From Guyparkeria hydrothermalis (GTDB lineage: Bacteria; Pseudomonadota; Gammaproteobacteria; Halothiobacillales; Halothiobacillaceae): a DNA stretch of 64,000 nucleotides. Position numbers and translations under genes: made by a program. Shown one piece after another: positions 1-64,000 of this stretch. The notes beneath the pieces were generated by a model. It made no database searches and had not been told where the DNA came from. It saw only the letters and a program-made list of their open reading frames with translations. Numbering within the stretch: position 1 is the stretch's first letter; every line of letters starts with the position of its first letter. The stretch spans positions 389,001 to 453,000 of the forward strand of contig NZ_JAJSEE010000002.1 in NCBI RefSeq assembly GCF_023555375.1, read 5' to 3'.

Positions 1-1
1 G

Positions 2-352
<351 letters not shown>

Positions 353-368
353 GTTGCGACCGGCGGAT

Positions 369-1445
369 TCAGCCGTCGATCAGGCGTTCGAGGCGGTAGG
401 GCGTCGCGTCGAGGCGAGTCTCGCGCCCGGCCATGCGGTCGGCGAGTAGTTCCGCTGCGGCGGGCGCCATGGCCAGGCCGTTTCGATAGCCGCCCGTGTT
501 GGCCCAGAGGCCGCCGATGGCCGGGTGTTCTCCCAACAGCGGGAGTTCGTCGGCCGAGCCCGGGCGCAGACCGGCCCAGCGATGGGTGATCCGCGCCCCG
601 GTCAGTTGCGGCCAGAGGCGGCAGGCCGTGGCGTGCAGTCGCGCCTGGGCCGCCTCGTCCACCGTCTTGTCGAATCCTGCGTTTTCCACCGTGGACCCGA
701 TCACCACCGAGCCATCGCGGCGCGGGATCAGGTAGACCCCGCCGTCCATCAGGATGCGATCGAGCCCGTTCTCCGCACGCGGTTCGAGGCGCAGCATCTG
801 GCCCCGGACCGGGAACAGGCTGCCGTCTGGCAGCCCCGGGATCAGCGACTCGCTCCAGGCACCGGCCGTGACCACGACCCGGTCGGCCTGCAGTTCGCCT
901 TGGCCGGTCGCGACCCCGGTCACGCGCCCGTTCTCCAGCAGCAACCCCTCGGCCGCGCAGTGCTCGCGCAGCGCGATGCCGCGTGCGTGCAGGGTGTCGG
1001 TCAGCGCGTCCAGCAGGTAGGGGTTGCGCACGTTGGCCACCTCGGGCAGCCATAGGGCATGGGTTTCGGCCTGCCGACGCCATTGGTGGGCGATGCCGAC
1101 GGATTCGAGCGTCGCGCCGATCGACTCGACCGTCTCGCCGTCACCGATCGGGTCGAGGATTTCCATGCCGGTGACCCAACGTTCGGGGTCGACGGGCGAG
1201 TCGAGCGAGTCGAGCAGGGCGGGGTAGCGGCGCATGCCCTCGGCGGCGAGCCGCAGGACGGGCATGGGGTAGCGCCAGGCATACAGGGGGCAGAGGATGC
1301 CGCCACCGGCCCAGGAGGCCTCGGTGCCGGCGCGATCGCGATCGAGCACGACCACCGAGGCGCCGTCCCGTTCGAGGGCCAGGGCGCTGGTCAGGCCGGC
1401 GATGCCGGCGCCGACGACGATGATGTCGAAGCGGGTCGAGCTCAC
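369..1445 (-). CDS. thiO: Glycine oxidase ThiO-like FAD-dependent amine oxidoreductase
   Basis: A 358-residue DAO-family flavoenzyme. The N-terminal dinucleotide-binding motif GAGIAG is at residues 12-17, followed by the acidic end of the second strand (VVVLDRD). WAGGGILCPLYAW follows near residue 45, and the C-terminal motif TGGYRNGLAMAP matches the flavin-binding end of ThiO proteins. ThiO oxidises glycine to iminoglycine for the thiazole ring of thiamine; other small amines are possible substrates, because no thiS or thiG is adjacent. The start is GTG at 1445 with a poor ribosome site. Transcribed leftward, downstream of tRNA-Gly. Confidence 0.85.
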   Translation of the reverse strand: MSSTRFDIIVVGAGIAGLTSALALERDGASVVVLDRDRAGTEASWAGGGILCPLYAWRYPMPVLRLAAEGMRRYPALLDSLDSPVDPERWVTGMEILDPIGDGETVESIGATLESVGIAHQWRRQAETHALWLPEVANVRNPYLLDALTDTLHARGIALREHCAAEGLLLENGRVTGVATGQGELQADRVVVTAGAWSESLIPGLPDGSLFPVRGQMLRLEPRAENGLDRILMDGGVYLIPRRDGSVVIGSTVENAGFDKTVDEAAQARLHATACRLWPQLTGARITHRWAGLRPGSADELPLLGEHPAIGGLWANTGGYRNGLAMAPAAAELLADRMAGRETRLDATPYRLERLIDG

Positions 1446-1561
1446 GGGAAGACGATGCCACCTGGCTCGGACACGGCCCGATTCCCGCCATGGCGGAGTC
1501 AGGCAGACCCCGTGACGCCCCCATGGGGTGGGGCGGTATCGGGGGCGGCGTCCGGGAAAAC

Positions 1562-1635
1562 TGGAGCGGGTGAAGGGAATCGAACCCTCGTCTTAAGCTT
1601 GGGAAGCTTCTGCTCTACCATTGAGCTACACCCGC
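1562..1635 (-). tRNA. tRNA-Gly (anticodon CCC)
   Basis: The minus strand reads GCGGGTG at the 5' end, pairing with CACCCGC before the discriminator T and an encoded CCA. The D arm is GCTC..GAGC, the anticodon loop is TTCCCAA (anticodon CCC), and the T loop is TTCGATT on an AGGG/CCCT stem. The molecule closely resembles E. coli glyU. The outermost anticodon-stem pair is G-A rather than a Watson-Crick pair. It decodes GGG. Confidence 0.96.
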
Positions 1636-1645
1636 AGGATTGGTC

Positions 1646-1846
1646 TGTCCCGCCGCCATTCCTGTGACCTTCAGCGCCCGGTTGAATCGACAGTGCCGAT
1701 TCAACCGGGCTCCCGTTGGGCGAGCCGGGCAGGGCTCATCCGCGGCGTTATGGCTCTTGGCAAGGGCGTTGCCATTACCGGCGAGCCATGCCTTGCGGCT
1801 AAGCCCTTCCCGACACGCTGAAGGCTACAGGAATAGCGGCGGGACA
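1646..1846. repeat. Structured intergenic element with 31-bp terminal inverted repeats (MITE-like or ncRNA)
   Basis: The arms at 1646-1676 and 1816-1846 are inverted copies matching at 28 of 31 positions. Inside lie a perfect 14-bp hairpin with 7-nt loop (1676-1710), GAGCC/GGCTC (1722-1737), and ATGGCTC/GAGCCAT (1750-1756 and 1783-1789) enclosing GGCAA/TTGCC (1759-1763 and 1769-1773). There is no convincing reading frame. It fills most of the 273-base gap between the PilU-like gene and tRNA-Gly. A small non-autonomous mobile element or a folded RNA would both fit; neither is proven. Confidence 0.75.
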
Positions 1847-1908
1847 CACCGGGGGCAATTATCCTGTCCGGCCGGCGCAAACGCAAGCCGGCGATCGGTT
1901 CGCGGGGT

Positions 1909-3063
1909 TCAGTCGAGCGGCGGCAGTTCGTCGCTGTCGGACTTGTCGCTCTTGATCCCGCTGGAGTCGGCGGCAGCGGCCTTGAGCTCGTCCTGGCCGC
2001 TGCCGAAGCTCATCAGCCATTCCATGTTGCTGCGGCTGTCGGCATTCGCCAGCGCCTCGTCGCGCGAGATCAATCCCTTCTTGAAGAGATCCAGGATCGA
2101 CATGTCGAAGGTCATGGTGCCGGCCGAGGCGTTCTTCTCCATCGATTCCTTGATCGCGTCGACCTCGCCGCGCTTGATCAGGTCGGAGACCAGCGGCGTG
2201 TTGATCAGGATCTCGACGGCCGGCAGGCGTTTGCCGCCGCTGCCGATGATCAGACGCTGCGAGATGATCGCCTTGAGGTTGAGCGACAGGTCCATCAGCA
2301 GCTGGTCGCGCGACTCGGAGGGGAAGAAGCGGATGATCCGGTCGAGCGCCTGGTTGGCGTTGGTCGCGTGCAGGGTGCTGATGCACAGGTGGCCGGTGTC
2401 GGCGTAGGCCAGTGCGTGTTCCATGGTCGCCCGGTCGCGTACCTCGCCAATCATGATCACGTCGGGTGCCTCACGCAGGGCCTCCTTGAGGGCCGCGGCG
2501 TAGGAGCGGGTATCGACACCTACCTCGCGCTGGTTGACCACCGAGTTGCGGTGCCGGAAGGCGAATTCCATCGGGTCCTCGACCGTGAGGATGTGCCCCG
2601 GGCGTGCCTCCGCGCGGTGGTCGATCATGGCCGCGAGCGTGGTCGACTTGCCCGAGCCGGTCGCGCCGACCACCAGGATCAGGCCGCGGCGTTCGGTGAT
2701 CAGGTCCTCGACCACCATCGGCAGGTTGAGGTCGGCCGCACGCGGGATCTCCGCCTGGATGTAGCGGATCACCAGCGACCACTCGCCGCGCTGCATGAAG
2801 ACGTTCATGCGGAAACGGCCGATGCCCGGGCGCGACAGGGCGACGTTGAGCTCGAGGTTCTCGAGGAAGTCGTCGATCTGGTGCTGGTTGAGCACCGAGC
2901 GCGCCAGTTCCTCGACCTGGCCGCTGCGCAGCCGGTCTTTGCCGATGAAGCGCATCTCGCCCTGGATCTTGATCGCCGGCGTCGTGCCGCTGGAGAAGTA
3001 CAGGTCGGAGCCTTCCTTGTCGGCGAGCAGCTTCAGGTAGGGTTCGAGGCTCAGTTGGCTCAT
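1909..3063 (-). CDS. PilU-like type IV pilus retraction ATPase (paralogue)
   Basis: A 384-residue PilT/PilU-family hexameric ATPase of the inner-membrane pilus machine. Walker A GATGSGKST is at residues 133-141, the Asp box HILTVEDPMEF near 157-167, Walker B DVIMIGEVRD at 201-210, and the His box HLCISTLHA at 225-233. The C-terminal tail is Ser/Asp-rich and low in complexity. It lacks the AIRNLIRE motif seen in the pilT gene of this cluster. The neighbouring gene at 3096-4241 is the better PilU orthologue, so this looks like an extra copy tuning retraction force or surface sensing. Last of three co-directional ATPase genes. Confidence 0.88.
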   Translation of the reverse strand: MSQLSLEPYLKLLADKEGSDLYFSSGTTPAIKIQGEMRFIGKDRLRSGQVEELARSVLNQHQIDDFLENLELNVALSRPGIGRFRMNVFMQRGEWSLVIRYIQAEIPRAADLNLPMVVEDLITERRGLILVVGATGSGKSTTLAAMIDHRAEARPGHILTVEDPMEFAFRHRNSVVNQREVGVDTRSYAAALKEALREAPDVIMIGEVRDRATMEHALAYADTGHLCISTLHATNANQALDRIIRFFPSESRDQLLMDLSLNLKAIISQRLIIGSGGKRLPAVEILINTPLVSDLIKRGEVDAIKESMEKNASAGTMTFDMSILDLFKKGLISRDEALANADSRSNMEWLMSFGSGQDELKAAAADSSGIKSDKSDSDELPPLD

Positions 3064-3095
3064 GTGTCAGCGTCCTGTTGAGGTCGTGGGGCGGC

Positions 3096-4241
3096 TCAGT
3101 CGGCCTCGACCTTGAGGTCGTCTTCCGAATCGTCCTGGCGGCTCTTGGGCAGGCCGCGCTTGCTCTCGAGCTTGATGCGCAGGCGCAGGTCGTTGACCGA
3201 GTCGGCCTTGCTGATGGCCTCGTCGTAGTCGACCTGGTGGCTGTCGTAGAGATCGAACAGCGCCTGGTCGAAGGTCTGCATGCCCAGCTCGCGCGAGCGC
3301 TTCATCACTTCCTTGATCTCGGAGACGTCGCCCTTGAAGATCAGGTCGCCGATCAGCGGGGTGTTGATCAGCACCTCGACGGCCGGCACCCGGCCCTCGC
3401 CATCCGTCTTTCTCAGCAGTCGCTGCGAGATCACCGACTTCAAGTTGAGCGACAGGTCCATCAGCAACTGCTGGCGTCGCTCCTCGGGGAAGAAGTTGAT
3501 GATGCGGTCGAGCGCCTGGTTGGTGTTGTTCGCGTGCAGCGTGGCCAGACACAGGTGGCCGGTCTCGGCGAACGCGATGGCGTGATCCATGGTCTCGCGG
3601 TCGCGGATCTCGCCGATCAGGATCACGTCGGGGGCCTGGCGCAGGGTGTTCTTCAGTGCCGCGGCGAAGGATTCGGTGTCCACGCCCACCTCGCGCTGGG
3701 TGACGAGGCAGCCCTTGTGCTTGTGGACGAACTCGATCGGGTCCTCGATGGTGACGATGTGCCCGCGCGAGTTCTCGTTGCGGTAATCGAGCATCGCCGC
3801 GAGCGAGGTCGATTTACCCGAGCTGGTCGCGCCGACGAAGATCACCAGGCCGCGTGCGGTCATGGCGATCTCGCCGAGGACGTCCGGCAATTTCAGATCA
3901 GCAAAATTGGGGATGTCCGAGCGGATCATCCGCAGGACCATGCCCTCTGAGCCACGCTGCATGAAGGCGTTGACACGGAAGCGCGCGATCCCTGGCAGGG
4001 CGATGGCGAAGTTCGCCTCGTGGGACTCCTCGAAATGGGCCACCTGCTTGTCCGTCATGATCGAGCGGACCAGCATCTGGGTGTTTTCCACCGAGAGCTT
4101 CTGGTCGGTCAGGTGGACGACCTTGCCGTCGATTTTGGCCGACGGCGGGGCGCCGACGGTGACGAACAGGTCGGAGGCGTCGCGTTCGACGGCCCGCTTG
4201 AGGAGGGCCTGTACGTAGTTGGCTGCTTGCTGACGGTCCAT
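3096..4241 (-). CDS. pilU: Type IV pilus retraction ATPase PilU
   Basis: A 381-residue PilT-dependent accessory retraction ATPase. I place the start at ATG 4241 (MDRQQAANY), because the longer upstream reading adds an unrelated basic stretch absent from the family. Walker A GATSSGKST at residues 137-145 has Ser where Gly is commoner. HIVTIEDPIEF starts near 161, and Walker B DVILIGEIRD is at 205-214. TQREVGVDTESF and HLCLATLHANN match PilU closely. The C terminus is highly charged. It follows pilT and precedes a second PilU-like gene, suggesting one pilT-pilU-pilU2 transcript. Confidence 0.92.
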   Translation of the reverse strand: MDRQQAANYVQALLKRAVERDASDLFVTVGAPPSAKIDGKVVHLTDQKLSVENTQMLVRSIMTDKQVAHFEESHEANFAIALPGIARFRVNAFMQRGSEGMVLRMIRSDIPNFADLKLPDVLGEIAMTARGLVIFVGATSSGKSTSLAAMLDYRNENSRGHIVTIEDPIEFVHKHKGCLVTQREVGVDTESFAAALKNTLRQAPDVILIGEIRDRETMDHAIAFAETGHLCLATLHANNTNQALDRIINFFPEERRQQLLMDLSLNLKSVISQRLLRKTDGEGRVPAVEVLINTPLIGDLIFKGDVSEIKEVMKRSRELGMQTFDQALFDLYDSHQVDYDEAISKADSVNDLRLRIKLESKRGLPKSRQDDSEDDLKVEAD

Positions 4242-4376
4242 CGTAAGTTCCCGGCTTGCGTTCTCCGCCTGGCCAGCACGTGCTGGTCGCTGCGGATCGA
4301 GTGAGCGGGGCGAGCGCACAATTTATGGCCGGCCACGGCTGGCGTCGGCCCGCGCGGTTGCCCCGGCGCGTGGCAG

Positions 4377-5426
4377 TTACATGAAGTCGTTCTTGTTCTT
4401 CGCCCGACCCCGAGCCAGCTCCTTGGAGACCACGCCGCGGCTGACCAGTTGCTTGAGGTTCTGGTCGAGCGTCTGCATGCCCTGGGCCTGGCCGGTCTGG
4501 ATCGCTGAGTACATCTGGGCGACCTTGTTCTCGCGGATCAGGTTGCGGATGGCCGGCGTGCCCAGCATGATCTCGTGCGCCGCGACGCGCCCGCCGCTGA
4601 TCTTCTTGAGCAGCGTCTGCGAGATGACCGCGCGCAGGGACTCGGAGAGCATCGCGCGCACCATGTCCTTCTCCGCCGACGGGAAGACGTCGATGATCCG
4701 GTCGATGGTCTTGGCCGCCGAGTTGGTGTGCAGCGTGCCGAAGACGAGGTGACCGGTTTCCGCGGCGGTCAGCGCCAGTCGGATGGTCTCGAGATCACGC
4801 AGCTCGCCCACCAGGACCACGTCCGGGTCTTCGCGTAGCGCGGAGCGCAGGGCGGCGTTGAAGCTGTGGGTGTCGCGATGGACCTCGCGCTGGTTGACCA
4901 GGCACTTCTTCGAGTCGTGGACGAATTCGATCGGGTCCTCGACGGTGAGGATGTGGTCGTTGCGGTGGTCGTTGATGTAGTCGACCATTGCCGCGAGCGT
5001 GGTCGACTTGCCCGAGCCGGTCGGGCCGGTGACCAGCACGATGCCGTTGGGGTAGTCGCACAGGTCCTGGAAGACCTTGGGCGCGTCGAGCTGCTCGAGG
5101 GTGAGTACCTTGCTCGGGATGGTGCGGAACACCGCACTCGCGCCGCGGTTCTGGTTGAAGGCGTTGACACGGAAACGGGCATGGCCGCGCAGTTCGAAGG
5201 AGAAGTCGACCTCGAGATTGTCCTCGTACTCCTTGCGCTGCCGGTCGTTCATGATGTCGTACACCATGGTGTGGACATCCTTGTGTTCCATCACCGGCAC
5301 GTTGACCTTGCGGATGTCGCCGTCGATGCGCACGCGAGGTTGCTCGCCGGCCGACAGGTGGAGGTCCGATGCCCCGTTCTTGACGGTGAACATCAGCAGG
5401 GAGTCGATATCTCGGGATTCGGCCAT
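4377..5426 (-). CDS. pilT: Type IV pilus retraction motor ATPase PilT
   Basis: A 349-residue hexameric motor that depolymerises pilin and powers twitching. The start chosen is ATG 5426 (MAESRDIDSLL), about 12 bases after AAGGA; the open frame continues upstream but without family similarity. Walker A GPTGSGKST is at residues 134-142, HILTVEDPIEFVH at 158-170, Walker B DVVLVGELRD at 202-211, and TLHTNSA near 231-237. The diagnostic PilT motif AIRNLIRE is at 292-299. It is divergent from yggS, the arrangement common in Pseudomonas and relatives, and first gene of the pilT-pilU-pilU2 set. Confidence 0.95.
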   Translation of the reverse strand: MAESRDIDSLLMFTVKNGASDLHLSAGEQPRVRIDGDIRKVNVPVMEHKDVHTMVYDIMNDRQRKEYEDNLEVDFSFELRGHARFRVNAFNQNRGASAVFRTIPSKVLTLEQLDAPKVFQDLCDYPNGIVLVTGPTGSGKSTTLAAMVDYINDHRNDHILTVEDPIEFVHDSKKCLVNQREVHRDTHSFNAALRSALREDPDVVLVGELRDLETIRLALTAAETGHLVFGTLHTNSAAKTIDRIIDVFPSAEKDMVRAMLSESLRAVISQTLLKKISGGRVAAHEIMLGTPAIRNLIRENKVAQMYSAIQTGQAQGMQTLDQNLKQLVSRGVVSKELARGRAKNKNDFM

Positions 5427-5480
5427 GCGATCGTCCTTTGCGGGGGAAGGCCCCGTTACAAGTCCATTGGTGGTGCCTGT

Positions 5481-5521
5481 CGAAGGCCCGGAGGCCCCGT
5501 GGTGACGGGGCTCGGCCTTCG
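5481..5521. other. Nested hairpin in the pilT/yggS divergent region
   Basis: CGAAGGCC (5481-5488) pairs with GGCCTTCG (5514-5521), enclosing GCCCCGT (5494-5500) paired with ACGGGGC (5505-5511) around a GGTG loop. It lies 39 bases before the proposed yggS start and 55 bases before the pilT start. No U-tract follows on either strand, so it is not a typical terminator. It could sit in the 5' leader of either gene. Confidence 0.5.
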
Positions 5522-5559
5522 TTGCAGACAAGGTGAAACGAACACGCACAAGGTGCAAG

Positions 5560-6219
5560 ATGGGAAATCGAGAAAGCGCATACCGCGGCATCGTCGGGCG
5601 GATTGCCGCCGCCGCTGAGAGTCGGTCCGAGCCGGCGGGCGAGGTGAGGCTGGTGGCCGTGAGCAAGCGCCAGCCGGTCGAGGCGATCCGGGCACTGGCC
5701 GAGCTGGGCCAGCGCGACTTCGGCGAGAACTACCTGCAGGAGGCCCTCGACAAGCAGTCCGAACTGGCCGACCTGTCCTTGACCTGGCATTTCATCGGGC
5801 CGATCCAGTCGAACAAGACCCGCGCGATCGCCGCGCACTTCGACTGGGTCCACAGCGTCGATCGCGTCAAGGTTGCCCGGCGCCTGGGGGAGCAGCGCGA
5901 TCCCTCGTTGGCGCCACTGAAGGTCCTGATCCAGGTGAACGTCGACGGCGAGGAGAGCAAGTCCGGCGCCGACCCGGCGGACGTGCCCACCATCGTCGCC
6001 GCCTGCGCCGAGTCCCCCACGCTCGAGTTGCGCGGGCTGATGTGCATCCCGCGGCCCGGTAACACGACGGTGTTCGAGCAACTGGCCGCCCTCAACCGCT
6101 CGTTGCCCGAGCCCCTGCCCGATCTCTCGATGGGCATGAGCGGCGATTTCGAGGCCGCGATCGCCGCCGGGGCCACGATCGTGCGCGTCGGTACCGCCCT
6201 GTTCGGGCCACGAGACTGA
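5560..6219 (+). CDS. yggS: YggS-type pyridoxal-phosphate homeostasis protein
   Basis: A 219-residue single-domain TIM-barrel PLP carrier of the COG0325/PLPBP family, which buffers vitamin B6 and amino-acid pools without known catalysis. The PLP lysine is K36 in VAVSKRQP. FGENYLQEAL, WHFIGPIQSNK, RGLMCIP and the C-terminal LSMGMSGDFEAAI..G.T.VRVGTALFG are all family signatures. I choose ATG 5560, preceded by AAGGTG, over a GTG 27 bases upstream. It is first of a yggS-proC-yggT run, the classic arrangement in many proteobacteria. Confidence 0.93.
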   Translation: MGNRESAYRGIVGRIAAAAESRSEPAGEVRLVAVSKRQPVEAIRALAELGQRDFGENYLQEALDKQSELADLSLTWHFIGPIQSNKTRAIAAHFDWVHSVDRVKVARRLGEQRDPSLAPLKVLIQVNVDGEESKSGADPADVPTIVAACAESPTLELRGLMCIPRPGNTTVFEQLAALNRSLPEPLPDLSMGMSGDFEAAIAAGATIVRVGTALFGPRD

Positions 6220-6303
6220 ACGTGTCCGGGCCGTTCCCGGTCGCCATTCGTGTTATTTTCTTAGGCCTTCGTTCCCGTTCACGTACAGCTGGCAGGTGAG
6301 ACA

Positions 6304-7143
6304 ATGAATGCCTCGCGGATAGCGTTCATCGGTGGTGGCAACATGGCCGCCGCATTGATTGGCGGCATGCTCAAGGACGCGCCGGCCGGCGCCCGGCCCT
6401 CGATCGTGGTCGCCGAGCCGGATGCCGATCGGCGTCGCGGACTCGCCGACCAGCTGGGTGTCGAGGTCACCGAGGTCAACCACGCGGCCATCGACGGGGC
6501 GCAGCTGGTGGTCCTGGCGGTCAAGCCGCAGGTGATGCAGACCGTCGCCGAGGGTCTCGCGCCGCAGCTGGCCGCCGGCCAGCTGGTGGTCTCGATCGCC
6601 GCCGGCATCCCGGTGGCCGCGTTGGCCCGTTGGCTCAACGGCCACGCCGCGATCGTGCGTGCCATGCCCAATACCCCGTCGATGGTCGGCTGCGGTGCCA
6701 CCGGGCTGTTCGCCGCCGAGGCGGTCAGCCGCGAGCAGCACAGCGATGCCGAATCGCTGATGCGTGCGGTGGGCGTGGTCCAGTGGCTCGAGGACGAGGC
6801 GCAGATCGACGAGGTCACCGCGCTGTCCGGCAGCGGCCCTGCCTACGTGTTCTACCTGATGGAATCGATGCAGTCGGCGGCCGAGGGCATGGGCATGGCG
6901 CCCGACGTGGCGCGCCTGCTCACCCTGGAGACCGTCTTCGGTGCCGCCAAGCTCGCGTTGGCGGCCGACGATTCGCCGGCCGAGCTGCGCCGCCGGGTCA
7001 GCTCGCCGGGCGGGACCACCGAGCGGGCGATCGCGACCCTGGACGAGGCGGGCGTGCGCGATGCCTTCGCCCGCGCCATTCGTGCCTCGCGCGATCGCAG
7101 CCGCGAGCTGGCGGCCGACGTCGACAAGCGCGCGGCGGATTGA
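6304..7143 (+). CDS. proC: Pyrroline-5-carboxylate reductase
   Basis: A 279-residue cytosolic enzyme reducing 1-pyrroline-5-carboxylate to proline with NAD(P)H. The Rossmann motif IGGGNMAAALIGG is at residues 9-21. The dimerisation/substrate region VTALSGSGPAYVFYL lies around 172-186, and the C-terminal signature RRRVSSPGGTTERAI follows. Length is typical (about 270). Ribosome site AGGTGAG precedes ATG 6304. It lies between yggS and yggT, 84 bases after the former. Confidence 0.96.
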   Translation: MNASRIAFIGGGNMAAALIGGMLKDAPAGARPSIVVAEPDADRRRGLADQLGVEVTEVNHAAIDGAQLVVLAVKPQVMQTVAEGLAPQLAAGQLVVSIAAGIPVAALARWLNGHAAIVRAMPNTPSMVGCGATGLFAAEAVSREQHSDAESLMRAVGVVQWLEDEAQIDEVTALSGSGPAYVFYLMESMQSAAEGMGMAPDVARLLTLETVFGAAKLALAADDSPAELRRRVSSPGGTTERAIATLDEAGVRDAFARAIRASRDRSRELAADVDKRAAD

Positions 7144-7203
7144 ATCGATCCCAGTCGGGGCGGCCCGTCGGCCGCCAACCAACAACCTGTCGAGTGATTT
7201 CAG

Positions 7204-7755
7204 ATGAGCGGTAGCTTCGGTGATCCGAGCGTTTTCCTGATCCGGGTGCTTTTCGAGCTGGTGGCCTTCGTCGCCTTCGCCCGGTATTTCCTGCAACTGT
7301 TCCGGGCGAATTTCTACAACCCGGTGACCCAGGCGATCGTCAAGATCACCGACCCGGTGCTCAACCCGCTGCGCACGGTGATCAAGCCGGTCGGTCGCCA
7401 CGACCTGGCCGCGCTGGTGTTCGGCGTGGTCATGGTGGCGCTGATGGTCTGGGCGATCACCGCGATGCAGGGCGTGGGCATGACCGGCACCGGGGTGTTC
7501 ATCGGCACGGTCTACTTCACCTTCCTGACGGTGACCAACCTGTTCTTCTGGACCGTGCTGCTGCGCGCGGTGGCCTCCTGGCTGGGCAACGACCGCTCGC
7601 CGGGCGTCGCCTTTCTCGCCGATCTCACCGACCCGGTGGTCGACCCGGTCCGCCGCGTGCTGCCGCCGATCGGTGGGATCGATCTCTCGCCGCTGGCCGT
7701 TTTGCTGATCATCCAGGTCGCCCAGATGGTGGTCGGCAACATGCTGATGGGCTGA
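7204..7755 (+). CDS. yggT: YggT family integral membrane protein
   Basis: A 183-residue inner-membrane protein with two YGGT repeats. Each repeat is a hydrophobic pair with an amphipathic N-P-hydrophobic turn: [21 protein letters not shown] near residue 38 and [24 protein letters not shown] near 142. About four membrane segments are visible. Relatives are linked to osmotic tolerance and cell-division or chloroplast-nucleoid functions, but the molecular role is unsettled. Last gene of the yggS-proC-yggT run; metX starts 31 bases later. Confidence 0.9.
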
Positions 7756-7786
7756 ACGCGACGGGATGAATGCCAAGGGGACGTTG

Positions 7787-8980
7787 ATGAGCGCATCCAC
7801 GACAGACAACGCCGCGGTTCACGGTGCAAGCGCCCAGCCGGGTTCGGTAGGGCTGGTCGAGCCGCAGACCGCGCGCATCGACACGCCGCTGCTGCTCGAT
7901 TGCGGTCGGCGTATCGAGAGCTATGACCTGGTCTACGAGACCTACGGCGAGCTCAACGAGCGCGCCGACAATGCCGTGCTCATCTGCCACGCGCTGTCCG
8001 GGGACCACCACGCCGCCGGTCGGCATCGCCCCGAGGACCGCAAGCCGGGCTGGTGGGACACCGCCATCGGCCCGGGCAAGCCGATCGACACCGATCGCTT
8101 CTTCGTCGTCTGCGTGAACAACCTGGGTGGCTGCAAGGGCTCGACCGGGCCGCTCTCCGAGAACCCGGAGACCGGGCGCCCCTACGGCCCGGACTTCCCC
8201 ATCCTGACCGTGCGCGACTGGGTCAACAGCCAGCACGCCCTGATGCGCCGGCTCGGCATCTCGCGCTGGGCGGCGGTCACCGGTGGCAGTCTCGGCGGCA
8301 TGCAGGTGATGCAGTGGGCGATCAGCTACCCGGAGGCGATCGCCCACGCGGTGGTGATCGCCGCGGCGCCCAAGCTCTCGGCGCAGAACATCGCCTTCAA
8401 CGAGGTGGCGCGCCAGGCGATCATCACCGACCCGGACTTCCACGACGGGCGCTACGCCGAGCACGGCGTGATCCCGCGCCGCGGGCTGATGCTCGCGCGC
8501 ATGCTCGGCCACATCACCTACCTGTCGGATGATGCCATGCGCGCCAAGTTCGGCCGCGAGCTGCGCTCGGGCAAGGTGCAGTATGGCTTCGACGTGGAGT
8601 TTCAGGTCGAGTCCTACCTGCGCTATCAGGGCACCAGCTTCGTCGACCGCTTCGATGCCAACACCTACCTGTTGATGACCAAGGCGCTGGACTACTTCGA
8701 CCCGGCCGCCGAGGCCGACGACGATCTCGCCACCGCGCTGGCGCCGGCCACGGCCCGTTTCCTGGTGGTGTCGTTCACCTCGGACTGGCGCTTCTCGCCG
8801 GCCCGCTCGCGCGAGATCGTTCGCGCGCTGCTGGCCTCGGGCAAGTCGGTCTCCTACGCCGAGGTGGAGGCGCACCAGGGGCACGATGCCTTCCTGATGC
8901 CGATTCCCTACTACCACCAGGTGCTGCGTGGCTACTTCGACAACATCGCCCGTGATCTGACCGAGGAGGGCCGCGCATGA
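7787..8980 (+). CDS. metX: Homoserine O-acyltransferase MetX
   Basis: A 397-residue alpha/beta-hydrolase-fold acyltransferase that activates homoserine for methionine synthesis. The catalytic serine is S168 in TGGSLGGMQ; the aspartate is D333 in [10 protein letters not shown]; the histidine is H366 in [20 protein letters not shown] near 111-122 is the oxyanion region. ATG 7787, with AAGGGG just upstream, is preferred over an ATG seven codons earlier. Whether acetyl- or succinyl-CoA is used cannot be read by eye; several gammaproteobacterial MetX enzymes use succinyl-CoA. It overlaps metW by four bases (ATGA), implying coupled translation. Confidence 0.94.
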
Positions 8981-9582
8981 ACCGTCCCGACTGGGATATC
9001 GTCACCGGCTGGATCCGCGAGGATGCCCGCGTACTCGACCTGGGCTGCGGCGACGGGGCGCTGTTGCGTCACCTGATCGCCGAGCGCAGCGTGCGTGGCG
9101 TGGGCATGGAGGTGGACGACGAGCGGGTCGCGCGCGGCGTGGCCGCCGACCTGAACGTCATCCAGGCTGACCTCGACGACGGCATTCGCGACTGGTTCGA
9201 GGCGAGGAGCTTCGATTACGTGGTGGTCAGCCAGACCATCCAGGCGATCCGGCACCCCGAGCGCCTGCTCGGCGAGATGCTCGATATCGCCTCGGAGGGC
9301 ATCGTGACGTTCCCCAACATGGGTTACTGGCGCAACCGCTGGCAGCTGGGCGTGCAGGGCATGATGCCGACCACCAAGGCGCTGCCCAACCCCTGGTACA
9401 ACACCCCCAACATCCATCTGTGCACCCTGCGCGACTTCGAGTCGCTCTGCGAGGGGCTGGGGATCGAGATCCTCGACCGGGCCGTGGTCGACCAGAACCG
9501 CCGCAGCTCGCCGCTGCTGCGCGCGCTGCCCAACTGGTTCGGCGAGCACGCGATCTACCGCATCCGCAAGCGCGTTGTGTGA
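8977..9582 (+). CDS. metW: Methionine biosynthesis protein MetW
   Basis: A 201-residue methyltransferase-fold protein. The SAM motif [15 protein letters not shown] is at residues 19-33, followed by [31 protein letters not shown] and [17 protein letters not shown], all characteristic of MetW. MetW associates with MetX and supports its activity in organisms where the two genes are paired; the start codon here overlaps the metX stop. Converges on the RsmC-like gene across a heavily folded 395-base intergenic region. Confidence 0.93.
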
Positions 9583-9620
9583 GACACCCCGAGAGATGGC
9601 TGACGCCGTCTCTCGGTGTC
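9583..9620 (+). terminator. Hairpin just after metW
   Basis: GACACC-CCGAGAGA (9583-9596) pairs with TCTCTCGG-TGTC (9609-9620), with two unpaired bases in the 5' arm. It begins at the metW stop codon and precedes the larger inverted-repeat element. There is no U-run, so termination would have to be Rho-assisted or the hairpin may protect the mRNA end. Confidence 0.4.
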
Positions 9621-9629
9621 CGCTTCCCT

Positions 9630-9972
9630 GGGGAAACTCTGCACGATTCGATGACGTCTCTGCGGGACCTCCAAGGGGCCAGATGCAAGGCGCCGTCCGC
9701 CGTGAAGGGCCGTCGCCCTTTACCAAGGGCTGGACCGGATCGGCACGACGCCGATCCGGCCGGCGCGAGCCGGCCCGAAGGGCGGGGTTCACGGACGAAC
9801 CCCGCGACGCCACAGATGCACCCTTGGAGGCCCGCCCGGATGGGGCTCGCGGATTTGCCCGCACTCGTCGTTGCCGTCCCTCGACGGGCAACGAGCCCGT
9901 CTTCGGTCCGGCGCCTCGATTGCGAGCAAATCCGCGAGCCAGAGATGCCATCGAATCGTGCAGAGTTTCCCC
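9630..9972. repeat. 343-bp intergenic element with about 33-bp terminal inverted repeats and nested hairpins
   Basis: The ends 9630-9653 and 9949-9972 are perfect 24-bp inverted copies beginning GGGGAAACTCTGCACG. Counting inner sequence to 9662 and 9940, 31 of 33 bases match. Inner stems: 9662-9677 with 9821-9835 (15 bp, one bulged A); 9702-9710/9715-9723; 9735-9744/9750-9759 (perfect); GCCGGC-GCGA-GCCGGC at 9759-9774; 9783-9790/9797-9804 (perfect); 9845-9858/9926-9939 (perfect 14 bp); 9869-9875/9887-9893. No credible reading frame. It fills the gap between metW and the RsmC-like gene. If the ends are GGGAAAC..GTTTCCC, CTG flanks both sides as a possible 3-bp target duplication. Confidence 0.8.
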
Positions 9973-9977
9973 TGGGG

Positions 9978-10577
9978 CTATTCCTTCACGGCGCGATGCA
10001 CGGTGTAGGTCTTGCCCTGCTTGACCTTCTCGTAGTTGCCGAACTGTTCCTTCATCGTGCGCTTGAAGTACTCGCGCAGCCCGTTGATCGACACGAACCA
10101 GACCTCGCCGCCCCGGTTGAGGCCCCGCCAGGTGTCGAACAGCATGATCTGCCACATCTCCTTGCCCACCTTGGCCGGCACGTTCGAGTAGAGCCGGTCG
10201 AAGCCCTCGCCATCCACCGCCGAGAGGCCGTTGGACAACCGCGCCTCGGCGTTCGCCAGCCGGTTGCGCCCGAGGTTGCCCTGGGCGTAGTCGACCGCGA
10301 CGAAGTCCTTGTCCAGCAGGATCACCCGGCCGTCCGGGCAGGCCTTGGCCATGGTCGCGCCGATCGGTCCGTAGCCGCAGCCCAGGTCGACGATGATGCT
10401 GCCGGCCGGCGGGACCGGGGTGTGCTCGAGCAGCAGGCGGGTGCCGGCGTCGATCTCGCGCGGGGAGAAAAGCCCCCAGGTCGAGTGAAAGGTCAGGCGC
10501 TGGCCGAGCAGTTCGCAGTCGATGATCTGGTCGCGGCGCAGGGCGTCGATGGTCTTGGCGTTGGGCGCTGGGCTCAT
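9978..10577 (-). CDS. RsmC-like class I SAM methyltransferase
   Basis: About 199 residues with a small-methyltransferase (MTS/RsmC C-terminal) domain. Motif I VDLGCGYGPIG is at residues 63-73, VILLDKDFVAVDYAQGN follows, then FDRLYSNVPAKVG. The catalytic NPPF/NPPY position reads NVPA, as in a subset of RsmC-like proteins that lack the N-terminal domain of E. coli RsmC. Probable rRNA guanine-N2 methylation; substrate unproven. ATG 10577 is preferred, since the upstream extension is Pro/Arg-rich and overlaps the zur gene. Confidence 0.75.
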   Translation of the reverse strand: MSPAPNAKTIDALRRDQIIDCELLGQRLTFHSTWGLFSPREIDAGTRLLLEHTPVPPAGSIIVDLGCGYGPIGATMAKACPDGRVILLDKDFVAVDYAQGNLGRNRLANAEARLSNGLSAVDGEGFDRLYSNVPAKVGKEMWQIMLFDTWRGLNRGGEVWFVSINGLREYFKRTMKEQFGNYEKVKQGKTYTVHRAVKE

Positions 10578-10624
10578 GCGGGGCCTATCACTGGCTGAAG
10601 GGGGTCGGGTGGGACGCTCGGGCT

Positions 10625-11086
10625 TCAATGAGCGGTCTGGCAGGCGCGGCACAGGCCGCGCAGTTCGATCACCGCCGAGCGGGGCGCGAAGCCCGTCTGC
10701 CTGGCGAGGTCATCGAGGGCGGCGTGCACCGCGGCGTTGTCTTCCTCGCGGATGTCACCGCAGCGCTCGCAGATCATCAGGATGGCCTGGTGGGGTTCCT
10801 GCGGGTGCTCGCAGCCGACGAAGGCGTTGAGGCTCTCGATGCGATGGATCAGGCCCTGTTCGAGCAGGAAGTCGAGCGCCCGGTAGACGGTGGGCGGCTT
10901 GACCTGCTCGCCGTGCCGCGAAAGGCGCTCGATCAGGTCGTAGGCCTTGGTCGCCTCGTGGCTCGACCAGACCTCGCGCAGGACGTCGCGCCGGATGGGG
11001 GTCAGGCGGGCGCCGGAGCGCGCGCAGATCGCCTCGGCGCGGGCGAGGGCATCGTCGATGCACTGGTCGTGATGGGCGCAGGACAT
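10625..11086 (-). CDS. zur: Fur-family transcriptional regulator, Zur type
   Basis: A 153-residue winged-helix metalloregulator. The N terminus CAHHDQC, the recognition region VKPPTVYRALDFLLEQGLIH, the metal-binding stretch FVGCEHPQEPHQAILMICERCGD and the C-terminal CRACQTAH (with CERC, two Cys pairs for the structural zinc) fit Zur, which represses zinc uptake genes when zinc-replete. The start is placed at ATG 11086; a TTG eight codons upstream is also in frame. It is divergent from the metallohydrolase/YeeE cluster, so it could act on that promoter, but I see no clear Zur box. Confidence 0.85.
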   Translation of the reverse strand: MSCAHHDQCIDDALARAEAICARSGARLTPIRRDVLREVWSSHEATKAYDLIERLSRHGEQVKPPTVYRALDFLLEQGLIHRIESLNAFVGCEHPQEPHQAILMICERCGDIREEDNAAVHAALDDLARQTGFAPRSAVIELRGLCRACQTAH

Positions 11087-11191
11087 GAAATCGCGGTTAT
11101 CGTCAATCAATGAGGCATCATAGTGTAGTTGCCCGACACCATGGACAGAAGCAAACTTGACGTCGGATCAACAAAGTCGATCGCCGGGACG

Positions 11192-11220
11192 TTGAAATTT
11201 CGGGGCACGGCGATCATTAT
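11192..11220 (+). promoter_or_regulatory. Candidate sigma70 promoter of the sulfur-handling cluster
   Basis: TTGAAA (11192-11197) and CATTAT (11215-11220) are separated by 17 bases and sit in an AT-rich patch of an otherwise GC-rich region. The predicted leader to ATG 11332 is about 105 bases. It lies in the 245-base divergent gap with zur; I see nothing else coding there. Confidence 0.5.
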
Positions 11221-11331
11221 TTAGAAACAGCTAATAAACGCGGCCTGCTCGTCCGCGGATCGCCCGTATCGAACGGGTGGTCCGGCGTGGATCCCCCGAC
11301 GACGAAAGCGGGCACACTGGAGGAGAAGGCA

Positions 11332-12357
11332 ATGGAATTCAAAGAGCAATTCCTGGCATCGCGCCGTCGTTTCTTGCGCAACATCGGGGTCACCGCCGGC
11401 GTGGCGGCCGCGCCCCTGGCTTGGTCCTCGCGTGTGTTCGCCGAGGAGGAGCTGGTGATCGAAGGGCCGCCGATGCCCGATATCCCGGCCACCGAGATCA
11501 CCGACAACGTCTACGTGATCGTTTCGCCCTGGGGTTTCCCCTCCGAGGAAAACCAGGGGATGATGAGCAACGTCACCTTCGCCATCACCGAGAAGGGCGT
11601 GGTGGTGATCGACAGCGGCGCCTCGCTTCAGATCGGCCGGATGGCCCTGCGCCAGATCCGCAAGTTCACCGACAAGCCGATCGCGGCGGTCTTCAATACC
11701 CATTACCACGGCGATCACTGGCTGGGTAACCACGCCTTCGTCAACGAGAACCCGGACGTGCCGATCTACGCGCACGAAAAGACCGCCTCGGCGATTCGCA
11801 CCAACCAGGGCGAGTTCTGGGTGAGCCTGATGGAGCGCTCCACCGGCAACGCCATCGAGGGCACCGTGGTCACCCCGCCCAACAAGGTGGTCGGTCACGG
11901 CGACGAGATCGATTTCGGCGATCTCACCGTGCGCGTGCATTTCTACGGCACCGCGCACACGCCGTCGGACATCAGCCTCGAGCTGGTGGAGAAGAAGATC
12001 GTCCACGTCGGCGACATCGCCATGAACAACCGCATCGCGTTCATGGACGACGGCAGTTTCCTCGGCACCTTCAAGGCCTTCGACGCCCTCGAGCAGAACG
12101 TGCCGGGCGCCTACTGGATCCCGGCACACGGCTTCCCGGCCAACGACCTGATCGAGCACAACCGGATCTTCTTCCGGGGGATCTACGAGGCGGCCGAGAA
12201 GGCGGTGGCCGACATGGTCGCGCCGAGCGAGGCGAAGGCCTACGCGCTCGAGGACGAGCGGGTGCAGCACTATGCCCCGGTCACCAACGGCTTCGACGAG
12301 AACATCGGCAAGTACGCCTCGTTGGCGTTTCTCGAGGCCGAAGCGGCCGCGTTCTAG
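11332..12357 (+). CDS. Tat-exported metallo-beta-lactamase-fold hydrolase (SoxH-like)
   Basis: A 341-residue periplasmic metallohydrolase. The twin-arginine signal SRRRFLRNIGVTAG starts at residue 10 and ends near the Ala-Glu at 37-38. Zinc ligands are visible: H124, H126, D128, H129 in THYHGDHW, H209 in GTAHTPSD, D228 in VGDIAM and H266 in PAHGF. This MBL subgroup includes SoxH of sulfur-oxidation clusters, a proposed periplasmic thiol or persulfide hydrolase. ATG 11332 has GGAGGAG upstream. The adjacent YeeE permeases and rhodanese support a sulfur substrate, but function is inferred from context. Confidence 0.8.
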   Translation: MEFKEQFLASRRRFLRNIGVTAGVAAAPLAWSSRVFAEEELVIEGPPMPDIPATEITDNVYVIVSPWGFPSEENQGMMSNVTFAITEKGVVVIDSGASLQIGRMALRQIRKFTDKPIAAVFNTHYHGDHWLGNHAFVNENPDVPIYAHEKTASAIRTNQGEFWVSLMERSTGNAIEGTVVTPPNKVVGHGDEIDFGDLTVRVHFYGTAHTPSDISLELVEKKIVHVGDIAMNNRIAFMDDGSFLGTFKAFDALEQNVPGAYWIPAHGFPANDLIEHNRIFFRGIYEAAEKAVADMVAPSEAKAYALEDERVQHYAPVTNGFDENIGKYASLAFLEAEAAAF

Positions 12358-12416
12358 CGAGTCGCCCCGGCGGTATGCCAGGCGGGAAGCCTGCCGCCCG
12401 ACAACGATTGTCGACC

Positions 12417-12437
12417 GGCCCGCGGGACGCGCGGGCC
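12417..12437 (+). terminator. GC-rich hairpin after the metallohydrolase gene
   Basis: GGCCCGCG (12417-12424), a GGACG loop, then CGCGGGCC (12430-12437). A seven-T run begins 8 bases later rather than directly, so it is a weak intrinsic terminator or attenuator between this gene and the YeeE pair. Confidence 0.45.
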
Positions 12438-12484
12438 TGAATGGATTTTTTTGCATTAGCTGATTCCAGGAGGTCCAGCAGGGA

Positions 12485-12997
12485 ATGTCTTGCCAAGTCC
12501 GGCCGTTATGGCCCCCCTTCATCGCCGGCATCGTGCTCGGCCTGGTCGTCTTGCTCACCTTCGTGCTGGTGGGCAACGGCATGGGTTCGTCCGGTGCCTT
12601 CGCCCGCGTGGCCACCGAGATCGGTCTGCAGGTGGCCCCCGAGGCCACCCGCGAGAACGCCTATCTCGGCGGCATGGCCCAGGGCAACCCGCTGGCGGCG
12701 TGGATCGTGGTGGCCGCCATCGGCACCCTGATCGGTGCCATCCTCGCTTCGGTCTCCTCGGGGCGGTTTCGCGTCAAGGTCGACCGCGGTTCGGGCCGGA
12801 TCGGCGTGGCACCGCGTCTGCTGCTCGCCCTGGGCGGCGGCCTGCTGGCCGGTTTCGGTTCGCGCCTGGCCGCCGGCTGCACCAGCGGTGTCGGCCTCTC
12901 CAACACCGCCATGCTGGGCGTGGCCGGTTTCGTCTTCCTGATCGTGTTCTTCGTGGTCGGGATCGTGATCAGCCTGTTGATGCGGAGGGTCTGGTAA
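12485..12997 (+). CDS. YeeE/YedE half-permease, N-terminal-type subunit (thiosulfate/sulfur transport)
   Basis: A 170-residue inner-membrane protein with about four helices and the signature AAGCTSGVGLSN, whose Cys132 corresponds to a conserved transport cysteine of YeeE (TsuA) thiosulfate importers. It represents one half of a full YeeE and needs a partner: the next gene begins inside its stop codon (TAATG overlap). Such two-gene pairs (PmpA/PmpB type) are widespread in sulfur-oxidising proteobacteria. GGAGG lies upstream at 12469-12473. Confidence 0.88.
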   Translation: MSCQVRPLWPPFIAGIVLGLVVLLTFVLVGNGMGSSGAFARVATEIGLQVAPEATRENAYLGGMAQGNPLAAWIVVAAIGTLIGAILASVSSGRFRVKVDRGSGRIGVAPRLLLALGGGLLAGFGSRLAAGCTSGVGLSNTAMLGVAGFVFLIVFFVVGIVISLLMRRVW

Positions 12998-13662
12998 TGG
13001 ATTACGGCACCGCGGGTACCGCACTGGCCACCGGCCTGCTGTTCGGCTTCGTGCTCGAGCAGGCCGGCTTCGGCTCCCCCTGCAAGCTCACCGCCCAGTT
13101 CCGCCTGACCGACTGGTCGGTCTTCAAGGTCATGTTCACGGCGATCATCGTCGCCGCGATCGGCATCCTGCTGCTGCAGGTGAACAACACCTTCGGTTCG
13201 CAAGGGTTCTACGTGGCCGAGATGTATCTCTGGGGCACCGTGCTGGGTGCCGTGCTGATCGGCGCCGGGTTTGCCATCGGCGGTTACTGTCCCGGCACCT
13301 CGGTGGTCGGATTTGGCAGTGGTCGGATCGATGGCCTGGTGTTCATGCTCGGCATGATCGTCGGTGTCTGGGCATTCGCCGGCGTCTACGACAGTGACTT
13401 CATCCAGACGGTCGTCGGTGGGACGGCGCTGGAAGCGCGTACCGTACCGGAGTGGCTGGGCGTCTCGCCCTGGCTGGTGGTCGCCGCGATGCTCTTGATG
13501 CTGGCGGGTGGTTTCCTTGTCGGCCGCGCGCTCGAGCAGCGTAGCCACGGCGTCTACTCCGCCGAGGACATCACCGAGGGTCGCGACCCCGGTGAGAGCG
13601 ACGAGCTCGGTCACGATCTGGGGCGTGAGGCCAGCGCTGGTCGCCGCGGCGAGACCGACTGA
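12997..13662 (+). CDS. YeeE/YedE half-permease, C-terminal-type subunit
   Basis: A 221-residue inner-membrane partner of the preceding gene, with about five hydrophobic segments. Two candidate transport cysteines sit in conserved YeeE contexts: C29 in GFGSPCKL and C98 in GGYCPGTSVVG. The two genes together supply three cysteines, the number implicated in thiosulfate passage through the single-chain YeeE. The C-terminal 45 residues are hydrophilic and acidic/basic mixed. Start and previous stop overlap by one base, so a strictly paired complex is likely. Confidence 0.88.
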   Translation: MDYGTAGTALATGLLFGFVLEQAGFGSPCKLTAQFRLTDWSVFKVMFTAIIVAAIGILLLQVNNTFGSQGFYVAEMYLWGTVLGAVLIGAGFAIGGYCPGTSVVGFGSGRIDGLVFMLGMIVGVWAFAGVYDSDFIQTVVGGTALEARTVPEWLGVSPWLVVAAMLLMLAGGFLVGRALEQRSHGVYSAEDITEGRDPGESDELGHDLGREASAGRRGETD

Positions 13663-13688
13663 ATCGACGAAATGGCGTGATGTTGCGC

Positions 13689-13711
13689 GCCGGCCTAGGG
13701 CCGGCCGCTTT
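13689..13711 (+). terminator. Hairpin between the YeeE pair and the Cys-repeat gene
   Basis: GCCGGCC (13689-13695), loop TAG, GGCCGGC (13699-13705), followed by CGCTTT. The short T run suggests a partial terminator that would lower read-through into, or set a separate level for, the repeat-protein gene. Confidence 0.45.
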
Positions 13712-13732
13712 AGTCAGAGGAGATTGAATCAG

Positions 13733-14203
13733 ATGGATTCCAAGAAACTGGCCCGACAGGCGCGTGCCCGTCGAGCACTCAAGCTTTCCATGCCGGCCAT
13801 GGCACTCACCGTCGGTGCGTCGCTCGCCGCGACCACCATGCTGCCGATGTCGGCCGCGGCCCAGACCCGTGGTGGTAATCCCTGCGCCCCGTCGGCTCGC
13901 GGTGGCAACCCCTGTGCCCCGTCGGCCCGTGGTGGTAATCCCTGCGCCCCGTCGGCTCGCGGTGGCAACCCCTGTGCCCCGTCGGCCCGTGGTGGTAATC
14001 CCTGCGCCCCGTCGGCGCGTGGTGGTAATCCCTGCGCCCCGTCGGCGCGTGGCGGCAACCCCTGTGCCCCGTCGGCGCGTGGTGGTAATCCCTGCGCCCC
14101 GTCGGCGCGTGGCGGTAACCCCTGTGCCCCGTCGGCTCGTGGTGGCAATCCCTGCGCCCCGTCGACCCGCGGGGGCAACCCCTGTGCCCCGGGCGGTCAG
14201 TGA
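13733..14203 (+). CDS. Exported Cys-repeat protein, eleven GGNPCAPSAR-type units
   Basis: A 156-residue protein I cannot assign to a characterised family. A basic N terminus (MDSKKLARQARARR) and a hydrophobic stretch at residues 17-37 end in SAAAQ near 40-44, a classic signal peptide. The rest, residues 47-156, is eleven 10-residue units: nine GGNPCAPSAR, one GGNPCAPSTR, one GGNPCAPGGQ, each with one Cys, and no other folded domain. AGAGGAG precedes ATG 13733. Asn-Pro-Cys-rich exported repeats occur in other proteobacteria without known function. Sitting between thiosulfate-type permeases and a periplasmic sulfurtransferase, it could bind sulfane sulfur, polysulfide or metal; this is inference. 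Confidence 0.85.
   Translation: MDSKKLARQARARRALKLSMPAMALTVGASLAATTMLPMSAAAQTRGGNPCAPSARGGNPCAPSARGGNPCAPSARGGNPCAPSARGGNPCAPSARGGNPCAPSARGGNPCAPSARGGNPCAPSARGGNPCAPSARGGNPCAPSTRGGNPCAPGGQ
13871..14200 (+). repeat. Tandem array of eleven 30-bp units within the Cys-repeat gene
   Basis: The unit is 30 bp, so the frame is kept. Units 1 and 3 are identical, as are 2 and 4, so 13871-13930 is exactly duplicated at 13931-13990. Units 5, 6 and 8 are also identical. Differences are almost all synonymous (GGT/GGC, AAT/AAC, TGC/TGT). This pattern indicates recent slippage or unequal exchange under selection on the protein. Confidence 0.97.
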
Positions 14204-14231
14204 CCTGTCCCATCGCGCGGTCTGAATCGGC

Positions 14232-14933
14232 TTGACGCCCGTGACGCCTGCCCAGCCACTGCCTGAGGACTGGCTCGAGGCCGGCCTGGCGGCGAGCGAT
14301 GAGTGGCGCTCGATCCAGGCGGCGCTTGCCGCCGATCACCAGACCGTTCTCACCGAGCTGTTCCGGGATCACCCGGATGACGGTTTCGACTACTGGGCCC
14401 ATTTTCCCGACGACGATGCGCGCGACCCCGTCAGCGGCGCGCGCTTCTACTACCACGCGCATGACCCGGCCGAGTGGGCCGCGAACGAGCACGGTCACTT
14501 CCACCTGTTCATGGCCGTCGACGGCGAGCCGGACTTCGCCCACGTGGTCGCCGTCTCGATGGACCGCCAAGGGCGGCCGCAGCGCCTGTTCACCACCAAT
14601 GGCTGGGTGACGGGCGAGGCGGTGCAACCCGCCGAGTCGTTGCTCGACCGATTGCCGACCGAGTTCGAGATCAATCGGGCGCGGCCGTCGTGGCTGGTCG
14701 GGCGGTGGCTGAGTGCGCTGGTCGCGTTGGTGATGCCGCAGATCCAGGACCTGTTGGCGGCACGGGACCGCGCCCTGACGGACGAGTCGGGGCGGTGGCC
14801 CGACCCGGAGGTGCTCGACGATCGTGATCGGCACGTCCTGAGCGAATGCCCGCTGGACATGGAGGCCGTACTGGTCGACTGGTCGCGGCGAGCCGATCGG
14901 ATGCAATCGCAACTGGTTTCCCCGCCCGGTTGA
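14232..14933 (+). CDS. Conserved hypothetical His-rich protein (DUF6969-like)
   Basis: A 233-residue soluble protein of unknown function. The central stretch RFYYHAHDPAEW..EHGHFHLFM around residues 74-97 holds six histidines spaced like a metal site, followed by HVVAVSMDRQG and LFTTNGWVTGE. I recall this pattern from DUF6969-type proteins but cannot confirm it. No signal peptide is visible, and the C-terminal third is helical and charged. The start is TTG 14232 (a GTG three codons later is equally possible), with weak ribosome site. It begins 28 bases after the repeat-protein gene and ends before a terminator, so it is probably the last gene of that transcript. Confidence 0.65.
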   Translation: MTPVTPAQPLPEDWLEAGLAASDEWRSIQAALAADHQTVLTELFRDHPDDGFDYWAHFPDDDARDPVSGARFYYHAHDPAEWAANEHGHFHLFMAVDGEPDFAHVVAVSMDRQGRPQRLFTTNGWVTGEAVQPAESLLDRLPTEFEINRARPSWLVGRWLSALVALVMPQIQDLLAARDRALTDESGRWPDPEVLDDRDRHVLSECPLDMEAVLVDWSRRADRMQSQLVSPPG

Positions 14934-14935
14934 GG

Positions 14936-14969
14936 GCGGCTTTTCCGGCGTCGGCTGGCGCCGCTTTTT
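14936..14969 (+). terminator. Rho-independent terminator
   Basis: GCGGC (14936-14940) pairs with GCCGC (14960-14964), enclosing an inner CCGGC/GCTGG stem, followed by five T. It separates the His-rich protein gene from the sulfurtransferase gene. Confidence 0.65.
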
Positions 14970-14995
14970 GATGCACGAAGAAGGAGTTGAGTCAT

Positions 14996-15991
14996 ATGAA
15001 TTTCAAGCGGTTTCTCGCTGTTCCCGCCGGGGCGGCCGCGCTGGCCGTCGCGCAAGGGGCCTGGGCACTGGACGTGCCGGGTCCGGTGGTCGACCCGCAG
15101 TGGCTGAATGACAACCTCGATCAGGTCACCGTTCTGCAGATTGCCGGGTCCGAGAAGGCGTTCGCGATGGCGCCGAAATACGAGACCGTCAAGGGCAAGA
15201 AGGTCGTGTCCGTCGTGTCCGGTCACGTGCCGGGTGCCCGGTTCGTCGACTGGGGCAAGGTGCGCGTCGAGCGCATGGAGAACGGCAAGAAGGTCGGCAA
15301 GCTGATTCCCGAGAAGGCCGACTTCGAAGCCTTCGTACAGGCACTGGGCGTGGACCAGGACGACACCGTGGTGATCGTGCCGCTGGGCCTGTCCGGCTCG
15401 GACTACACCAAGGCCACCCGCCTGTACTGGCAGATGAAGTACTTCGGTCATGACGACATGGCCCTGCTCGACGGTGGCCTGGCGAACTGGCTGGCCGCGG
15501 GCTTCGATGCCGAGACCGGGCAGCCGGAGAAAGTCGAGGCCGGCGACTGGGTGGCGACCGACGAGCGTGACGAGATCCTGGCGACCTACGCCGAGGTTCG
15601 CGAGGCGGTCGATTCCAACGGCAAGGTCCAGCTGCTGGATGCCCGTCCGCCGAACCAGTACCTGGGCGTGTTCAGCAAGTCCAAGACCGTGCCCGGCCAC
15701 CTGCCCGGCGCCAAGAACGTGCCCACCGACGTGCTGGTGCGCGCCGATGGCGCCGCGGCCAACTTCCTGCCGGAATCGAGCTATCGTTCGATCATGGACT
15801 TCAAGCAGATCGACGCCGAGGGTGCCGCGATCGCCTACTGCAACTCCGGCAACCTGGCCTCCGGTCTGTGGTTCGTCGCCAGCGAGATCATGGGCAACGA
15901 GCAGGCCGCGCTCTACGACGGCTCGATGAAGGAGTACGGCATGTACGTGGACGACGGGGCCACCTCGGTCAACCCGGCGCAGCTCTACTGA
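14996..15991 (+). CDS. Periplasmic two-domain sulfurtransferase (rhodanese)
   Basis: A 331-residue rhodanese-family protein with a Sec signal (MNFKRFLAVPAGAAALAVAQ, cleavage near GAWA at 21-24). The N-terminal inactive rhodanese domain covers about residues 30-175 and the catalytic one 190-325. The active cysteine is C282 in AYCNSGN. LLDARPPNQYLG and GHLPGAKNVP are typical rhodanese elements. It moves sulfane sulfur from thiosulfate or similar donors to an acceptor in the periplasm. AAGGAG precedes ATG 14996. The loop CNSGNL differs from the CRxGxT/R of classic thiosulfate sulfurtransferases, so donor preference is open. Confidence 0.9.
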   Translation: MNFKRFLAVPAGAAALAVAQGAWALDVPGPVVDPQWLNDNLDQVTVLQIAGSEKAFAMAPKYETVKGKKVVSVVSGHVPGARFVDWGKVRVERMENGKKVGKLIPEKADFEAFVQALGVDQDDTVVIVPLGLSGSDYTKATRLYWQMKYFGHDDMALLDGGLANWLAAGFDAETGQPEKVEAGDWVATDERDEILATYAEVREAVDSNGKVQLLDARPPNQYLGVFSKSKTVPGHLPGAKNVPTDVLVRADGAAANFLPESSYRSIMDFKQIDAEGAAIAYCNSGNLASGLWFVASEIMGNEQAALYDGSMKEYGMYVDDGATSVNPAQLY

Positions 15992-16018
15992 GTCCCGCAT
16001 TGCCGCATGGACCGACAA

Positions 16019-16042
16019 CCCCGCCTCGTGGCGGGGTTTTTT
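16019..16042 (+). terminator. Rho-independent terminator after the sulfurtransferase
   Basis: CCCCGCC (16019-16025), loop TCGT, GGCGGGG (16030-16036), followed by six T. A strong intrinsic terminator closing the sulfur cluster. Confidence 0.93.
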
Positions 16043-16171
16043 CGTTGTTGACCCGGGCATCGGCAACCGGGCCGGGGTGGATGAATCGGGGCCGTCGATC
16101 GCGCGGCAGGGGGCGGGTTCTGCGTATACACTCGGGGTAGGTCAACACGACAAATCAAGGAGGTCGGGCCG

Positions 16172-16657
16172 ATGAGTACCTGGGTAGTGGTTGCCGATGA
16201 GGCACGGGCGCGTTTTCTCGCCGTCCGCGACAATCAAGGGGCCTATCGTGGTAACGAGGTGCACCCCTCCAGTCAGCCGGTTCCAAGGGGGGCGCTCGAG
16301 GAGTTGGTCTCGCTGTCCAATTCCGCCGCCCGGCTGTCGGACGCGGACCTCGAGAGCGACCGGCCGGGCTCGACCACCGACCGCAAGGGCGATGCGCTGC
16401 ATGCCTACGAACCGGCCAACAGCGTCCGGGACGTGGAGGCCAAGCGCTTTGCCCGCGAGGTGATGACCGAACTCGACCAGGCGCTGCAGCAGGGGCGGAT
16501 GGAGCGTTTCTACCTGATGGCTGCGCCCGACTTTCTCGGCCTGTTGCGCGGGGAGATGAGCAAGGGCCTGCAGGCCGCGCTGGTGGCCGACCAGGCCAAG
16601 GATTTTTCCGCTCGGTCGCCGGAGGACATTCGCGCGGCCCTGCCGGAGCGACTCTGA
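16172..16657 (+). CDS. Host-attachment-family (PF10116-type) protein
   Basis: A 161-residue cytosolic protein starting WVVVADEARARFLAV, the hallmark of the 'protein required for attachment to host cells' family, whose fold resembles the eRF1/baeRF nuclease-like domain. DRKGDALHAYEP, AKRFAREVMTELDQA and FYLMAAPDFLGLLR are family segments. AAGGAGG lies 9 bases before ATG 16172. The name derives from plant-associated bacteria; in a free-living organism it is better seen as a conserved stress or translation-linked protein of unknown role. A TATACA box at 16125-16130 may be its -10 element. Confidence 0.82.
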   Translation: MSTWVVVADEARARFLAVRDNQGAYRGNEVHPSSQPVPRGALEELVSLSNSAARLSDADLESDRPGSTTDRKGDALHAYEPANSVRDVEAKRFAREVMTELDQALQQGRMERFYLMAAPDFLGLLRGEMSKGLQAALVADQAKDFSARSPEDIRAALPERL

Positions 16658-16724
16658 TTCCGACCGGGGCAGGTGGCCCGACAACGTCTTTTTTCGACAA
16701 CGTCCCGACCAAGGAGATTGGCGC

Positions 16725-16934
16725 ATGTTTCTCAAGCGCAAGGACAACGACGACATGATCGAGATCATCGATCTGGAAACCCTCGCCGACCCGGCGTTGC
16801 CGAGCGTGATGGGGCGACAGCACGCCGGCGAGGAAATGCAGGACGAGGAATCCTTCGAGAAGGAGGACCTGGAATTCCCGTCCGGGGAGCCGCTGCCACG
16901 CTGCTGGCTCGACCTGCATTGGCGCGAGGATTGA
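16725..16934 (+). CDS. Small conserved acidic protein (FPSGE/CWLD motif)
   Basis: A 69-residue soluble acidic protein: MFLKRKDNDDMIEIIDLETL, GRQHAGEEMQDEE, then FPSGEPLPRCWLDLHWRED. I recognise the MFLK...GR.H.GEE.Q...FPSGE.LPRCWLD pattern as a small conserved gammaproteobacterial protein without a known job. AAGGAG precedes ATG 16725. It follows the host-attachment-type gene by 67 bases and is closed by a hairpin at 16994-17023, so the two may be co-transcribed. Confidence 0.8.
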   Translation: MFLKRKDNDDMIEIIDLETLADPALPSVMGRQHAGEEMQDEESFEKEDLEFPSGEPLPRCWLDLHWRED

Positions 16935-16993
16935 GTTGCCGGGTCACCCCAGTAAGGAAACGCTGCACGAATGCCGTGCCGCATTTCATTAAC

Positions 16994-17023
16994 AAGGCCG
17001 CCGAGACGTGATTCGGCGGCCTT
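16994..17023. terminator. Bidirectional hairpin between convergent genes
   Basis: AAGGCCGCCGA (16994-17004) pairs perfectly with TCGGCGGCCTT (17013-17023) around GACGTGAT. It lies between the small acidic protein gene (+) and the membrane protein gene (-). There is no long T-run on either side, but position and stem fit a shared transcription end. Confidence 0.65.
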
Positions 17024-17086
17024 GGTCGTTTCGGCGGGCCCGTCGGGGGCTGCGGCGGTATTGACGGCGTCCGCAATCGCCGCCGG

Positions 17087-17548
17087 TCAGGGCAGGACCC
17101 AGAGCGTGACCGACAAGAGCAGGCTTGCGATCGCGCTGCCGATCACCGGCAGCATCATCAGGCCGGCCAACGCCTCGCGCCGGGCCAGGGTCCAGGCCGT
17201 CCAGATCAATGTCGCCAGCCAGACCGCGGCCAGCAGGAGGGCGAACAGGGACTGTTCGGCGCCCAGCAGTACCACGACGGCCAGCGGCAGGAGCAGCGAG
17301 GCCCCCAGGCCGGCGTGCTCCGCGCCCCGGTGCGGGGTCGTGATCGACGCGGCGTAGGCAAACGCCGCCCAGGCGAGCAGAAACGCAAAACCCATCGCGC
17401 CGGTCAGCGGCGAGGCCGGCAGGGTGCGTGCGCTCTCGGCCCCCGGCGGGTGCAGGCCCACGCCGAGCCACAGCAGCAGGGCAGCCACGGCCAGGCTGGC
17501 GATCATCCACAGCGCCAGGGCAGGGCGGTTGACGGTCGGTTCGCTCAT
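17087..17548 (-). CDS. Small multi-spanning membrane protein of unknown function
   Basis: A 153-residue protein with about five hydrophobic segments (near 11-31, 50-67, 79-95, 97-117, 125-149) and few conserved polar residues. ATG 17548 (MSEPTVNRP) is chosen because GGAGG lies 9 bases upstream; the frame extends 16 codons further. I do not recognise the family. It is alone on the minus strand between a convergent hairpin and the divergent epimerase operon. Confidence 0.7.
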   Translation of the reverse strand: MSEPTVNRPALALWMIASLAVAALLLWLGVGLHPPGAESARTLPASPLTGAMGFAFLLAWAAFAYAASITTPHRGAEHAGLGASLLLPLAVVVLLGAEQSLFALLLAAVWLATLIWTAWTLARREALAGLMMLPVIGSAIASLLLSVTLWVLP

Positions 17549-17830
17549 CGGACGGTCCTCCAGGTTGAGGTTGGCCTGCGTCGGTATGGCCAGCAAGCCG
17601 TGGGGGGGCGACTAGGCCATGACGGGTTTGTCCCGCGAGTGCCGGTCAGGCAGTCTGTGTGGTGAAGATAGCAGGGCGAATCAACGGCGTCAGGCAGCCC
17701 GCCGGCGTATGACCGTGTGGTGCAAAAACGACATGTGGCGCTGGCCCGCTCGGCTATACTTCGGCTAACCGGATGGCAGGGTTCGCTGTCCGCGCGCCCC
17801 CCGGCAATCGGGGACGAATGGAGGCCCGGA

Positions 17831-18808
17831 ATGCACGTTCTGATCACTGGCGGTGCCGGATTCATCGGCTCGCACCTGGTCGATCATCACCTCGCTCGGG
17901 GTGATCGGGTGCATGTCGTCGACAACCTCAGTACCGGGTCGCGCGACAACCTGGCCCAGCACCTCGATTCCGCCGAATTCCGCTTTACCCACGCCGACAT
18001 CGTCACCTGGTCCGAGCTGCCGGAGGCGGTGGGCTGGGCCGATCGCATCTATCACATGGCGGCCGTCGTCGGCGTGTTCCGCGTACTCGAACAGCCCATC
18101 GGCGTGATGGCGACCAATATCGCCGGTTGCGAGCGCCTGCTACGTGCCGTCGATCATTGTGGCTGGAAGCCGCAGGTGCTGGTGGCCTCGAGTTCCGAGG
18201 TCTACGGTCCCCGTCTCGATGCGCGGCTGGCCGAGGACATGGATCTGATCATCCAGCCGGAGGCGCCGCCGCGGTGGAACTACGCCATCAGCAAGCTGGC
18301 CGACGAGGCGTTCGCCCTCTCCTACGCCCGCGTCAAGGGCATCCCGGTCACCGTGGTGCGCCTGTTCAACACCGTCGGCCCGCGCCAGACGGGTCGCTAC
18401 GGCATGGTGGTGCCGCGCTTCGTCGGGCAGGCCGTGGCCGGCCAGCCGTTGACCGTATTCGGCGACGGCGAGCAGAGCCGTGCCTTCACCGACGTGCGTG
18501 ACACCGTCGTGATGCTCGACGAGCTGGCGGCGAAGGCGAATACCGAGGGTCTGATCGTCAACGTCGGCGGCGACCATGAGTTGTCCATCAATGCCCTGGC
18601 CAGCCGGGTGATCGAGCGGGCCGGTTCGAGCTCGACGATCGAGCGCCTGCCCTACGAACAGGCCTACGGGCAGGAATACGTGGACATTCCGCATCGCTGC
18701 CCCGACCTGACCCGACTGCACGGGCTGATCGACTACCGTCCGAAATGGACACTGGATGCCACCCTGGACGATCTGATCGACCGGGTCCGGCAGGCTAACG
18801 GCTCCTGA
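17831..18808 (+). CDS. NAD-dependent nucleotide-sugar epimerase/dehydratase
   Basis: A 325-residue extended short-chain dehydrogenase. The NAD motif TGGAGFIGSH is at residues 6-15, VVDNLSTG at 29-36 favours NAD(H), the active-site SSSE is at 120-123 and the catalytic YAISK at 151-155. RLFNTVGPRQTGRYGMVVPRF is typical of UDP-glucose/UDP-glucuronate epimerases and UDP-glucuronate decarboxylases. The exact sugar is undetermined. GGAGG precedes ATG 17831, and TATACT at 17755-17760 is a likely -10 box. First gene of a three-gene set with a glycosyltransferase and an outer-membrane exporter, so it probably supplies the nucleotide sugar. Confidence 0.85.
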   Translation: MHVLITGGAGFIGSHLVDHHLARGDRVHVVDNLSTGSRDNLAQHLDSAEFRFTHADIVTWSELPEAVGWADRIYHMAAVVGVFRVLEQPIGVMATNIAGCERLLRAVDHCGWKPQVLVASSSEVYGPRLDARLAEDMDLIIQPEAPPRWNYAISKLADEAFALSYARVKGIPVTVVRLFNTVGPRQTGRYGMVVPRFVGQAVAGQPLTVFGDGEQSRAFTDVRDTVVMLDELAAKANTEGLIVNVGGDHELSINALASRVIERAGSSSTIERLPYEQAYGQEYVDIPHRCPDLTRLHGLIDYRPKWTLDATLDDLIDRVRQANGS

Positions 18809-18817
18809 GGAGGGCGC

Positions 18818-20212
18818 ATGGCAACCACCCCCTACTTCGTTTTGAGTCCGAGCGCGGTCCTGAGCATCATCGGGCTGCTGCGCGGACCGGACAAGATCGA
18901 CCCCAACCCGGCCGAGGACTGGCACGAGGCGGTCGTCGACGTGGTCATACCGGCGTTGAACGAACAGGCCAATGTGGTGCTCGCCCTCGAATCGGTGCGC
19001 CGACAGACCAAGCAGCCGCGCAACATCATCCTGGTCGACGACGGCAGCAAGGACCGGACGATCGAGTACGCCCGCGCCTTCGCCGATCATCACGGCATGC
19101 CGCTGACCGTGATCAAGCGCGACCACCCGATCGGCAAGACGCCCACCATCAAGCGCCAGTCGCGCGAGTACGATGCCGACGTCGAGTTCATCCTCGACGC
19201 CGACACCTATCTCGACGCCGACGACTACATCGCGCGTACCGTCGAGGAGCTCTACAAGGGCGCGGGCATCGCCAGCGCCTGCGGGGTGATCCTGCCCACG
19301 CGCGAGAAGGACCGCCGCCGTCGGATCGACGAGCCGGCGATCCACGCGTTTCTCGAGGCGCACGACGAGGTTGACCTGCACCAGCCGCAGGGTGGCTGGT
19401 GGCACCGGGTGAATCGCAATCTCACCGCCCTGTATCGCCAGCAGCTCTACACGTTCCTGCAGCGGTTCGTCTACGTCGGCCAGATGGAGTTCTTCGGCAG
19501 CATCACCAACCCGGTGGGCTGCGCGGTCGCCTACCGCCGCAAGTACATCAAGGATCTGTTCGACAAGTACGAGCCGGTGCTGGGCGACGACCTGACCAAC
19601 TCCGAGGACATCTTCATCGGTTTCGCGCTGATGAACGAGGGCTATCGCAACGTCCAGCTCCAGGACGTCACGGCCCACTCGCTCGAGCCGGAAATGCGCA
19701 ACCTGCCGCGGCAGATCTACATGTGGTCGTCGTCCTTCCTGCAGAGTTGCTACTACTTCGACGGCCTGCTGGGCAGCCCGTTCAAGCTGTTGCGACGCCT
19801 GCGACACCGTTACCGCGAGAAGCACGATCCGGCCATGAAGGAGCTGGTGGCCCGCCGCCAGATTCGCGAGGCATATCGTCAGCCGTTCGGCGTGGCTCAC
19901 ACCCAACGCGAGGGTCGCCCGGCCGGCTGGATTCCCTTCCTGGCAGCCTTCGAGAAGATCGCCTTCCCGACCGCGTTGCTGGTGATGATCATCCTGCAGC
20001 TCTGGGAGCCGCTGATCGTCACCCTAATCGCCGAGATGGCCATTGCGGTGGGCATCCTCACCGCCATCTCGAAGGGACGGCGGGTGAAGGCATTCATCCA
20101 GGGCATCCTGATGACCCCGATCCGCTACGCGAGCCTCCTGTACGACCTGGTCACGATCGGGCGCTTCGCCACGGATCTCTGGATTACGGGGAACAGAAAA
20201 TGGCGCAAATGA
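18818..20212 (+). CDS. Membrane-anchored family 2 glycosyltransferase (exopolysaccharide synthase-like)
   Basis: 464 residues with a GT-A domain: VVIPALNEQ, DDG at 74-76, DAD at 127-129, NPVGCAVAYRR, and the general-base region SEDIFIGF (SED at 262-264). Where processive synthases carry QxxRW, this protein has QIYMW at 299-303, so the arginine is replaced. Two membrane helices lie near residues 390-430, and the C terminus is amphipathic and basic. There is no N-terminal membrane helix pair. It likely polymerises or transfers a sugar at the inner-membrane face. It overlaps the next gene by 13 bases, which argues for one operon with the epimerase. Confidence 0.83.
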   Translation: MATTPYFVLSPSAVLSIIGLLRGPDKIDPNPAEDWHEAVVDVVIPALNEQANVVLALESVRRQTKQPRNIILVDDGSKDRTIEYARAFADHHGMPLTVIKRDHPIGKTPTIKRQSREYDADVEFILDADTYLDADDYIARTVEELYKGAGIASACGVILPTREKDRRRRIDEPAIHAFLEAHDEVDLHQPQGGWWHRVNRNLTALYRQQLYTFLQRFVYVGQMEFFGSITNPVGCAVAYRRKYIKDLFDKYEPVLGDDLTNSEDIFIGFALMNEGYRNVQLQDVTAHSLEPEMRNLPRQIYMWSSSFLQSCYYFDGLLGSPFKLLRRLRHRYREKHDPAMKELVARRQIREAYRQPFGVAHTQREGRPAGWIPFLAAFEKIAFPTALLVMIILQLWEPLIVTLIAEMAIAVGILTAISKGRRVKAFIQGILMTPIRYASLLYDLVTIGRFATDLWITGNRKWRK

Positions 20213-22098
20213 CACGTTTTCCCTGCCGCCCCGGAACGGTGGGCGCACGGTTGGCCGGCCGGCATGCCGGGCCGGCAGGACGCCTGGCAACCACCACGTT
20301 GGCCGCGGCCCTGTTGACGTCCGTGGTCCTCGGTCCGACGCCGGCCTGGTCCCAGTCGATACCCGATGCGGCCGTCAGCGCCGAGATGCGCGAGGACTGG
20401 GGGGCAGCCGCGGAGATTTATCGTCGCGCGCTCGAGGCCGATCCCGAGCGCGTCGATCTCTGGCGCCGCCTGTCCGACGTGCTGGCCCGTGACGGCCAGC
20501 CGGTCTCGGCCGCCGAGGCACTCGATCAAGCCGTGGCCGTCGAGCCGGACGAGCCCGATATGCGTCTCGCGGCCAGCGCGGCCTGGGCACAGGCCGACCG
20601 GCCGGCAGCGGCGCTCGAGCACTGCCTTGCCGCCGCCGATCTCGCGCCCGAGGATGTCGCCATCCTGCGCACCTGCGCGCGGCAGGCCAACTGGGCCGGT
20701 GACACGGCCGCGGTGGCCGAGATCTCCGGACGGGTCCATGCCATCACCGGCGACGCCGCCGATCTCAAGGCCTATGCCCGCGCGCTTGGCGGGATGGGTG
20801 AGCTCGACGAATCGGTCGCGTTGTATCGAGACTACCTCGCCGCCCACCCGGACGACCCCGAGGCCCTGCTCGACTACGCCACGGTGGAGACCTGGCGCGG
20901 CAACTACGCGGTTGCCGCCGAGGCACTCAATCAGTACCACGACGTGCACGGGGAGGACGACGACTGGGCCGCCCGGCGCGCGCGCCTGCTGGCCTGGGCG
21001 CATCGCCCGACCGAGGCACGAGAGCTCAACGACGAGCTGCTCGCCGCGAATCCCAACGATTACGAGCACCTCTACACGCGCATGCTGATCCTGCGTGGCG
21101 AGCCTCGCCACAGCGAGGCGATCGCGGCGCTGGAGCCGCTCAAGCGCCTGCGCCCGGAGTCGAAGGACACGCGCGACGCGATTCGCAGCACGCACGCCTT
21201 CCTGCGCTCGAATGTCGGTATCGAGGCCGGCTTCCGGGACGACGCCGATGACATCAGCCTGCGCCGCCTGGCGATCAAGGGGCGTTGGTCGCTGACCCCG
21301 GAAACCTACCTCTACGGTCGGGCCGAGCACCGTGATATCCGCGCGAAGGCCGGCAGCCCGTTCGTCGGCGTGGAGGGCGACACCTCGGTCGACATCGAGC
21401 AGGCCTGGGTGGGGGCACGCCATCGATTCAGCCCGCTGCTGGAGATCGGCGCGGACGCCGGGGTGGCCAGCATCGACGGGGGCGGTGGCGACGTGGGCCT
21501 CTACGGCCTGTATGCCGACCTGCGCCCGCTGGACAACCTGTGGGTGGACCTCTCGGCGACCCGTCGCGTCTGGGACATCTCGCCCAAGTCCGCCTCGCTG
21601 GGGCTCGCCATGCGGGATCACCGCGCCCGCATCCACTGGCAGCCGACGTTGCGTCACTTCGTCAATGCCGAGGTCGCCCACGGTCGGCTCAACGACGGCA
21701 ACCGCCGCAACGAGCTGTTCGTCAATCCCTACCGGGCCATGTTGCGCACCGAGCGTCTCAACCTCGATCTGGGTGTCTCGGCTCACTGGCAGGACTACGA
21801 CCGTGATCTCGACAACGGCTACTACGACCCGTCGAACTACCGTCGCTTTGCGCTCACGGTGGTCGGTTACTGGAAGTTCTCCGACGACGACGGGCTGAAC
21901 GTCACCGTCAGCCCGGGCTGGCACACCGACGACAGCCTGTCGGATTACGAGTTTGGCACCGACGTCTCCGTGGAACTGATCAACGGCATCTACCGCGACT
22001 GGTACAGCCGCCTGAGCGCCTCCTACAGCGACCGATCCCAGACCACGGGGCGCTACGATGCCTACTCGATCAACTGGGAGCTGGTGCGTCGCTTCTGA
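20200..22098 (+). CDS. TPR/outer-membrane beta-barrel exopolysaccharide export protein
   Basis: A 632-residue protein. A long basic N terminus and hydrophobic stretch end near PAWSQS (about residue 50), consistent with a Sec signal. Residues 55-340 are helical TPR-like repeats ([39 protein letters not shown] pattern). From about 340 to the end, alternating aromatic strands ([25 protein letters not shown]) finish with a C-terminal phenylalanine, the signature of a BAM-inserted barrel. The arrangement resembles PgaA and other TPR-porins that pass secreted polysaccharide. It starts inside the glycosyltransferase gene. A general YaiO-type barrel role is the alternative. Confidence 0.8.
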
Positions 22099-22421
22099 CC
22101 CGGACGGTGACCGTTCGCCTTGGCCGCCGGGTGAAGCCAACCCGCTGATCTGATAGAGTCGCGGCCTTGTCTGCAGGACTGCGCCGCCCTCTGAGCCCGC
22201 CGCGAGGCCCATCGCGAGGGCGTTCCCGCCGTTCGTCCGACTCGTCCTTATCGAACTCGATTGCGCCGGGGTAACGGCGCTGGCTGCCCGCGTTGCCGGG
22301 CGGCGTGTTTCCTCGCCGGATGGCGGGGCGAGACATCGTGTCGTCATCGCACAAGGCGATCGTGGCGGGTCCGGCGGCCGGCGGGCCTGCCGAAAACGAA
22401 TCCGCTGGACAGAGAGTCACG
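22099..22421 (+). promoter_or_regulatory. 323-bp gap: candidate promoter and hairpin-rich leader of the sulP operon
   Basis: No gene seen. GTGAAG (22131-22136), a 17-base spacer and TAGAGT (22154-22159) preceded by TGA form a weak extended promoter. Downstream are consecutive hairpins: 22263-22268/22275-22280 (GCGCCG/CGGCGC), 22286-22290/22297-22301 (GCCCG/CGGGC), 22346-22350/22356-22360 (ATCGC/GCGAT), and a CGCC/GGCG stem near 22314-22325. The implied leader of about 260 bases is long enough to hold a regulatory RNA structure, but I recognise no known riboswitch. Confidence 0.4.
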
Positions 22422-23912
22422 ATGAACTGGTACCGCATCAAGCAGGAATGGTTTTCCAATATCCGGGGAGACCTGCTCTCCGGGCTGGTGGTGGCCCTGG
22501 CGCTGATTCCGGAGGCGATCGCCTTCTCGATCATCGCCGGCGTCGACCCCAAGGTGGGCCTGTACGCCTCGTTCGCCATCGCCGTGGTGATCGCCTTCAC
22601 CGGCGGCCGACCCGGGATGATCTCGGCGGCCACCGCGGCCACGGCGCTGCTGATGATCACCCTGGTCAAGGACCACGGGCTCGAGTACCTGCTCGCCGCC
22701 TCGATACTCGCCGGGGGTCTGCAGATCGCGGCCGGCTACATCCGGCTCGATCGGTTGATGCGGTTCATCTCCAACTCTGTGATGACCGGCTTCGTCAACG
22801 CGCTGGCCATCCTGATCTTCATGGCCCAGCTGCCCGAGCTGACCAACGTCACCTGGCACGTCTACGCGCTGACCGCGGCGGGTCTGGTGATCATCTACGG
22901 GCTGCCCAAGCTGACCACCGCGATCCCCTCACCGCTGGTCACCATCGTGGTGCTGACCGTCATCGCCTGGTTCATGAACCTCGACGTGCGCACCGTGGGC
23001 GACATGGGCGAGATGCCGGACACGCTGCCGGTGTTCTTCCTGCCCGACATCCCGCTCAACCTCGAGACGCTGATGATCATCCTGCCGTACTCGGCGGCGA
23101 TTGCGGTGGTCGGCCTGCTCGAGTCGCTGATGACGCAGAACCTGCTCGATACGCTCACCGACACCAAGACCAGCAAGGCGCGCGAGTGCAAGGGCCAGGG
23201 CATCGCCAACATCGTCTCCGGTTCGATGGGCGGCATGGCTGGCTGTGCGATGGTTGGCCAGTCGGTGATCAACATCAAGTCCGGTGGTCGCGGGCGCCTG
23301 TCGACCTTCGTCGCCGGCCTGTTCCTGCTGATCCTGGTGGTGTTCCTCTCGCCGGTGCTCACCATGATCCCGATGGCCGCATTGGTCGCCGTGATGATCA
23401 TGGTCTCGATCGGCACGTTCAGCTGGGGCTCGATCCGCGATCTCAAGAAGCACCCGATGAGCACCAACGTGGTGATGGTGATGACCGTGATCGTCACCGT
23501 GGCTACCCACAACCTCGCCTACGGGGTGCTGACCGGCGTGCTGCTGGCGGCGATGTTCTTCGCCAACAAGGTCGGCCAGTTCATGCACGTCTCCTCGCGC
23601 CTGTCCGAGGACCCGAACGACCCGCGCCACCGCACCTACGAGGTGATCGGCCAGGTGTTCTTCGCCTCGACCGAGAAATTCCTCGAGTCGTTTGATTTCA
23701 AGGACGACGTGGATAAGGTGAGCATCGACCTCTCGAAGGCGCACTTCTGGGACATCACGGCCGTGCGCGCGCTGGACAAGGTGGTGGTCGACTTCCGCCG
23801 GGAAGGCATCGAGGTGGAGGTGATCGGCATGAACCAGGCCACCGCCACGATCGTCGACCGGCACGGCGTGCACAACGACCCGGACGCGGCCGAGAAGCTG
23901 ATGGGGCACTGA
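22422..23912 (+). CDS. SulP-family anion transporter with STAS domain
   Basis: A 496-residue inner-membrane SLC26/SulP transporter. The N-terminal segment [21 protein letters not shown] is the SulP signature (helix 1 with the conserved Pro-Glu). About 11-14 hydrophobic segments follow, with [22 protein letters not shown] in the core, and a STAS domain (about residues 405-490, containing [18 protein letters not shown]). Substrates in the family are sulfate, bicarbonate or other anions. In autotrophic sulfur oxidisers some SulP proteins serve inorganic-carbon uptake, a plausible alternative to sulfate. ATG 22422 is chosen by family start; the UspA gene begins one base after its stop. Confidence 0.9.
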
Positions 23913-23913
23913 C

Positions 23914-24792
23914 ATGGGAACCGAGAACATGAGCGACAACAAGGACCAGGTACTCGCGTGCATCGACGGCTCGCGTTCCTCCGAGGCGGTCAGCGACTAC
24001 GCCGTCTGGGCCGCGCAGGCACTGGCCGCCCCGCTGACCTTCCTGCACGCGATCAGCAACCCGCACGCCCCGGCCAAGACCGATCTCTCCGGCAACATGA
24101 CCCTCGGCGGGCGCGAGAAGCTGCTCGAGGAGATGGTCGAGCTGGAGGAGAAGCGCGGCAAGCTCGAGCGCGAGCGCGGCCGGGCCCTGCTGGCCGACGT
24201 GCTTTCCCGGGCGCGTGACCGGGGCTTCGACGAGCCGGCCGAACTGCTGAGAAACGGCGACATCACCGAGGTGATCCTCGAGCTCGAGGACGCCATGCAG
24301 ATGCTGGTGCTCGGCAAGCAGGGCAAGGACGGCGACGCGGTGGCCATGCATGTCGGCAGCCATCTTGCCGGCATCCTGTCGATGATCCACAAGCCCACCC
24401 TGGTCACGCCGCTCGCCTTCAAGCGCCCCGAGAGCTTCCTGATCGCCTACGACGGCAGCCCGACGGCCTACAAGCTCGTCGAGATGGCGGCGAACACCCC
24501 GCTGCTGCAGGGCCTGCCGGTGCACCTCCTGATGGTGGGCGAGGAGAAGCAGGCCAACTGGGACAAGATCCAGGCGGCCAATACCCGGCTGCAGAAGGCC
24601 GGCTTTTCCACGCAGGTCGCCATCCGCCAGGGCAAGGTCGACGAGGCAGTCTCCATGTACATCGAGGAGAAGAACATCGATCTGCTGGCCATGGGCGCCT
24701 ACGGTCACAGCCCGATCCGCTACCTCGTGCTGGGCAGTACCACCACCAAGATGATCATGAAGGCCAATGTGCCGCTGCTGGTGGTGCGCTGA
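23914..24792 (+). CDS. Tandem universal stress protein (two UspA domains)
   Basis: A 292-residue soluble protein with two UspA folds: VLACIDGSRSSEAVSDYAVW at the start and FLIAYDGSPTAYKLVEMA near residue 172. The second domain has the ATP-binding G2xG9xGS pattern (MGAYGHSPIRYLVLGS) near the C terminus; the first lacks it (VLGKQGKDGDAVAMHVGSHL). It is translationally adjacent to the SulP transporter, a recurrent pairing that suggests nucleotide-dependent control of transport. An ATG five codons downstream (MSDNKDQ) is an alternative start. Closed by a strong terminator at 24838. Confidence 0.9.
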   Translation: MGTENMSDNKDQVLACIDGSRSSEAVSDYAVWAAQALAAPLTFLHAISNPHAPAKTDLSGNMTLGGREKLLEEMVELEEKRGKLERERGRALLADVLSRARDRGFDEPAELLRNGDITEVILELEDAMQMLVLGKQGKDGDAVAMHVGSHLAGILSMIHKPTLVTPLAFKRPESFLIAYDGSPTAYKLVEMAANTPLLQGLPVHLLMVGEEKQANWDKIQAANTRLQKAGFSTQVAIRQGKVDEAVSMYIEEKNIDLLAMGAYGHSPIRYLVLGSTTTKMIMKANVPLLVVR

Positions 24793-24837
24793 CGCGCCGC
24801 CCGCGGGTCGCCCCGCGATCGTCAGGGCGGGTCATCG

Positions 24838-24863
24838 GGCCGCGCGCAAGCGCGGCCTTTCTT
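24838..24863 (+). terminator. Rho-independent terminator of the sulP-usp operon
   Basis: GGCCGCGC (24838-24845), loop GCAA, GCGCGGCC (24850-24857), followed by TTTCTT. Confidence 0.85.
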
Positions 24864-24924
24864 GTGCCGACGGGATAGCGTTCGGTCTGGCCGCAATCCC
24901 GACGCGCGCTTTATCAGCGGCATG

Positions 24925-24960
24925 AAAAAGGCCGCAACCGGTTCACCCCGGGCGCGGCCT
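24925..24960 (-). terminator. Rho-independent terminator of the fcc respiratory operon
   Basis: On the minus strand AGGCCGC (24960-24954) pairs with GCGGCCT (24935-24929), followed by four further T (24928-24925). It lies 24 bases past the diheme cytochrome stop codon. Confidence 0.75.
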
Positions 24961-24983
24961 GTTCGGTTGGCGATGGGGGTCGA

Positions 24984-25691
24984 TCAATCCACGGCGTAGT
25001 AGTCCGCCAGGGCGGCGATCTCCTCGTCGGTCAGCGGCGTGGCGAACTGGGCCATGCCCTTGGCGACGTCGTTGTGACGCGCGCCGTCCCGGAACAGCTC
25101 CATGGTGCGGACGAAGTAGTCGCGTGGCTGGCCGCGCAGGCTGGGCGACTCGTTGATGCCGCCCGAGCCGTTGCTGCCGTGGCAGGCCGCGCAGGGCGTG
25201 ATCAGGCGGCTGGGATCGCCGACGCTGACCAGGTCGTGTGCGGGGTGGGCGGCCTTGGGCTTGGCCCGGTCCGGCAGGCCCTGCTGCTCGTAGAACGCGG
25301 CCAGGTCGGCCATGTCCTGTTTGCTCAGCCTCTCGCTGACCACGGTCATGATTTGCGCGCGGTTGTCCTCGCGGCGGCGGTGCTCGGCGTAGTCGACCAG
25401 CTGCTTGTAGGTGTACTCGGCGCGTTGGCCGGCGAGATGCGGCCAGTTGCCGGTCAGCGATTCGCCGTGCTCGCCGTGGCAGGAGGCGCAGAAGCGCTGG
25501 TCGTGCAGGTCCTTGCCGCGTGCCGCGTCGCCGGTGGGCATCGCGCGCATGGCCTGGTGCCAGCTCGCCGGCGACCATTTGACGACGTCTTTCGACGCCT
25601 CGGCCGCCTGCGCGCCGGATACCGCCACACCGAGGAGAACGGCGCCGGCGAGGGCAGCGTTGGCCCATCGAATGGGATGATTGCGTGTCAT
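24984..25691 (-). CDS. Diheme cytochrome c (c4-like)
   Basis: A 235-residue periplasmic cytochrome. The signal peptide covers about residues 1-30 (ending AQAAE). Two CxxCH heme sites are CASCH at 68-72 and CAACH at 167-171, each opening a similar cytochrome c fold, with PHLAGQ..EYTYKQL and PSLRGQPRDYFVRTM as matching axial-ligand regions. This two-domain layout is that of cytochrome c4. AAGGAG precedes ATG 25691. Last gene of the fccA-fccB-bd-like operon; likely carries electrons between the flavocytochrome and the membrane complex. Confidence 0.9.
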   Translation of the reverse strand: MTRNHPIRWANAALAGAVLLGVAVSGAQAAEASKDVVKWSPASWHQAMRAMPTGDAARGKDLHDQRFCASCHGEHGESLTGNWPHLAGQRAEYTYKQLVDYAEHRRREDNRAQIMTVVSERLSKQDMADLAAFYEQQGLPDRAKPKAAHPAHDLVSVGDPSRLITPCAACHGSNGSGGINESPSLRGQPRDYFVRTMELFRDGARHNDVAKGMAQFATPLTDEEIAALADYYAVD

Positions 25692-25705
25692 CTCGTGACT
25701 CCTTC

Positions 25706-26929
25706 TCAGGCGTAGGCGGTCCAGAGACCGAAACCGAAGTACTGGGCGATCCACAGCAGCAGCAGGACGATGCCGGCGGTGCCGATGCGGTTGACGGCGC
25801 GTGACGGCGTGTAGGTGCCTTCCGTCTGGCCGGCCTGCCAGGCGACGGTCAGCAGGTAGGTGACCACCGCGCCGCCGAGGACCCCGAAGGTGAGGAAGAA
25901 CAGGCCGGTGGAGTACCAGTCCATCGTGATCTTGTAATCCAGCGGGTTGTAGCCGTGGACGCCGGACAGCGTCACCCAGCGCACCGCCTCGCGCATGGTG
26001 GCGATCACGATCATGGCGACGGTGGCGACGAGGATCGGCGTGTAGCCCCACAGCCCTCGGTCGAGTCGCCGGCCCAGCAGCACCGGGAAGGCCGCGGCGA
26101 CGATCAGCGCGGCGGCCGCGGCGATCGGCCAGATGCCGGTGGCGAACCCGGCGATGTCCTCGGGCAGGCCGCGCATCCAGCCGACCAGCAGCACCAGCGC
26201 CACCAGCGTGCCGACCGCGCCCAGGCGGGTACCCATGCGCTTGAGGAAGTCGAGGTAGCCCGTGCCCGCCTCGTGGCGGCCCTGCAGGTAACGGCGGTAG
26301 CCGAACAGCCAGATGCCGATGACCGGGATCGACAGGGCGATGAAAAAGCCGAATCGCCACGGGTCGAAGGCATGGATCGACCGACCGGAGGCGTCGATCA
26401 CGCCGTTCGGGGCGTACCACTCCTTCCACTGATCCGGTTCGAGCATCTGCACCGAGAGGGCGTGCATGATGAAGCCGACCACCAGGAACAGCAGCACCGC
26501 GAGGATCATCGAGCCCGGGCAGCGGGTCTTGTGGGTGCGCAGGCCGTGGTTCAGGGCGTAGAAGATGAACAGCGCGAGCGTCGCGACGATCAGGATGAAG
26601 ATGAACCCGATCACCCACCACGCCGAGAGGACGTTGGAGGTGTACCAGAACGGGTCGTAGATCACCTGGACGAACAGCAATGGTGCGACGCCGATCACGA
26701 TGGCGACCGAGACCGCCACCTTGGCGGTGTTGACCATCGCGTCGGCCAGCCGGCGCCAGTGGTCGTCTTTCGACAGTGCCCCGCGGATCGCCAGCACCGA
26801 CGAGCCGAGCAGCACGTGCACCGCGGCGATGTGCAGCGCCCAGGTGGCTACCCCGAGGATCAGGAAGATCAGCGGGTGGGCCGGGATGCCCAGCGGGTCG
26901 CGCAGGGCGTAGAGCATGGCGGTATCCAT
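25706..26929 (-). CDS. Multi-spanning membrane subunit of a bd-oxidase-like complex
   Basis: A 407-residue protein with about ten hydrophobic segments. Histidines H18, H33 and H38 lie in the first helix region (PAHPLIF, WALHIAAVHVLLG), resembling the heme-ligand helix of CydA-like proteins, and GVAPLLFVQVIYDPFWYTSNV echoes the second CydA helix hairpin. No classical CydB features stand out. It overlaps the stop of the larger subunit by one base, so the two are almost certainly partners (a CydA/CydA'-like pair). Assignment to the bd superfamily is by eye and moderate. Confidence 0.6.
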   Translation of the reverse strand: MDTAMLYALRDPLGIPAHPLIFLILGVATWALHIAAVHVLLGSSVLAIRGALSKDDHWRRLADAMVNTAKVAVSVAIVIGVAPLLFVQVIYDPFWYTSNVLSAWWVIGFIFILIVATLALFIFYALNHGLRTHKTRCPGSMILAVLLFLVVGFIMHALSVQMLEPDQWKEWYAPNGVIDASGRSIHAFDPWRFGFFIALSIPVIGIWLFGYRRYLQGRHEAGTGYLDFLKRMGTRLGAVGTLVALVLLVGWMRGLPEDIAGFATGIWPIAAAAALIVAAAFPVLLGRRLDRGLWGYTPILVATVAMIVIATMREAVRWVTLSGVHGYNPLDYKITMDWYSTGLFFLTFGVLGGAVVTYLLTVAWQAGQTEGTYTPSRAVNRIGTAGIVLLLLWIAQYFGFGLWTAYA

Positions 26930-28344
26930 TACTGGTCCTCCTCACGGCTGGAAGTGTCGAGCAGGGCGGTGGTCTCGCCATCGAGGTAGGCCTCGGCGGC
27001 CTCCGGGTCGTTGAGGCTGGCGATAAAGACGGCCAGGGCCTCGGCCTCGTCGTCCTGGAGCGGGATCTGCGGCATGTACATGGTGTTGCCGGTCGCCAAC
27101 GCCCCGAGCAGGTAGGTCCGAATACCCTCGACATCCGCCTGTTTCGGGAAGTAGTTCTTCAGCGGACGGATGCCGGTGTCGGAGAGCGAGTGGCAGTTGC
27201 TGCAGGCGGTGATCGCGAGGTTGCGGCCCACTTCCATGGTGTTCTCGCGGGTGATCTCCTTCTGCGAGTCCGGCCAGAACACGTGGGCGTGGGTGAAGCC
27301 CACCTTCTCCAGCGTGGGGATCTCGGATTTCACGCCCATGCCCGGCACGTCGTGGCCGATGACCTGGTTGGAGTACAGGTACTGACCGGCAATGTAGGGC
27401 TTGCGCACCGACTCGCGCACCGTCTCGCCCGGCCACAGGCCGAGGACCAGGATCGCGAGCGTGGCGAAACCGGCGACCGTGGCGGTGACCAGCTTCGGGC
27501 GGAAGAAGGTCATGGCGAAGTAGGCCAGCATCGCGCCCAGGACGATCAGGATCGACGGGGTGAAGTAATCCGGCAGGCGGTTTTCCATCACCAGGTGGGC
27601 GATGCTCGGCAGCGTGCCCAGGTACCAGGGGTACAGCGACATGCCGACGATCGCCGAGAGCCCGCCGACGATGGCCAGGCGCTTGAGCAGCCAGCGCTTG
27701 AAGACCTCGTCCTTGAGCCCGGCGGCGACGATGCCGCCGACCACGGCCGTCATGGTGAACATGAAGGCGGTGCGGATCATCAGCTGGGCGAAGGTGTTCG
27801 GCCCGTAGAAACCATAGAGGTAGCCGCCCTCGGCGAACCACTGCTCCGGCCGGCCTGGCATCATCATGAACGAGAGGATGCCGACGATCGCCAGCATGGT
27901 GGTGTAGGAGGTCAGGCCGAAGATCACGGCGACCTTCATGTAGGTGCGGCGTTCGAGCTTGCCGGCCAGATACACCAGCATGTAGACGCCGATCACCTCG
28001 ATCACGAAGAAGACCCACTCGGTCGCCCATTTCCAGACGAAGTTGTGGATCAGCGCCGAGATGCCGCGCGGGCTACCGACGGTGGTCGAATACCAGATGC
28101 CGGGGCCCGTGATCGAGCCGAGGATGTAGGAAAAGACCAGCAGGAACAGGCCGTACTTCTTGATGAAGTCGATCAGTTCCGGCCGGTTGTCCCGTGCACC
28201 GATCCAGGCGAGTACCGCGAACAGGATCGCGGCACCCACGGCCGTGTGCGAGAACAGGACGTGGATGGTGGCGATCAAGCCGATCACCCAGCCCGAGCCG
28301 ATCGCCGGCTCGTACCAGGTGGGAAAGAGTCCGATCAGATCCAT
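26929..28344 (-). CDS. CydA-like bd-superfamily membrane subunit with fused C-terminal heme c domain
   Basis: 471 residues. The N-terminal part (about 15-305) has some eight helices. H28 in ATIHVLFSHTAVG aligns with the CydA heme ligand helix. GSITGPGIWYSTTVGSPRG and WATEWVFFVIEV (E109, E116) recall the CydA 'GxxTG...G' and Glu-rich second helix. The position of the b558 histidine appears to read arginine (R191, MIRTAFMF). Residues 310-450 form a periplasmic cytochrome c domain with CSNCH at 381-385 and a downstream TMYMPQIPL Met ligand. Heme-c-fused bd relatives (reported as OR-C-type) accept electrons from cytochromes rather than quinol, which fits this operon. Confidence 0.7.
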   Translation of the reverse strand: MDLIGLFPTWYEPAIGSGWVIGLIATIHVLFSHTAVGAAILFAVLAWIGARDNRPELIDFIKKYGLFLLVFSYILGSITGPGIWYSTTVGSPRGISALIHNFVWKWATEWVFFVIEVIGVYMLVYLAGKLERRTYMKVAVIFGLTSYTTMLAIVGILSFMMMPGRPEQWFAEGGYLYGFYGPNTFAQLMIRTAFMFTMTAVVGGIVAAGLKDEVFKRWLLKRLAIVGGLSAIVGMSLYPWYLGTLPSIAHLVMENRLPDYFTPSILIVLGAMLAYFAMTFFRPKLVTATVAGFATLAILVLGLWPGETVRESVRKPYIAGQYLYSNQVIGHDVPGMGVKSEIPTLEKVGFTHAHVFWPDSQKEITRENTMEVGRNLAITACSNCHSLSDTGIRPLKNYFPKQADVEGIRTYLLGALATGNTMYMPQIPLQDDEAEALAVFIASLNDPEAAEAYLDGETTALLDTSSREEDQ

Positions 28345-28375
28345 GTCGGGATCCTCCTTTGAACGTGGGGCCGGT

Positions 28376-29728
28376 TCATGAGAAGCAGTCCTCGGTGAAG
28401 GCCTTCATCCAGTTGTGCTGGTAGAGCGCGGCGAGTCGGTATTCCGCCTCGGTGGCATCGAACGGCAGGTAGCGCTGCTCGTCGACGCGGGCGATGGTGT
28501 CGCCGTCCATGCGGAACACGTCGGCGACGAACATGCCCACCTCGGTGTTGCCGGCGAGCGCGTAGCAGGTGTTCTGGAACACCGGCTCGACCGGATCGTT
28601 GCCGGCCAGCAGGGCCTTGAGCTGGATGGCCAGTACCTTGGCCTGGCTGTTGGCCGCGTAGCCGGATTTCGGCATGGCCCCGGCAATGCAGGCGTCACCG
28701 ATCACGTGCACGTCGGCGTGTCGGGTCGACTCGAAGGTGCGCTGGTCGACCGGGCACCAGCCCGAGTCGTCGGCCAGGTCCTGGTCGATCGCGATCCGCC
28801 CGGCCTTCAGCGGCGGGATGATGTTGATCAGGTCGGCCTGGAAGGTGCCGGCCTCGGCCTCGACGGTCATGGTCTCGGCATCCACCGACAGGATGCGCCC
28901 ACCCATGTCGCCCATCACCCATTCGATCGGCCCGGGATTGTCGTGGACGGTCAGTTGCGCCCATTCCTCGTCGCTGTACTTCGAGCGGGCCGGTTCCGGG
29001 ATGTTGAAGTCGTAGAGGTCGTTCCAGGCGTGCAGCATGGTGTAGTCGGTGGTGAAGCCGTTCTTCGGGTCGAGGATCACCACGCGTGCCTGGGTGTCGC
29101 CGCGGTCGAGCAGCCATTGCGCGATCAGGCCGGCGCGCTCGTAGGGCCCCGGCGGGCAGCGGTACGGGTTGGGCGGCGGCCCGATCACCACGGTGGGGTT
29201 CTCGGGCAGGGACTCGAGTTGCTCCTTGAGCACCAGCAACTGGTCGCCGGCATCCCAGGCATGCGGCAGGCGCGTCTCGGCGAGCTCGGCGGTCAGCCCG
29301 TCGATGGCCTCGAAGTCGAACGACACGCCGGGCGAGACGACCAGGCGGTCATAGCCGAGGCGCTGGCCACCGGCGGTCCGGACCTGCTTGGCCTCAAAGT
29401 CGATCGCTTCCACGGTGTCGTGGACGAACTCGATGCCGTGGCGGGTCTTGAGGTCGTCGTAGGAGATCACGATGTCCTCGAGCTCGATCTGGCCGGTGAT
29501 CACCTCGGAGGAGCCATATGGACGCTGGTATTCGCGCTTGGGCTCGATGATGGTCACGTTGACATGCGGGGCGTAGAGCTTGAGGTACTTGGCGGTGGTT
29601 GCCCCACCCACACCGCCGCCGACGATGACAACGCGCGGCGCGCGTTCGGCACGGGCCAACGGGGCGGCGAGAGAGGAGGTGGCGGCGGTGCCGGCACCGA
29701 GGATCTTGAGAAAGTCACGGCGATTCAT
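28376..29728 (-). CDS. fccB: Flavocytochrome c sulfide dehydrogenase, flavoprotein subunit
   Basis: A 450-residue periplasmic FAD enzyme oxidising sulfide to sulfane sulfur and passing electrons to its cytochrome subunit. The Tat signal MNRRDFLKILGAGTAATSS covers residues 1-19. The FAD-binding motif VVIVGGGVGGATTAKYL begins near 33, the redox-cysteine region is YRCPPGPYERA, GDACIAGAMPKSGYAANSQAK binds FAD, and CYALAG holds the second conserved cysteine. Length is normal for FccB/SoxF. It starts 3 bases after fccA stops and precedes the bd-like genes. Confidence 0.93.
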   Translation of the reverse strand: MNRRDFLKILGAGTAATSSLAAPLARAERAPRVVIVGGGVGGATTAKYLKLYAPHVNVTIIEPKREYQRPYGSSEVITGQIELEDIVISYDDLKTRHGIEFVHDTVEAIDFEAKQVRTAGGQRLGYDRLVVSPGVSFDFEAIDGLTAELAETRLPHAWDAGDQLLVLKEQLESLPENPTVVIGPPPNPYRCPPGPYERAGLIAQWLLDRGDTQARVVILDPKNGFTTDYTMLHAWNDLYDFNIPEPARSKYSDEEWAQLTVHDNPGPIEWVMGDMGGRILSVDAETMTVEAEAGTFQADLINIIPPLKAGRIAIDQDLADDSGWCPVDQRTFESTRHADVHVIGDACIAGAMPKSGYAANSQAKVLAIQLKALLAGNDPVEPVFQNTCYALAGNTEVGMFVADVFRMDGDTIARVDEQRYLPFDATEAEYRLAALYQHNWMKAFTEDCFS

Positions 29729-29731
29729 GGC

Positions 29732-30133
29732 TCAGTTCTCCTCCGGGTCGAGGGCCTGACCCGTTGTCTGGTCACTTGCCGGGTCAATCGCTCGGGCGCG
29801 CTCTTTCGGCTGGGCTTCGAAGTAGTCGGCCATGGCCGCGATTTCCTCGTCGGTGAAGGCGCGTGCGAGCGGCCCCATCAGGGTCGAGGGGCGCGAGCCG
29901 TCGGCGAACGACTCCATGGCCGTGATGAACCGCTCGCGCGGCATGCCGGCCAGCGGCACGTAGGCCGAGTCCTCGATGTACCCCTTGGTGCCGTGACAGC
30001 CGGCGCAGGTCTGGGCGGCCATCAGCCCCCTGGGGTCGGTGGCGGTTGTGGTTTCGGCGTGCAGTGGCAGGGCCGCAACGGCGCCGCCTGTCGCCAGGGC
30101 GAGTGTCGCGCCCCTGATGAGTCGTCTGGTCAT
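29732..30133 (-). CDS. fccA: Flavocytochrome c sulfide dehydrogenase, monoheme cytochrome subunit
   Basis: A 133-residue cytochrome with a Sec signal (residues 1-26, LPLHA-E) and one CAGCH site at 43-47 (TCAGCHGTKGYI). PLAGMPRERFITAMESFADGSRPSTLMG supplies the methionine ligand region. The C terminus is a short acidic tail. Monoheme rather than diheme, as in Thiobacillus-type and SoxE-like subunits. Being immediately upstream of fccB and in the same operon fixes the identity. A candidate promoter with an adjoining palindrome lies about 70-120 bases upstream. Confidence 0.9.
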   Translation of the reverse strand: MTRRLIRGATLALATGGAVAALPLHAETTTATDPRGLMAAQTCAGCHGTKGYIEDSAYVPLAGMPRERFITAMESFADGSRPSTLMGPLARAFTDEEIAAMADYFEAQPKERARAIDPASDQTTGQALDPEEN

Positions 30134-30207
30134 TTGTTCTCCCCCTCGATCGATCGCCTTCCTGGCGCGAACAATGGCGTACTCGATCCCGAGTTATGTC
30201 CGGATTA

Positions 30208-30253
30208 AATGTACTTATTAGGTAAGCACTATGCAACATAAGCCTGGCTTATG
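30208..30253 (-). promoter_or_regulatory. Candidate fcc operon promoter with adjoining palindromic operator
   Basis: The 17-bp palindrome CATAAGCC-T-GGCTTATG occupies 30237-30253. On the minus strand it is followed at once by TTGCAT (-35), 17 bases, then TACATT (-10). The palindrome abuts the -35 box, as expected for a dimeric regulator acting on this promoter. The factor is unknown. The predicted leader to the fccA start is about 70 bases. Confidence 0.5.
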
Positions 30254-30321
30254 CCAAGCGTGTGGTGTCGATGAGGAGGGTGGGGGTGGTTTCAGCCCGG
30301 ACCTGACGAACGGGGATCGGG

Positions 30322-31032
30322 TCAGCGGTCGAGCAGGGGAAGCAGGGCGTCAGGGCGCTGGGGGTCGTGGAAGGAGATCACCGGCGGCGGGGTGGGGACG
30401 AGGCGGGGCAACCACTCGCGCAAGGCGCTTGCGTTGTCCGGGCAGTCCGGGCCGGTGGGGTCCTCGGGACGCCGGTTGAGGACGATCGCGGCGACGGGGA
30501 TGTCGCGCTGGTGGAGGGATTCGACCGCCGTGAGCGTGGAGGAAAGCGTGCCCAGCCGGTCGGGGGTGACCAGGAGGGCCGGCAGGTCGGTGTACTCGGC
30601 CAGGCGCACGTTCAGCGCATCGTCGGCCAGCGGTGAGAGCAGGCCGCCGGCGCTTTCGATGATCAGGCGTTCGTCGTGCGCAAGGCCGGCCTGGGTCCGG
30701 TCGAGGATCGGGGCCAGGTCGCGCTTGAACTGCAGGGTTTCGCCTTCCCGACGGGCCGCCTCCGGGGCGGCGACCGGGGTGAGGTAGCGGATCGGGCAGA
30801 CGGCCTCGAGCGCTTCGCGGTTGCCGGCGGCCTCGCGCAGGGCGATGCCGTCGGCCGGTTGTCGTTCCCCGTCGTGGAGCTCGCAGCCGGTTTCCACGGG
30901 TTTGCGCACGCGTGGCAGCAGGCCGTGGTCGATCAGCAGGCGCGCAAGCGCGCAGGACACCACGGTCTTGCCGACCCCGGTATCGGTGGCCAGCACCACC
31001 CAGCCGCGTGGATCCGGGTCGCGCGTGCTCAT
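30322..31032 (-). CDS. bioD: ATP-dependent dethiobiotin synthetase
   Basis: A 236-residue cytosolic enzyme closing the ureido ring of dethiobiotin. P-loop [12 protein letters not shown] is at residues 15-26, the substrate region RKPVETGCE near 42-50, and [12 protein letters not shown] near 128 is the DAPA-binding/switch segment. Length matches the family (about 220-240). The start ATG 31032 overlaps the purC stop (ATGA), so the pair are co-transcribed, an unusual partner for bioD, which often sits with bioA/B/F/C. Confidence 0.92.
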
Positions 31033-31946
31033 GCGAGGCCCGGCAGGTCCTCGCCGGTCAGGCGGCGGTAGGCGGTCAGGTAGCGTTCGCGGGTCTGGGC
31101 GATGATCTCGTCGGGGATGGCCGGTCCGGGGGCGGTCTTGTCCCAGTCGAGGGTCTCGAGCCAGTCGCGGATGAACTGCTTGTCGAACGACGGCGGGCTG
31201 ATGCCCGGGCGGTACTCGTCGGCCGGCCAGAAGCGCGAGGAGTCCGGGGTGAGCGCCTCGTCGATCAGGTGCAGCGTGCCGTGTTCGTCGAGGCCGAACT
31301 CGAACTTGGTGTCGGCGATGATGATGCCCCGCTTGGCGGCGTAGTCCGCGGCCAGGCGGTAGAGGCGCATGGCGGTATCGCGCACCTGGGCGGCCATCTC
31401 GGGGCCGATCAGGCGCTCGGTCTCGGCGAAATCGATGTTCTCGTCGTGGTCGCCCACGTCGGCCTTGGTGGCCGGGGTGTAGATGGGCTCGGGCAGCTTG
31501 TCGGCCAGTTGCAGCCCCTCGGGTAGCTTGATACCGCAGACCGCGCCGGTTGCCTGGTAGTCCTTGTAGCCCGAGCCGATCAGGTAGCCGCGCACCACCG
31601 CCTCGATCGGCAGGGCCTTGAGGTTGCGCACGATCACGCTGCGGCCGACGAGTTGGGCGCGCTGTGCCTCGTCCGGAACGATGGCGGCGAGATCCTGCGC
31701 TTCGCAGAGGTGATTGGGCACGAGGTCGCGGCTCTTCTCGAACCAGAAGCGCGAGATCTCGGTCAGTACCCGACCCTTGTCGGGGATCGGGGTGGGCAGG
31801 ATCACGTCGAAGGCCGAGACCCGGTCGGTGGTGACGATCAGCATCCGCTCGTCGTCGATGCGGTAGAGATCGCGCACCTTGCCGCGGTGGATCAGTTCCA
31901 GGGCGTCGATTTGCGTTTCGAAAACGGCGGGGGCCGAGTGTGTCAT
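31029..31946 (-). CDS. purC: Phosphoribosylaminoimidazole-succinocarboxamide synthase
   Basis: A 305-residue SAICAR synthase of purine synthesis, joining aspartate to CAIR. The opening RGKVRDLY and [12 protein letters not shown], then [25 protein letters not shown] and [14 protein letters not shown], are family signatures. At about 300 residues it is the longer (yeast/plant-like) type, common in high-GC bacteria. It is divergent from the TlpA-fusion gene across 116 bases. Confidence 0.96.
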
Positions 31947-32062
31947 GGGCGTTCAACTGCTAGCATGCTAAGGATTTGCGGCCCGGTGGGTTTTCGGGCC
32001 GTTGGCTATTGTACGAGAGCGCGGCGCGCGATGCGATGCGCGCGGTGACCCGGAGGACAGCG

Positions 32063-33388
32063 ATGAAGTGGGGCGTTCGCATGGCGTGGCATCAAGGGTT
32101 GCTGGCGGTCCTGTTGGTGATGTTGGTGGGGCCGGCCCGGGCCGAGTTGGCGATTCCCCTGGGCGAGGGCGGCGATCAGCTGGACGTCCGGGTGATCGAG
32201 CCGCCACAGGGCGCGCCCGAGGACGGGCCGCTGGTGCTCTGGGTGGTCAATCAGTACGGCGACCTGCCCGGCCCGGAGAGCGTGGCGCTCGCCCTGGCGC
32301 GTCGCGGGGCGACGGTCTGGATGGTCGACGTGATGGATTCGCTGTTCCTGCCGCGCTCGGACCTCAACGTGCGCAACATCGACGGCGAGCCGGTGGGGTC
32401 GCTGATCCAACGGGCCGTCGAGGCGGGGCGTCCCACCGTGGTGGTGGCCGCCGACCGGATGGCGGTGCCGACCCTGCGCGGGATGCGCTGGTGGCAGGAG
32501 CGCAGCGACGACCCGGAGGCGCTGGCCGGGGGCGTGCTGATCTTCCCCAGCCTGTACCGGGGCGCGCCGGTCGCGGGCGAAGAGCCCGAGCTGTTCTCGA
32601 TCATCGATGCCACCAACCTGCCGGTGATGCTGCTCCAGCCGGAGCGCGGCGTGTACCGCCACCGCCTGCTCGACCTGCGCGAGCGTTTTCTCGCCGCCGG
32701 CAGCGACCTGTTCGTCCAGGTGGTGCCCGAGGTGCGTGACTACTACCACATGCACCTCGACGAGCCGCAGCCCGAGACCCTCGAGCACCTGGATCGCGTG
32801 ATGGACGATCCGGCCGAGGCGCGCGCGGTGCAGTCACTGCCCGACGACATCCTGCGGGCGATCCCGCTGCTCGCCGCCGCGGCGCACCCGACCGAGGTGC
32901 GCCCGATCGACCCCGAACGCACCACGCCCGTGGATCGCCAGACCGGCCTGCAACCGGTCGAGCCGCAGGAGGCGCCGGCATTCGAGCTTACCGACCTCGA
33001 GGGCAATCCCCAGCGGCTGGACCCGGATTTCGACGGCGTGCAGATCGTCAATTTCTGGGCCACTTGGTGCCCGGCCTGTGTCGAGGAGATCCCCTCGATG
33101 GAACGCCTGGCGAGCCGCTACCCGGATCGGCTCAAGATCTACGCCATCGCCTTCAAGCAGTCGCCCGAGCACCTGCGCGAATTCATGCAGGACTTCGACG
33201 TCTCCTTCCCCGTGCCGGTCGACCCGGACGGCGCGGTCGCGGCCAAGTACGACGCCTTCGCCTTCCCGAGTTCGTTCCTGGTCGCCGCCGACGGGCGCAT
33301 CCACTACTCGGTCAATGCCGGGATCATCTGGGATACCGAGGAAGTGGACGCGATTGTGCGCGAATTGCTCGAGATCGAGCCGGAATAG
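32063..33388 (+). CDS. Exported fusion: alpha/beta-hydrolase-like domain plus TlpA-type thioredoxin domain
   Basis: 441 residues with a signal peptide (cleaved near PARA-E at 24-28). Residues 40-250 look like an alpha/beta hydrolase fold (PLVLWVVNQYG, WMVDVMD, VVVAADRMA), but no GxSxG elbow is visible, so activity is doubtful. Residues 300-440 form a TlpA/ResE-like thioredoxin domain with WATWCPACVEEIP (Cys336 and Cys339), AFPSSFLV holding the cis-proline region, and an IHYSVNAG strand. It is probably a periplasmic thiol-disulfide reductase. GGAGG precedes ATG 32063, favoured over an upstream in-frame start. Confidence 0.8.
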   Translation: MKWGVRMAWHQGLLAVLLVMLVGPARAELAIPLGEGGDQLDVRVIEPPQGAPEDGPLVLWVVNQYGDLPGPESVALALARRGATVWMVDVMDSLFLPRSDLNVRNIDGEPVGSLIQRAVEAGRPTVVVAADRMAVPTLRGMRWWQERSDDPEALAGGVLIFPSLYRGAPVAGEEPELFSIIDATNLPVMLLQPERGVYRHRLLDLRERFLAAGSDLFVQVVPEVRDYYHMHLDEPQPETLEHLDRVMDDPAEARAVQSLPDDILRAIPLLAAAAHPTEVRPIDPERTTPVDRQTGLQPVEPQEAPAFELTDLEGNPQRLDPDFDGVQIVNFWATWCPACVEEIPSMERLASRYPDRLKIYAIAFKQSPEHLREFMQDFDVSFPVPVDPDGAVAAKYDAFAFPSSFLVAADGRIHYSVNAGIIWDTEEVDAIVRELLEIEPE

Positions 33389-33396
33389 GGAGAGAA

Positions 33397-33475
33397 GTCG
33401 GAGAGAAGAAATGAGAGGTCAGACGACATGATTGAGGCCTCTTTGGGCCTCGCGAACATCGGTCTGAGCTCCGAC
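33397..33475. other. Nested inverted repeats between the TlpA fusion and mutM
   Basis: GTCGGAG (33397-33403) pairs with CTCCGAC (33469-33475), CAGAC (33420-33424) with GTCTG (33462-33466), and GAGGCC (33434-33439) with GGCCTC (33446-33451). It lies exactly in the convergent gap, so it may end transcription from both sides although no T-run follows. Confidence 0.45.
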
Positions 33476-33479
33476 CTCT

Positions 33480-34301
33480 TCAGTCTTCCGGCTGACACGC
33501 CGGACAGAACCACGTCGAGCGCTGCCCCATGACCACGCGTTCGACCGGCGTCCCGCAGCGGCGGCAAGGCTGGTCGGTGCGTTCGTACACGTTGAGTGTC
33601 TGGCGGAAGTAGCCGGGCGTGCCCGACGGGGCGAGGAAGTCGCGCAGGGTCGTGCCGCCCTGCTCGATGGCTGCGGCAAGTACCTGGCGGATGGCCGCGG
33701 CCAGGGCGTCGCAGGCATCCGGGGCAAGCTGGCCTGCCGGCATCCCGGGGTGGATGCCCGCCAGGAACAGGGCCTCCGAGGCGTAGATATTGCCCACGCC
33801 CACCACGATGTCGGCGTTCATGATCGCCTGCTTGACGGCCACGCGTCGGCCGGCAAACCGGCCGGCGAGATAGGCGCCGTCGAAGTCGGGATCGAGCGGT
33901 TCGGGGCCGAGGTTGCGCAGGCGCCGATGCGGGTCGTCTGCGTGATCGGTCAGTACGGCACCGAAACGCCTGGGGTCGTGCAGGCGCAGCGCCCGGCCGT
34001 TGGCCAGGCGCCACTCGACGTGGTCGTGCTTGCGCGGCGGGTTGGCCGGGTCATCGAGGCGCAGGCTGCCGGACATGCCCAGGTGGATCAGTATCCGATC
34101 CCCCCGGTCCAGGCACAGCAGCAGGTACTTGGCGCGGCGCTCGACTGCCTCGACGGGGCGAGCGCGCAGGAAGTCGCCCAGGTCCGCGCGCACCGGCCAG
34201 CGCAGGCGGGCGTCGCGCACGATGACGTCTTCGATGCGTTGCCCGACGACATGCGGCTCGATGCCGCGTCGGGTGGTCTCGACTTCGGGAAGTTCCGGCA
34301 T
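33480..34301 (-). CDS. mutM: Formamidopyrimidine-DNA glycosylase
   Basis: A 273-residue bifunctional glycosylase/AP lyase removing 8-oxoguanine. The mature N terminus PELPEVETTRRG provides catalytic Pro2 and Glu3. HLGMSGSLR, the helix-two-turn-helix segment KQAIMNADIVVGVGNIYASEALF and the C-terminal zinc finger CRRCG...CPACQ are all intact. Lies downstream of rpmG and a terminator, so it probably has its own promoter as well as read-through. Confidence 0.97.
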   Translation of the reverse strand: MPELPEVETTRRGIEPHVVGQRIEDVIVRDARLRWPVRADLGDFLRARPVEAVERRAKYLLLCLDRGDRILIHLGMSGSLRLDDPANPPRKHDHVEWRLANGRALRLHDPRRFGAVLTDHADDPHRRLRNLGPEPLDPDFDGAYLAGRFAGRRVAVKQAIMNADIVVGVGNIYASEALFLAGIHPGMPAGQLAPDACDALAAAIRQVLAAAIEQGGTTLRDFLAPSGTPGYFRQTLNVYERTDQPCRRCGTPVERVVMGQRSTWFCPACQPED

Positions 34302-34304
34302 GAC

Positions 34305-34337
34305 ACGAAGAAACCCCGCGAGGTGTCCTCGCGGGGT
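34305..34337 (-). terminator. Rho-independent terminator after rpmBG
   Basis: ACCCCGCGAGG and its perfect complement (34313-34323, 34327-34337) surround a 3-base loop. On the minus strand the stem ends in GGGGTTTCTT. It sits just before the mutM start, so it separates the ribosomal genes from mutM. Confidence 0.8.
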
Positions 34338-34389
34338 CCGTCAAGGGCCGATCAGCAGAGGTCGGCCGTCCGGGGACGGCCAGACGCTC

Positions 34390-34545
34390 TTACTTGATCT
34401 TGGCTTCCTTGTAGATGACGTGCTTGCGTACTACCGGATCGTACTTCTTGATTTCCATCTTTTCCGGCATGTTCCGCTTGTTCTTGTCGGTCGTGTAGAA
34501 GTGGCCGGTGCCAGCGGTGGATACCAGTCGGATCTTGTCGCGCAT
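34390..34545 (-). CDS. rpmG: Large ribosomal subunit protein bL33
   Basis: 51 residues beginning [20 protein letters not shown] and ending YKEAKIK, the standard bL33 sequence. It has no cysteines, so it is the zinc-free (C-minus) form. Thirty-eight bases after rpmB, in the usual rpmB-rpmG order. Confidence 0.97.
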
Positions 34546-34583
34546 GTCGTGTTACCTGTCTAAATAGGGTGGTAAGCGGTGTT

Positions 34584-34820
34584 TCAGACCTTCTCGCCGC
34601 GGGCACGCATCTCGGCGATGACCGTCTCGATGCCGACCTTGTCGATCGTGCGCAGGCCGTGGCTGGAAACACGCAGGCTGACAAAGCGCTGCTCGCTCTC
34701 TACCCAGAACCGCTTCTTGTGCAGGTTGGGCAGGAACCGACGCCGGGTCTTGTTGTTCGCGTGCGATACGTTGTTACCGACCGCCGGGCGCTTCCCGGTT
34801 ACTTGGCAAACTCGGGCCAT
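34584..34820 (-). CDS. rpmB: Large ribosomal subunit protein bL28
   Basis: 78 residues beginning [20 protein letters not shown], with [12 protein letters not shown] and [18 protein letters not shown] as bL28 signatures. ATG 34820 is preceded by CAGGAGAC. First gene of rpmB-rpmG, with a good promoter at 34920-34948. Confidence 0.97.
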
Positions 34821-34919
34821 GATTGTCTCCTGAGCGACTCGTCTTGTTTGCGCGCGTGCCAAAGGGATCGGAGCCTGTACGGCGGCCGGCACGCGGGCGG
34901 GTCAATTCAAAGGCCGCGT

Positions 34920-34948
34920 AGGATAAAAGAACCTTGCCGGGTTGGCAA
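34920..34948 (-). promoter_or_regulatory. Promoter of rpmB-rpmG
   Basis: On the minus strand TTGCCA (34948-34943), a 17-base spacer and TATCCT (34925-34920). Five of six and four of six consensus bases match. The leader to the rpmB ATG is about 95 bases. Confidence 0.65.
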
Positions 34949-34969
34949 GCGTATCCGTGCAGTGAATGC

Positions 34970-35023
34970 CGACGTCGGTCATGACGCCGGTGGCCGGGTG
35001 CCGATTCTACCCGACCGACGTCG
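34970..35023. other. 11-bp inverted repeat downstream of the SLC13-type gene
   Basis: CGACGTCGGTC (34970-34980) and GACCGACGTCG (35013-35023) are perfect inverted copies with a 32-base interior. It may end transcription from the SLC13-type gene before the rpmB promoter; no T-run is present. Confidence 0.4.
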
Positions 35024-35055
35024 TCTCGGGGCGGTCTGTCGACCGGTTCGGCCGG

Positions 35056-36852
35056 TTACCCGGCCATCGGCCAGACCCACAGGATCATGGGCACGGCCAC
35101 GACGATAACCAACAGGGATAGCGGCAATCCCATGCGCCAGTAATCCCCGAACTGGTAGCCGCCCGGCGCCATGACCAGCGTGTTGGACTGATGGCCGATC
35201 GGCGTGAGGAAGGCGCAGGAGGCGCCGATGGCCACGGCCATGAGGAACGGGTCGGGCGAGGCGTTCATGCCCTGCGCGATCTGGATGCCGATCGGTGCGG
35301 CGAGTACGGCCGCTGCCGCGTTGTTGACCAGGTTGGACAGCAGCATGACCGCCGTCATCAGCAGCGCCAGGGTGGCGAACGCGGGCAGGTGGTCGGCGGC
35401 GACCAGCAGGGTCTCGGCGATCAGGGCCGAGCCGCCCGTGGTTTCCAGCGCCTGGCCGACCGGCAGCATGGCGGCGAGCAGCACGATCACCGGCATGTCG
35501 ATGGCGCGATAGGCATCGTCGGAGGGCAGGAGCCCGGCGATCACCATCGCCACGGCGGTGCCGACCAGCGCCATGGCCACCGGCAACAGGTCGAAGGCGA
35601 CGAGGGCGAGGCCGGCGACGAAAATGCTGGCGCCCAGCGCGACGCGACGAGGACGGGCGATATTGAGTCCGCGCGCGGCCAGCGGCAGGCAGCCGAGTCG
35701 GCTCATCGCGCCGGGCAGGCTCTCCTCGCGCCCCTGCAGCAGCAGGATGTCGCCGGGCAGAAAGCGGATGTGACTGATGCGCTGTTTCAATCGCCTGCCC
35801 TGTCGGGCGACGGCCAGCACGTTCACCCCGTAGCGCTCTCGCAGGTCGAGTGCCCCCGCCGAGTTCCCGACCAGCCTCGAGTTGGGCGCGACGATCGCCT
35901 CGGCCAGGGTCAGCTCGCCGGCGGTCTTGTCGGTTTCTTCCTCGCTCTCGGCGGTTTCGCCGGCCGCCAGTTCCACCCCGGTGACGTCGATCAACGCCTG
36001 GAGACCGTCGGAATCGGCCTCGATCAGCAGGATGTCGCCGGGCCGGAGCACCTCGTAGGTCGAGGGCATCCGTCGGCGCTCGCCCTCGCGCAGCAGGGCG
36101 GTCACCATCACGTCGGTCTCCTCGGCGACCGAGTCGATCAGTTCGTGCACGCTGCGCCCGGCGTAGCTGCTTGATTCGGGCACGCGCACCTCCGTCAGGT
36201 AGTTCTCGATCTCGAACAACTCGCCGTTGTCGGCCGACTGGCTGCGACAGGGCGTCAGCCGCCAACCGACCAGGGCGATGAAGGCGATGCCCGCGAGCGT
36301 GATGGCCAGCCCCACCGGCAGGAAGTCGAACATGCCGAAGGCCGGTGCGCCGGTGTCAACCCGGTAGGTGGCGATGATGATGTTCGGCGGCGTGCCGATC
36401 AGGGTGAGCGTACCACCGAGCAGCGAGCCGAAGGCCAGGGGCATGAGCAGGAACGACGGCGAGCGGCCGGCATGCCGTGCCATCCAGACGGCTACCGGCA
36501 TGAACAGCGCCAGCGCGCCGACGTTGTTGATGAACGCCGAGCTCAGCGCGACCACCCCGGTCAGGGTGATTACCTGGGCCATGGGGCGGTCACCCACCCG
36601 CGTCAGCCGGCGCGCGAGCACGTCGATCACCCCGGCGTTGATCAGGGCGCGGCTGAGGATCAGCACCGCCGCCACGGTGATCACCGCCGGGTGCGACAGC
36701 CCGCTGAACATGGCCGCGGGCGGCACCAGCCCGGTCAGTCCGGTCGCCAGCAGGGCGAGCAGGGCGACCACGTCGTAGCGCAGCCGCCCCCAGGCGAATC
36801 CCGCGAGCGTCAGCCCCAGGATGGCGAACAGCAGGCCCTGGTCGGTGGTCAT
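35056..36852 (-). CDS. SLC13/DASS-type permease with two TrkA_C domains
   Basis: A 598-residue inner-membrane transporter. Two membrane halves (about residues 1-205 and 400-598) carry the repeated signatures SSAFINNVGALALFMPV, GGTLTLIGTPPNI, SNLVNNAAAAVLAAPI and LTPIGHQSNTLVMAPGGY. A central cytosolic insert (about 215-385) contains two RCK/TrkA_C modules (EVRVPESSSYAGRSV..., EAIVAPNSRLVGNSA...). Relatives move sulfate, dicarboxylates or other oxyanions; sulfate or a sulfur oxyanion suits this organism but is unproven. ATG 36852 overlaps the HAD stop by four bases. Confidence 0.88.
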   Translation of the reverse strand: MTTDQGLLFAILGLTLAGFAWGRLRYDVVALLALLATGLTGLVPPAAMFSGLSHPAVITVAAVLILSRALINAGVIDVLARRLTRVGDRPMAQVITLTGVVALSSAFINNVGALALFMPVAVWMARHAGRSPSFLLMPLAFGSLLGGTLTLIGTPPNIIIATYRVDTGAPAFGMFDFLPVGLAITLAGIAFIALVGWRLTPCRSQSADNGELFEIENYLTEVRVPESSSYAGRSVHELIDSVAEETDVMVTALLREGERRRMPSTYEVLRPGDILLIEADSDGLQALIDVTGVELAAGETAESEEETDKTAGELTLAEAIVAPNSRLVGNSAGALDLRERYGVNVLAVARQGRRLKQRISHIRFLPGDILLLQGREESLPGAMSRLGCLPLAARGLNIARPRRVALGASIFVAGLALVAFDLLPVAMALVGTAVAMVIAGLLPSDDAYRAIDMPVIVLLAAMLPVGQALETTGGSALIAETLLVAADHLPAFATLALLMTAVMLLSNLVNNAAAAVLAAPIGIQIAQGMNASPDPFLMAVAIGASCAFLTPIGHQSNTLVMAPGGYQFGDYWRMGLPLSLLVIVVAVPMILWVWPMAG

Positions 36853-37634
36853 GGCGGCGACTCGCGCTCCCACCAGGTCGGCAGGTCGGCGATCGAATCG
36901 ATCACCCCGTCGGCCGAGATATCGCCGTCGAGATCCGTCGGGCGGAACTTGCCGGTGCGGACCAGGAGTGCCCGCAGGCCGGCGCCTTGGGCGCCGCCGA
37001 TGTCGCCGACGATGTCGTCACCGATCATCAGGGTCTGTTCGGCGGGCACCCCCAGTTGCTCTACGGCCCGTTGGAAGAACGCCGCGCTGGGCTTGCCCAG
37101 CACGATCGCCTCGCGTCCGATGGCGTACTCGAGCCCGCGCACGAACGGGCCGACGTCGAGACGTGGGCCGTCCTCGGCCTCCCAGAATCGGGTCAGGCCG
37201 AGCGCGACCAGTGGCGCGTCCGGATTTTGCTTGAGCCAGCGGAAGGCGCGATTGTAGGTGGCGAAGTCCCATCCCTCGCCCAGATCGCCCAGCACGATGG
37301 CCGCAACGCGCTGGTCGTGGGGAGAGGCGGGGATGCAATCGGCGAACTCCGCCCGGGTGGCCTCGGGGACGAACAGGCCGACCGGCCCGTCGACGTGTCG
37401 TGACAGCCACTGGCGGGCGGCGACCGGTGGCGTGATGATCTCGTCTGCCCGGGCCTCGATGCCCATTGCGTCGAGCTTGTCGACCAGGGCCGCGCGGGGT
37501 CGAGAGGTGGTGTTGGTGACGAACCGGAACGGAATGGCGTGTCGACGGCACCACGCCAGCGTCTCGGCCGCCCCGTCGATGGGGCGGTCGCCGACGTAGA
37601 GCACGCCGTCCATGTCGAAGAGAATCGCCGGCAT
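36849..37634 (-). CDS. HAD-superfamily (subfamily IIA) phosphatase
   Basis: A 261-residue NagD/LHPP-like hydrolase. The catalytic DMDGVLY is at residues 7-13, motif II FVTNTTSRPRA near 38-48, and motifs III/IV LGKPSAAFF and MIGDDIVGDIGGAQGAG complete the site. Substrates in this subfamily include phospholysine/phosphohistidine, pyrophosphate or sugar phosphates; none can be chosen here. Translationally coupled to the SLC13-type permease and divergent from trpS. Confidence 0.85.
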   Translation of the reverse strand: MPAILFDMDGVLYVGDRPIDGAAETLAWCRRHAIPFRFVTNTTSRPRAALVDKLDAMGIEARADEIITPPVAARQWLSRHVDGPVGLFVPEATRAEFADCIPASPHDQRVAAIVLGDLGEGWDFATYNRAFRWLKQNPDAPLVALGLTRFWEAEDGPRLDVGPFVRGLEYAIGREAIVLGKPSAAFFQRAVEQLGVPAEQTLMIGDDIVGDIGGAQGAGLRALLVRTGKFRPTDLDGDISADGVIDSIADLPTWWERESPP

Positions 37635-37706
37635 CGTCTGGGCATCCCCGGGTGGCTTTCCCTCCTGTATAGCAGGAGCGGGCCGGGATGACCCGCCGCG
37701 GGCCTT

Positions 37707-37715
37707 TGCTATGAT
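37707..37715 (+). promoter_or_regulatory. Extended -10 promoter element of trpS
   Basis: TGC followed by TATGAT (37710-37715) matches the extended -10 consensus; no good -35 box is visible. It gives a roughly 95-base leader to the trpS ATG. Confidence 0.45.
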
Positions 37716-37814
37716 GAGCCGCCTTGCCCGGGAGGGCGCCGCATGCCGACCCGTGGCGTACCGGATCGACCCGGCTCAATCCATCCGTTCATCAGCCTGA
37801 AGAACCCGCAACCT

Positions 37815-38837
37815 ATGTCCAAGAACGACAAGCCGCCGGTGGTGCTCTCCGGCATCCAGCCTTCCGGGCAACTGCTGATCAGCCACTACGTCGGCGCGAT
37901 CCGCAACTGGGTCAACATGCAGGACACGCACGACGCGCTGTTCATGCTGGTCGACCTGCACGCGATCACCGTGCGCCAGGACCCGGCCGAGTTCCGCTCG
38001 CGCTGCTACGACTTCCTCGCCCTGTATCTCGCCTGCGGGCTCGACCCGGACAAGAGCACCCTGTTCGTCCAGTCGCACGTCCCGGCGCACGCCGAGCTCG
38101 GCTGGGTGCTCAACTGCTACACCTACATGGGCGAGCTCGAGCGCATGACCCAGTTCAAGGACAAGTCGCAGCGCCACCAGGCCAACATCAACGCCGGCCT
38201 GTTCGACTACCCCGTGCTGATGGCCGCCGACATCCTGCTCTACCAGGCCACGCACGTGCCGGTCGGCGCCGACCAGAAACAGCACCTCGAGCTCACCCGT
38301 GATCTGGCCATGCGCTTCAACAAGCTCTACGGCGACATCTTCACCGTGCCCGAGCCGTTCATCCCCAAGGCGGGCGCGCGCGTGATGTCGCTGCAGGACC
38401 CGACCGCGAAGATGTCGAAGTCCGATCCCAGCGAGGCCAGTTACGTGGCCCTGCTCGACGAGCCGAAGAAGATCCTCAAGAAATTCAAGAAGGCAGTGAC
38501 CGACTCGGACATGGAGATCCGCTTCGACCCCGAGAACAAGCCGGGCGTGTCCAACCTGATGACGCTCTTGTCGATCTTCGGCGACGAGTCGATCGAGTCG
38601 ATCGAGAGCCGCCTGGCCGGCGAGGGCTACGGCAAGCTCAAGGTCGAGACCGGCGAGGCGGTGATCGCCCACCTTGAGCCGATCACCGCGCGCTACCGCG
38701 AGATCCGTGCCGACGAGGCCGGGCTGGATGCCATCCTCGCCAAGGGCGCCGAGCGCGCCGCCGAGCGTGCCCGGCCGACCCTGCAGCGCGCCTTCGATGC
38801 CCTCGGTTTCCTGCCGCGCCCGGACATCCTCGGCTGA
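37815..38837 (+). CDS. trpS: Tryptophanyl-tRNA synthetase
   Basis: A 340-residue class I synthetase charging tRNA-Trp. The HIGH-like motif is [17 protein letters not shown] near residues 12-28, the mid-region [18 protein letters not shown] binds the substrate tRNA/ATP, and KMSKSDP lies near 200. ATG 37815 (MSKNDKPP) is preferred; an upstream in-frame ATG adds 24 residues unlike the family. [10 protein letters not shown] is the end. It precedes the nnr-tsaE pair by 17 bases. Confidence 0.96.
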
Positions 38838-38854
38838 TCGGGACGGAGCGTCAC

Positions 38855-40471
38855 GTGACTGCCACCCCTCGGATCATTCGTCCCGACGCCGACCCGGGCC
38901 TGACGCGTGCCTGGTCGGTGGTGGCCATCCAGGCGCATGAACGAGCCCTGTTCGCCGGCGGGGTGGATGCCTATGGCCTGATGGAGCGTGCCGGTGGCGC
39001 GGTGTTTGCCGAGCTGCGCGGCCGCTGGCCAGCCGCCCGGCACCTGGCCGTGCTGGTCGGGCCGGGGCAGAACGGCGGCGATGGGCTGGTGATCGCCCGG
39101 CTGGCGCGAGAGGCCGGCCTGATGGTTGATCTGCTCGGCTGGCAGCAACCAGGCTTTCACGGCAGTGCAGCGCATGCCTGGTCGGCGCTCTCGACGGCCG
39201 TCCCCGGCATCGAGGTGCGGACCGAACCGACCGCTATCGACGAGGCGCTGCGCGCGGCCGACGTGGTCGTCGACGCCCTGTTCGGCATCGGTCTCGATCG
39301 GGCCATCGAGGGCGCGCCGGCCGATTTCCTCGAGCGCGTGGCGGCCGTGACCGACTCGCGGGACGAGCGTCCGGGCCTGCTGGCCGTCGATCTGCCCTCG
39401 GGTGTCGATGCCGACCGCGGCGCGGTCGATCCGCGAACCCTGGGGGCCGACTGCACGGTGACCTTCCTCGGCATCAAGCGTGGCCTGAGCACCGGCCCGG
39501 CCGTGGCAGTCTGTGGCGAGCGGGTACTGGCCGATCTCGGTCACGCCCCCGAGCCGGCCGACGAGATCCCGCTCGACCTGCTGGCGGGTGGCGTTCACCT
39601 TGCCCCGCGCTCGGCCGATGGGCACAAGGGGCGTTTCGGCACCGTGCTGGTCGCCGCCGGCAACCGCGGCATGCCCGGCGCCGCCCGGTTGGCCGCCGAG
39701 GCGGCCCTGCGTGCCGGGGCCGGCAAGGTGATCGTCGCCACCCATCCCGATCATGCCGCCACGCTCAACATCGGCCGGCCCGAGTTGATCGTGCATGGCG
39801 TCGACAGCGCCCATGACCTGCTGCGCCTGGCCTCGATGGCGACCAGTATCGTGGTCGGGCCCGGGCTGGGGCGTGACGGCTGGGCGATGACCGTCTGGCG
39901 TGCGCTGCGCGACTGCCCCTTGCCGCTGGTGGTGGATGCCGATGCCCTGCGCCTGTTGGGACCGAATTCGTTGCGTGACCGGGGGGCGGTGATCACGCCG
40001 CACCCGGGCGAGGCGGCCATGCTGCTCGAGTGCGATACCGCCGCCATCAACACCGACCGCCTCGGGGCAGCGCGCTCGATTGCCGAGCGACTCGGCTGCG
40101 CGGTGGTGCTGAAGGGGGCCGGCAGCGTGCTGGCCGATGGCGATCGCCTTGCGGTGTGCCAACGGGGCAGTGCCGCGTTGGCGACGGCGGGCACCGGTGA
40201 CGTGCTGGCCGGCCTGCTCGGTGCCCTGCTGGGCATGGGACTGTCGCGGTTTGCCGCGATGGAGCTCGCGGTCTGCCTGCACGCCGAAGCGGGCGAGGTC
40301 GAGGCCGAGGCGCACGGCGAGTGGGGCATGGCCGCCAGTGACCTGTTCGGCGCAATCCGCGACCGCCTCAACGGCCGCTCGGGCGAGCAGGGGCGCATCG
40401 TGTCGCCCGGGTCGGGCTGGCGCCGGGCCCGCTGCGCGAATGGCGCGCCACCGGGGCAGGGCGGACAATGA
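38855..40471 (+). CDS. nnr: Bifunctional NAD(P)H-hydrate epimerase / ADP-dependent dehydratase
   Basis: A 538-residue metabolite-repair enzyme restoring NAD(P)H from its hydrates. The N-terminal YjeF epimerase domain (about 20-235) shows LVGPGQNGGDGLVIARLA and ALFGIGLDR. The C-terminal ribokinase-like dehydratase domain (about 250-525) shows SADGHKGRFGTVLVAAGN, VVGPGLGRD, VITPHPGEAAML, VVLKGAGSVL and GTGDVLAGLLGALLG. GTG 38855 is the start. Its stop overlaps tsaE (ATGA), the usual nnr-tsaE-amiC-mutL-miaA neighbourhood of gammaproteobacteria. Confidence 0.94.
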   Translation: MTATPRIIRPDADPGLTRAWSVVAIQAHERALFAGGVDAYGLMERAGGAVFAELRGRWPAARHLAVLVGPGQNGGDGLVIARLAREAGLMVDLLGWQQPGFHGSAAHAWSALSTAVPGIEVRTEPTAIDEALRAADVVVDALFGIGLDRAIEGAPADFLERVAAVTDSRDERPGLLAVDLPSGVDADRGAVDPRTLGADCTVTFLGIKRGLSTGPAVAVCGERVLADLGHAPEPADEIPLDLLAGGVHLAPRSADGHKGRFGTVLVAAGNRGMPGAARLAAEAALRAGAGKVIVATHPDHAATLNIGRPELIVHGVDSAHDLLRLASMATSIVVGPGLGRDGWAMTVWRALRDCPLPLVVDADALRLLGPNSLRDRGAVITPHPGEAAMLLECDTAAINTDRLGAARSIAERLGCAVVLKGAGSVLADGDRLAVCQRGSAALATAGTGDVLAGLLGALLGMGLSRFAAMELAVCLHAEAGEVEAEAHGEWGMAASDLFGAIRDRLNGRSGEQGRIVSPGSGWRRARCANGAPPGQGGQ

Positions 40472-40962
40472 CGGCGTCCATGGCCGAGCAACGCCACCAC
40501 GCGCTCGATCAAGCGGCGGTCGAGGCATTTGCCGCGCGCCTGGCCGCGGTGGCGCCCGCGGCGGGCCTGTTGTCACTGCGCGGCGAGCTGGGCGCGGGCA
40601 AGTCCACCTTCGCCCGGGCGTTCCTGCGTGCGCTGGGGGTGAGCGGCACCATTCGCAGCCCCACCTACACGCTGGTCGAGCCCTACGACGTGACCGCGCC
40701 GCCGGGGGGACCCGGCCGCGTGCTGCATCTCGATCTCTACCGGCTGGCCGACCCCGAGGAGCTCGACTACCTCGGCGTGCGCGACGAGGCGGACCAGGCG
40801 CTGTTCCTGGTCGAGTGGCTCAGCCAGGCCGTCGGCGAGCTCGAGGCGGACCTCGAGCTATCGCTGTCGGGTGAGGCGAGTCGTCCGGACCGACGTGATC
40901 TTGTCTGCCGGGCGGCGACCCCGCTGGGCGAGGCCTGGCTGGCGCGACTTGCGGCCGATTGA
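40468..40962 (+). CDS. tsaE: tRNA threonylcarbamoyladenosine synthesis ATPase TsaE
   Basis: A 164-residue P-loop protein needed for t6A37 modification with TsaB, TsaC and TsaD. Walker A GELGAGKST is at residues 39-47, then IRSPTYTLVEPY, HLDLYRLADPEELDYLG and LVEWLSQAVG, all family motifs. Coupled to nnr by a four-base overlap. The 226-base gap to amiC holds a small AAGCACA/TGTGCTT hairpin at 41007-41026 and AT-rich sequence but no gene. Confidence 0.94.
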   Translation: MTASMAEQRHHALDQAAVEAFAARLAAVAPAAGLLSLRGELGAGKSTFARAFLRALGVSGTIRSPTYTLVEPYDVTAPPGGPGRVLHLDLYRLADPEELDYLGVRDEADQALFLVEWLSQAVGELEADLELSLSGEASRPDRRDLVCRAATPLGEAWLARLAAD

Positions 40963-41188
40963 GTCGGCGTTATCGCCGGGTGTGGTGTTTTTTCAACGCC
41001 AGCCAAAAGCACATCATCTTGTGCTTATCTCCTGGCCCGGGTGCCATATTTGGTAAGCCCGCTCCTCGTATCGGGTTAAGAAGTACGCGCTATCTTCTTG
41101 CAATTGTTGAAAAAAATCCCTTTTGGCGCACACTGTAGGAACCGTGTTGCACGACACGTTCTTGGGGCTGTGTTGCCAGAGGTGGAGC

Positions 41189-42445
41189 ATGAACAACTCA
41201 TCCCAATCTGCCCGTGACGCGCTTGCCTTGCTTGCTGCCGACCGCCGCCGCTTCCTGCGCATGGCGCTTGGCACCGGCGCGGCGGCGTTCGGCCTTCCCC
41301 TGGCCGGTCCGGCGCTGGCCGGCCGGGCCGCCGAGGTTTCCCGCGTCGAGGCGGGCCGCCACGAGGGCTTTACCCGCTACGTCTTCGCCATTTCCAACCC
41401 GGTCGACTTCGATACGTTGCTGCTGGACAACCCGGCACGCGCGGTCATCGACATCCATTCGACCCGGCTGAAGGATGTCTCCCTGCCGTCGACGCCGGAC
41501 TCGCCGGTGGTCAAGGGGCTGCGCGTGGGCGTACGCAACGGCCACGACCTGCGCCTCGTGTTCGATCTCAAGAAACGGGCCCGCCCGCAGATCATCATCC
41601 TGCCGCCCACGGGTGGCGGGTCGCACCGACTGGTGGTCGACCTGCCTCACGGCGGCGGCGCGGATACCGTGATCGCCGAGCGCCCGGACGTCCCCCGCCA
41701 GGAGTCCACGTTGCAGTCCGGGTCGGGCGCGTTCCGCGACCTGGTCGTGGCGATCGATCCCGGCCACGGCGGCAAGGACCCCGGCGCCATCGGCCGCCGT
41801 GGCACGCGGGAAAAGGACATCGTGCTCAACATCGGCCTGCAGCTGCGCGACCTGATCGCGGCCACGCCGGGCCTGACCCCGGTGATGACCCGTGACGACG
41901 ACCGTTTCATCCCGCTGCGCCAACGCACCGAGATCGCCCGTCGGCACGAGGCGGACCTGTTTATTTCCGTGCACGCCGATGCCTTCCGTCTCGCCTCGGC
42001 GAAGGGGGCCTCGGTCTACTGCCTGAGCCAGAACGGGGCCAGTTCCGAGGCCGCCCGTTGGCTGGCGGCCAAGGAGAACAGCGCGGACTTCGTCGGCGGG
42101 GCGTCGCTGTCCGGTCACGACGAGGACGTCGCCTCGGTACTGCTCGACCTGGCCCAGACCAAGACGCTGGAATCGAGTCTCGACTTCGCCGACCGGGTGC
42201 TCCAGCGCATCGGCAACATCGCCAAGCTGCACAAGCACGACGTGCAGCAGGCCGGGTTTGCCGTGCTCAAGTCGCCGGATATCCCCTCGATCCTGGTCGA
42301 GAGCGCCTTCATCAGCAATCCGCAGGAAGAGCAGCGTCTGCGCTCGTCGAGCTACCAGCGCCAGATCGCCCAGTCGATCCTCGAGGGCGTGAACAGCTAC
42401 TACACGGCGCACGCCCCGCAAGGCACCCGCTACGCGATGCTCTGA
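41189..42445 (+). CDS. amiC: N-acetylmuramoyl-L-alanine amidase AmiC-type
   Basis: A 418-residue periplasmic septal amidase cleaving the peptide from peptidoglycan glycan strands. Twin-arginine signal DRRRFLRMALG begins at about residue 20. An AMIN domain (about 55-155) targets it to the septum. The Amidase_3 catalytic domain (about 185-410) has VAIDPGHGGKDPGAIG, REKDIVLNIG, LFISVHADAF and ILVESAFISN carrying zinc ligands and the catalytic Glu. AGGTGGAG precedes ATG 41189; the frame extends upstream without family support. Precedes mutL as in many gammaproteobacteria. Confidence 0.94.
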   Translation: MNNSSQSARDALALLAADRRRFLRMALGTGAAAFGLPLAGPALAGRAAEVSRVEAGRHEGFTRYVFAISNPVDFDTLLLDNPARAVIDIHSTRLKDVSLPSTPDSPVVKGLRVGVRNGHDLRLVFDLKKRARPQIIILPPTGGGSHRLVVDLPHGGGADTVIAERPDVPRQESTLQSGSGAFRDLVVAIDPGHGGKDPGAIGRRGTREKDIVLNIGLQLRDLIAATPGLTPVMTRDDDRFIPLRQRTEIARRHEADLFISVHADAFRLASAKGASVYCLSQNGASSEAARWLAAKENSADFVGGASLSGHDEDVASVLLDLAQTKTLESSLDFADRVLQRIGNIAKLHKHDVQQAGFAVLKSPDIPSILVESAFISNPQEEQRLRSSSYQRQIAQSILEGVNSYYTAHAPQGTRYAML

Positions 42446-42515
42446 GGCCGAGTCGGTGTTCTCCTTGTCTTGAGCTGAGACACGGGGTGACAATGGCGGC
42501 TTTGCCCGGAGCCCC

Positions 42516-44342
42516 ATGGCCGAGATCCGCCAACTGCCACAGTCCCTGGTCAACCAGATCGCCGCCGGCGAGGTGGTCGAGCGGCCGGCCAGCGTGATCA
42601 AGGAACTGGTGGAAAACGCCCTCGATGCCGGTGCCGACCGGATCGAGGTGCAGGTCGTCGCCGGCGGGGTCAAGCAGCTGTCCGTGCGCGACAACGGCCA
42701 CGGCATGCCGCCCGAGCAGCTTCCCCTGGCGATCTCGCCCCACGCGACCAGCAAGATCCGCGATCTCGATGATCTCGAGGCGGTCGCCAGCTTCGGCTTC
42801 CGCGGCGAGGCGTTGGCCAGCATCCAGTCCATTTCCCGCCTGCGGCTGGTCTCGCGCACTGCCGATCACGAGCACGGCTGGGAGCTGGCCCCCGGCGTGT
42901 TCGACGAGCCCCGCCCCACGCCGGCGAAACCCGGCACGCTGGTCGACGTGCGCGATCTTTTCTTCAACGTGCCCGCGCGCCGCAAGTTTCTGCGCACCGA
43001 GCGCACCGAGTTCGGCCACGTCGACCAGCTGCTGCGTAAGCTCGCGCTCGCCAACCCCGAGGTCGCGTTTCGCCTGAGTCACAACGACCGGGTGGTGTTC
43101 GATCTGCCGGCGGTCGACCTCGATTCGATCGAGCAGCGCATTGCCGCGGTGCTCGGGCGCGGCTTTCTCGACGAGGCGCGCGAGATCGATGCCGCCGCCT
43201 CGGGGTTTGCGCTGCAGGGGCTGGTCGCCAGTCCCCAGTACGCCCGCGCGTCGACCGATCAGCAGCTGTTCTTCGTCAACGGCCGGGTGGTCCGGGATCG
43301 ACTGGTCGCCCACGCGATCCGCCGCGCCTACAGCGACGTATTGCACCACGCGCGACACCCGGCCTACGTGCTCTCGCTGCGCCTCGACCCGGCGACGGTG
43401 GACGTCAACGTACATCCGACCAAGGCGGAGGTGCGCTTTCGCGATGCCCGCGGGGTGCACGACTTCCTGTTCCAGTCCGTGCATCGGGCGCTGGCGACCC
43501 CCGGCGGCGCCGTCTCCCCGGGCGCGGGCGAAGCGATGGCGTCCGCCATGCCCATCGCCGGCGGCGCGCCGGGTCCCAGTGCCGCGCCGTCGTTTGCGAC
43601 TGGTGGGGCGCCCGGCCGATCGTCTAGCGGATCACTTGGCGGGCGCTCGGCACAGGGTTACTTCTCCCTACTCGAACAGGGCCGGGCTGGTGAGGGCGCG
43701 GGCGACCGGGTCGCCGAACCGTTGCCGGCGGATGCCGAAATCCCCCCGTTGGGGTATGCCATCGCCCACCTGGGCGAGATCTACATCCTGGCGCGCAACC
43801 GCGACGGGCTGATCATCGTGGACGCCCATGCCGCCGCCGAGCGGGTCACCTACGAACGTCTCAAGCAGGGTTGGCGCGAGCGGGCGCTGTCGGTCGCCCC
43901 GTTGCTCTTGCCGGTGGATATCGCGGTTTCACCCGCCGAGGCGGAGGCCTTCGAGACCTGGCAGGAGGCCTTTGCCGCCGCCGGGGTGGTGCTCGATCGG
44001 ATCGGGCCCGAGCGGGTCCGGGTGCGTGAGGTGCCGGTGATGCTGCGCGAGGCGGACATCGAAACGTTGGTGCGCGAGATGCTCGCCGAGATGCGCCGCG
44101 TGCCGCTGGCCGGTGACGACGTGCCGCGCGCGCTGGTGGGCGACCGCATCGACGAGATCCTTTCCACCATGGCCTGTCACGGCTCGGTGCGGGCCAATCG
44201 CCGTCTGACGGTCCCCGAGATGAATACCCTGCTGCGCGACATGGAGCGCACCGAGCGCAGTGACCAGTGCAACCACGGTCGGCCGACCTGGCGTCGACTG
44301 ACGATCGAGGAGCTCGATCGCTGGTTCATGCGGGGGCAGTGA
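42516..44342 (+). CDS. mutL: DNA mismatch repair protein MutL
   Basis: A 608-residue mismatch-repair coordinator. GHKL ATPase motifs are VIKELVENALDAGA near 28-41, RDNGHGMP near 60, and FGFRGEALASI near 93. The linker around 330-390 is Gly/Ser/Pro-rich. The C-terminal dimerisation domain ends CNHGRPTWRRLTIEELDRWFMRG. It lacks an obvious DQHAxxExxxxE nuclease motif: VDAHAAAERVTYE appears instead, with the catalytic DQHA altered to DAHA and the second Glu position retained, consistent with the E. coli-type non-endonuclease MutL. Confidence 0.95.
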   Translation: MAEIRQLPQSLVNQIAAGEVVERPASVIKELVENALDAGADRIEVQVVAGGVKQLSVRDNGHGMPPEQLPLAISPHATSKIRDLDDLEAVASFGFRGEALASIQSISRLRLVSRTADHEHGWELAPGVFDEPRPTPAKPGTLVDVRDLFFNVPARRKFLRTERTEFGHVDQLLRKLALANPEVAFRLSHNDRVVFDLPAVDLDSIEQRIAAVLGRGFLDEAREIDAAASGFALQGLVASPQYARASTDQQLFFVNGRVVRDRLVAHAIRRAYSDVLHHARHPAYVLSLRLDPATVDVNVHPTKAEVRFRDARGVHDFLFQSVHRALATPGGAVSPGAGEAMASAMPIAGGAPGPSAAPSFATGGAPGRSSSGSLGGRSAQGYFSLLEQGRAGEGAGDRVAEPLPADAEIPPLGYAIAHLGEIYILARNRDGLIIVDAHAAAERVTYERLKQGWRERALSVAPLLLPVDIAVSPAEAEAFETWQEAFAAAGVVLDRIGPERVRVREVPVMLREADIETLVREMLAEMRRVPLAGDDVPRALVGDRIDEILSTMACHGSVRANRRLTVPEMNTLLRDMERTERSDQCNHGRPTWRRLTIEELDRWFMRGQ

Positions 44343-44344
44343 CG

Positions 44345-45292
44345 GTGGACGCGAACGTGCTGCCGATCGTGGCCATCGCCGGGCCGACCGCCTCGGGCAA
44401 GACCGCGCTGGCCATGCGTCTGGCCGACCGGCTTCCCGTGTCGATCATCTCGGTCGACTCGGTGATGATCTATCGCGACATGGACATCGGCACCGCCAAG
44501 CCGGAGGCCGGGCTGCTGGCGCGCTACCCGCATGCGCTGGTGGATATCCGCGACCCGGCCGAGACCTACAGCGTCGAGCAGTTCTGCCGCGATGCCTTGG
44601 CCGCGATTGCCACGGCCCGGGATGCCGGGCGCGTGCCCCTGCTGGTCGGCGGAACGATGATGTATTTCCAGGCGCTGCTGCAGGGGATTTCCCGCCTGCC
44701 GCCGACCGATGTGGCCATTCGCGAGGCGGTGGCCGAGGAGGCGGCGGCAAGCGGTTGGCCGGCCATGCATCGCCAGCTCGCCGAAGTCGATCCGGTGGCC
44801 GCCGCGCGCATCCACGCGACCGACCCGCAGCGCATCGGCCGGGCGCTGGAGGTCTTTCGTGCCACCGGCAAGAGCCTGAGCGACTGGCAGCAGGAACACC
44901 CGCCGGTCTCGCCGTTGGCCGACGAGCGGCTGCTGGCGGTGGCGCTGTGGCCGCCGAGCACCGCGCACACCCGCCGGGCGGTGGCCGAGCGCTTCGATGC
45001 CATGCTCGAGGCCGGTTTTCTCGCCGAGGTCGAGGCCCTGTATGCCCGGGGTGACCTGCACCCCGGGATGCCCTCGATGCGCGCGGTCGGCTATCGGCAG
45101 GCCTGGGCACACCTGGCCGGCGAATGGGGCTTCGACCCGATGCGCGAGCGGGCGATCACGGCCACCCGCCAGTTGGCCAAGCGCCAGCGCACCTGGTTGC
45201 GTTCGGCCCCGCACTGGGAGGCGGTGGACGCCCAGGCGGTCGATCGGGTCGAATCACGCATAATGAACTTTATCGCCGGGAAGGCATCTTGA
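44345..45292 (+). CDS. miaA: tRNA dimethylallyltransferase
   Basis: A 315-residue enzyme adding the isopentenyl group to A37. P-loop AGPTASGKTALAM, SVDSVMIYRDMDIGTAKP, HALVDIRDPAETYS, LVGGTMMYFQALLQG and RTWLRS near the end are diagnostic. I place the start at GTG 44345, two bases after mutL; another GTG overlapping the mutL stop at 44339 is possible. Precedes hfq by 215 bases, which contain an ATAAT-like box near 45347-45352 but no gene. Confidence 0.95.
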   Translation: MDANVLPIVAIAGPTASGKTALAMRLADRLPVSIISVDSVMIYRDMDIGTAKPEAGLLARYPHALVDIRDPAETYSVEQFCRDALAAIATARDAGRVPLLVGGTMMYFQALLQGISRLPPTDVAIREAVAEEAAASGWPAMHRQLAEVDPVAAARIHATDPQRIGRALEVFRATGKSLSDWQQEHPPVSPLADERLLAVALWPPSTAHTRRAVAERFDAMLEAGFLAEVEALYARGDLHPGMPSMRAVGYRQAWAHLAGEWGFDPMRERAITATRQLAKRQRTWLRSAPHWEAVDAQAVDRVESRIMNFIAGKAS

Positions 45293-45507
45293 AGGGGGCG
45301 CGAGACGTGGCGGCGCGCCCCAGGACCGGCCGGTCTGTCACCGGTGGATAATTCCCCCTACACTTCTCATTGATTGAATTGCCGACAGGCGTCCCCATCG
45401 TTCCGGCCATTGCCCGCTCGTCGCGGCGGTCGTGTCAACGGGGTCCACAGGCCGCCGAGAACGGCCGACCGGCCTGAGAGGCCGGATAACCAACAAGAGG
45501 AATCACC

Positions 45508-45765
45508 ATGGCCAAAAGCCAGTCACTGCAAGAACCGTTTCTCAATACCCTGCGCCGAGAGCACATTCCGGTATCCATCTACCTGCGCAACGGCATCAAG
45601 TTGCAGGGCCAGATCGATTCGTTCGACAACTTCGTCGTGCTGCTGAAGAACAACGTCTCCCAGCTGGTCTACAAGCACGCGATCAGCACCATCGTGCCGA
45701 CCCGGCCGGTGACCATCGATGCCGAGCCCAAGGGCGAGGGGCGTGACGGCGGGGGCGACGAATAA
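45508..45765 (+). CDS. hfq: RNA chaperone Hfq
   Basis: An 85-residue Sm-like hexamer subunit matching small RNAs to mRNAs. Sm1 ([20 protein letters not shown]) and Sm2 (YKHAIST) are intact, with the proximal-site lysine/histidine in KHAIS and Q8 in SLQEPFLN. The C-terminal tail is short ([15 protein letters not shown]) compared with E. coli. AGAGGAATCACC precedes ATG 45508. Six bases before hflX. Confidence 0.98.
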
Positions 45766-45770
45766 CCCCG

Positions 45771-47123
45771 ATGGAGTTCTTCGAGCGCCACCAGGGCGGT
45801 GAACGGGCCGTGTTGCTGCACGTCGAGCAGCGCGCGGTGGATTCCAACGAGGACCTGACCGAGTTCCGCGAGCTGGTCAGTTCGGCCGGCGCCGAGATCC
45901 TCGCCGAGAGCACGGTCAACCGTCAGACCCCGGACCCGCGCCTGTTCATCGGCAAGGGCAAGGCCGAAGAGCTGGCCGAGCTGGTCGCCGCGCACGAGGC
46001 CGAACTGGTGATCGTCAACGCCCAGCTCTCGCCCTCCCAGGAGCGCAACCTCGAGAGGCTGGTCAAGTGCCGCGTCCTGGATCGGACGGGGTTGATCCTG
46101 GACATCTTCGCCCAGCGCGCCCGCTCGCACGAGGGCAAGCTGCAGGTCGAGCTGGCCCAGTTGAACCACCTGGCCACGCGCCTGGTGCGGGGCTGGACCC
46201 ACCTCGAGCGCCAGCGCGGCGGGTCGATCGGTCTGCGCGGGCCGGGTGAAACCCAGCTCGAGATGGACCGTCGCCTGCTCGGCGGACGCATCAAGCAGCT
46301 CAAGGAGCGTATCGCGCGGGTGCGTCGCCAGCGGGCCGAGGGGCGCAAGGGGCGTCAGCAGTCGGACGTGCCCACCGTGGCCCTGGTCGGCTACACCAAC
46401 GCCGGCAAGTCCACCCTGTTCAACGCCCTGACCGTGGCCGAGTCCTTCGCCGCCGACCAGTTGTTTGCCACGCTCGACACCACGCTGCGCCGGGTGGAGA
46501 TGAACCCGCAACTGACGGTGGTGTTCGCCGACACGGTCGGCTTCATCCGTCACCTGCCGCACGAGCTGGTCTCCGCGTTTCGTTCCACCCTCGAGGAGAC
46601 GCTGGAGGCCGACCTGCTCCTGCACGTGGTCGATGCCGCCTCGCCGGAGCGCGATCGGCAGATCGAGGACGTCGAGGTCGTGCTCGAGGAGATCGGCGCG
46701 GGCAAGATGCCGCGCCTGACCGTCATGAACAAGATCGATCAGCTCGAAGACGGTGCCGTGCGGGTCGATCGCGATGCCGCCGGCCTGCCCAGCCGCGTCT
46801 GGGTGTCGGCCAAGGAATCGCTCGGGCTCGACGAGCTGCGCGAGGCCCTGGCCGAGCGACTCGAGCCGAGCAGCGTCACGCGACGGCTGTTCATCCCCAT
46901 GGCCGACGGCCGCCTCTACGCCCAGCTGCAGGGGGAGGGCGCCGTGCTCGAGGAATCGGTCGACGAGGATGGCTGGCACCTGGAGATCAATCTGCCGGTG
47001 GCCCGCTGGGGGCAGTTGCTCAAAAAGGAACCGGCACTGGCCGACATGGTGCTCGATGCCCCCGAGCCGGCGCCGCCCGAGCCCTTCGAGGTGGTCCTGG
47101 CCGACCGCGAGCCCGGACACTGA
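45771..47123 (+). CDS. hflX: Ribosome-associated GTPase HflX
   Basis: A 450-residue GTPase that splits stalled 70S ribosomes. The N-terminal HflX domain has TPDPRLFIGKGKAEEL and NAQLSPSQERNLE; a coiled helical linker carries GPGETQLEMDRR. G1 is GYTNAGKSTLFN, G3 is DTVGFIRHLPHELV, G4 is MNKID, G5 is VSAKE. Standard hfq-hflX-hflK-hflC order. Confidence 0.96.
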   Translation: MEFFERHQGGERAVLLHVEQRAVDSNEDLTEFRELVSSAGAEILAESTVNRQTPDPRLFIGKGKAEELAELVAAHEAELVIVNAQLSPSQERNLERLVKCRVLDRTGLILDIFAQRARSHEGKLQVELAQLNHLATRLVRGWTHLERQRGGSIGLRGPGETQLEMDRRLLGGRIKQLKERIARVRRQRAEGRKGRQQSDVPTVALVGYTNAGKSTLFNALTVAESFAADQLFATLDTTLRRVEMNPQLTVVFADTVGFIRHLPHELVSAFRSTLEETLEADLLLHVVDAASPERDRQIEDVEVVLEEIGAGKMPRLTVMNKIDQLEDGAVRVDRDAAGLPSRVWVSAKESLGLDELREALAERLEPSSVTRRLFIPMADGRLYAQLQGEGAVLEESVDEDGWHLEINLPVARWGQLLKKEPALADMVLDAPEPAPPEPFEVVLADREPGH

Positions 47124-47258
47124 CGGCGGTTGCCACGTCCGGCCACGGCCACTACACTTTGGCGCTGCTTTCCGCCCGTCGGGCGGGGTGGATGTCACGA
47201 AACCTCACGCATACCCACTGCCCGCCGGATTCGCCGGCGGCAATCACTGGAGAAGCCC

Positions 47259-48392
47259 ATGGCCTGGAACGAGCCGGGTGGCGGTAAAGATCCCTGGTCG
47301 AATCCCCGCGGCCGGGGCGGTAAGCCGCCCAACATCGACGATGCCCTCGGACGCCTGAAGGACCGCTTCGGCGGCGGTGGCGGCATGGGCAATGCCGGTG
47401 GGTCCAAGGGGATCCTGGCGATCATCGGCATCGTGCTGATCGGTTGGCTGATCTCCGGTATCTACATCGTCGACGAAGGCCAGCGCGGCGTCGTGCTGAC
47501 CTTCGGCAAGTACACCAGCACCGCCGGTCCGGGGCCGCACTGGCATCCGCCGTACCCGATCTCGGACGTGATCACCGTCAACGTCGACGAATACCGCGAC
47601 CGCGAGCTCAGCATGACGGTGCTGACGAACGACGAGAACATCGTCGACGTCGATCTCTCCAGCCAGTTCACCGTGCGTGATCCGGTCGAGTTCCTGTTCA
47701 ACGTCCGCGATCCCAACGGCACGCTGCAGGACGTCATGCAGAGCGCGATCCGCGAGGTCATCGGCTCGAGCCGCATGGACTACGTGCTGACCGACGGCCG
47801 GGTCGAGATCGTCGACGCGGTGCGCACCCGCATGCAGGAGTTGCTCGAGTCCTACCAGACCGGCCTGAACGTCCGCTCGGTCAACCTGCAGGACGTCCAG
47901 CCGCCCGAGCCGGTCCAGCCGGCCTTCGAGGACGCCATTCGCGCCCGCGAAGACGAGCAGCGTTACATCAACGAGGCGCTGGCCTACGCCAACCAGGTGG
48001 TGCCGCGCGCCCGTGGTGACGCCGCCCAGATCCTCGAGCAGGCAAAGGGCTACCAGTCCCGCGTCATCAACCAGGCCCAGGGTGAGGCCGCGCGATTCGA
48101 TGCGCTGCTGGCGTCCTACCGGATCGCCCCGTCGATCATCCGCGAGCGGATCTACATCGACACGCTCGGCGAGATCTACGCCAAGGGCAACAAGATCGTG
48201 GTCGACCCGGACAACGCCAACAACATCCTGAACCTGCCGTCCGGTACCAAGGGCAACGTCATGCAGGATTCCGACCTGCGCGGTGGCGCGCCGCTGGCGG
48301 TGCCGTCGCTCTCGACTAGCACCTCGTTCGAAGGTAATTCGGGCAGTTCCAACAACAACCGTTCCGGTCTGCGTACCAGGGGGTCCGAATGA
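47259..48392 (+). CDS. hflK: HflK subunit of the FtsH-regulating complex
   Basis: A 377-residue SPFH membrane protein facing the periplasm, part of the HflKC cage around FtsH. The Gly-rich cytosolic N terminus (MAWNEPGGGKDPW) precedes one helix near 48-66 (ILAIIGIVLIGWLISGIYIV), followed by the PHB/SPFH domain (DEGQRGVVLTFGKYTSTAGPG). The C terminus is Ser/Asn-rich. ATG 47259 with GGAGAAG is chosen over a longer frame. Its stop overlaps the hflC start. Confidence 0.95.
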   Translation: MAWNEPGGGKDPWSNPRGRGGKPPNIDDALGRLKDRFGGGGGMGNAGGSKGILAIIGIVLIGWLISGIYIVDEGQRGVVLTFGKYTSTAGPGPHWHPPYPISDVITVNVDEYRDRELSMTVLTNDENIVDVDLSSQFTVRDPVEFLFNVRDPNGTLQDVMQSAIREVIGSSRMDYVLTDGRVEIVDAVRTRMQELLESYQTGLNVRSVNLQDVQPPEPVQPAFEDAIRAREDEQRYINEALAYANQVVPRARGDAAQILEQAKGYQSRVINQAQGEAARFDALLASYRIAPSIIRERIYIDTLGEIYAKGNKIVVDPDNANNILNLPSGTKGNVMQDSDLRGGAPLAVPSLSTSTSFEGNSGSSNNNRSGLRTRGSE

Positions 48393-49291
48393 ACTGGGTG
48401 ACGCGCCTGCTGCTGCCGATCATCGTCGTGATCGTGTTCCTCTACGCGACCGCGACCTTCCAGGTGGCCGAATACCAGGAGGGCGTGAAGTTCCGCCTGG
48501 GTGAAATCGTCGAGACCGACTTCGAGCCCGGCCTGCACTTCAAGCTGCCGTTCGTGAACTCGGTGCGCCTGTTCGACACGCGCATCCTGTCGCTGTCCAC
48601 GCCGCCGGAGCGGTTCTTGACCAGCGAGAAGAAGAACCTGATCGTCGACTACTACATCAAGTGGCGCATCACGAACCCGGCCGACTTCTACCGGGCGACC
48701 CGCGGTCAGGAGTCGGTGGCCGAGAGCCGTCTGAACCAGATCGTCAAGGACAGCATGAAGAGCCAGATCTCCAGCCGGACCATCGCCGAGGTGGTGTCCG
48801 GGGATCGCGACCTGTTCATGCGCAACGTGATCGAGACCACCAACGAGGACATCTCCGGGCTGGGTCTGGAGATCGTCGACGTGCGGATCATGCGCATCGA
48901 GCTGCCGCAGGAAGTGCGCGAGTCGGTCTACTCGCGGATGGAGAAGGAGCGCTCGACGGTGGCCAAGGCGATCCGCTCGCGCGGTGAGGAGCAGGCCAAG
49001 CGCATCACCTCCGATGCCGATCGCCAGCGCGTGGTGATCATCTCGGAGGCCGAGCGCGAGGCCGACGAGATCCGAGGCGAGGGCGATGCCGAGGCGGCGC
49101 GCATCTACGCCGAGTCGTTCGGCCAGGACGAGGAATTCTTCGCCTTCTATCGCAGCATCCAGGCCTACCAGAAGGTCTTTGCCAACGGCAGCGACACCTT
49201 CGTGCTCAGCCCGGACAGCCCGTTCTTCCGCTATTTCGAGTCGCCGAACGGCACGGGCGAGTCGGGCGACGCCGCGCTGCCGGCGCGGTAA
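48389..49291 (+). CDS. hflC: HflC subunit of the FtsH-regulating complex
   Basis: A 300-residue SPFH partner of HflK. An N-terminal anchor (LLLPIIVVIVFLYATATF) precedes the PHB domain with EYQEGVKFRLGEIV and PGLHFKLPFVNSV. Long charged helices (ERSTVAKAIRSRGEEQAKRI, SEAEREADEIRGEGDAEAAR) then YRSIQAYQKVF and FVLSPDSPFFRYF near the end are typical. ATGA overlap with hflK. Confidence 0.96.
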   Translation: MNWVTRLLLPIIVVIVFLYATATFQVAEYQEGVKFRLGEIVETDFEPGLHFKLPFVNSVRLFDTRILSLSTPPERFLTSEKKNLIVDYYIKWRITNPADFYRATRGQESVAESRLNQIVKDSMKSQISSRTIAEVVSGDRDLFMRNVIETTNEDISGLGLEIVDVRIMRIELPQEVRESVYSRMEKERSTVAKAIRSRGEEQAKRITSDADRQRVVIISEAEREADEIRGEGDAEAARIYAESFGQDEEFFAFYRSIQAYQKVFANGSDTFVLSPDSPFFRYFESPNGTGESGDAALPAR

Positions 49292-49297
49292 GCGGCC

Positions 49298-49480
49298 ATG
49301 ATGGACGACCTGCTGCGGGTGCTCGGCCTGGTGCTGATCATCGAGGCGCTGCTGCCGTTCATCAGCCCGCGGACCTACCGCCAGGCGGTCGCGCAGATCG
49401 CCCTGACGCCGGATTCGCGCATGCGGATCATCGCGTTGGTGATCCTCCTGCTCGGGCTTGCGCTCTGGGTCTGGGGGTAG
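49298..49480 (+). CDS. yjeT: YjeT-type (DUF2065) small membrane protein
   Basis: A 60-residue protein with two hydrophobic segments (LRVLGLVLIIEALLPFISP and IALVILLLGLALWVWG). It matches the YjeT family found between hflC and hisZ/purA in gammaproteobacteria. Start ATG 49298, with a second ATG directly after. Function unknown; closed by a strong terminator. Confidence 0.85.
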   Translation: MMDDLLRVLGLVLIIEALLPFISPRTYRQAVAQIALTPDSRMRIIALVILLLGLALWVWG

Positions 49481-49503
49481 TCCGCACCCCGTCCCGATAG
49501 AAG

Positions 49504-49529
49504 AACCCCAGCCCGGGCTGGGGTTTTTT
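49504..49529 (+). terminator. Rho-independent terminator after yjeT
   Basis: The stem reads AACCCCAGC..GCTGGGGTT in a near-palindromic run (49504-49525), followed by T to position 49529. It ends the hfq-hflXKC-yjeT transcript. A TACAAT box at 49542-49547 downstream may serve hisZ. Confidence 0.92.
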
Positions 49530-49620
49530 GTGTGCCGCGTTTACAATACGCGGGTTTTGCCCCGTGCCGTGTCCCGCCTCGGCCCTTCGTCCACGACACA
49601 CTCGACACCCTGCAACAGCA

Positions 49621-52099
<2,479 letters not shown>

Positions 52100-52156
52100 G
52101 CGTCGGTCCCGGCCTCGTTTCGACCCGCCCGCCGAAAAATCGGTGGGTCGCAGGTC

Positions 52157-52184
52157 TTTATTTCTGCGCAAAAATCCGTAAAAT
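52157..52184 (+). promoter_or_regulatory. Candidate promoter of the rpsP operon
   Basis: TTTATT (52157-52162), a 16-base spacer and TAAAAT (52179-52184), in a markedly AT-rich patch. The leader to rpsP is about 115 bases, long enough for ribosomal-protein feedback, but I cannot identify a specific structure. Confidence 0.55.
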
Positions 52185-52303
52185 CGCGCCACTTGAATTT
52201 CCCTCGGTGAATTGCCGAGGCTGCGAGATCGGTCAGATGGCTGGCCGGCGTCGTCGTCGACGCAGTCTGGCAGTCACTACTCCAACAGGAATCGTTAAGC
52301 GTT

Positions 52304-52570
52304 ATGGTCAAGATTCGTCTGGCTCGTACTGGTGCCAAAAAGAAGCCCTTCTACCACGTCGTCGTCACCGACAAGCGCAACGCGCGTGACAGCGGCTCGT
52401 ACGTCGAGCGTCTCGGGTTCTTCAACCCGGTCGCCCGTGGTCAGGAAGAGCGTCTGCGCTTGGACCTCGACCGCCTCGCCTTCTGGCAGGATCGCGGTGC
52501 GCAGACCAGCGAGCGCGTTGCTTCCCTGGTCCGCCAGAGCAAGAAGCAGGCGACTGCTGCCGCCGAGTAA
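52304..52570 (+). CDS. rpsP: Small ribosomal subunit protein bS16
   Basis: 88 residues starting [20 protein letters not shown], with [20 protein letters not shown], the standard bS16 sequence. First gene of rpsP-rimM-trmD-rplS. The rimM start lies 3 bases after the stop. Confidence 0.98.
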
Positions 52571-52573
52571 GCG

Positions 52574-53095
52574 GTGACGGCGTCGACGGAACCGGTCGAT
52601 CCGGTCGTCATCGCCCAGCTCGGTCGTCCCTACGGGATCAAGGGCTGGGTGTGGCTGCAGGTGTTCACTCGACCGATCGAGAACATCAAGCGGTACCGTG
52701 ACGTCACCCTGCGCACCGAGCGCGGCGAGACGCGCCCGGCGCAGTTCGAGAAGCTGACGGTCCACCCCAAGGGCGTGACCGTCAAGATCGCCGGCTTCGA
52801 CGACCGCACGGCGGTCGAGACGCTGGGACGGGCCGAGGTGGTGGTCGACCGCGAGGCACTGCCGCCGGCCGGCCCGAACGAGTACTACTGGCGCGACCTG
52901 ATCGGTTGCGAGGTGGTGCACCTCTCCGGCCAGGTGCTGGGTGAGGTGAAGGACATGATGGAGACCGGCGCGAACGACGTGCTGGTCGTCCAGGGGGATC
53001 GGGAACGATTGATTCCCTTTCTCCCCGACGAGGTCATCCACGCGGTCGACCTCGACGAGCGTCGGATCGAGGTCGACTGGGACCCCGACTTCTGA
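52574..53095 (+). CDS. rimM: 16S rRNA processing protein RimM
   Basis: A 173-residue 30S maturation factor. The N-terminal beta-barrel opens VVIAQLGRPYGIKGWVWLQ; the C-terminal PRC-barrel has YYWRDLIGCEV, MMETGANDVLVVQGD and LIPFLPDEVIHAVDL. GTG 52574 start. The stop overlaps trmD (TGATG). Confidence 0.96.
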   Translation: MTASTEPVDPVVIAQLGRPYGIKGWVWLQVFTRPIENIKRYRDVTLRTERGETRPAQFEKLTVHPKGVTVKIAGFDDRTAVETLGRAEVVVDREALPPAGPNEYYWRDLIGCEVVHLSGQVLGEVKDMMETGANDVLVVQGDRERLIPFLPDEVIHAVDLDERRIEVDWDPDF

Positions 53096-53868
53096 TGCGG
53101 ATTTCGGTGGTGACCCTGTTCCCCGAACTGGTGGACGCGGGGAACCGCTGCGGCATGGTCCGCTCCGCGATCGAGAAGGAAAGGCTGACCGTGGCGGGTT
53201 ACAACCCGCGCGACTGGTCGACCGATCGCAACCGTCGGGTCGACGATCGTCCATTCGGCGGCGGGCCGGGCATGCTGTTGCAGCCTGGCCCGATCAGTGG
53301 GGCGATCGACGCGGCGGTGGCCGAGACCGACGCGGCGCGGCCGCTGGTCGTGGCGCTCTCGCCCCAGGGGCAGCGGCTCGATCGTCACGTGATCGCCGAC
53401 TGGGCCGAGAGGGAACAGCCACTGGTGCTGGTCTGTGGCCGCTACGAGGGCTTCGATCAGCGGATACTCGACTCCCGGGTGGACGTCGAGTACTCCCTCG
53501 GCGACCTGGTGCTCTCCGGGGGCGAGCTGGCGGCAATGGTGGTGGTCGATGCGATCGCCCGTCGCCTGCCCGACGTGGTCGGGGACGCGCAGTCGGTGGT
53601 CGAGGACTCGTTCGAGGCCGACCGGCTGGATCACCCGCACTACACGCGGCCGCCGGAGTGGGAGGGCCGCGGGGTGCCGGCGGTGCTCTCCAGCGGCGAT
53701 CACCGGCGGATTGCCGAGTGGCGGGCCGAGCAGGCCCTGATGACCACGGCCCGGCGGCGACCGGACCTATTTTTGCAACACGGGCCGACCGACAACGAGC
53801 GGGCGGCACTGGAAAGACACTGGCTCGCGGGCAGCGATGACGACCCCGGCCAACAGACACGCGATTGA
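53095..53868 (+). CDS. trmD: tRNA (guanine-N1-)-methyltransferase
   Basis: A 257-residue SPOUT methyltransferase modifying G37. [12 protein letters not shown] at the start, [30 protein letters not shown] and [23 protein letters not shown] (the trefoil knot) are diagnostic, as is [14 protein letters not shown]. In the standard position between rimM and rplS. Confidence 0.97.
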
Positions 53869-53884
53869 TAACAGGTGGCGGAAA

Positions 53885-54232
53885 ATGAGCGAGATCATCA
53901 AGAAAATCGAAGCCGATCAAATGACCCGCGAGGTGCCGGAGTTCGGCCCCGGCGACACGGTTTCCGTCGACGTTCGGGTAACCGAGGGTGACCGTGAGCG
54001 TCTGCAGGCGTTCGAGGGTGTCGTGATTGCCAAGCGCAACCGCGGCCTGAACTCCTCGTTCACCCTGCGCAAGATCTCCTACGGCGAGGGCCTGGAGCGT
54101 GTCTTCCAGACCTACAGCCCGCAGATCGCCTCGATCACGGTCAAGCGTCGCGGCGACGTCCGTCGCGCCAAGCTGTACTACCTGCGTGGTCGTACCGGCA
54201 AGGCCGCTCGTATCCGCGAGCGTCTGGGCTGA
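53885..54232 (+). CDS. rplS: Large ribosomal subunit protein bL19
   Basis: 115 residues: [80 protein letters not shown] 53885 with AGGTGG upstream. Last gene of the operon, followed by a strong terminator. Confidence 0.98.
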
Positions 54233-54266
54233 CCGTTTCGGCCGACCCAGCCCCAGGGCTGACCAG

Positions 54267-54304
54267 AAACCCCCGCACCATCGGTGACGGGGGTTTCGCT
54301 TTTT
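54267..54304 (+). terminator. Rho-independent terminator of the rpsP operon
   Basis: AAACCCCCGCACC (54267-54279) pairs with GGTG-A-CGGGGGTTT (54283-54296, one bulge), then CGCTTTTT. Confidence 0.92.
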
Positions 54305-54343
54305 CAGGCGTGGTAAAAGCGGCCTGCGTCGACCGGAGAAGCC

Positions 54344-55075
54344 ATGAGTGAGCAGTGGATCGTCGGGATCGACGGTTGCCCCGGCGGGTGGGTGGCAATC
54401 GCCCAGGTAGAGGAGCAGGTCGATGAAAGGGGCTCCACGTCAACGGTGCGTGCGCTGGTCGCCCCGCGCCTCGATGACCTGCTGGGCAAGTTTGCCGACT
54501 TGCGCCGGGTGGGCATCGACATGCCGATCGGCTTGTCGGACGACGAGCCGCGCGCATGCGACCGAGAGGCGAGGGGATTGCTCGGCGCGAGGGGCTCATC
54601 GGTCTTTCCCGCCCCGTTGCGCCCGGCCCTGGCGGCCACCACGCACGCCGAGGCCTCTTCGCTCTCCCGGCAATCGGGTGGAAAGGGCGTGTCCGCGCAG
54701 GCCTGGAACCTCTTCGCGAAGGTTCGCGAACTCGACGAGCTGTTGAGCCGTGACCTCGCCTGGCGCGAGCGTGTGGTCGAGGTGCACCCCGAGCTTTCCT
54801 TCCTCGCCATGAACCGGGGCGAACCGCTGCCGGCTTCCAAGCACCGTATCGAAGGCATCTATCGCCGTCGGGCATTGATCGCCGAGGCCTTCGGCTCGCC
54901 GGCGATCGACTCGGCCGTGACCCAGCTGGCCGGCACCCGGGTGAAGGAGGACGACATGCTCGATGCCTTTGCCGTGCTCTGGAGTGCGCGTCGACACGCG
55001 GCCGGTGCGGGCGCCTGCCTGCCGAGCGACCCGCCGCGCGATGCCTGCGGTCTGCCCATGCGGATCGTCTACTGA
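54344..55075 (+). CDS. DUF429 family protein (RNase H-like fold predicted)
   Basis: A 243-residue soluble protein. It starts WIVGIDGCPGGWVAIA with the first acidic residue of an RNase H-like core; VGIDMPIGLSD near 65-75 gives a second; EVHPELSFLAMN and VKEDDMLDAFAVLWSARR give further acidic positions. These four segments define DUF429. A nuclease activity has been predicted from the fold but not shown. It stands alone between the rpsP operon terminator and htpG. ATG 54344. Confidence 0.85.
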   Translation: MSEQWIVGIDGCPGGWVAIAQVEEQVDERGSTSTVRALVAPRLDDLLGKFADLRRVGIDMPIGLSDDEPRACDREARGLLGARGSSVFPAPLRPALAATTHAEASSLSRQSGGKGVSAQAWNLFAKVRELDELLSRDLAWRERVVEVHPELSFLAMNRGEPLPASKHRIEGIYRRRALIAEAFGSPAIDSAVTQLAGTRVKEDDMLDAFAVLWSARRHAAGAGACLPSDPPRDACGLPMRIVY

Positions 55076-55214
55076 GCTGCGTTCGTCCGAGTGGGTCACC
55101 GCGATGGCCTTGAAATCCCGCCCGACGTCCCTATCTCCACCGCGTTGACGGCGACCGCCTGGTGCGACCGTCCGCCGTATTCGAAACCGAGCGACAACAC
55201 GGAGAACCGCTTCC

Positions 55215-57110
55215 ATGAGTCAAGCCCAGACGCATGCCTTCCAGACCGAGGTGAAGCAGCTGCTTCGTCTGATGATCCACTCGCTGTACTCCAATCCCGA
55301 GGTCTTTCTCCGCGAGCTGATCTCGAATGCCTCGGATGCCTGCGACAAGCTGCGTTTCGAGGCGTTGGCCGATGACGGCCTCTACGAGGACGACAAGGAC
55401 CTGCGCGTGCGGGTCTCCTTCGATGCCGAGAAGAAGACCGTCACCATCGATGACAACGGCATCGGCATGAACCACGAGGAAGTGGTCGAGCACATCGGCA
55501 CCATCGCCCACTCGGGCACCAAGGCCTTCCTCGAGCAGCTCGAGGCGGACAAGCAGAAGGATGCAAACCAGATCGGCCAGTTCGGCGTGGGCTTCTACTC
55601 GGCCTTCATCGTCGCCGACCACGTCGAGCTGATCACCCGCCGCGCCGGCGTCGGTGCCGAGCACGGCGTGCGCTGGACCTCCACCGGCGAGGGCGAATAC
55701 ACCATCGAGACGGTCGACAAGCCCGAGCGGGGCACCCGCATCGTGCTGCACCTGCGCGAGGACCAGCAGGAATTCGCCGACGACTTCCGCCTGCGCTCGG
55801 TGATCCGCAAGTACTCGGATCACATCAACTTCCCGGTGCAGATGTGGGTGCCACCCAAGACCGACACGGACGAGGACGGCAACGAGACCGAGATCCCGGG
55901 GCGCTGGGAGACGGTCAACGACGCCAATGCGCTCTGGACCCGGCCGAAGAGCGAGATCACGGACGAGGAGTACACCGAGTTCTACAAGCACGTCTCCCAC
56001 GACTGGGAGCCGCCGCTCGCCTGGGCGCACAACCAGGTCGAGGGCAAGGTCGAATACACCTCCTTGCTTTACGTCCCCAAGCGCGCGCCGTTCGACCTGT
56101 TCGAGCCCGAGCAGAGCCATGGCGTCAAGCTGTACGTCAAGCGCGTGTTCATCATGGACGACGCCGACAAGCTGATGCCGCGCTACCTGCGCTTCGTCCG
56201 TGGTGTGATCGACTCGGCCGATCTGCCGCTGAACGTCTCGCGCGAGATCCTGCAGTCCAACCGCGTGCTCGACACCATCCGTTCCGGTTCGGTTAAGCGC
56301 GTGCTCTCGCTGCTCGAGAAGATGGCCAAGAACGAGCCCGAGAAGTACGCCGACTTCTGGCAGACCTTCGGCCGCGTCTTGAAGGAGGGCGTCGGCGAGG
56401 ACGTCGCCAACAAGGAGAAGATCGCCGGCCTGCTGCGCTTCGCCTCCACCAAGGGGCAGGACGAGGGTGCGAGTGACGCGGAGACGGTCTCGTTGGCCGA
56501 CTACATCGAGCGCATGCCCGAGGACCAGGACGAGATCTACTACATCATCGCCGACTCCTACCAGGCCGCACTTGCCTCGCCGCACCTGGAGATCTTCCGC
56601 AAGAAGGGCATCGAGGTGCTGCTGCTCTCCGACCGCGTCGATGAGTGGGTGATGGCCCACCTGACCGAGTTCGACGGCAAGACTCTCAAGTCGGTCACCA
56701 AGGCCAAGATCGACGTCGACGAGGAAGACGAGGACGAGTCCGAGGAGGAGAAGCGGGAGCACGAGGCGCTGATCAAGCGACTCAAGGACACCCTGGGCGA
56801 GGAAGTGAAGGACGTGCGCCGCTCGCGTCGCCTGGTCGAATCCCCGGCGTGCCTGGTGACCGACGAGGGCGACGTCAGCCTGCACCTGCAGCGCATCCTC
56901 GAGCAGGCCGGGCAAGCGATGCCCGAGACCAAGCCGATCCTCGAGATCAATCCCGACCACCGGCTGCTCCAGCAGGCCGAGGGCGAGTCCGACGAGGCGC
57001 GCTTCGCCGACCTCGCGCACGTGCTTTACGGGCAGGCGATGCTCGCCGAAGGCGGCAAGCTAGCCGATTCGGCCGACTTCGTCAGTCGATTGAACCGGCT
57101 GCTCGCCTGA
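55215..57110 (+). CDS. htpG: Hsp90 chaperone HtpG
   Basis: A 631-residue dimeric ATP-dependent chaperone. GHKL motifs [24 protein letters not shown] and [22 protein letters not shown] bind ATP; the middle domain has [10 protein letters not shown] and [14 protein letters not shown]; the C-terminal dimerisation domain follows from about 510. Acidic stretches ([16 protein letters not shown]) resemble other bacterial HtpG linkers. ATG 55215, preceded by a weak GGAG. Ends before a strong terminator. Confidence 0.97.
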
Positions 57111-57147
57111 CAGTCAGACCCGTCGACGGGTGCGTGACGTAACCGAG

Positions 57148-57174
57148 ACCCCGGCCATGCCGGGGTTCTTTTTT
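57148..57174 (+). terminator. Rho-independent terminator of htpG
   Basis: ACCCCGGC (57148-57155), loop CAT, GCCGGGGT (57159-57166), then TCTTTTTT. Confidence 0.93.
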
Positions 57175-57193
57175 GCGCCCCCGTCGGACCGCT

Positions 57194-57208
57194 GGTCACG
57201 CCGTGACC
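57194..57208. promoter_or_regulatory. 15-bp palindrome upstream of the lpxC promoter
   Basis: GGTCACG-C-CGTGACC is a perfect palindrome, 7 bases before the proposed -35 box. An operator for a dimeric regulator is possible; no factor is identified. Confidence 0.35.
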
Positions 57209-57215
57209 CGCACGG

Positions 57216-57244
57216 TTTTTATCCCATCACAAGCGTGCGATAAT
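57216..57244 (+). promoter_or_regulatory. Candidate lpxC promoter
   Basis: TTTTTA (57216-57221), a 17-base spacer and GATAAT (57239-57244), followed by AT-rich sequence. The leader to the TTG start at 57277 is only about 25 bases. Confidence 0.55.
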
Positions 57245-57276
57245 TATCCGATTTACCGGCTTGGGTTCTCACGATC

Positions 57277-58194
57277 TTGGTTCAGCAACGCACACTTCGA
57301 AACACCATCCGCGCCACGGGGATCGGTCTGCACACCGGCGAGCAGGTCCGCCTGACGCTGCGCCCGGCGCCCGTGGACAGCGGCATCGTCTTTCACCGGG
57401 TCGATCTCGGCAACGATGCGACGATCCCGGGTCACGCCTTCAATGTTGGTGAAACCCAGCTGTCGACGACGCTGGTCAAGGATGGCGTCAAGATTTCCAC
57501 CGTCGAGCACCTGATGTCGGCGCTGGCCGGTCTGGGGATCGATAACTGCGTGGTCGAGATCGACGGCCCGGAAATGCCGATCATGGACGGCAGCGCCAGT
57601 CCGTTCGTCTTCCTGATCCAGTCGGCGGGCATCGAGGAGCAGGACGCCCACAAGCGATTCATCCGCATCCTCGAGCCGGTGGAGGTGGTCGACGGTGACC
57701 GCTGGGTGCGCTTTGATCCGCACGAGGGGTTCCGCGTGGCCATGTCGATCGACTTCAACCATCCGGTGCTGGACAAGTCCGCTCGCCTGGCGGAAATCGA
57801 CTTCTCCTCGACCAGCTTCGTCAAGGAAGTCGCCCGGGCGCGGACCTTCGGTTTCATGAGCGATCTCGAGATGATGCGCTCGCGCAACCTGGCGCTGGGC
57901 GGCTCGGTCGACAACGCCATCGTGGTCGGCGAGGAGCACATCCTCAACGAGGACGGCCTGCGTTACGGCGACGAGTTCGTCAAGCACAAGATCCTCGATG
58001 CCATCGGCGATCTCTACCTGCTCGGCTGCAGCGTGATCGGCAGCTTCACCGGCCACAAGTCGGGCCATGCGCTGAACAACCAGCTGCTGCGCGCGCTGCT
58101 GGCCCGGGAGTCGGCCTACGAGGTGGTCACCTTCGAGAACGAGGAGCCGCCCCCGGTGTCGTTCTCCCGCCCGGCGGCACAGATTGCTGAGTGA
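57277..58194 (+). CDS. lpxC: UDP-3-O-acyl-N-acetylglucosamine deacetylase
   Basis: A 305-residue zinc enzyme committing lipid A synthesis. The N terminus [21 protein letters not shown] aligns with the family only if translation begins at TTG 57277 (Met-Val-Gln-Gln-Arg), an uncommon start that may limit this tightly controlled enzyme. [43 protein letters not shown] and the zinc ligands (H in VEHL, H and D in [10 protein letters not shown]) are present. Stands before the lone receiver and secA, as in gammaproteobacterial cell-envelope clusters. Confidence 0.95.
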
Positions 58195-58265
58195 GGCCAC
58201 GTTGGCCGAAACCAGCGCGACGCAAACCAGGGCCACGCAAATCAGGGCGTGAAGTGCGACCGACG

Positions 58266-58295
58266 AGACCCGGCTGATGCCGGGTCTTCTTTTTT
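58266..58295 (+). terminator. Rho-independent terminator of lpxC
   Basis: AGACCCGGC (58266-58274), loop TGAT, GCCGGGTCT (58279-58287), then TCTTTTTT. Confidence 0.93.
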
Positions 58296-58434
58296 GCCCC
58301 GGCCGGATGCGGTCGCCCGGTGGACAGGGGCGGCCGCTTGGGTAAAACTACCTCGCGATTTGTATCGACAGGATCGTCGAACGCTCGCCGGTCGGGAAGA
58401 CCGGCGGTAGCAACCAACCACAAGGAGAAGTGCC

Positions 58435-58941
58435 ATGGGCTACATGCCTCGCCTGGGCAGCCTGCTGGGGCTGCGTACCAAGTCTGCGGACCGTCGTCGC
58501 GGTCGTCGTTACGAGGCCTCGCGCGGTCTGCGCATCCTGGTCATCGATGATTCCAAGACGGTGGTCAAGATACTCAGCCGGATGCTCAGCCAGAACGAGT
58601 TCGAGCCGATCGTCGCCGGCGATGCCGAGACCGGCCTGGAACTCGCCCGCCAGTACCCGCCCGACCTGATCTTCCTCGATATCCTATTGCCCGGCATGAA
58701 CGGCTTTGCCGCCCTGCGCCGACTGCGCCAGGACCCGGCGACCGCGGACGTGCCCGTGATCATGATCAGTGGCGACGAGCAGTCGATGGCCCGCATGGTG
58801 CTCGACCGGCTCGGGTCGGACGACTTCATGAAAAAGCCCTTCGGGCGCGCCGAGGTATTCACCCGGATCGAGGGGCTGGTACGCAACGGGCGATTGCCGC
58901 AACGACTCAATCCCTCGGCATTCGATCGCCAGGCGATCTGA
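58435..58941 (+). CDS. Stand-alone response-regulator receiver protein
   Basis: 168 residues: a basic, Arg-rich extension of about 30 residues (MGYMPRLGSLLGLRTKSADR) followed by one receiver domain. The acidic pair DD at 38-39, phospho-acceptor D82 (IFLDILLPGMNG), S112 (MISGDE) and the lysine in FMKKPFG (133-134) are complete. There is no output domain, so it works like PilG/PilH/CheY through protein contact. No kinase is nearby; pilT and pilU lie 53 kb away. AAGGAGAAG precedes ATG 58435. Confidence 0.88.
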   Translation: MGYMPRLGSLLGLRTKSADRRRGRRYEASRGLRILVIDDSKTVVKILSRMLSQNEFEPIVAGDAETGLELARQYPPDLIFLDILLPGMNGFAALRRLRQDPATADVPVIMISGDEQSMARMVLDRLGSDDFMKKPFGRAEVFTRIEGLVRNGRLPQRLNPSAFDRQAI

Positions 58942-58978
58942 TCGACCCGGCTGCCGTCGCGACCGGAGGGGGTGTGCC

Positions 58979-59629
58979 GTGAATGCCGCCGACTACGACC
59001 AGTGGTATCGATCCGGTCACGGGCAGTGGATCGGTGAGCGCGAGACGGCCCTGATCCGGGGTTGTCTCTCGCCCCGGTCGGGGGAGTCGTTGCTCGACGT
59101 CGGTTGCGGCACCGGTTTCTTCACCCGGGCGCTGGGCGCGTCGATCGACGGGTTGGTGGTCGGCGCGGACATCGATGCCGACTGGTTGGCGTATGCCCGT
59201 GACCAGGATCGAACGGGTGCCTGCTACGAGCGCGCCGATGCCCGGGCCCTGCCGCATGCCGACAAGGCCGTCGACCTGGTTACGGCGATTACGGTGCTCG
59301 ACTTCATCGACGAGGACGCCGCGGCGGTGGCCGAGATGGTCCGTGTCGCGCGCCGCCGGGTGGTCATCGGGGTGCTCAACCGCAACAGCCTGCTCTGGTG
59401 TCAGAAGGGCTGGGATGGCGGTCGTGGCGGTTACGCCGGGGCACGCTGGTACACACCGGCCGACGCCCGGCGACTGTTCGAGGGCTTGCCGGTTGCGCGC
59501 ATACGCGTGCAAACCGCGATCGTCCTGCCGGGCGGTGGTCGCTTCGCCCGCTGGCTGGAGCGACACTGGCCGGCGTGGTTGCCGTGCGGCGGGGTGATCC
59601 TGCTGAGCGCCGACTGTCGACGCGATTGA
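58979..59629 (+). CDS. Class I SAM-dependent methyltransferase (Methyltransf_11 type)
   Basis: A 216-residue cytosolic enzyme. SAM motif LLDVGCGTGFFTRALG is at residues 38-53, VVGADIDADWLAYARDQ next, DARALPHADKAVDLVTAITVLDFI and VVIGVLNRNSLLW after. The profile is that of small-molecule (UbiE/BioC-like) methyltransferases; the substrate is unknown. GTG 58979 has GGAGGGG upstream. It lies 37 bases after the receiver gene, so the two may be co-transcribed. Convergent with dciA. Confidence 0.82.
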   Translation: MNAADYDQWYRSGHGQWIGERETALIRGCLSPRSGESLLDVGCGTGFFTRALGASIDGLVVGADIDADWLAYARDQDRTGACYERADARALPHADKAVDLVTAITVLDFIDEDAAAVAEMVRVARRRVVIGVLNRNSLLWCQKGWDGGRGGYAGARWYTPADARRLFEGLPVARIRVQTAIVLPGGGRFARWLERHWPAWLPCGGVILLSADCRRD

Positions 59630-59683
59630 GTCGTTTCGACGGGGTCGCCAGGCTCCGGCTTTTCGGCCCCGTCGTTCGGCGGG

Positions 59684-60142
59684 TCAGTGGTTCGCGTCGT
59701 CGGGGTTGATGGCGCGGGACAGACGCTGCAGCGCGCGGGCGAGCTCCTCGCCTTCGTGCACCGAGGCAAGCACGTCCAGGGCCTGGCTGCCGGTGCGTGA
59801 CGGCTCGCGCTCGACCCGGGGGCGTTCACGTCGCGTCGGGGCGTTGGCCGGGGCCACGCGCACCCGGATCGAGGCTGGCCGGGGGGCGCCGGGATGCGCG
59901 TCGAGCGCGCGATGCAGGCGGGCCAACAGGTCGGGGGCCTCGAAACGCATCCGGCTTGCCATCGCGGCACTGCCCACGCCCAGCGTCAGGGTGTGTTCAT
60001 CGACGTTGATGACCTGTACCGCCTGACCCGAGCGCCCGGAGACCAGGCCATCGATGATGGCCTGGTAGGCCCGGATGAGCGCGACCCGGTCGAGAATGCC
60101 GGCCAGGGCGGGGTTGTTCAGGCGGTAGCGTTCGAGATTCAT
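59684..60142 (-). CDS. dciA: DciA-like helicase-loading protein (DUF721)
   Basis: A 152-residue protein with an N-terminal DUF721 core (about 20-100: NPALAGILDRV, VINVDEHTLTLGVGSAAMASRMRFEAPDLLARL, SIRVRVAP) and an Arg/Pro-rich then acidic C-terminal tail. DciA proteins load the replicative helicase DnaB in bacteria lacking DnaC. The position between lpxC and secA, divergent from secA, is where gammaproteobacterial dciA is found. Confidence 0.82.
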   Translation of the reverse strand: MNLERYRLNNPALAGILDRVALIRAYQAIIDGLVSGRSGQAVQVINVDEHTLTLGVGSAAMASRMRFEAPDLLARLHRALDAHPGAPRPASIRVRVAPANAPTRRERPRVEREPSRTGSQALDVLASVHEGEELARALQRLSRAINPDDANH

Positions 60143-60404
60143 CGCGCGGCCTTCGTGACGGGGTTGTGACGGGCGCCAGCAACGGCCCGCCGCCTATCAT
60201 TATCCACGCATCTGCCGTAAGATTCAGCGCATTTGCCAAGGAATCGTTCGGGTTCTGCGCGCGGTCCCGGTCCGGTGATTTTTCTCGTCGGACCGACCGC
60301 CGAGCGGCCGCCTTTTCGGCCGGTCATCCGGCCCTGCCGACCCCGTCGGTTCCTCACTTTTCGCGCGCCGGCTCGGCGCGGTTTGTCGAAACATGGGATA
60401 GGAC
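60143..60404 (+). promoter_or_regulatory. 262-bp dciA/secA divergent region
   Basis: No gene seen. TAAGAT (60218-60223) could be a plus-strand -10 box and GATAAT (minus strand, near 60199-60204) one for dciA. The secA side is hairpin-rich: GGTCCG/CGGACC around 60270-60295, then repeated CGGCCG and CCGG stems to about 60335. No SecM-like reading frame is recognisable. Confidence 0.35.
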
Positions 60405-63203
60405 ATGATTGCATCGTTTGCAGCCAAGGTTTTCGGTACGCGCAATGACCGTCAGGTCAAGAAGCTCAGGAAACGCGTCACGGAGATCAACGCCCTCGAG
60501 GAGGCGACGCAGGCCCTGTCCGACGAGGAGCTGAAGGGACGCACCGAGGAATTCCACCAGCGCTGGTCCGACGGCGAGAGCCTCGATTCGCTGCTGCCCG
60601 AGGCCTTCGCGGTCTGCCGGGAGATGAGCCGCCGCGTGATGGGCATGCGGCACTTCGACGTCCAGCTGATCGGTGGCATGGTCCTGCACGAGGGCAAGGT
60701 CGCCGAGATGAAGACCGGCGAGGGCAAGACCCTGGTCGCGACGCTCGCCGTCTACCTCAACGCGATCACCAAAAAGGGCGTGCACGTCGTCACGGTCAAC
60801 GACTACCTCGCCAAGCGTGACGCCGAGTGGATGGGGCGCATCTACACCGCGCTGGGGCTGACCGTTGGGACGGTGGTGCCGGGGATGGATGCACGCGCCA
60901 AGCGCGATGCCTATCAGTGTGACGTCACCTACGCCACCAACAACGAGCTCGGCTTCGATTACCTGCGCGACAACATGGCGTTCTCGTCCGAGCAGATCAT
61001 GCAGCGCGATCCGGTCTACGCGATCGTCGACGAGGTCGATTCGATCCTGATCGACGAGGCGCGCACCCCGTTGATCATCTCCGGCCCCGCGGCCGATTCC
61101 TCGGCGACCTATCACACCATCAACGGCCTGATCCCCGAGCTCAAGCGTCAGGCGCGCGAAGAGCCCAAGGACGACGAGCCGCCGCTGACCGACGAGGAGC
61201 GCGGCGACTTCACCGTCGACGAGAAGAACAAGCAGGTCTTCCTCACCGAGCAGGGCTTCGACAAGGCCGAGGAACTGCTGGTCCAGGCCGGGCTGCTGGA
61301 GGAAGGCGAGTCGCTCTACGATTCGCACAACATCATGCTCCTCTCGCACCTGACCTCGGCGCTGCGGGCGCACGCGATCTACAAGCGCAACGTCGACTAC
61401 ATCGTCAAGGGTGACGACGTGATCATCGTCGACGAGTTCACCGGCCGCACGCTGGCCGGGCGGCGCTGGTCCGAGGGCCTGCACCAGGCCATCGAGGCGA
61501 AGGAGGGCGTGACGATCAAGCCCGAGAACCAGACGCTCGCCTCGATCACCTTCCAGAACTACTTCCGCCTGTACCCGAAGCTGGCCGGCATGACCGGTAC
61601 CGCCGAGACCGAGGCGCGCGAGCTGGGCGAGATCTACGGCCTGGACGTGGTGCAGATCCCGACCAACCGTCCGATTCAGCGCATCGACCATGGCGATCTC
61701 GTCTTCCTCACCGCGCAGGAGAAGTTCGAGGCCATCACCAAGGACGTGCAGGCCGCGCGCGAACGCGGGCAGCCCACGCTGGTCGGCACCGCCTCGATCG
61801 AGGCCTCCGAGCTTGTCTCCGAGGCACTGCAGAAGGCCGGCGTGCCGCACAACGTGCTCAACGCCAAGAACCACATGAGTGAGGCCGAGATCATCGCCGA
61901 GGCCGGTCGACCCGGTGCCGTGACCATCGCCACCAACATGGCTGGCCGCGGCACCGACATCGTGCTGGGCGGCAATCTGGAGCAGGAACTGCTCGAGCTC
62001 GGCCCGGACGCCTCCGACGAGGAGCGCGACCGCGTGCGTCGCGAGTGGGAAAAGCGCCACGAGCAGGTGCTGGAATCCGGTGGCCTGCACGTCGTGGGCA
62101 CCGAGCGTCACGAATCGCGCCGGATCGACAACCAGTTGCGCGGCCGTGCCGGTCGTCAGGGGGATCCGGGTTCGACCCGCTTCTTCCTGTCGCTCGAGGA
62201 CAGCCTGATGCGGGTGTTCGCGTCCGATCGCGTCTCCGGGTTGATGAAGCGGCTCGGCATGAAGCCGGGCGAGGCCATCGAGCACCCCTGGGTCTCGCGC
62301 GCGATCGAGAACGCCCAGCGCAAGGTCGAGGGTCACAACTTCGACATGCGCAAGCACCTGCTCGACTACGACAACGTCGCCAACGAGCAGCGCAAGGTCA
62401 TCTACGAGCAGCGTCGCGCGGTCATGGCAACCACCGACACCCGCCCGATCATCGAGTCGATGCGACGCGAGGTGCTCGCCGAGCGCTTCCGTCGCTACGT
62501 GCCGTTCGGTGCGCTCGAGGAGATGTGGGACATCGAGGGTCTGACCGCCCACCTCAAGGACGACTTCGGCCTCGACCTGCCGATCCAGAAGTGGCTGGAC
62601 GAGGACGACGATCTGCACGACGAGACCCTGCTCGACAAGATCATCGACACCGCCCAGCGCCACTACGAGGCCAAGGAAAAGCTGGTCGGCGAAGACAACA
62701 TGCGCCAGTTCGAGAAGGGCGTGCTGCTGCAGGTGCTCGATGCCCAGTGGAAGGAGCATCTCGCGGCGATGGACTACCTGCGCCAGAGCATCGGGCTGCG
62801 CGGCTACGCGCAGAAGAACCCGACGCAGGAGTACAAGCGCGAGGCGTTCGAGATGTTCGGCAAGATGCTCGACGACATGAACTACGAGATCGTCCGCACG
62901 CTCACCCGCTTGCAGATCGCCGCCCCCGAGGGCATGGAGCAGGAGGACATCAACTCCATGCTCGATGAGCTGGTCGACAACCCGCGCGTCGACCCGAGCC
63001 AGCTGCGCACCCGCCACGAGTCGGTGTCGACCTTCGCCGAGCCCGAGGAGCCGGCCGCACCCGCCCGTCCGTCCGGGCAGGCCGAGGGCGGCAACGAGCC
63101 CCCCACGCGCCCGGTGCGCCGCGAGAACCCCAAGATCGGTCGCAACGATCCGTGTCACTGCGGGTCGGGCAAGAAGTACAAGCACTGCTGCGGCAAGCTC
63201 TGA
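60405..63203 (+). CDS. secA: Preprotein translocase ATPase SecA
   Basis: A 932-residue motor driving proteins through SecYEG. NBD1 Walker [14 protein letters not shown] is near residue 103; the DEAD-like box [20 protein letters not shown] is near 208. The preprotein cross-linking domain follows, and NBD2 has [16 protein letters not shown]. The helical scaffold follows, and the C-terminal zinc motif [15 protein letters not shown] binds SecB. A Pro/Glu-rich linker lies before the zinc motif. ATG 60405. Confidence 0.98.
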
Positions 63204-63253
63204 TCAAGCCGGCGGGCGCCTGCCGGTAACAACGTCTGCTCAGGAGACAGGGA

Positions 63254-64000
63254 ATGAAACGTCTGATTGTTGCCGTGCTGGTCGTGCTCGTGGCGGTGTT
63301 GGCCGCGGCGCCGTTCGTTACCGGCCACGTCATGGAAAACACGCTGGCCGAGGTCGAGCGCTTCCCGGGGACGCGTGATGCGCTGGAGTTGGAGGTGACC
63401 GACTACCAGCGTGGCTATCTCGAGTCCCGTGCCGAGTCCGAGTTGTGGTTGCGTCTGCCGGAGCAGGAGCCGGTGCGCGTGATGTTGACCCATCGCATCG
63501 ACCAGCTGCCCGGCATCGACGGGCGCTACGCCACCGTTCACACGACCTGGGAGCCGGCCGACCCGGAGCTGCGCGACGAGCTGGCCGAGGTGTTCGGTGA
63601 CGATGCCGAGTTCACCCTCGCCACGGCCCTGTACCCGACCGGCGCGAGCCATTCGACCGGTCGTATCCCGTCGGTCGAACGGGACGGGGTCGATTTCTCC
63701 GGGGCCGACATTCGGCTCGACACCAAGGCCGATGGCCGCTTCGACTATCGCCTCGAGGGCGAACGACTGGCGATCGACGACGAGGCCGAGGGCGTGGAGG
63801 CCGGTTCGGCCGTCGTCTCCGAGGGCTTGCGCCTGATCGCCTCCGGCCAGGTTGCCGAGGACGGGTTCGTCTGGGACAGCGAGGGGCGTTTCGAGCTCGA
63901 TCGCCTCGAGATCGACCAGGACAGCGAGCAGGGCTGGGTCGAGGACTTCGTCCTGCGATTCGACTCGGCGCGCGAGGAGGACCGCTGGGGGTTTGCGGTC
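63254..64000 (+). CDS. DUF945 (YdgA-type) protein, cut by the window end
   Basis: The first 249 codons of a longer gene. An N-terminal signal anchor (RLIVAVLVVLVAVLAAAPF) is followed by a periplasmic region rich in beta-strand pattern. TDYQRGYLESRAESELWL near 50-67 and HRIDQLPG near 82 are typical of DUF945/YdgA. Function unknown; E. coli YdgA is a membrane-associated protein. CAGGAGACAGGG precedes ATG 63254. No stop before the edge. Confidence 0.8.
   Translation, partial: MKRLIVAVLVVLVAVLAAAPFVTGHVMENTLAEVERFPGTRDALELEVTDYQRGYLESRAESELWLRLPEQEPVRVMLTHRIDQLPGIDGRYATVHTTWEPADPELRDELAEVFGDDAEFTLATALYPTGASHSTGRIPSVERDGVDFSGADIRLDTKADGRFDYRLEGERLAIDDEAEGVEAGSAVVSEGLRLIASGQVAEDGFVWDSEGRFELDRLEIDQDSEQGWVEDFVLRFDSAREEDRWGFAV

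Follow-up and report, generated by a model that had tools for sequence, protein, structure and literature searches.

An Operon Joining Flavocytochrome c Sulfide Dehydrogenase to a bd-Like Membrane Pair with a Fused Heme c Domain: A Candidate Quinone-Independent Respiratory Branch

Organization of the Operon

Five genes on the minus strand of Guyparkeria hydrothermalis, arranged in the order fccA-fccB-A-A'-c4 between positions 24984 and 30133 of the 64,000-nucleotide stretch analysed here (the window), would on balance form a dedicated sulfide:oxygen respiratory branch that bypasses quinone. They encode a flavocytochrome c sulfide dehydrogenase (FccAB), two multi-spanning membrane subunits (A and A') and a cytochrome c4-like carrier (Table 1). 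The genes are tightly spaced, with 3 bases between fccA and fccB, 31 between fccB and A, a one-base overlap of A and A' (TAATG), and 14 bases between A' and c4; place, strand and order all agree with the original prediction. A probable terminator is also seen at the operon end, where a hairpin plus TTTTT (read from 24960 to 24925) starts 23 bases past the last stop codon; it is absent from the automatic scanner's list. One promoter-like site was found upstream of fccA, against 0.7 expected.

Table 1. Genes and putative flanking signals of the operon (positions in the window).
Feature	Position	Strand	Remarks
fccA (monoheme c subunit, flavocytochrome c sulfide dehydrogenase)	29732..30133	-	133 aa precursor, one CXXCH
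fccB (sulfide dehydrogenase flavoprotein)	28376..29728	-	450 aa
A (CydA-like, C-terminal heme c)	26929..28344	-	471 aa, CSNCH
A' (second membrane subunit, CydA')	25706..26929	-	407 aa
Diheme cytochrome c4-like carrier	24984..25691	-	235 aa, two CXXCH
Probable intrinsic terminator (AGGCCGC...GCGGCC TTTTT)	24925..24960	-	judged by eye
Promoter-like site (TTGGCA, 18, CATAGT)	30228..30257	-	weak, near chance expectation

Sulfide Dehydrogenase and c4-Like Cytochrome

The FccB protein matched 1fcd_A (E=3e-99), contains Pfam FCSD_central (8.7e-31) and TAT_signal (a Tat-like signal), and retains the redox cysteine pair (CPPGPYER, NTC) according to motif alignment, while FccA matched 1fcd_C (E=3.8e-12) and 3vrd_A (2.1e-12) in phmmer. 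These matches, together with the FCSD domains and the redox cysteines, bear out the proposed FccAB identity. Known enzymes attach FAD through a cysteine that is absent from the window FccB, in which motif alignment places a proline (YQRPYGSSEV) at this covalent site; this position is Pro in the FccB branch of the window and Cys in the other aligned operon FccBs. FccA carries a single CXXCH, not the two of diheme forms, and monoheme FccA forms are already known from the accessible text of PMC6504805. The last gene product has two CXXCH domains and matched cytochrome c4 6q2u (E=4.1e-23, phmmer), both features of cytochrome c4.

Membrane Subunit A

According to hydropathy, A has about eight transmembrane helices; at its C-terminus lies a heme c domain (C381-H385, M424), probably on the periplasmic side. 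The window A alone matched Geobacillus CydA only at E=0.015 and no Pfam bd family, PF01654 included; among the oxidase models of Pfam and NCBIfam, none scored above its cut-off with A or A' of the window. The profile built from 38 members, five of them type IV rows, matched Geobacillus CydA (5doq_A) at E=9.8e-8, and scored 89.6% against 13 CydA and 0.9% against CydB in hhalign, the CydA value dropping to 11-21% when the five type IV rows were omitted. Weak matches to PF02322 (CydB) were present in two of the 38 members (best 0.089). A is, judged by this profile, a distant member of the bd superfamily, in support of what had been predicted.

The residues H28, E109, E116 and E311-x-x-R314-K-P, as well as C381, C384, H385 and M424 of the heme c domain, are kept in all 38 A proteins. 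In E. coli CydA, H19 and E445 belong to the b595/d site. H28 of A aligns opposite the first-helix histidine of CydA, and in a forced global alignment E311 coincides with the EYGRQPW motif, so that the histidine and the E-x-x-R motif of this site are present in A, the equivalence of E311 being given by forced alignment and motif. The b558 ligands of canonical CydA, His186 and Met393, present a different picture. The b558 histidine aligns adjacent to R191 of A or at a gap one to two residues off; R191 is invariant, and no histidine occupies the aligned site in any of the 38 proteins, which upholds the predicted replacement of this ligand. A histidine four residues upstream of R191 occurs in eight relatives and is absent from the window A. 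Between residues 192 and 306 no His or Met is fixed among the 38 proteins, the best position being M195 (Met in 32). Low-spin heme b has likely been lost from A, although not certainly, because M195 lies four residues past R191 and is so widely Met. Neither the b558 histidine nor the canonical quinol loop was found in A: the long periplasmic loop is replaced by one of 18 residues according to hydropathy and appears as a gap in the alignment with CydA.

Membrane Subunit A'

The second membrane subunit (about ten transmembrane helices by hydropathy) matched A at 97.3% (E=2.3e-11) in hhalign with 40 and 38 rows respectively, and at 96.2% without the type IV rows; earlier small alignments had given a weak 52.5%. 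A CydB identity was rejected, given a score of 1.1% against CydB. The direct score of A' against CydA is 31.6%, and it falls to 2% once the type IV rows and locus L025, where A' is fused to a domain with two CXXCH, are left out; owing to this weak direct match, the CydA' identity of A' rests on A. No match for A' was found among PDB sequences. Since A' resembles A (97%) and not CydB (1%), A' is, on profile evidence, a distant CydA paralogue (CydA'), and A-A' a CydAA'-type pair. Comparison of both membrane subunits with CydA and CydB has thus placed A within the predicted superfamily and moved A' from the side of CydB to that of CydA'. All 35 type I-III rows of A' carry H33, H156, H186 and E314 unchanged.

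Conservation and Phylogeny

FccB lies at most 2.3 kb from A at 53 of the 57 loci of the A clade to which the window belongs (type I), and the other four loci reach contig ends; the 34 stretches (3.8 to 15.6 kb) representing other A clades (12 type II, 13 type III-like, 9 type IV) hold no FccB. Of 38 non-duplicate type I stretches, 35 hold the complete five-gene set and the remaining three run into contig ends. All fccAB-linked A proteins form a single clade (support 98/97), within which gene order is altered and the set stays intact; A-A'-c4 without fccAB forms its own clade (type III), and A-A'-monoheme c another (type II). A chance neighbourhood of fccAB and A was rejected on the grounds of this linkage, its absence elsewhere and the single A clade, and the association claimed for fccAB and the membrane genes extends well beyond this genome. 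Among named relatives, a Halothiobacillus MAG is the closest.

The 26 operon FccBs likewise form one clade (100/100), apart from the 16 other sampled FccBs. Five members of the operon clade were not seen beside A (L201-L204, and L207 at a contig end), and the operon label therefore needs six changes on the FccB tree. At another locus (L211), FccAB of the operon clade stands in one run with COX2 (2e-9), COX1 (7e-82) and c4, in a genome (G825) with no match to A, which suggests that a heme-copper oxidase is the positional equivalent of A-A' beside the same kind of FccAB. No A match was found in 13 of 27 genomes of the order to which the window belongs. In four plasmid relatives, A and A' are named "cytochrome c" and "hypothetical protein" (three cases) or "c-type cytochrome" and "cytochrome C" (one case).

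The genome of the window encodes three heme-copper oxidase subunits I and a second FccB, which falls outside the operon clade. It contains no canonical CydA. No CydC exceeds the curated cut-off either (best 226 vs 329 bits), which makes standard bd assembly and heme d doubtful.

Proposed Function

From homology, sulfide would be oxidized by FccB at FAD and the redox disulfide, with electrons passing to the FccA heme; the diheme c4-like cytochrome would shuttle them to the C-terminal heme c of A. Where ordinary cytochrome bd has its low-spin heme b558 and its quinol site, A would use this heme c, which would feed a His/Glu heme site of the same subunit; O2 would be reduced there, with A' serving as the CydA' partner in the position of CydB. 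Neither the quinone pool nor the bc1 complex would then be part of the electron path. We infer the heme content, the direction of electron flow, O2 as the acceptor and the physical formation of a complex from the sequences. For the quinone-independent chain originally predicted, cytochrome c rather than quinol is the best reading of the donor, favoured by FccAB, the bd-superfamily membership of A, the fused heme c, the loss of the b558 histidine and long quinol loop, and the conserved gene set. More tentatively, the operon may encode a single membrane-bound sulfide:O2 oxidoreductase made of FccAB, c4 and a b558-less, quinol-independent CydAA', in which heme c stands in for b558 and a further set of heme ligands is supplied by A' (H33, H156, H186, E314).

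It is unlikely that A-A' passes the c4/FccA electrons elsewhere, whether back to quinone, as an alternative complex III working in reverse electron transport, or to NO, peroxide or sulfur species. The bd-like proteins of nitrite oxidizers are called enigmatic in the accessible text of PMC3578206, which considers an alternative-complex-III-like role if quinone interacts, and the sub-threshold CydC and the three fixed histidines of A' also fit a different acceptor. However, A lacks the long quinol loop, the His and Glu expected at an O2 site are present in all 38 A proteins, and at L211 it is a heme-copper oxidase that accompanies the same kind of FccAB.

Another reading, to which we give a low probability, makes A-A'-c4 a bd-superfamily cytochrome c oxidase of general use, with fccAB merely co-expressed under sulfide and feeding a common cytochrome c pool. 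The type II and type III clades indeed need no adjoining FccAB. Nevertheless, the type I linkage is near absolute and has outlived changes in gene order, and the linked FccBs are separate from the second FccB of the same genome, both of which count against this reading.

Visser reportedly described, in 1997, a flavocytochrome c bound to the membrane of Thiobacillus sp. W5. Although kinetic values for this enzyme are tabulated in the accessible text of PMC3504083, it is very improbable that A-A' only anchors FccAB to the membrane and takes up its electrons, without a catalytic heme site, since the invariant His, Glu and Arg of the 38 A proteins, mostly kept also in the plasmid relatives without neighbouring fccAB, point to a heme enzyme under conservation.

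Non-quinol proteins of the bd superfamily have been proposed to be fed by cytochrome c, with experimental confirmation lacking according to the accessible text of PMC10839748. The operon offers a named donor and carrier, close to cultured Halothiobacillus and Thiomicrorhabdus, which makes the question of a bd-type cytochrome c oxidase testable with sulfide. If the dedicated branch is real, the energy accounting of sulfide oxidation would change, because electrons would skip quinone and bc1. A-A' might also be a terminal oxidase missed by annotation, as neither the names in the plasmid relatives nor any model match identifies it as one.

Comparison with Known Systems

In the accessible text of PMC5733100, FCC and CydAB are listed in the same three strains, Hydrogenovibrio thermophilus S5 among them, and absent from XCL-2; the "CydAB" of S5 might be an A-A' pair or a canonical bd. 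Unlike the window operon, no operon, heme c fusion or FCC-CydAB link is described in that text. Papers on Guyparkeria (PMC9032823, PMC6504805) name FCC and heme-copper oxidases, and the term "bd-type" is absent from their accessible text. No description of an fccAB plus bd-like operon was recognised in full-text searches of the freely accessible literature; within that scope, the operon combines known parts in a dedicated, conserved set with no earlier description found.

The operon shares the FccB domains, redox cysteines and c-type partner of flavocytochrome c sulfide dehydrogenase (1fcd), and differs in its monoheme FccA, the proline at the FAD-cysteine position in the window branch, and the conserved oxidase-like partner genes. 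Cytochrome c4 together with cbb3 oxidase, as in PDB entries 8smr and 8snh, which contain a c4 chain and cbb3 subunits, offers a precedent for c4 as a direct oxidase donor, whereas the presumed oxidase of the operon is bd-like. With the cytochrome bd quinol oxidase CydAB, A has in common the CydA profile homology, the first-helix His, the E-x-x-R-x-P motif and a conserved Glu in the third-helix region; unlike CydAB, A-A' lacks the b558 His, the long quinol loop and CydB, has a C-terminal heme c and CydA', and occurs in a genome whose CydC is below the cut-off.

Non-quinol members of the bd superfamily, OR-C and OR-N (CydAA'), were reportedly described by Murali, Gennis and Hemp in 2021. A C-terminal heme c on CydA is an OR-C feature, and every one of the 38 A proteins has CXXCH and a distal Met. 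The likeness, by features alone, lies in the CydA and CydA' pair and the presumed cytochrome c donor; in contrast to OR-C and OR-N as far as their accessible descriptions go, A-A' shares its operon with genes for a sulfide dehydrogenase and a c4 cytochrome. The bd-like oxidase beside the nitrite oxidoreductase of Nitrospina, in the accessible text of PMC3578206, similarly has no quinol site and has a dehydrogenase and c-type cytochromes nearby; unlike A-A', it is a 14-helix protein, and its donor would be nitrite oxidoreductase rather than FccAB.

Operon organization and genomic context

The original prediction had placed five minus-strand genes at 24984-30133 with a terminator at the end, which is borne out by gene coordinates, spacing, and a hairpin. 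The genes, namely fccA and fccB for flavocytochrome c sulfide dehydrogenase, A for a CydA-like membrane subunit with C-terminal heme c, A' for a second membrane subunit, and a c4-like diheme cytochrome gene, run head to tail. In this order, 3 and 31 bases separate the first three genes, A and A' overlap by one base, and the c4-like gene follows after 14 bases; the TTTTT-tailed hairpin lies 23 bases past the last stop. Among named relatives, a Halothiobacillus sp. MAG comes closest at this locus, with an A protein that is 89% identical. The 2.43 Mb genome possesses three heme-copper oxidase subunits I, while no PF01654 CydA and no CydC above the curated cut-off were found in it. Two FccB genes are present, the operon copy and a higher-scoring copy on contig C3. 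Beside the operon lies a plus-strand transporter gene, and after it a universal-stress-protein gene in which two stretches were matched.

Locations of the operon genes and of related features in the window and in relatives
Feature	Location	Strand	Remark
fccA	window:29732-30133	-	
fccB	window:28376-29728	-	
A	window:26929-28344	-	471 aa, heme motif CSNCH
A'	window:25706-26929	-	407 aa
c4-like cytochrome	window:24984-25691	-	diheme
Transporter and stress-protein genes	window:22293-24792	+	transporter of sulfate-permease family with STAS domain
Tandem operons	L106:4971-15913		
A'-c4 fusion	L025:5165-8344		two CXXCH in C-terminal part
H+-pyrophosphatase (PF03030)	L024:8650-10659; L139:8659-10674; L141:3419-5374; L143:8695-10833		beside type III
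Histidine kinase, response regulator	L087:8585-10487; L213:11047-12943; L216:10766-12554		beside type II-like
A-A'-cytochrome c and methanobactin genes	L213:8001-17353		Methylosinus plasmid pMSC49c
fccA, fccB, COX2, COX1, c4	L211:5756-10601		genome G825

Sulfide dehydrogenase FccAB

Operon FccB matches the solved sulfide dehydrogenase 1fcd (E=3e-99) and retains both redox cysteines, which are fixed in 8/8 aligned rows. FAD is covalently linked to a cysteine in known FccB enzymes (PMC12010331); this position is Pro in the window FccB and in Halothiobacillaceae-type relatives that share its motif; the remaining operon FccBs of the alignment have Cys there. Operon FccA carries one heme motif, which is not unusual, because FCC cytochromes with a single heme were reported from Guyparkeria (PMC6504805).

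Distribution and conservation of the fcc link

Counting one genome per species, the A profile matched 10/369 genomes of the class sample, 6/398 of the phylum sample (three of the six being short and lying in the heme c part), and 14/27 of its own order, own genome included each time, as well as 42/62 in one related order and 19/121 in a third. In a tree of 38 A rows, each of four kinds of A-A' loci forms one side of a single branch: type I with fccA, fccB, and c4 (support 98/97), type II with a monoheme cytochrome (98/97), type III with c4 and no fcc (100/100), and type IV with heme c on both subunits (100/100). L025, in which c4 is fused to A' as though the donor were built in, stands alone.

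The suggested check on neighbourhood conservation of fccAB came out positive. FccB lies within 2.3 kb of A at 53/57 type I loci from two orders, the other four being at contig ends, and all five genes are present on 35 of 38 type I records fetched with flanks, the remaining three being cut by contig ends. No FccB was found on 12 type II, 13 type III-like (including L025), and nine type IV stretches, which were 3.8-15.6 kb long (seven of them <11 kb). Type I loci show two gene orders, fccAB-A-A'-c4 and A-A'-fccAB-c4, and therefore the five-gene set was held together through rearrangement. The partnership is kept in at least four families, and 26 operon FccBs, together with five not seen beside A, form one clade (100/100) apart from 16 other sampled FccBs.

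Several neighbourhoods were also observed. One relative carries the whole operon twice in tandem, with two different FccB kinds. A membrane H+-pyrophosphatase gene adjoins type III loci (4/4 tested), and the histidine kinase and response regulator beside some type II-like loci are possibly a redox regulator. On pMSC49c, where the genes for methanobactin, a copper chelator, are adjacent, a copper-free oxidase would make sense.

Membrane subunits A and A'

The proposed bd-superfamily kinship of A was recovered with profiles. Window A alone had no bd match in Pfam and reached E=0.015 against Geobacillus CydA; the profile of 38 A relatives matched the same chain at E=9.8e-8 (residues 11-236). With a limit of E=1, 22/38 members matched PF01654 (best 1.2e-11), and two of the 38 also touched PF02322 (best 0.089). 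In hhalign, the full A set scored 89.6% with 13 CydA and 0.9% with CydB; removing the five distant type IV rows lowered the CydA score to 11% (21% with a smaller CydA set), so the A-CydA link leans on these rows.

A' had no oxidase match in Pfam, NCBIfam, or PDB sequences and scored 31.6% against CydA directly. Against A it scored 97.3% (E=2.3e-11), or 96.2% once the type IV rows were removed, and key residues fall opposite one another (A'/A: R192/R191, E314/E311, R317/R314, H33/H28); against CydB the score was 1.1%. It is therefore classed as CydA' and not as CydB. The bd-like reading holds for A, but its partner resembles A rather than CydB.

H28, H33, E109, E116, R191, E307, R310, E311, R314, K315, P316, CXXCH, and M424 are fixed in 38/38 A proteins. 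Three plasmid relatives (Methylosinus, Thermus, Agrobacterium) likewise keep H28, H33, E109, R191, E311, R314, CXXCH, and M424, and E116 is Asp in the Thermus one. H28 falls opposite the TM1 His of CydA, and in a forced global alignment E311-x-x-R-K-P lies opposite EYGRQPW. R191 had been proposed to replace the b558 His: R191 is indeed fixed and none of the 38 proteins has His at this site, but the CydA His falls opposite the residue preceding R191 or opposite a gap. The low-spin heme b has likely been lost, and only likely, because His occurs four residues upstream in 8/38 relatives and M195 is Met in 32/38. Hydropathy indicates about eight helices, with the heme c domain beyond the last, which by comparison with CydA would be periplasmic; the loop at the quinol-loop place has 18 residues.

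Proposed electron path

Among the five operon-clade FccBs not seen beside A, one lies on a stretch stopping at a contig end (L207), one still has c4 beside fccAB (L202, stretch L209), one has no partner on its stretch (L203, L210), and one is close to COX1 and c4 genes of the opposite strand (L201, L208). The fifth (L204) lies within the run on L211, whose genome, G825, gave no A match; a heme-copper oxidase there accompanies fccAB and c4 at the place held by A-A' in other genomes. This is our best indirect evidence that A-A' may be a terminal oxidase.

Most likely, electrons would pass from sulfide to FccB and FccA, as in established FccAB biochemistry, then to c4, for which cbb3-c4 structure entries give precedent as donor, and to heme c of A. 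O2 would be reduced at the His/Glu heme site, as suggested by the retained ligands and by L211.

Comparison with known systems

Bd-superfamily proteins lacking a quinol site (OR-N, OR-C), with cytochrome c as presumed donor, have already been described, and a Nitrospina bd-like gene beside nitrite oxidoreductase was called enigmatic (PMC3578206). FCC and 'CydAB' were tabulated in the same three Hydrogenovibrio strains (PMC5733100), where 'CydAB' may be either the A-A' pair or canonical bd. No description of a partnership between fccAB and bd-like A-A' was found in searches of open-access full texts. The bd-like non-quinol proteins themselves are known, and what is new is the conserved partnership of A-A' with sulfide dehydrogenase.
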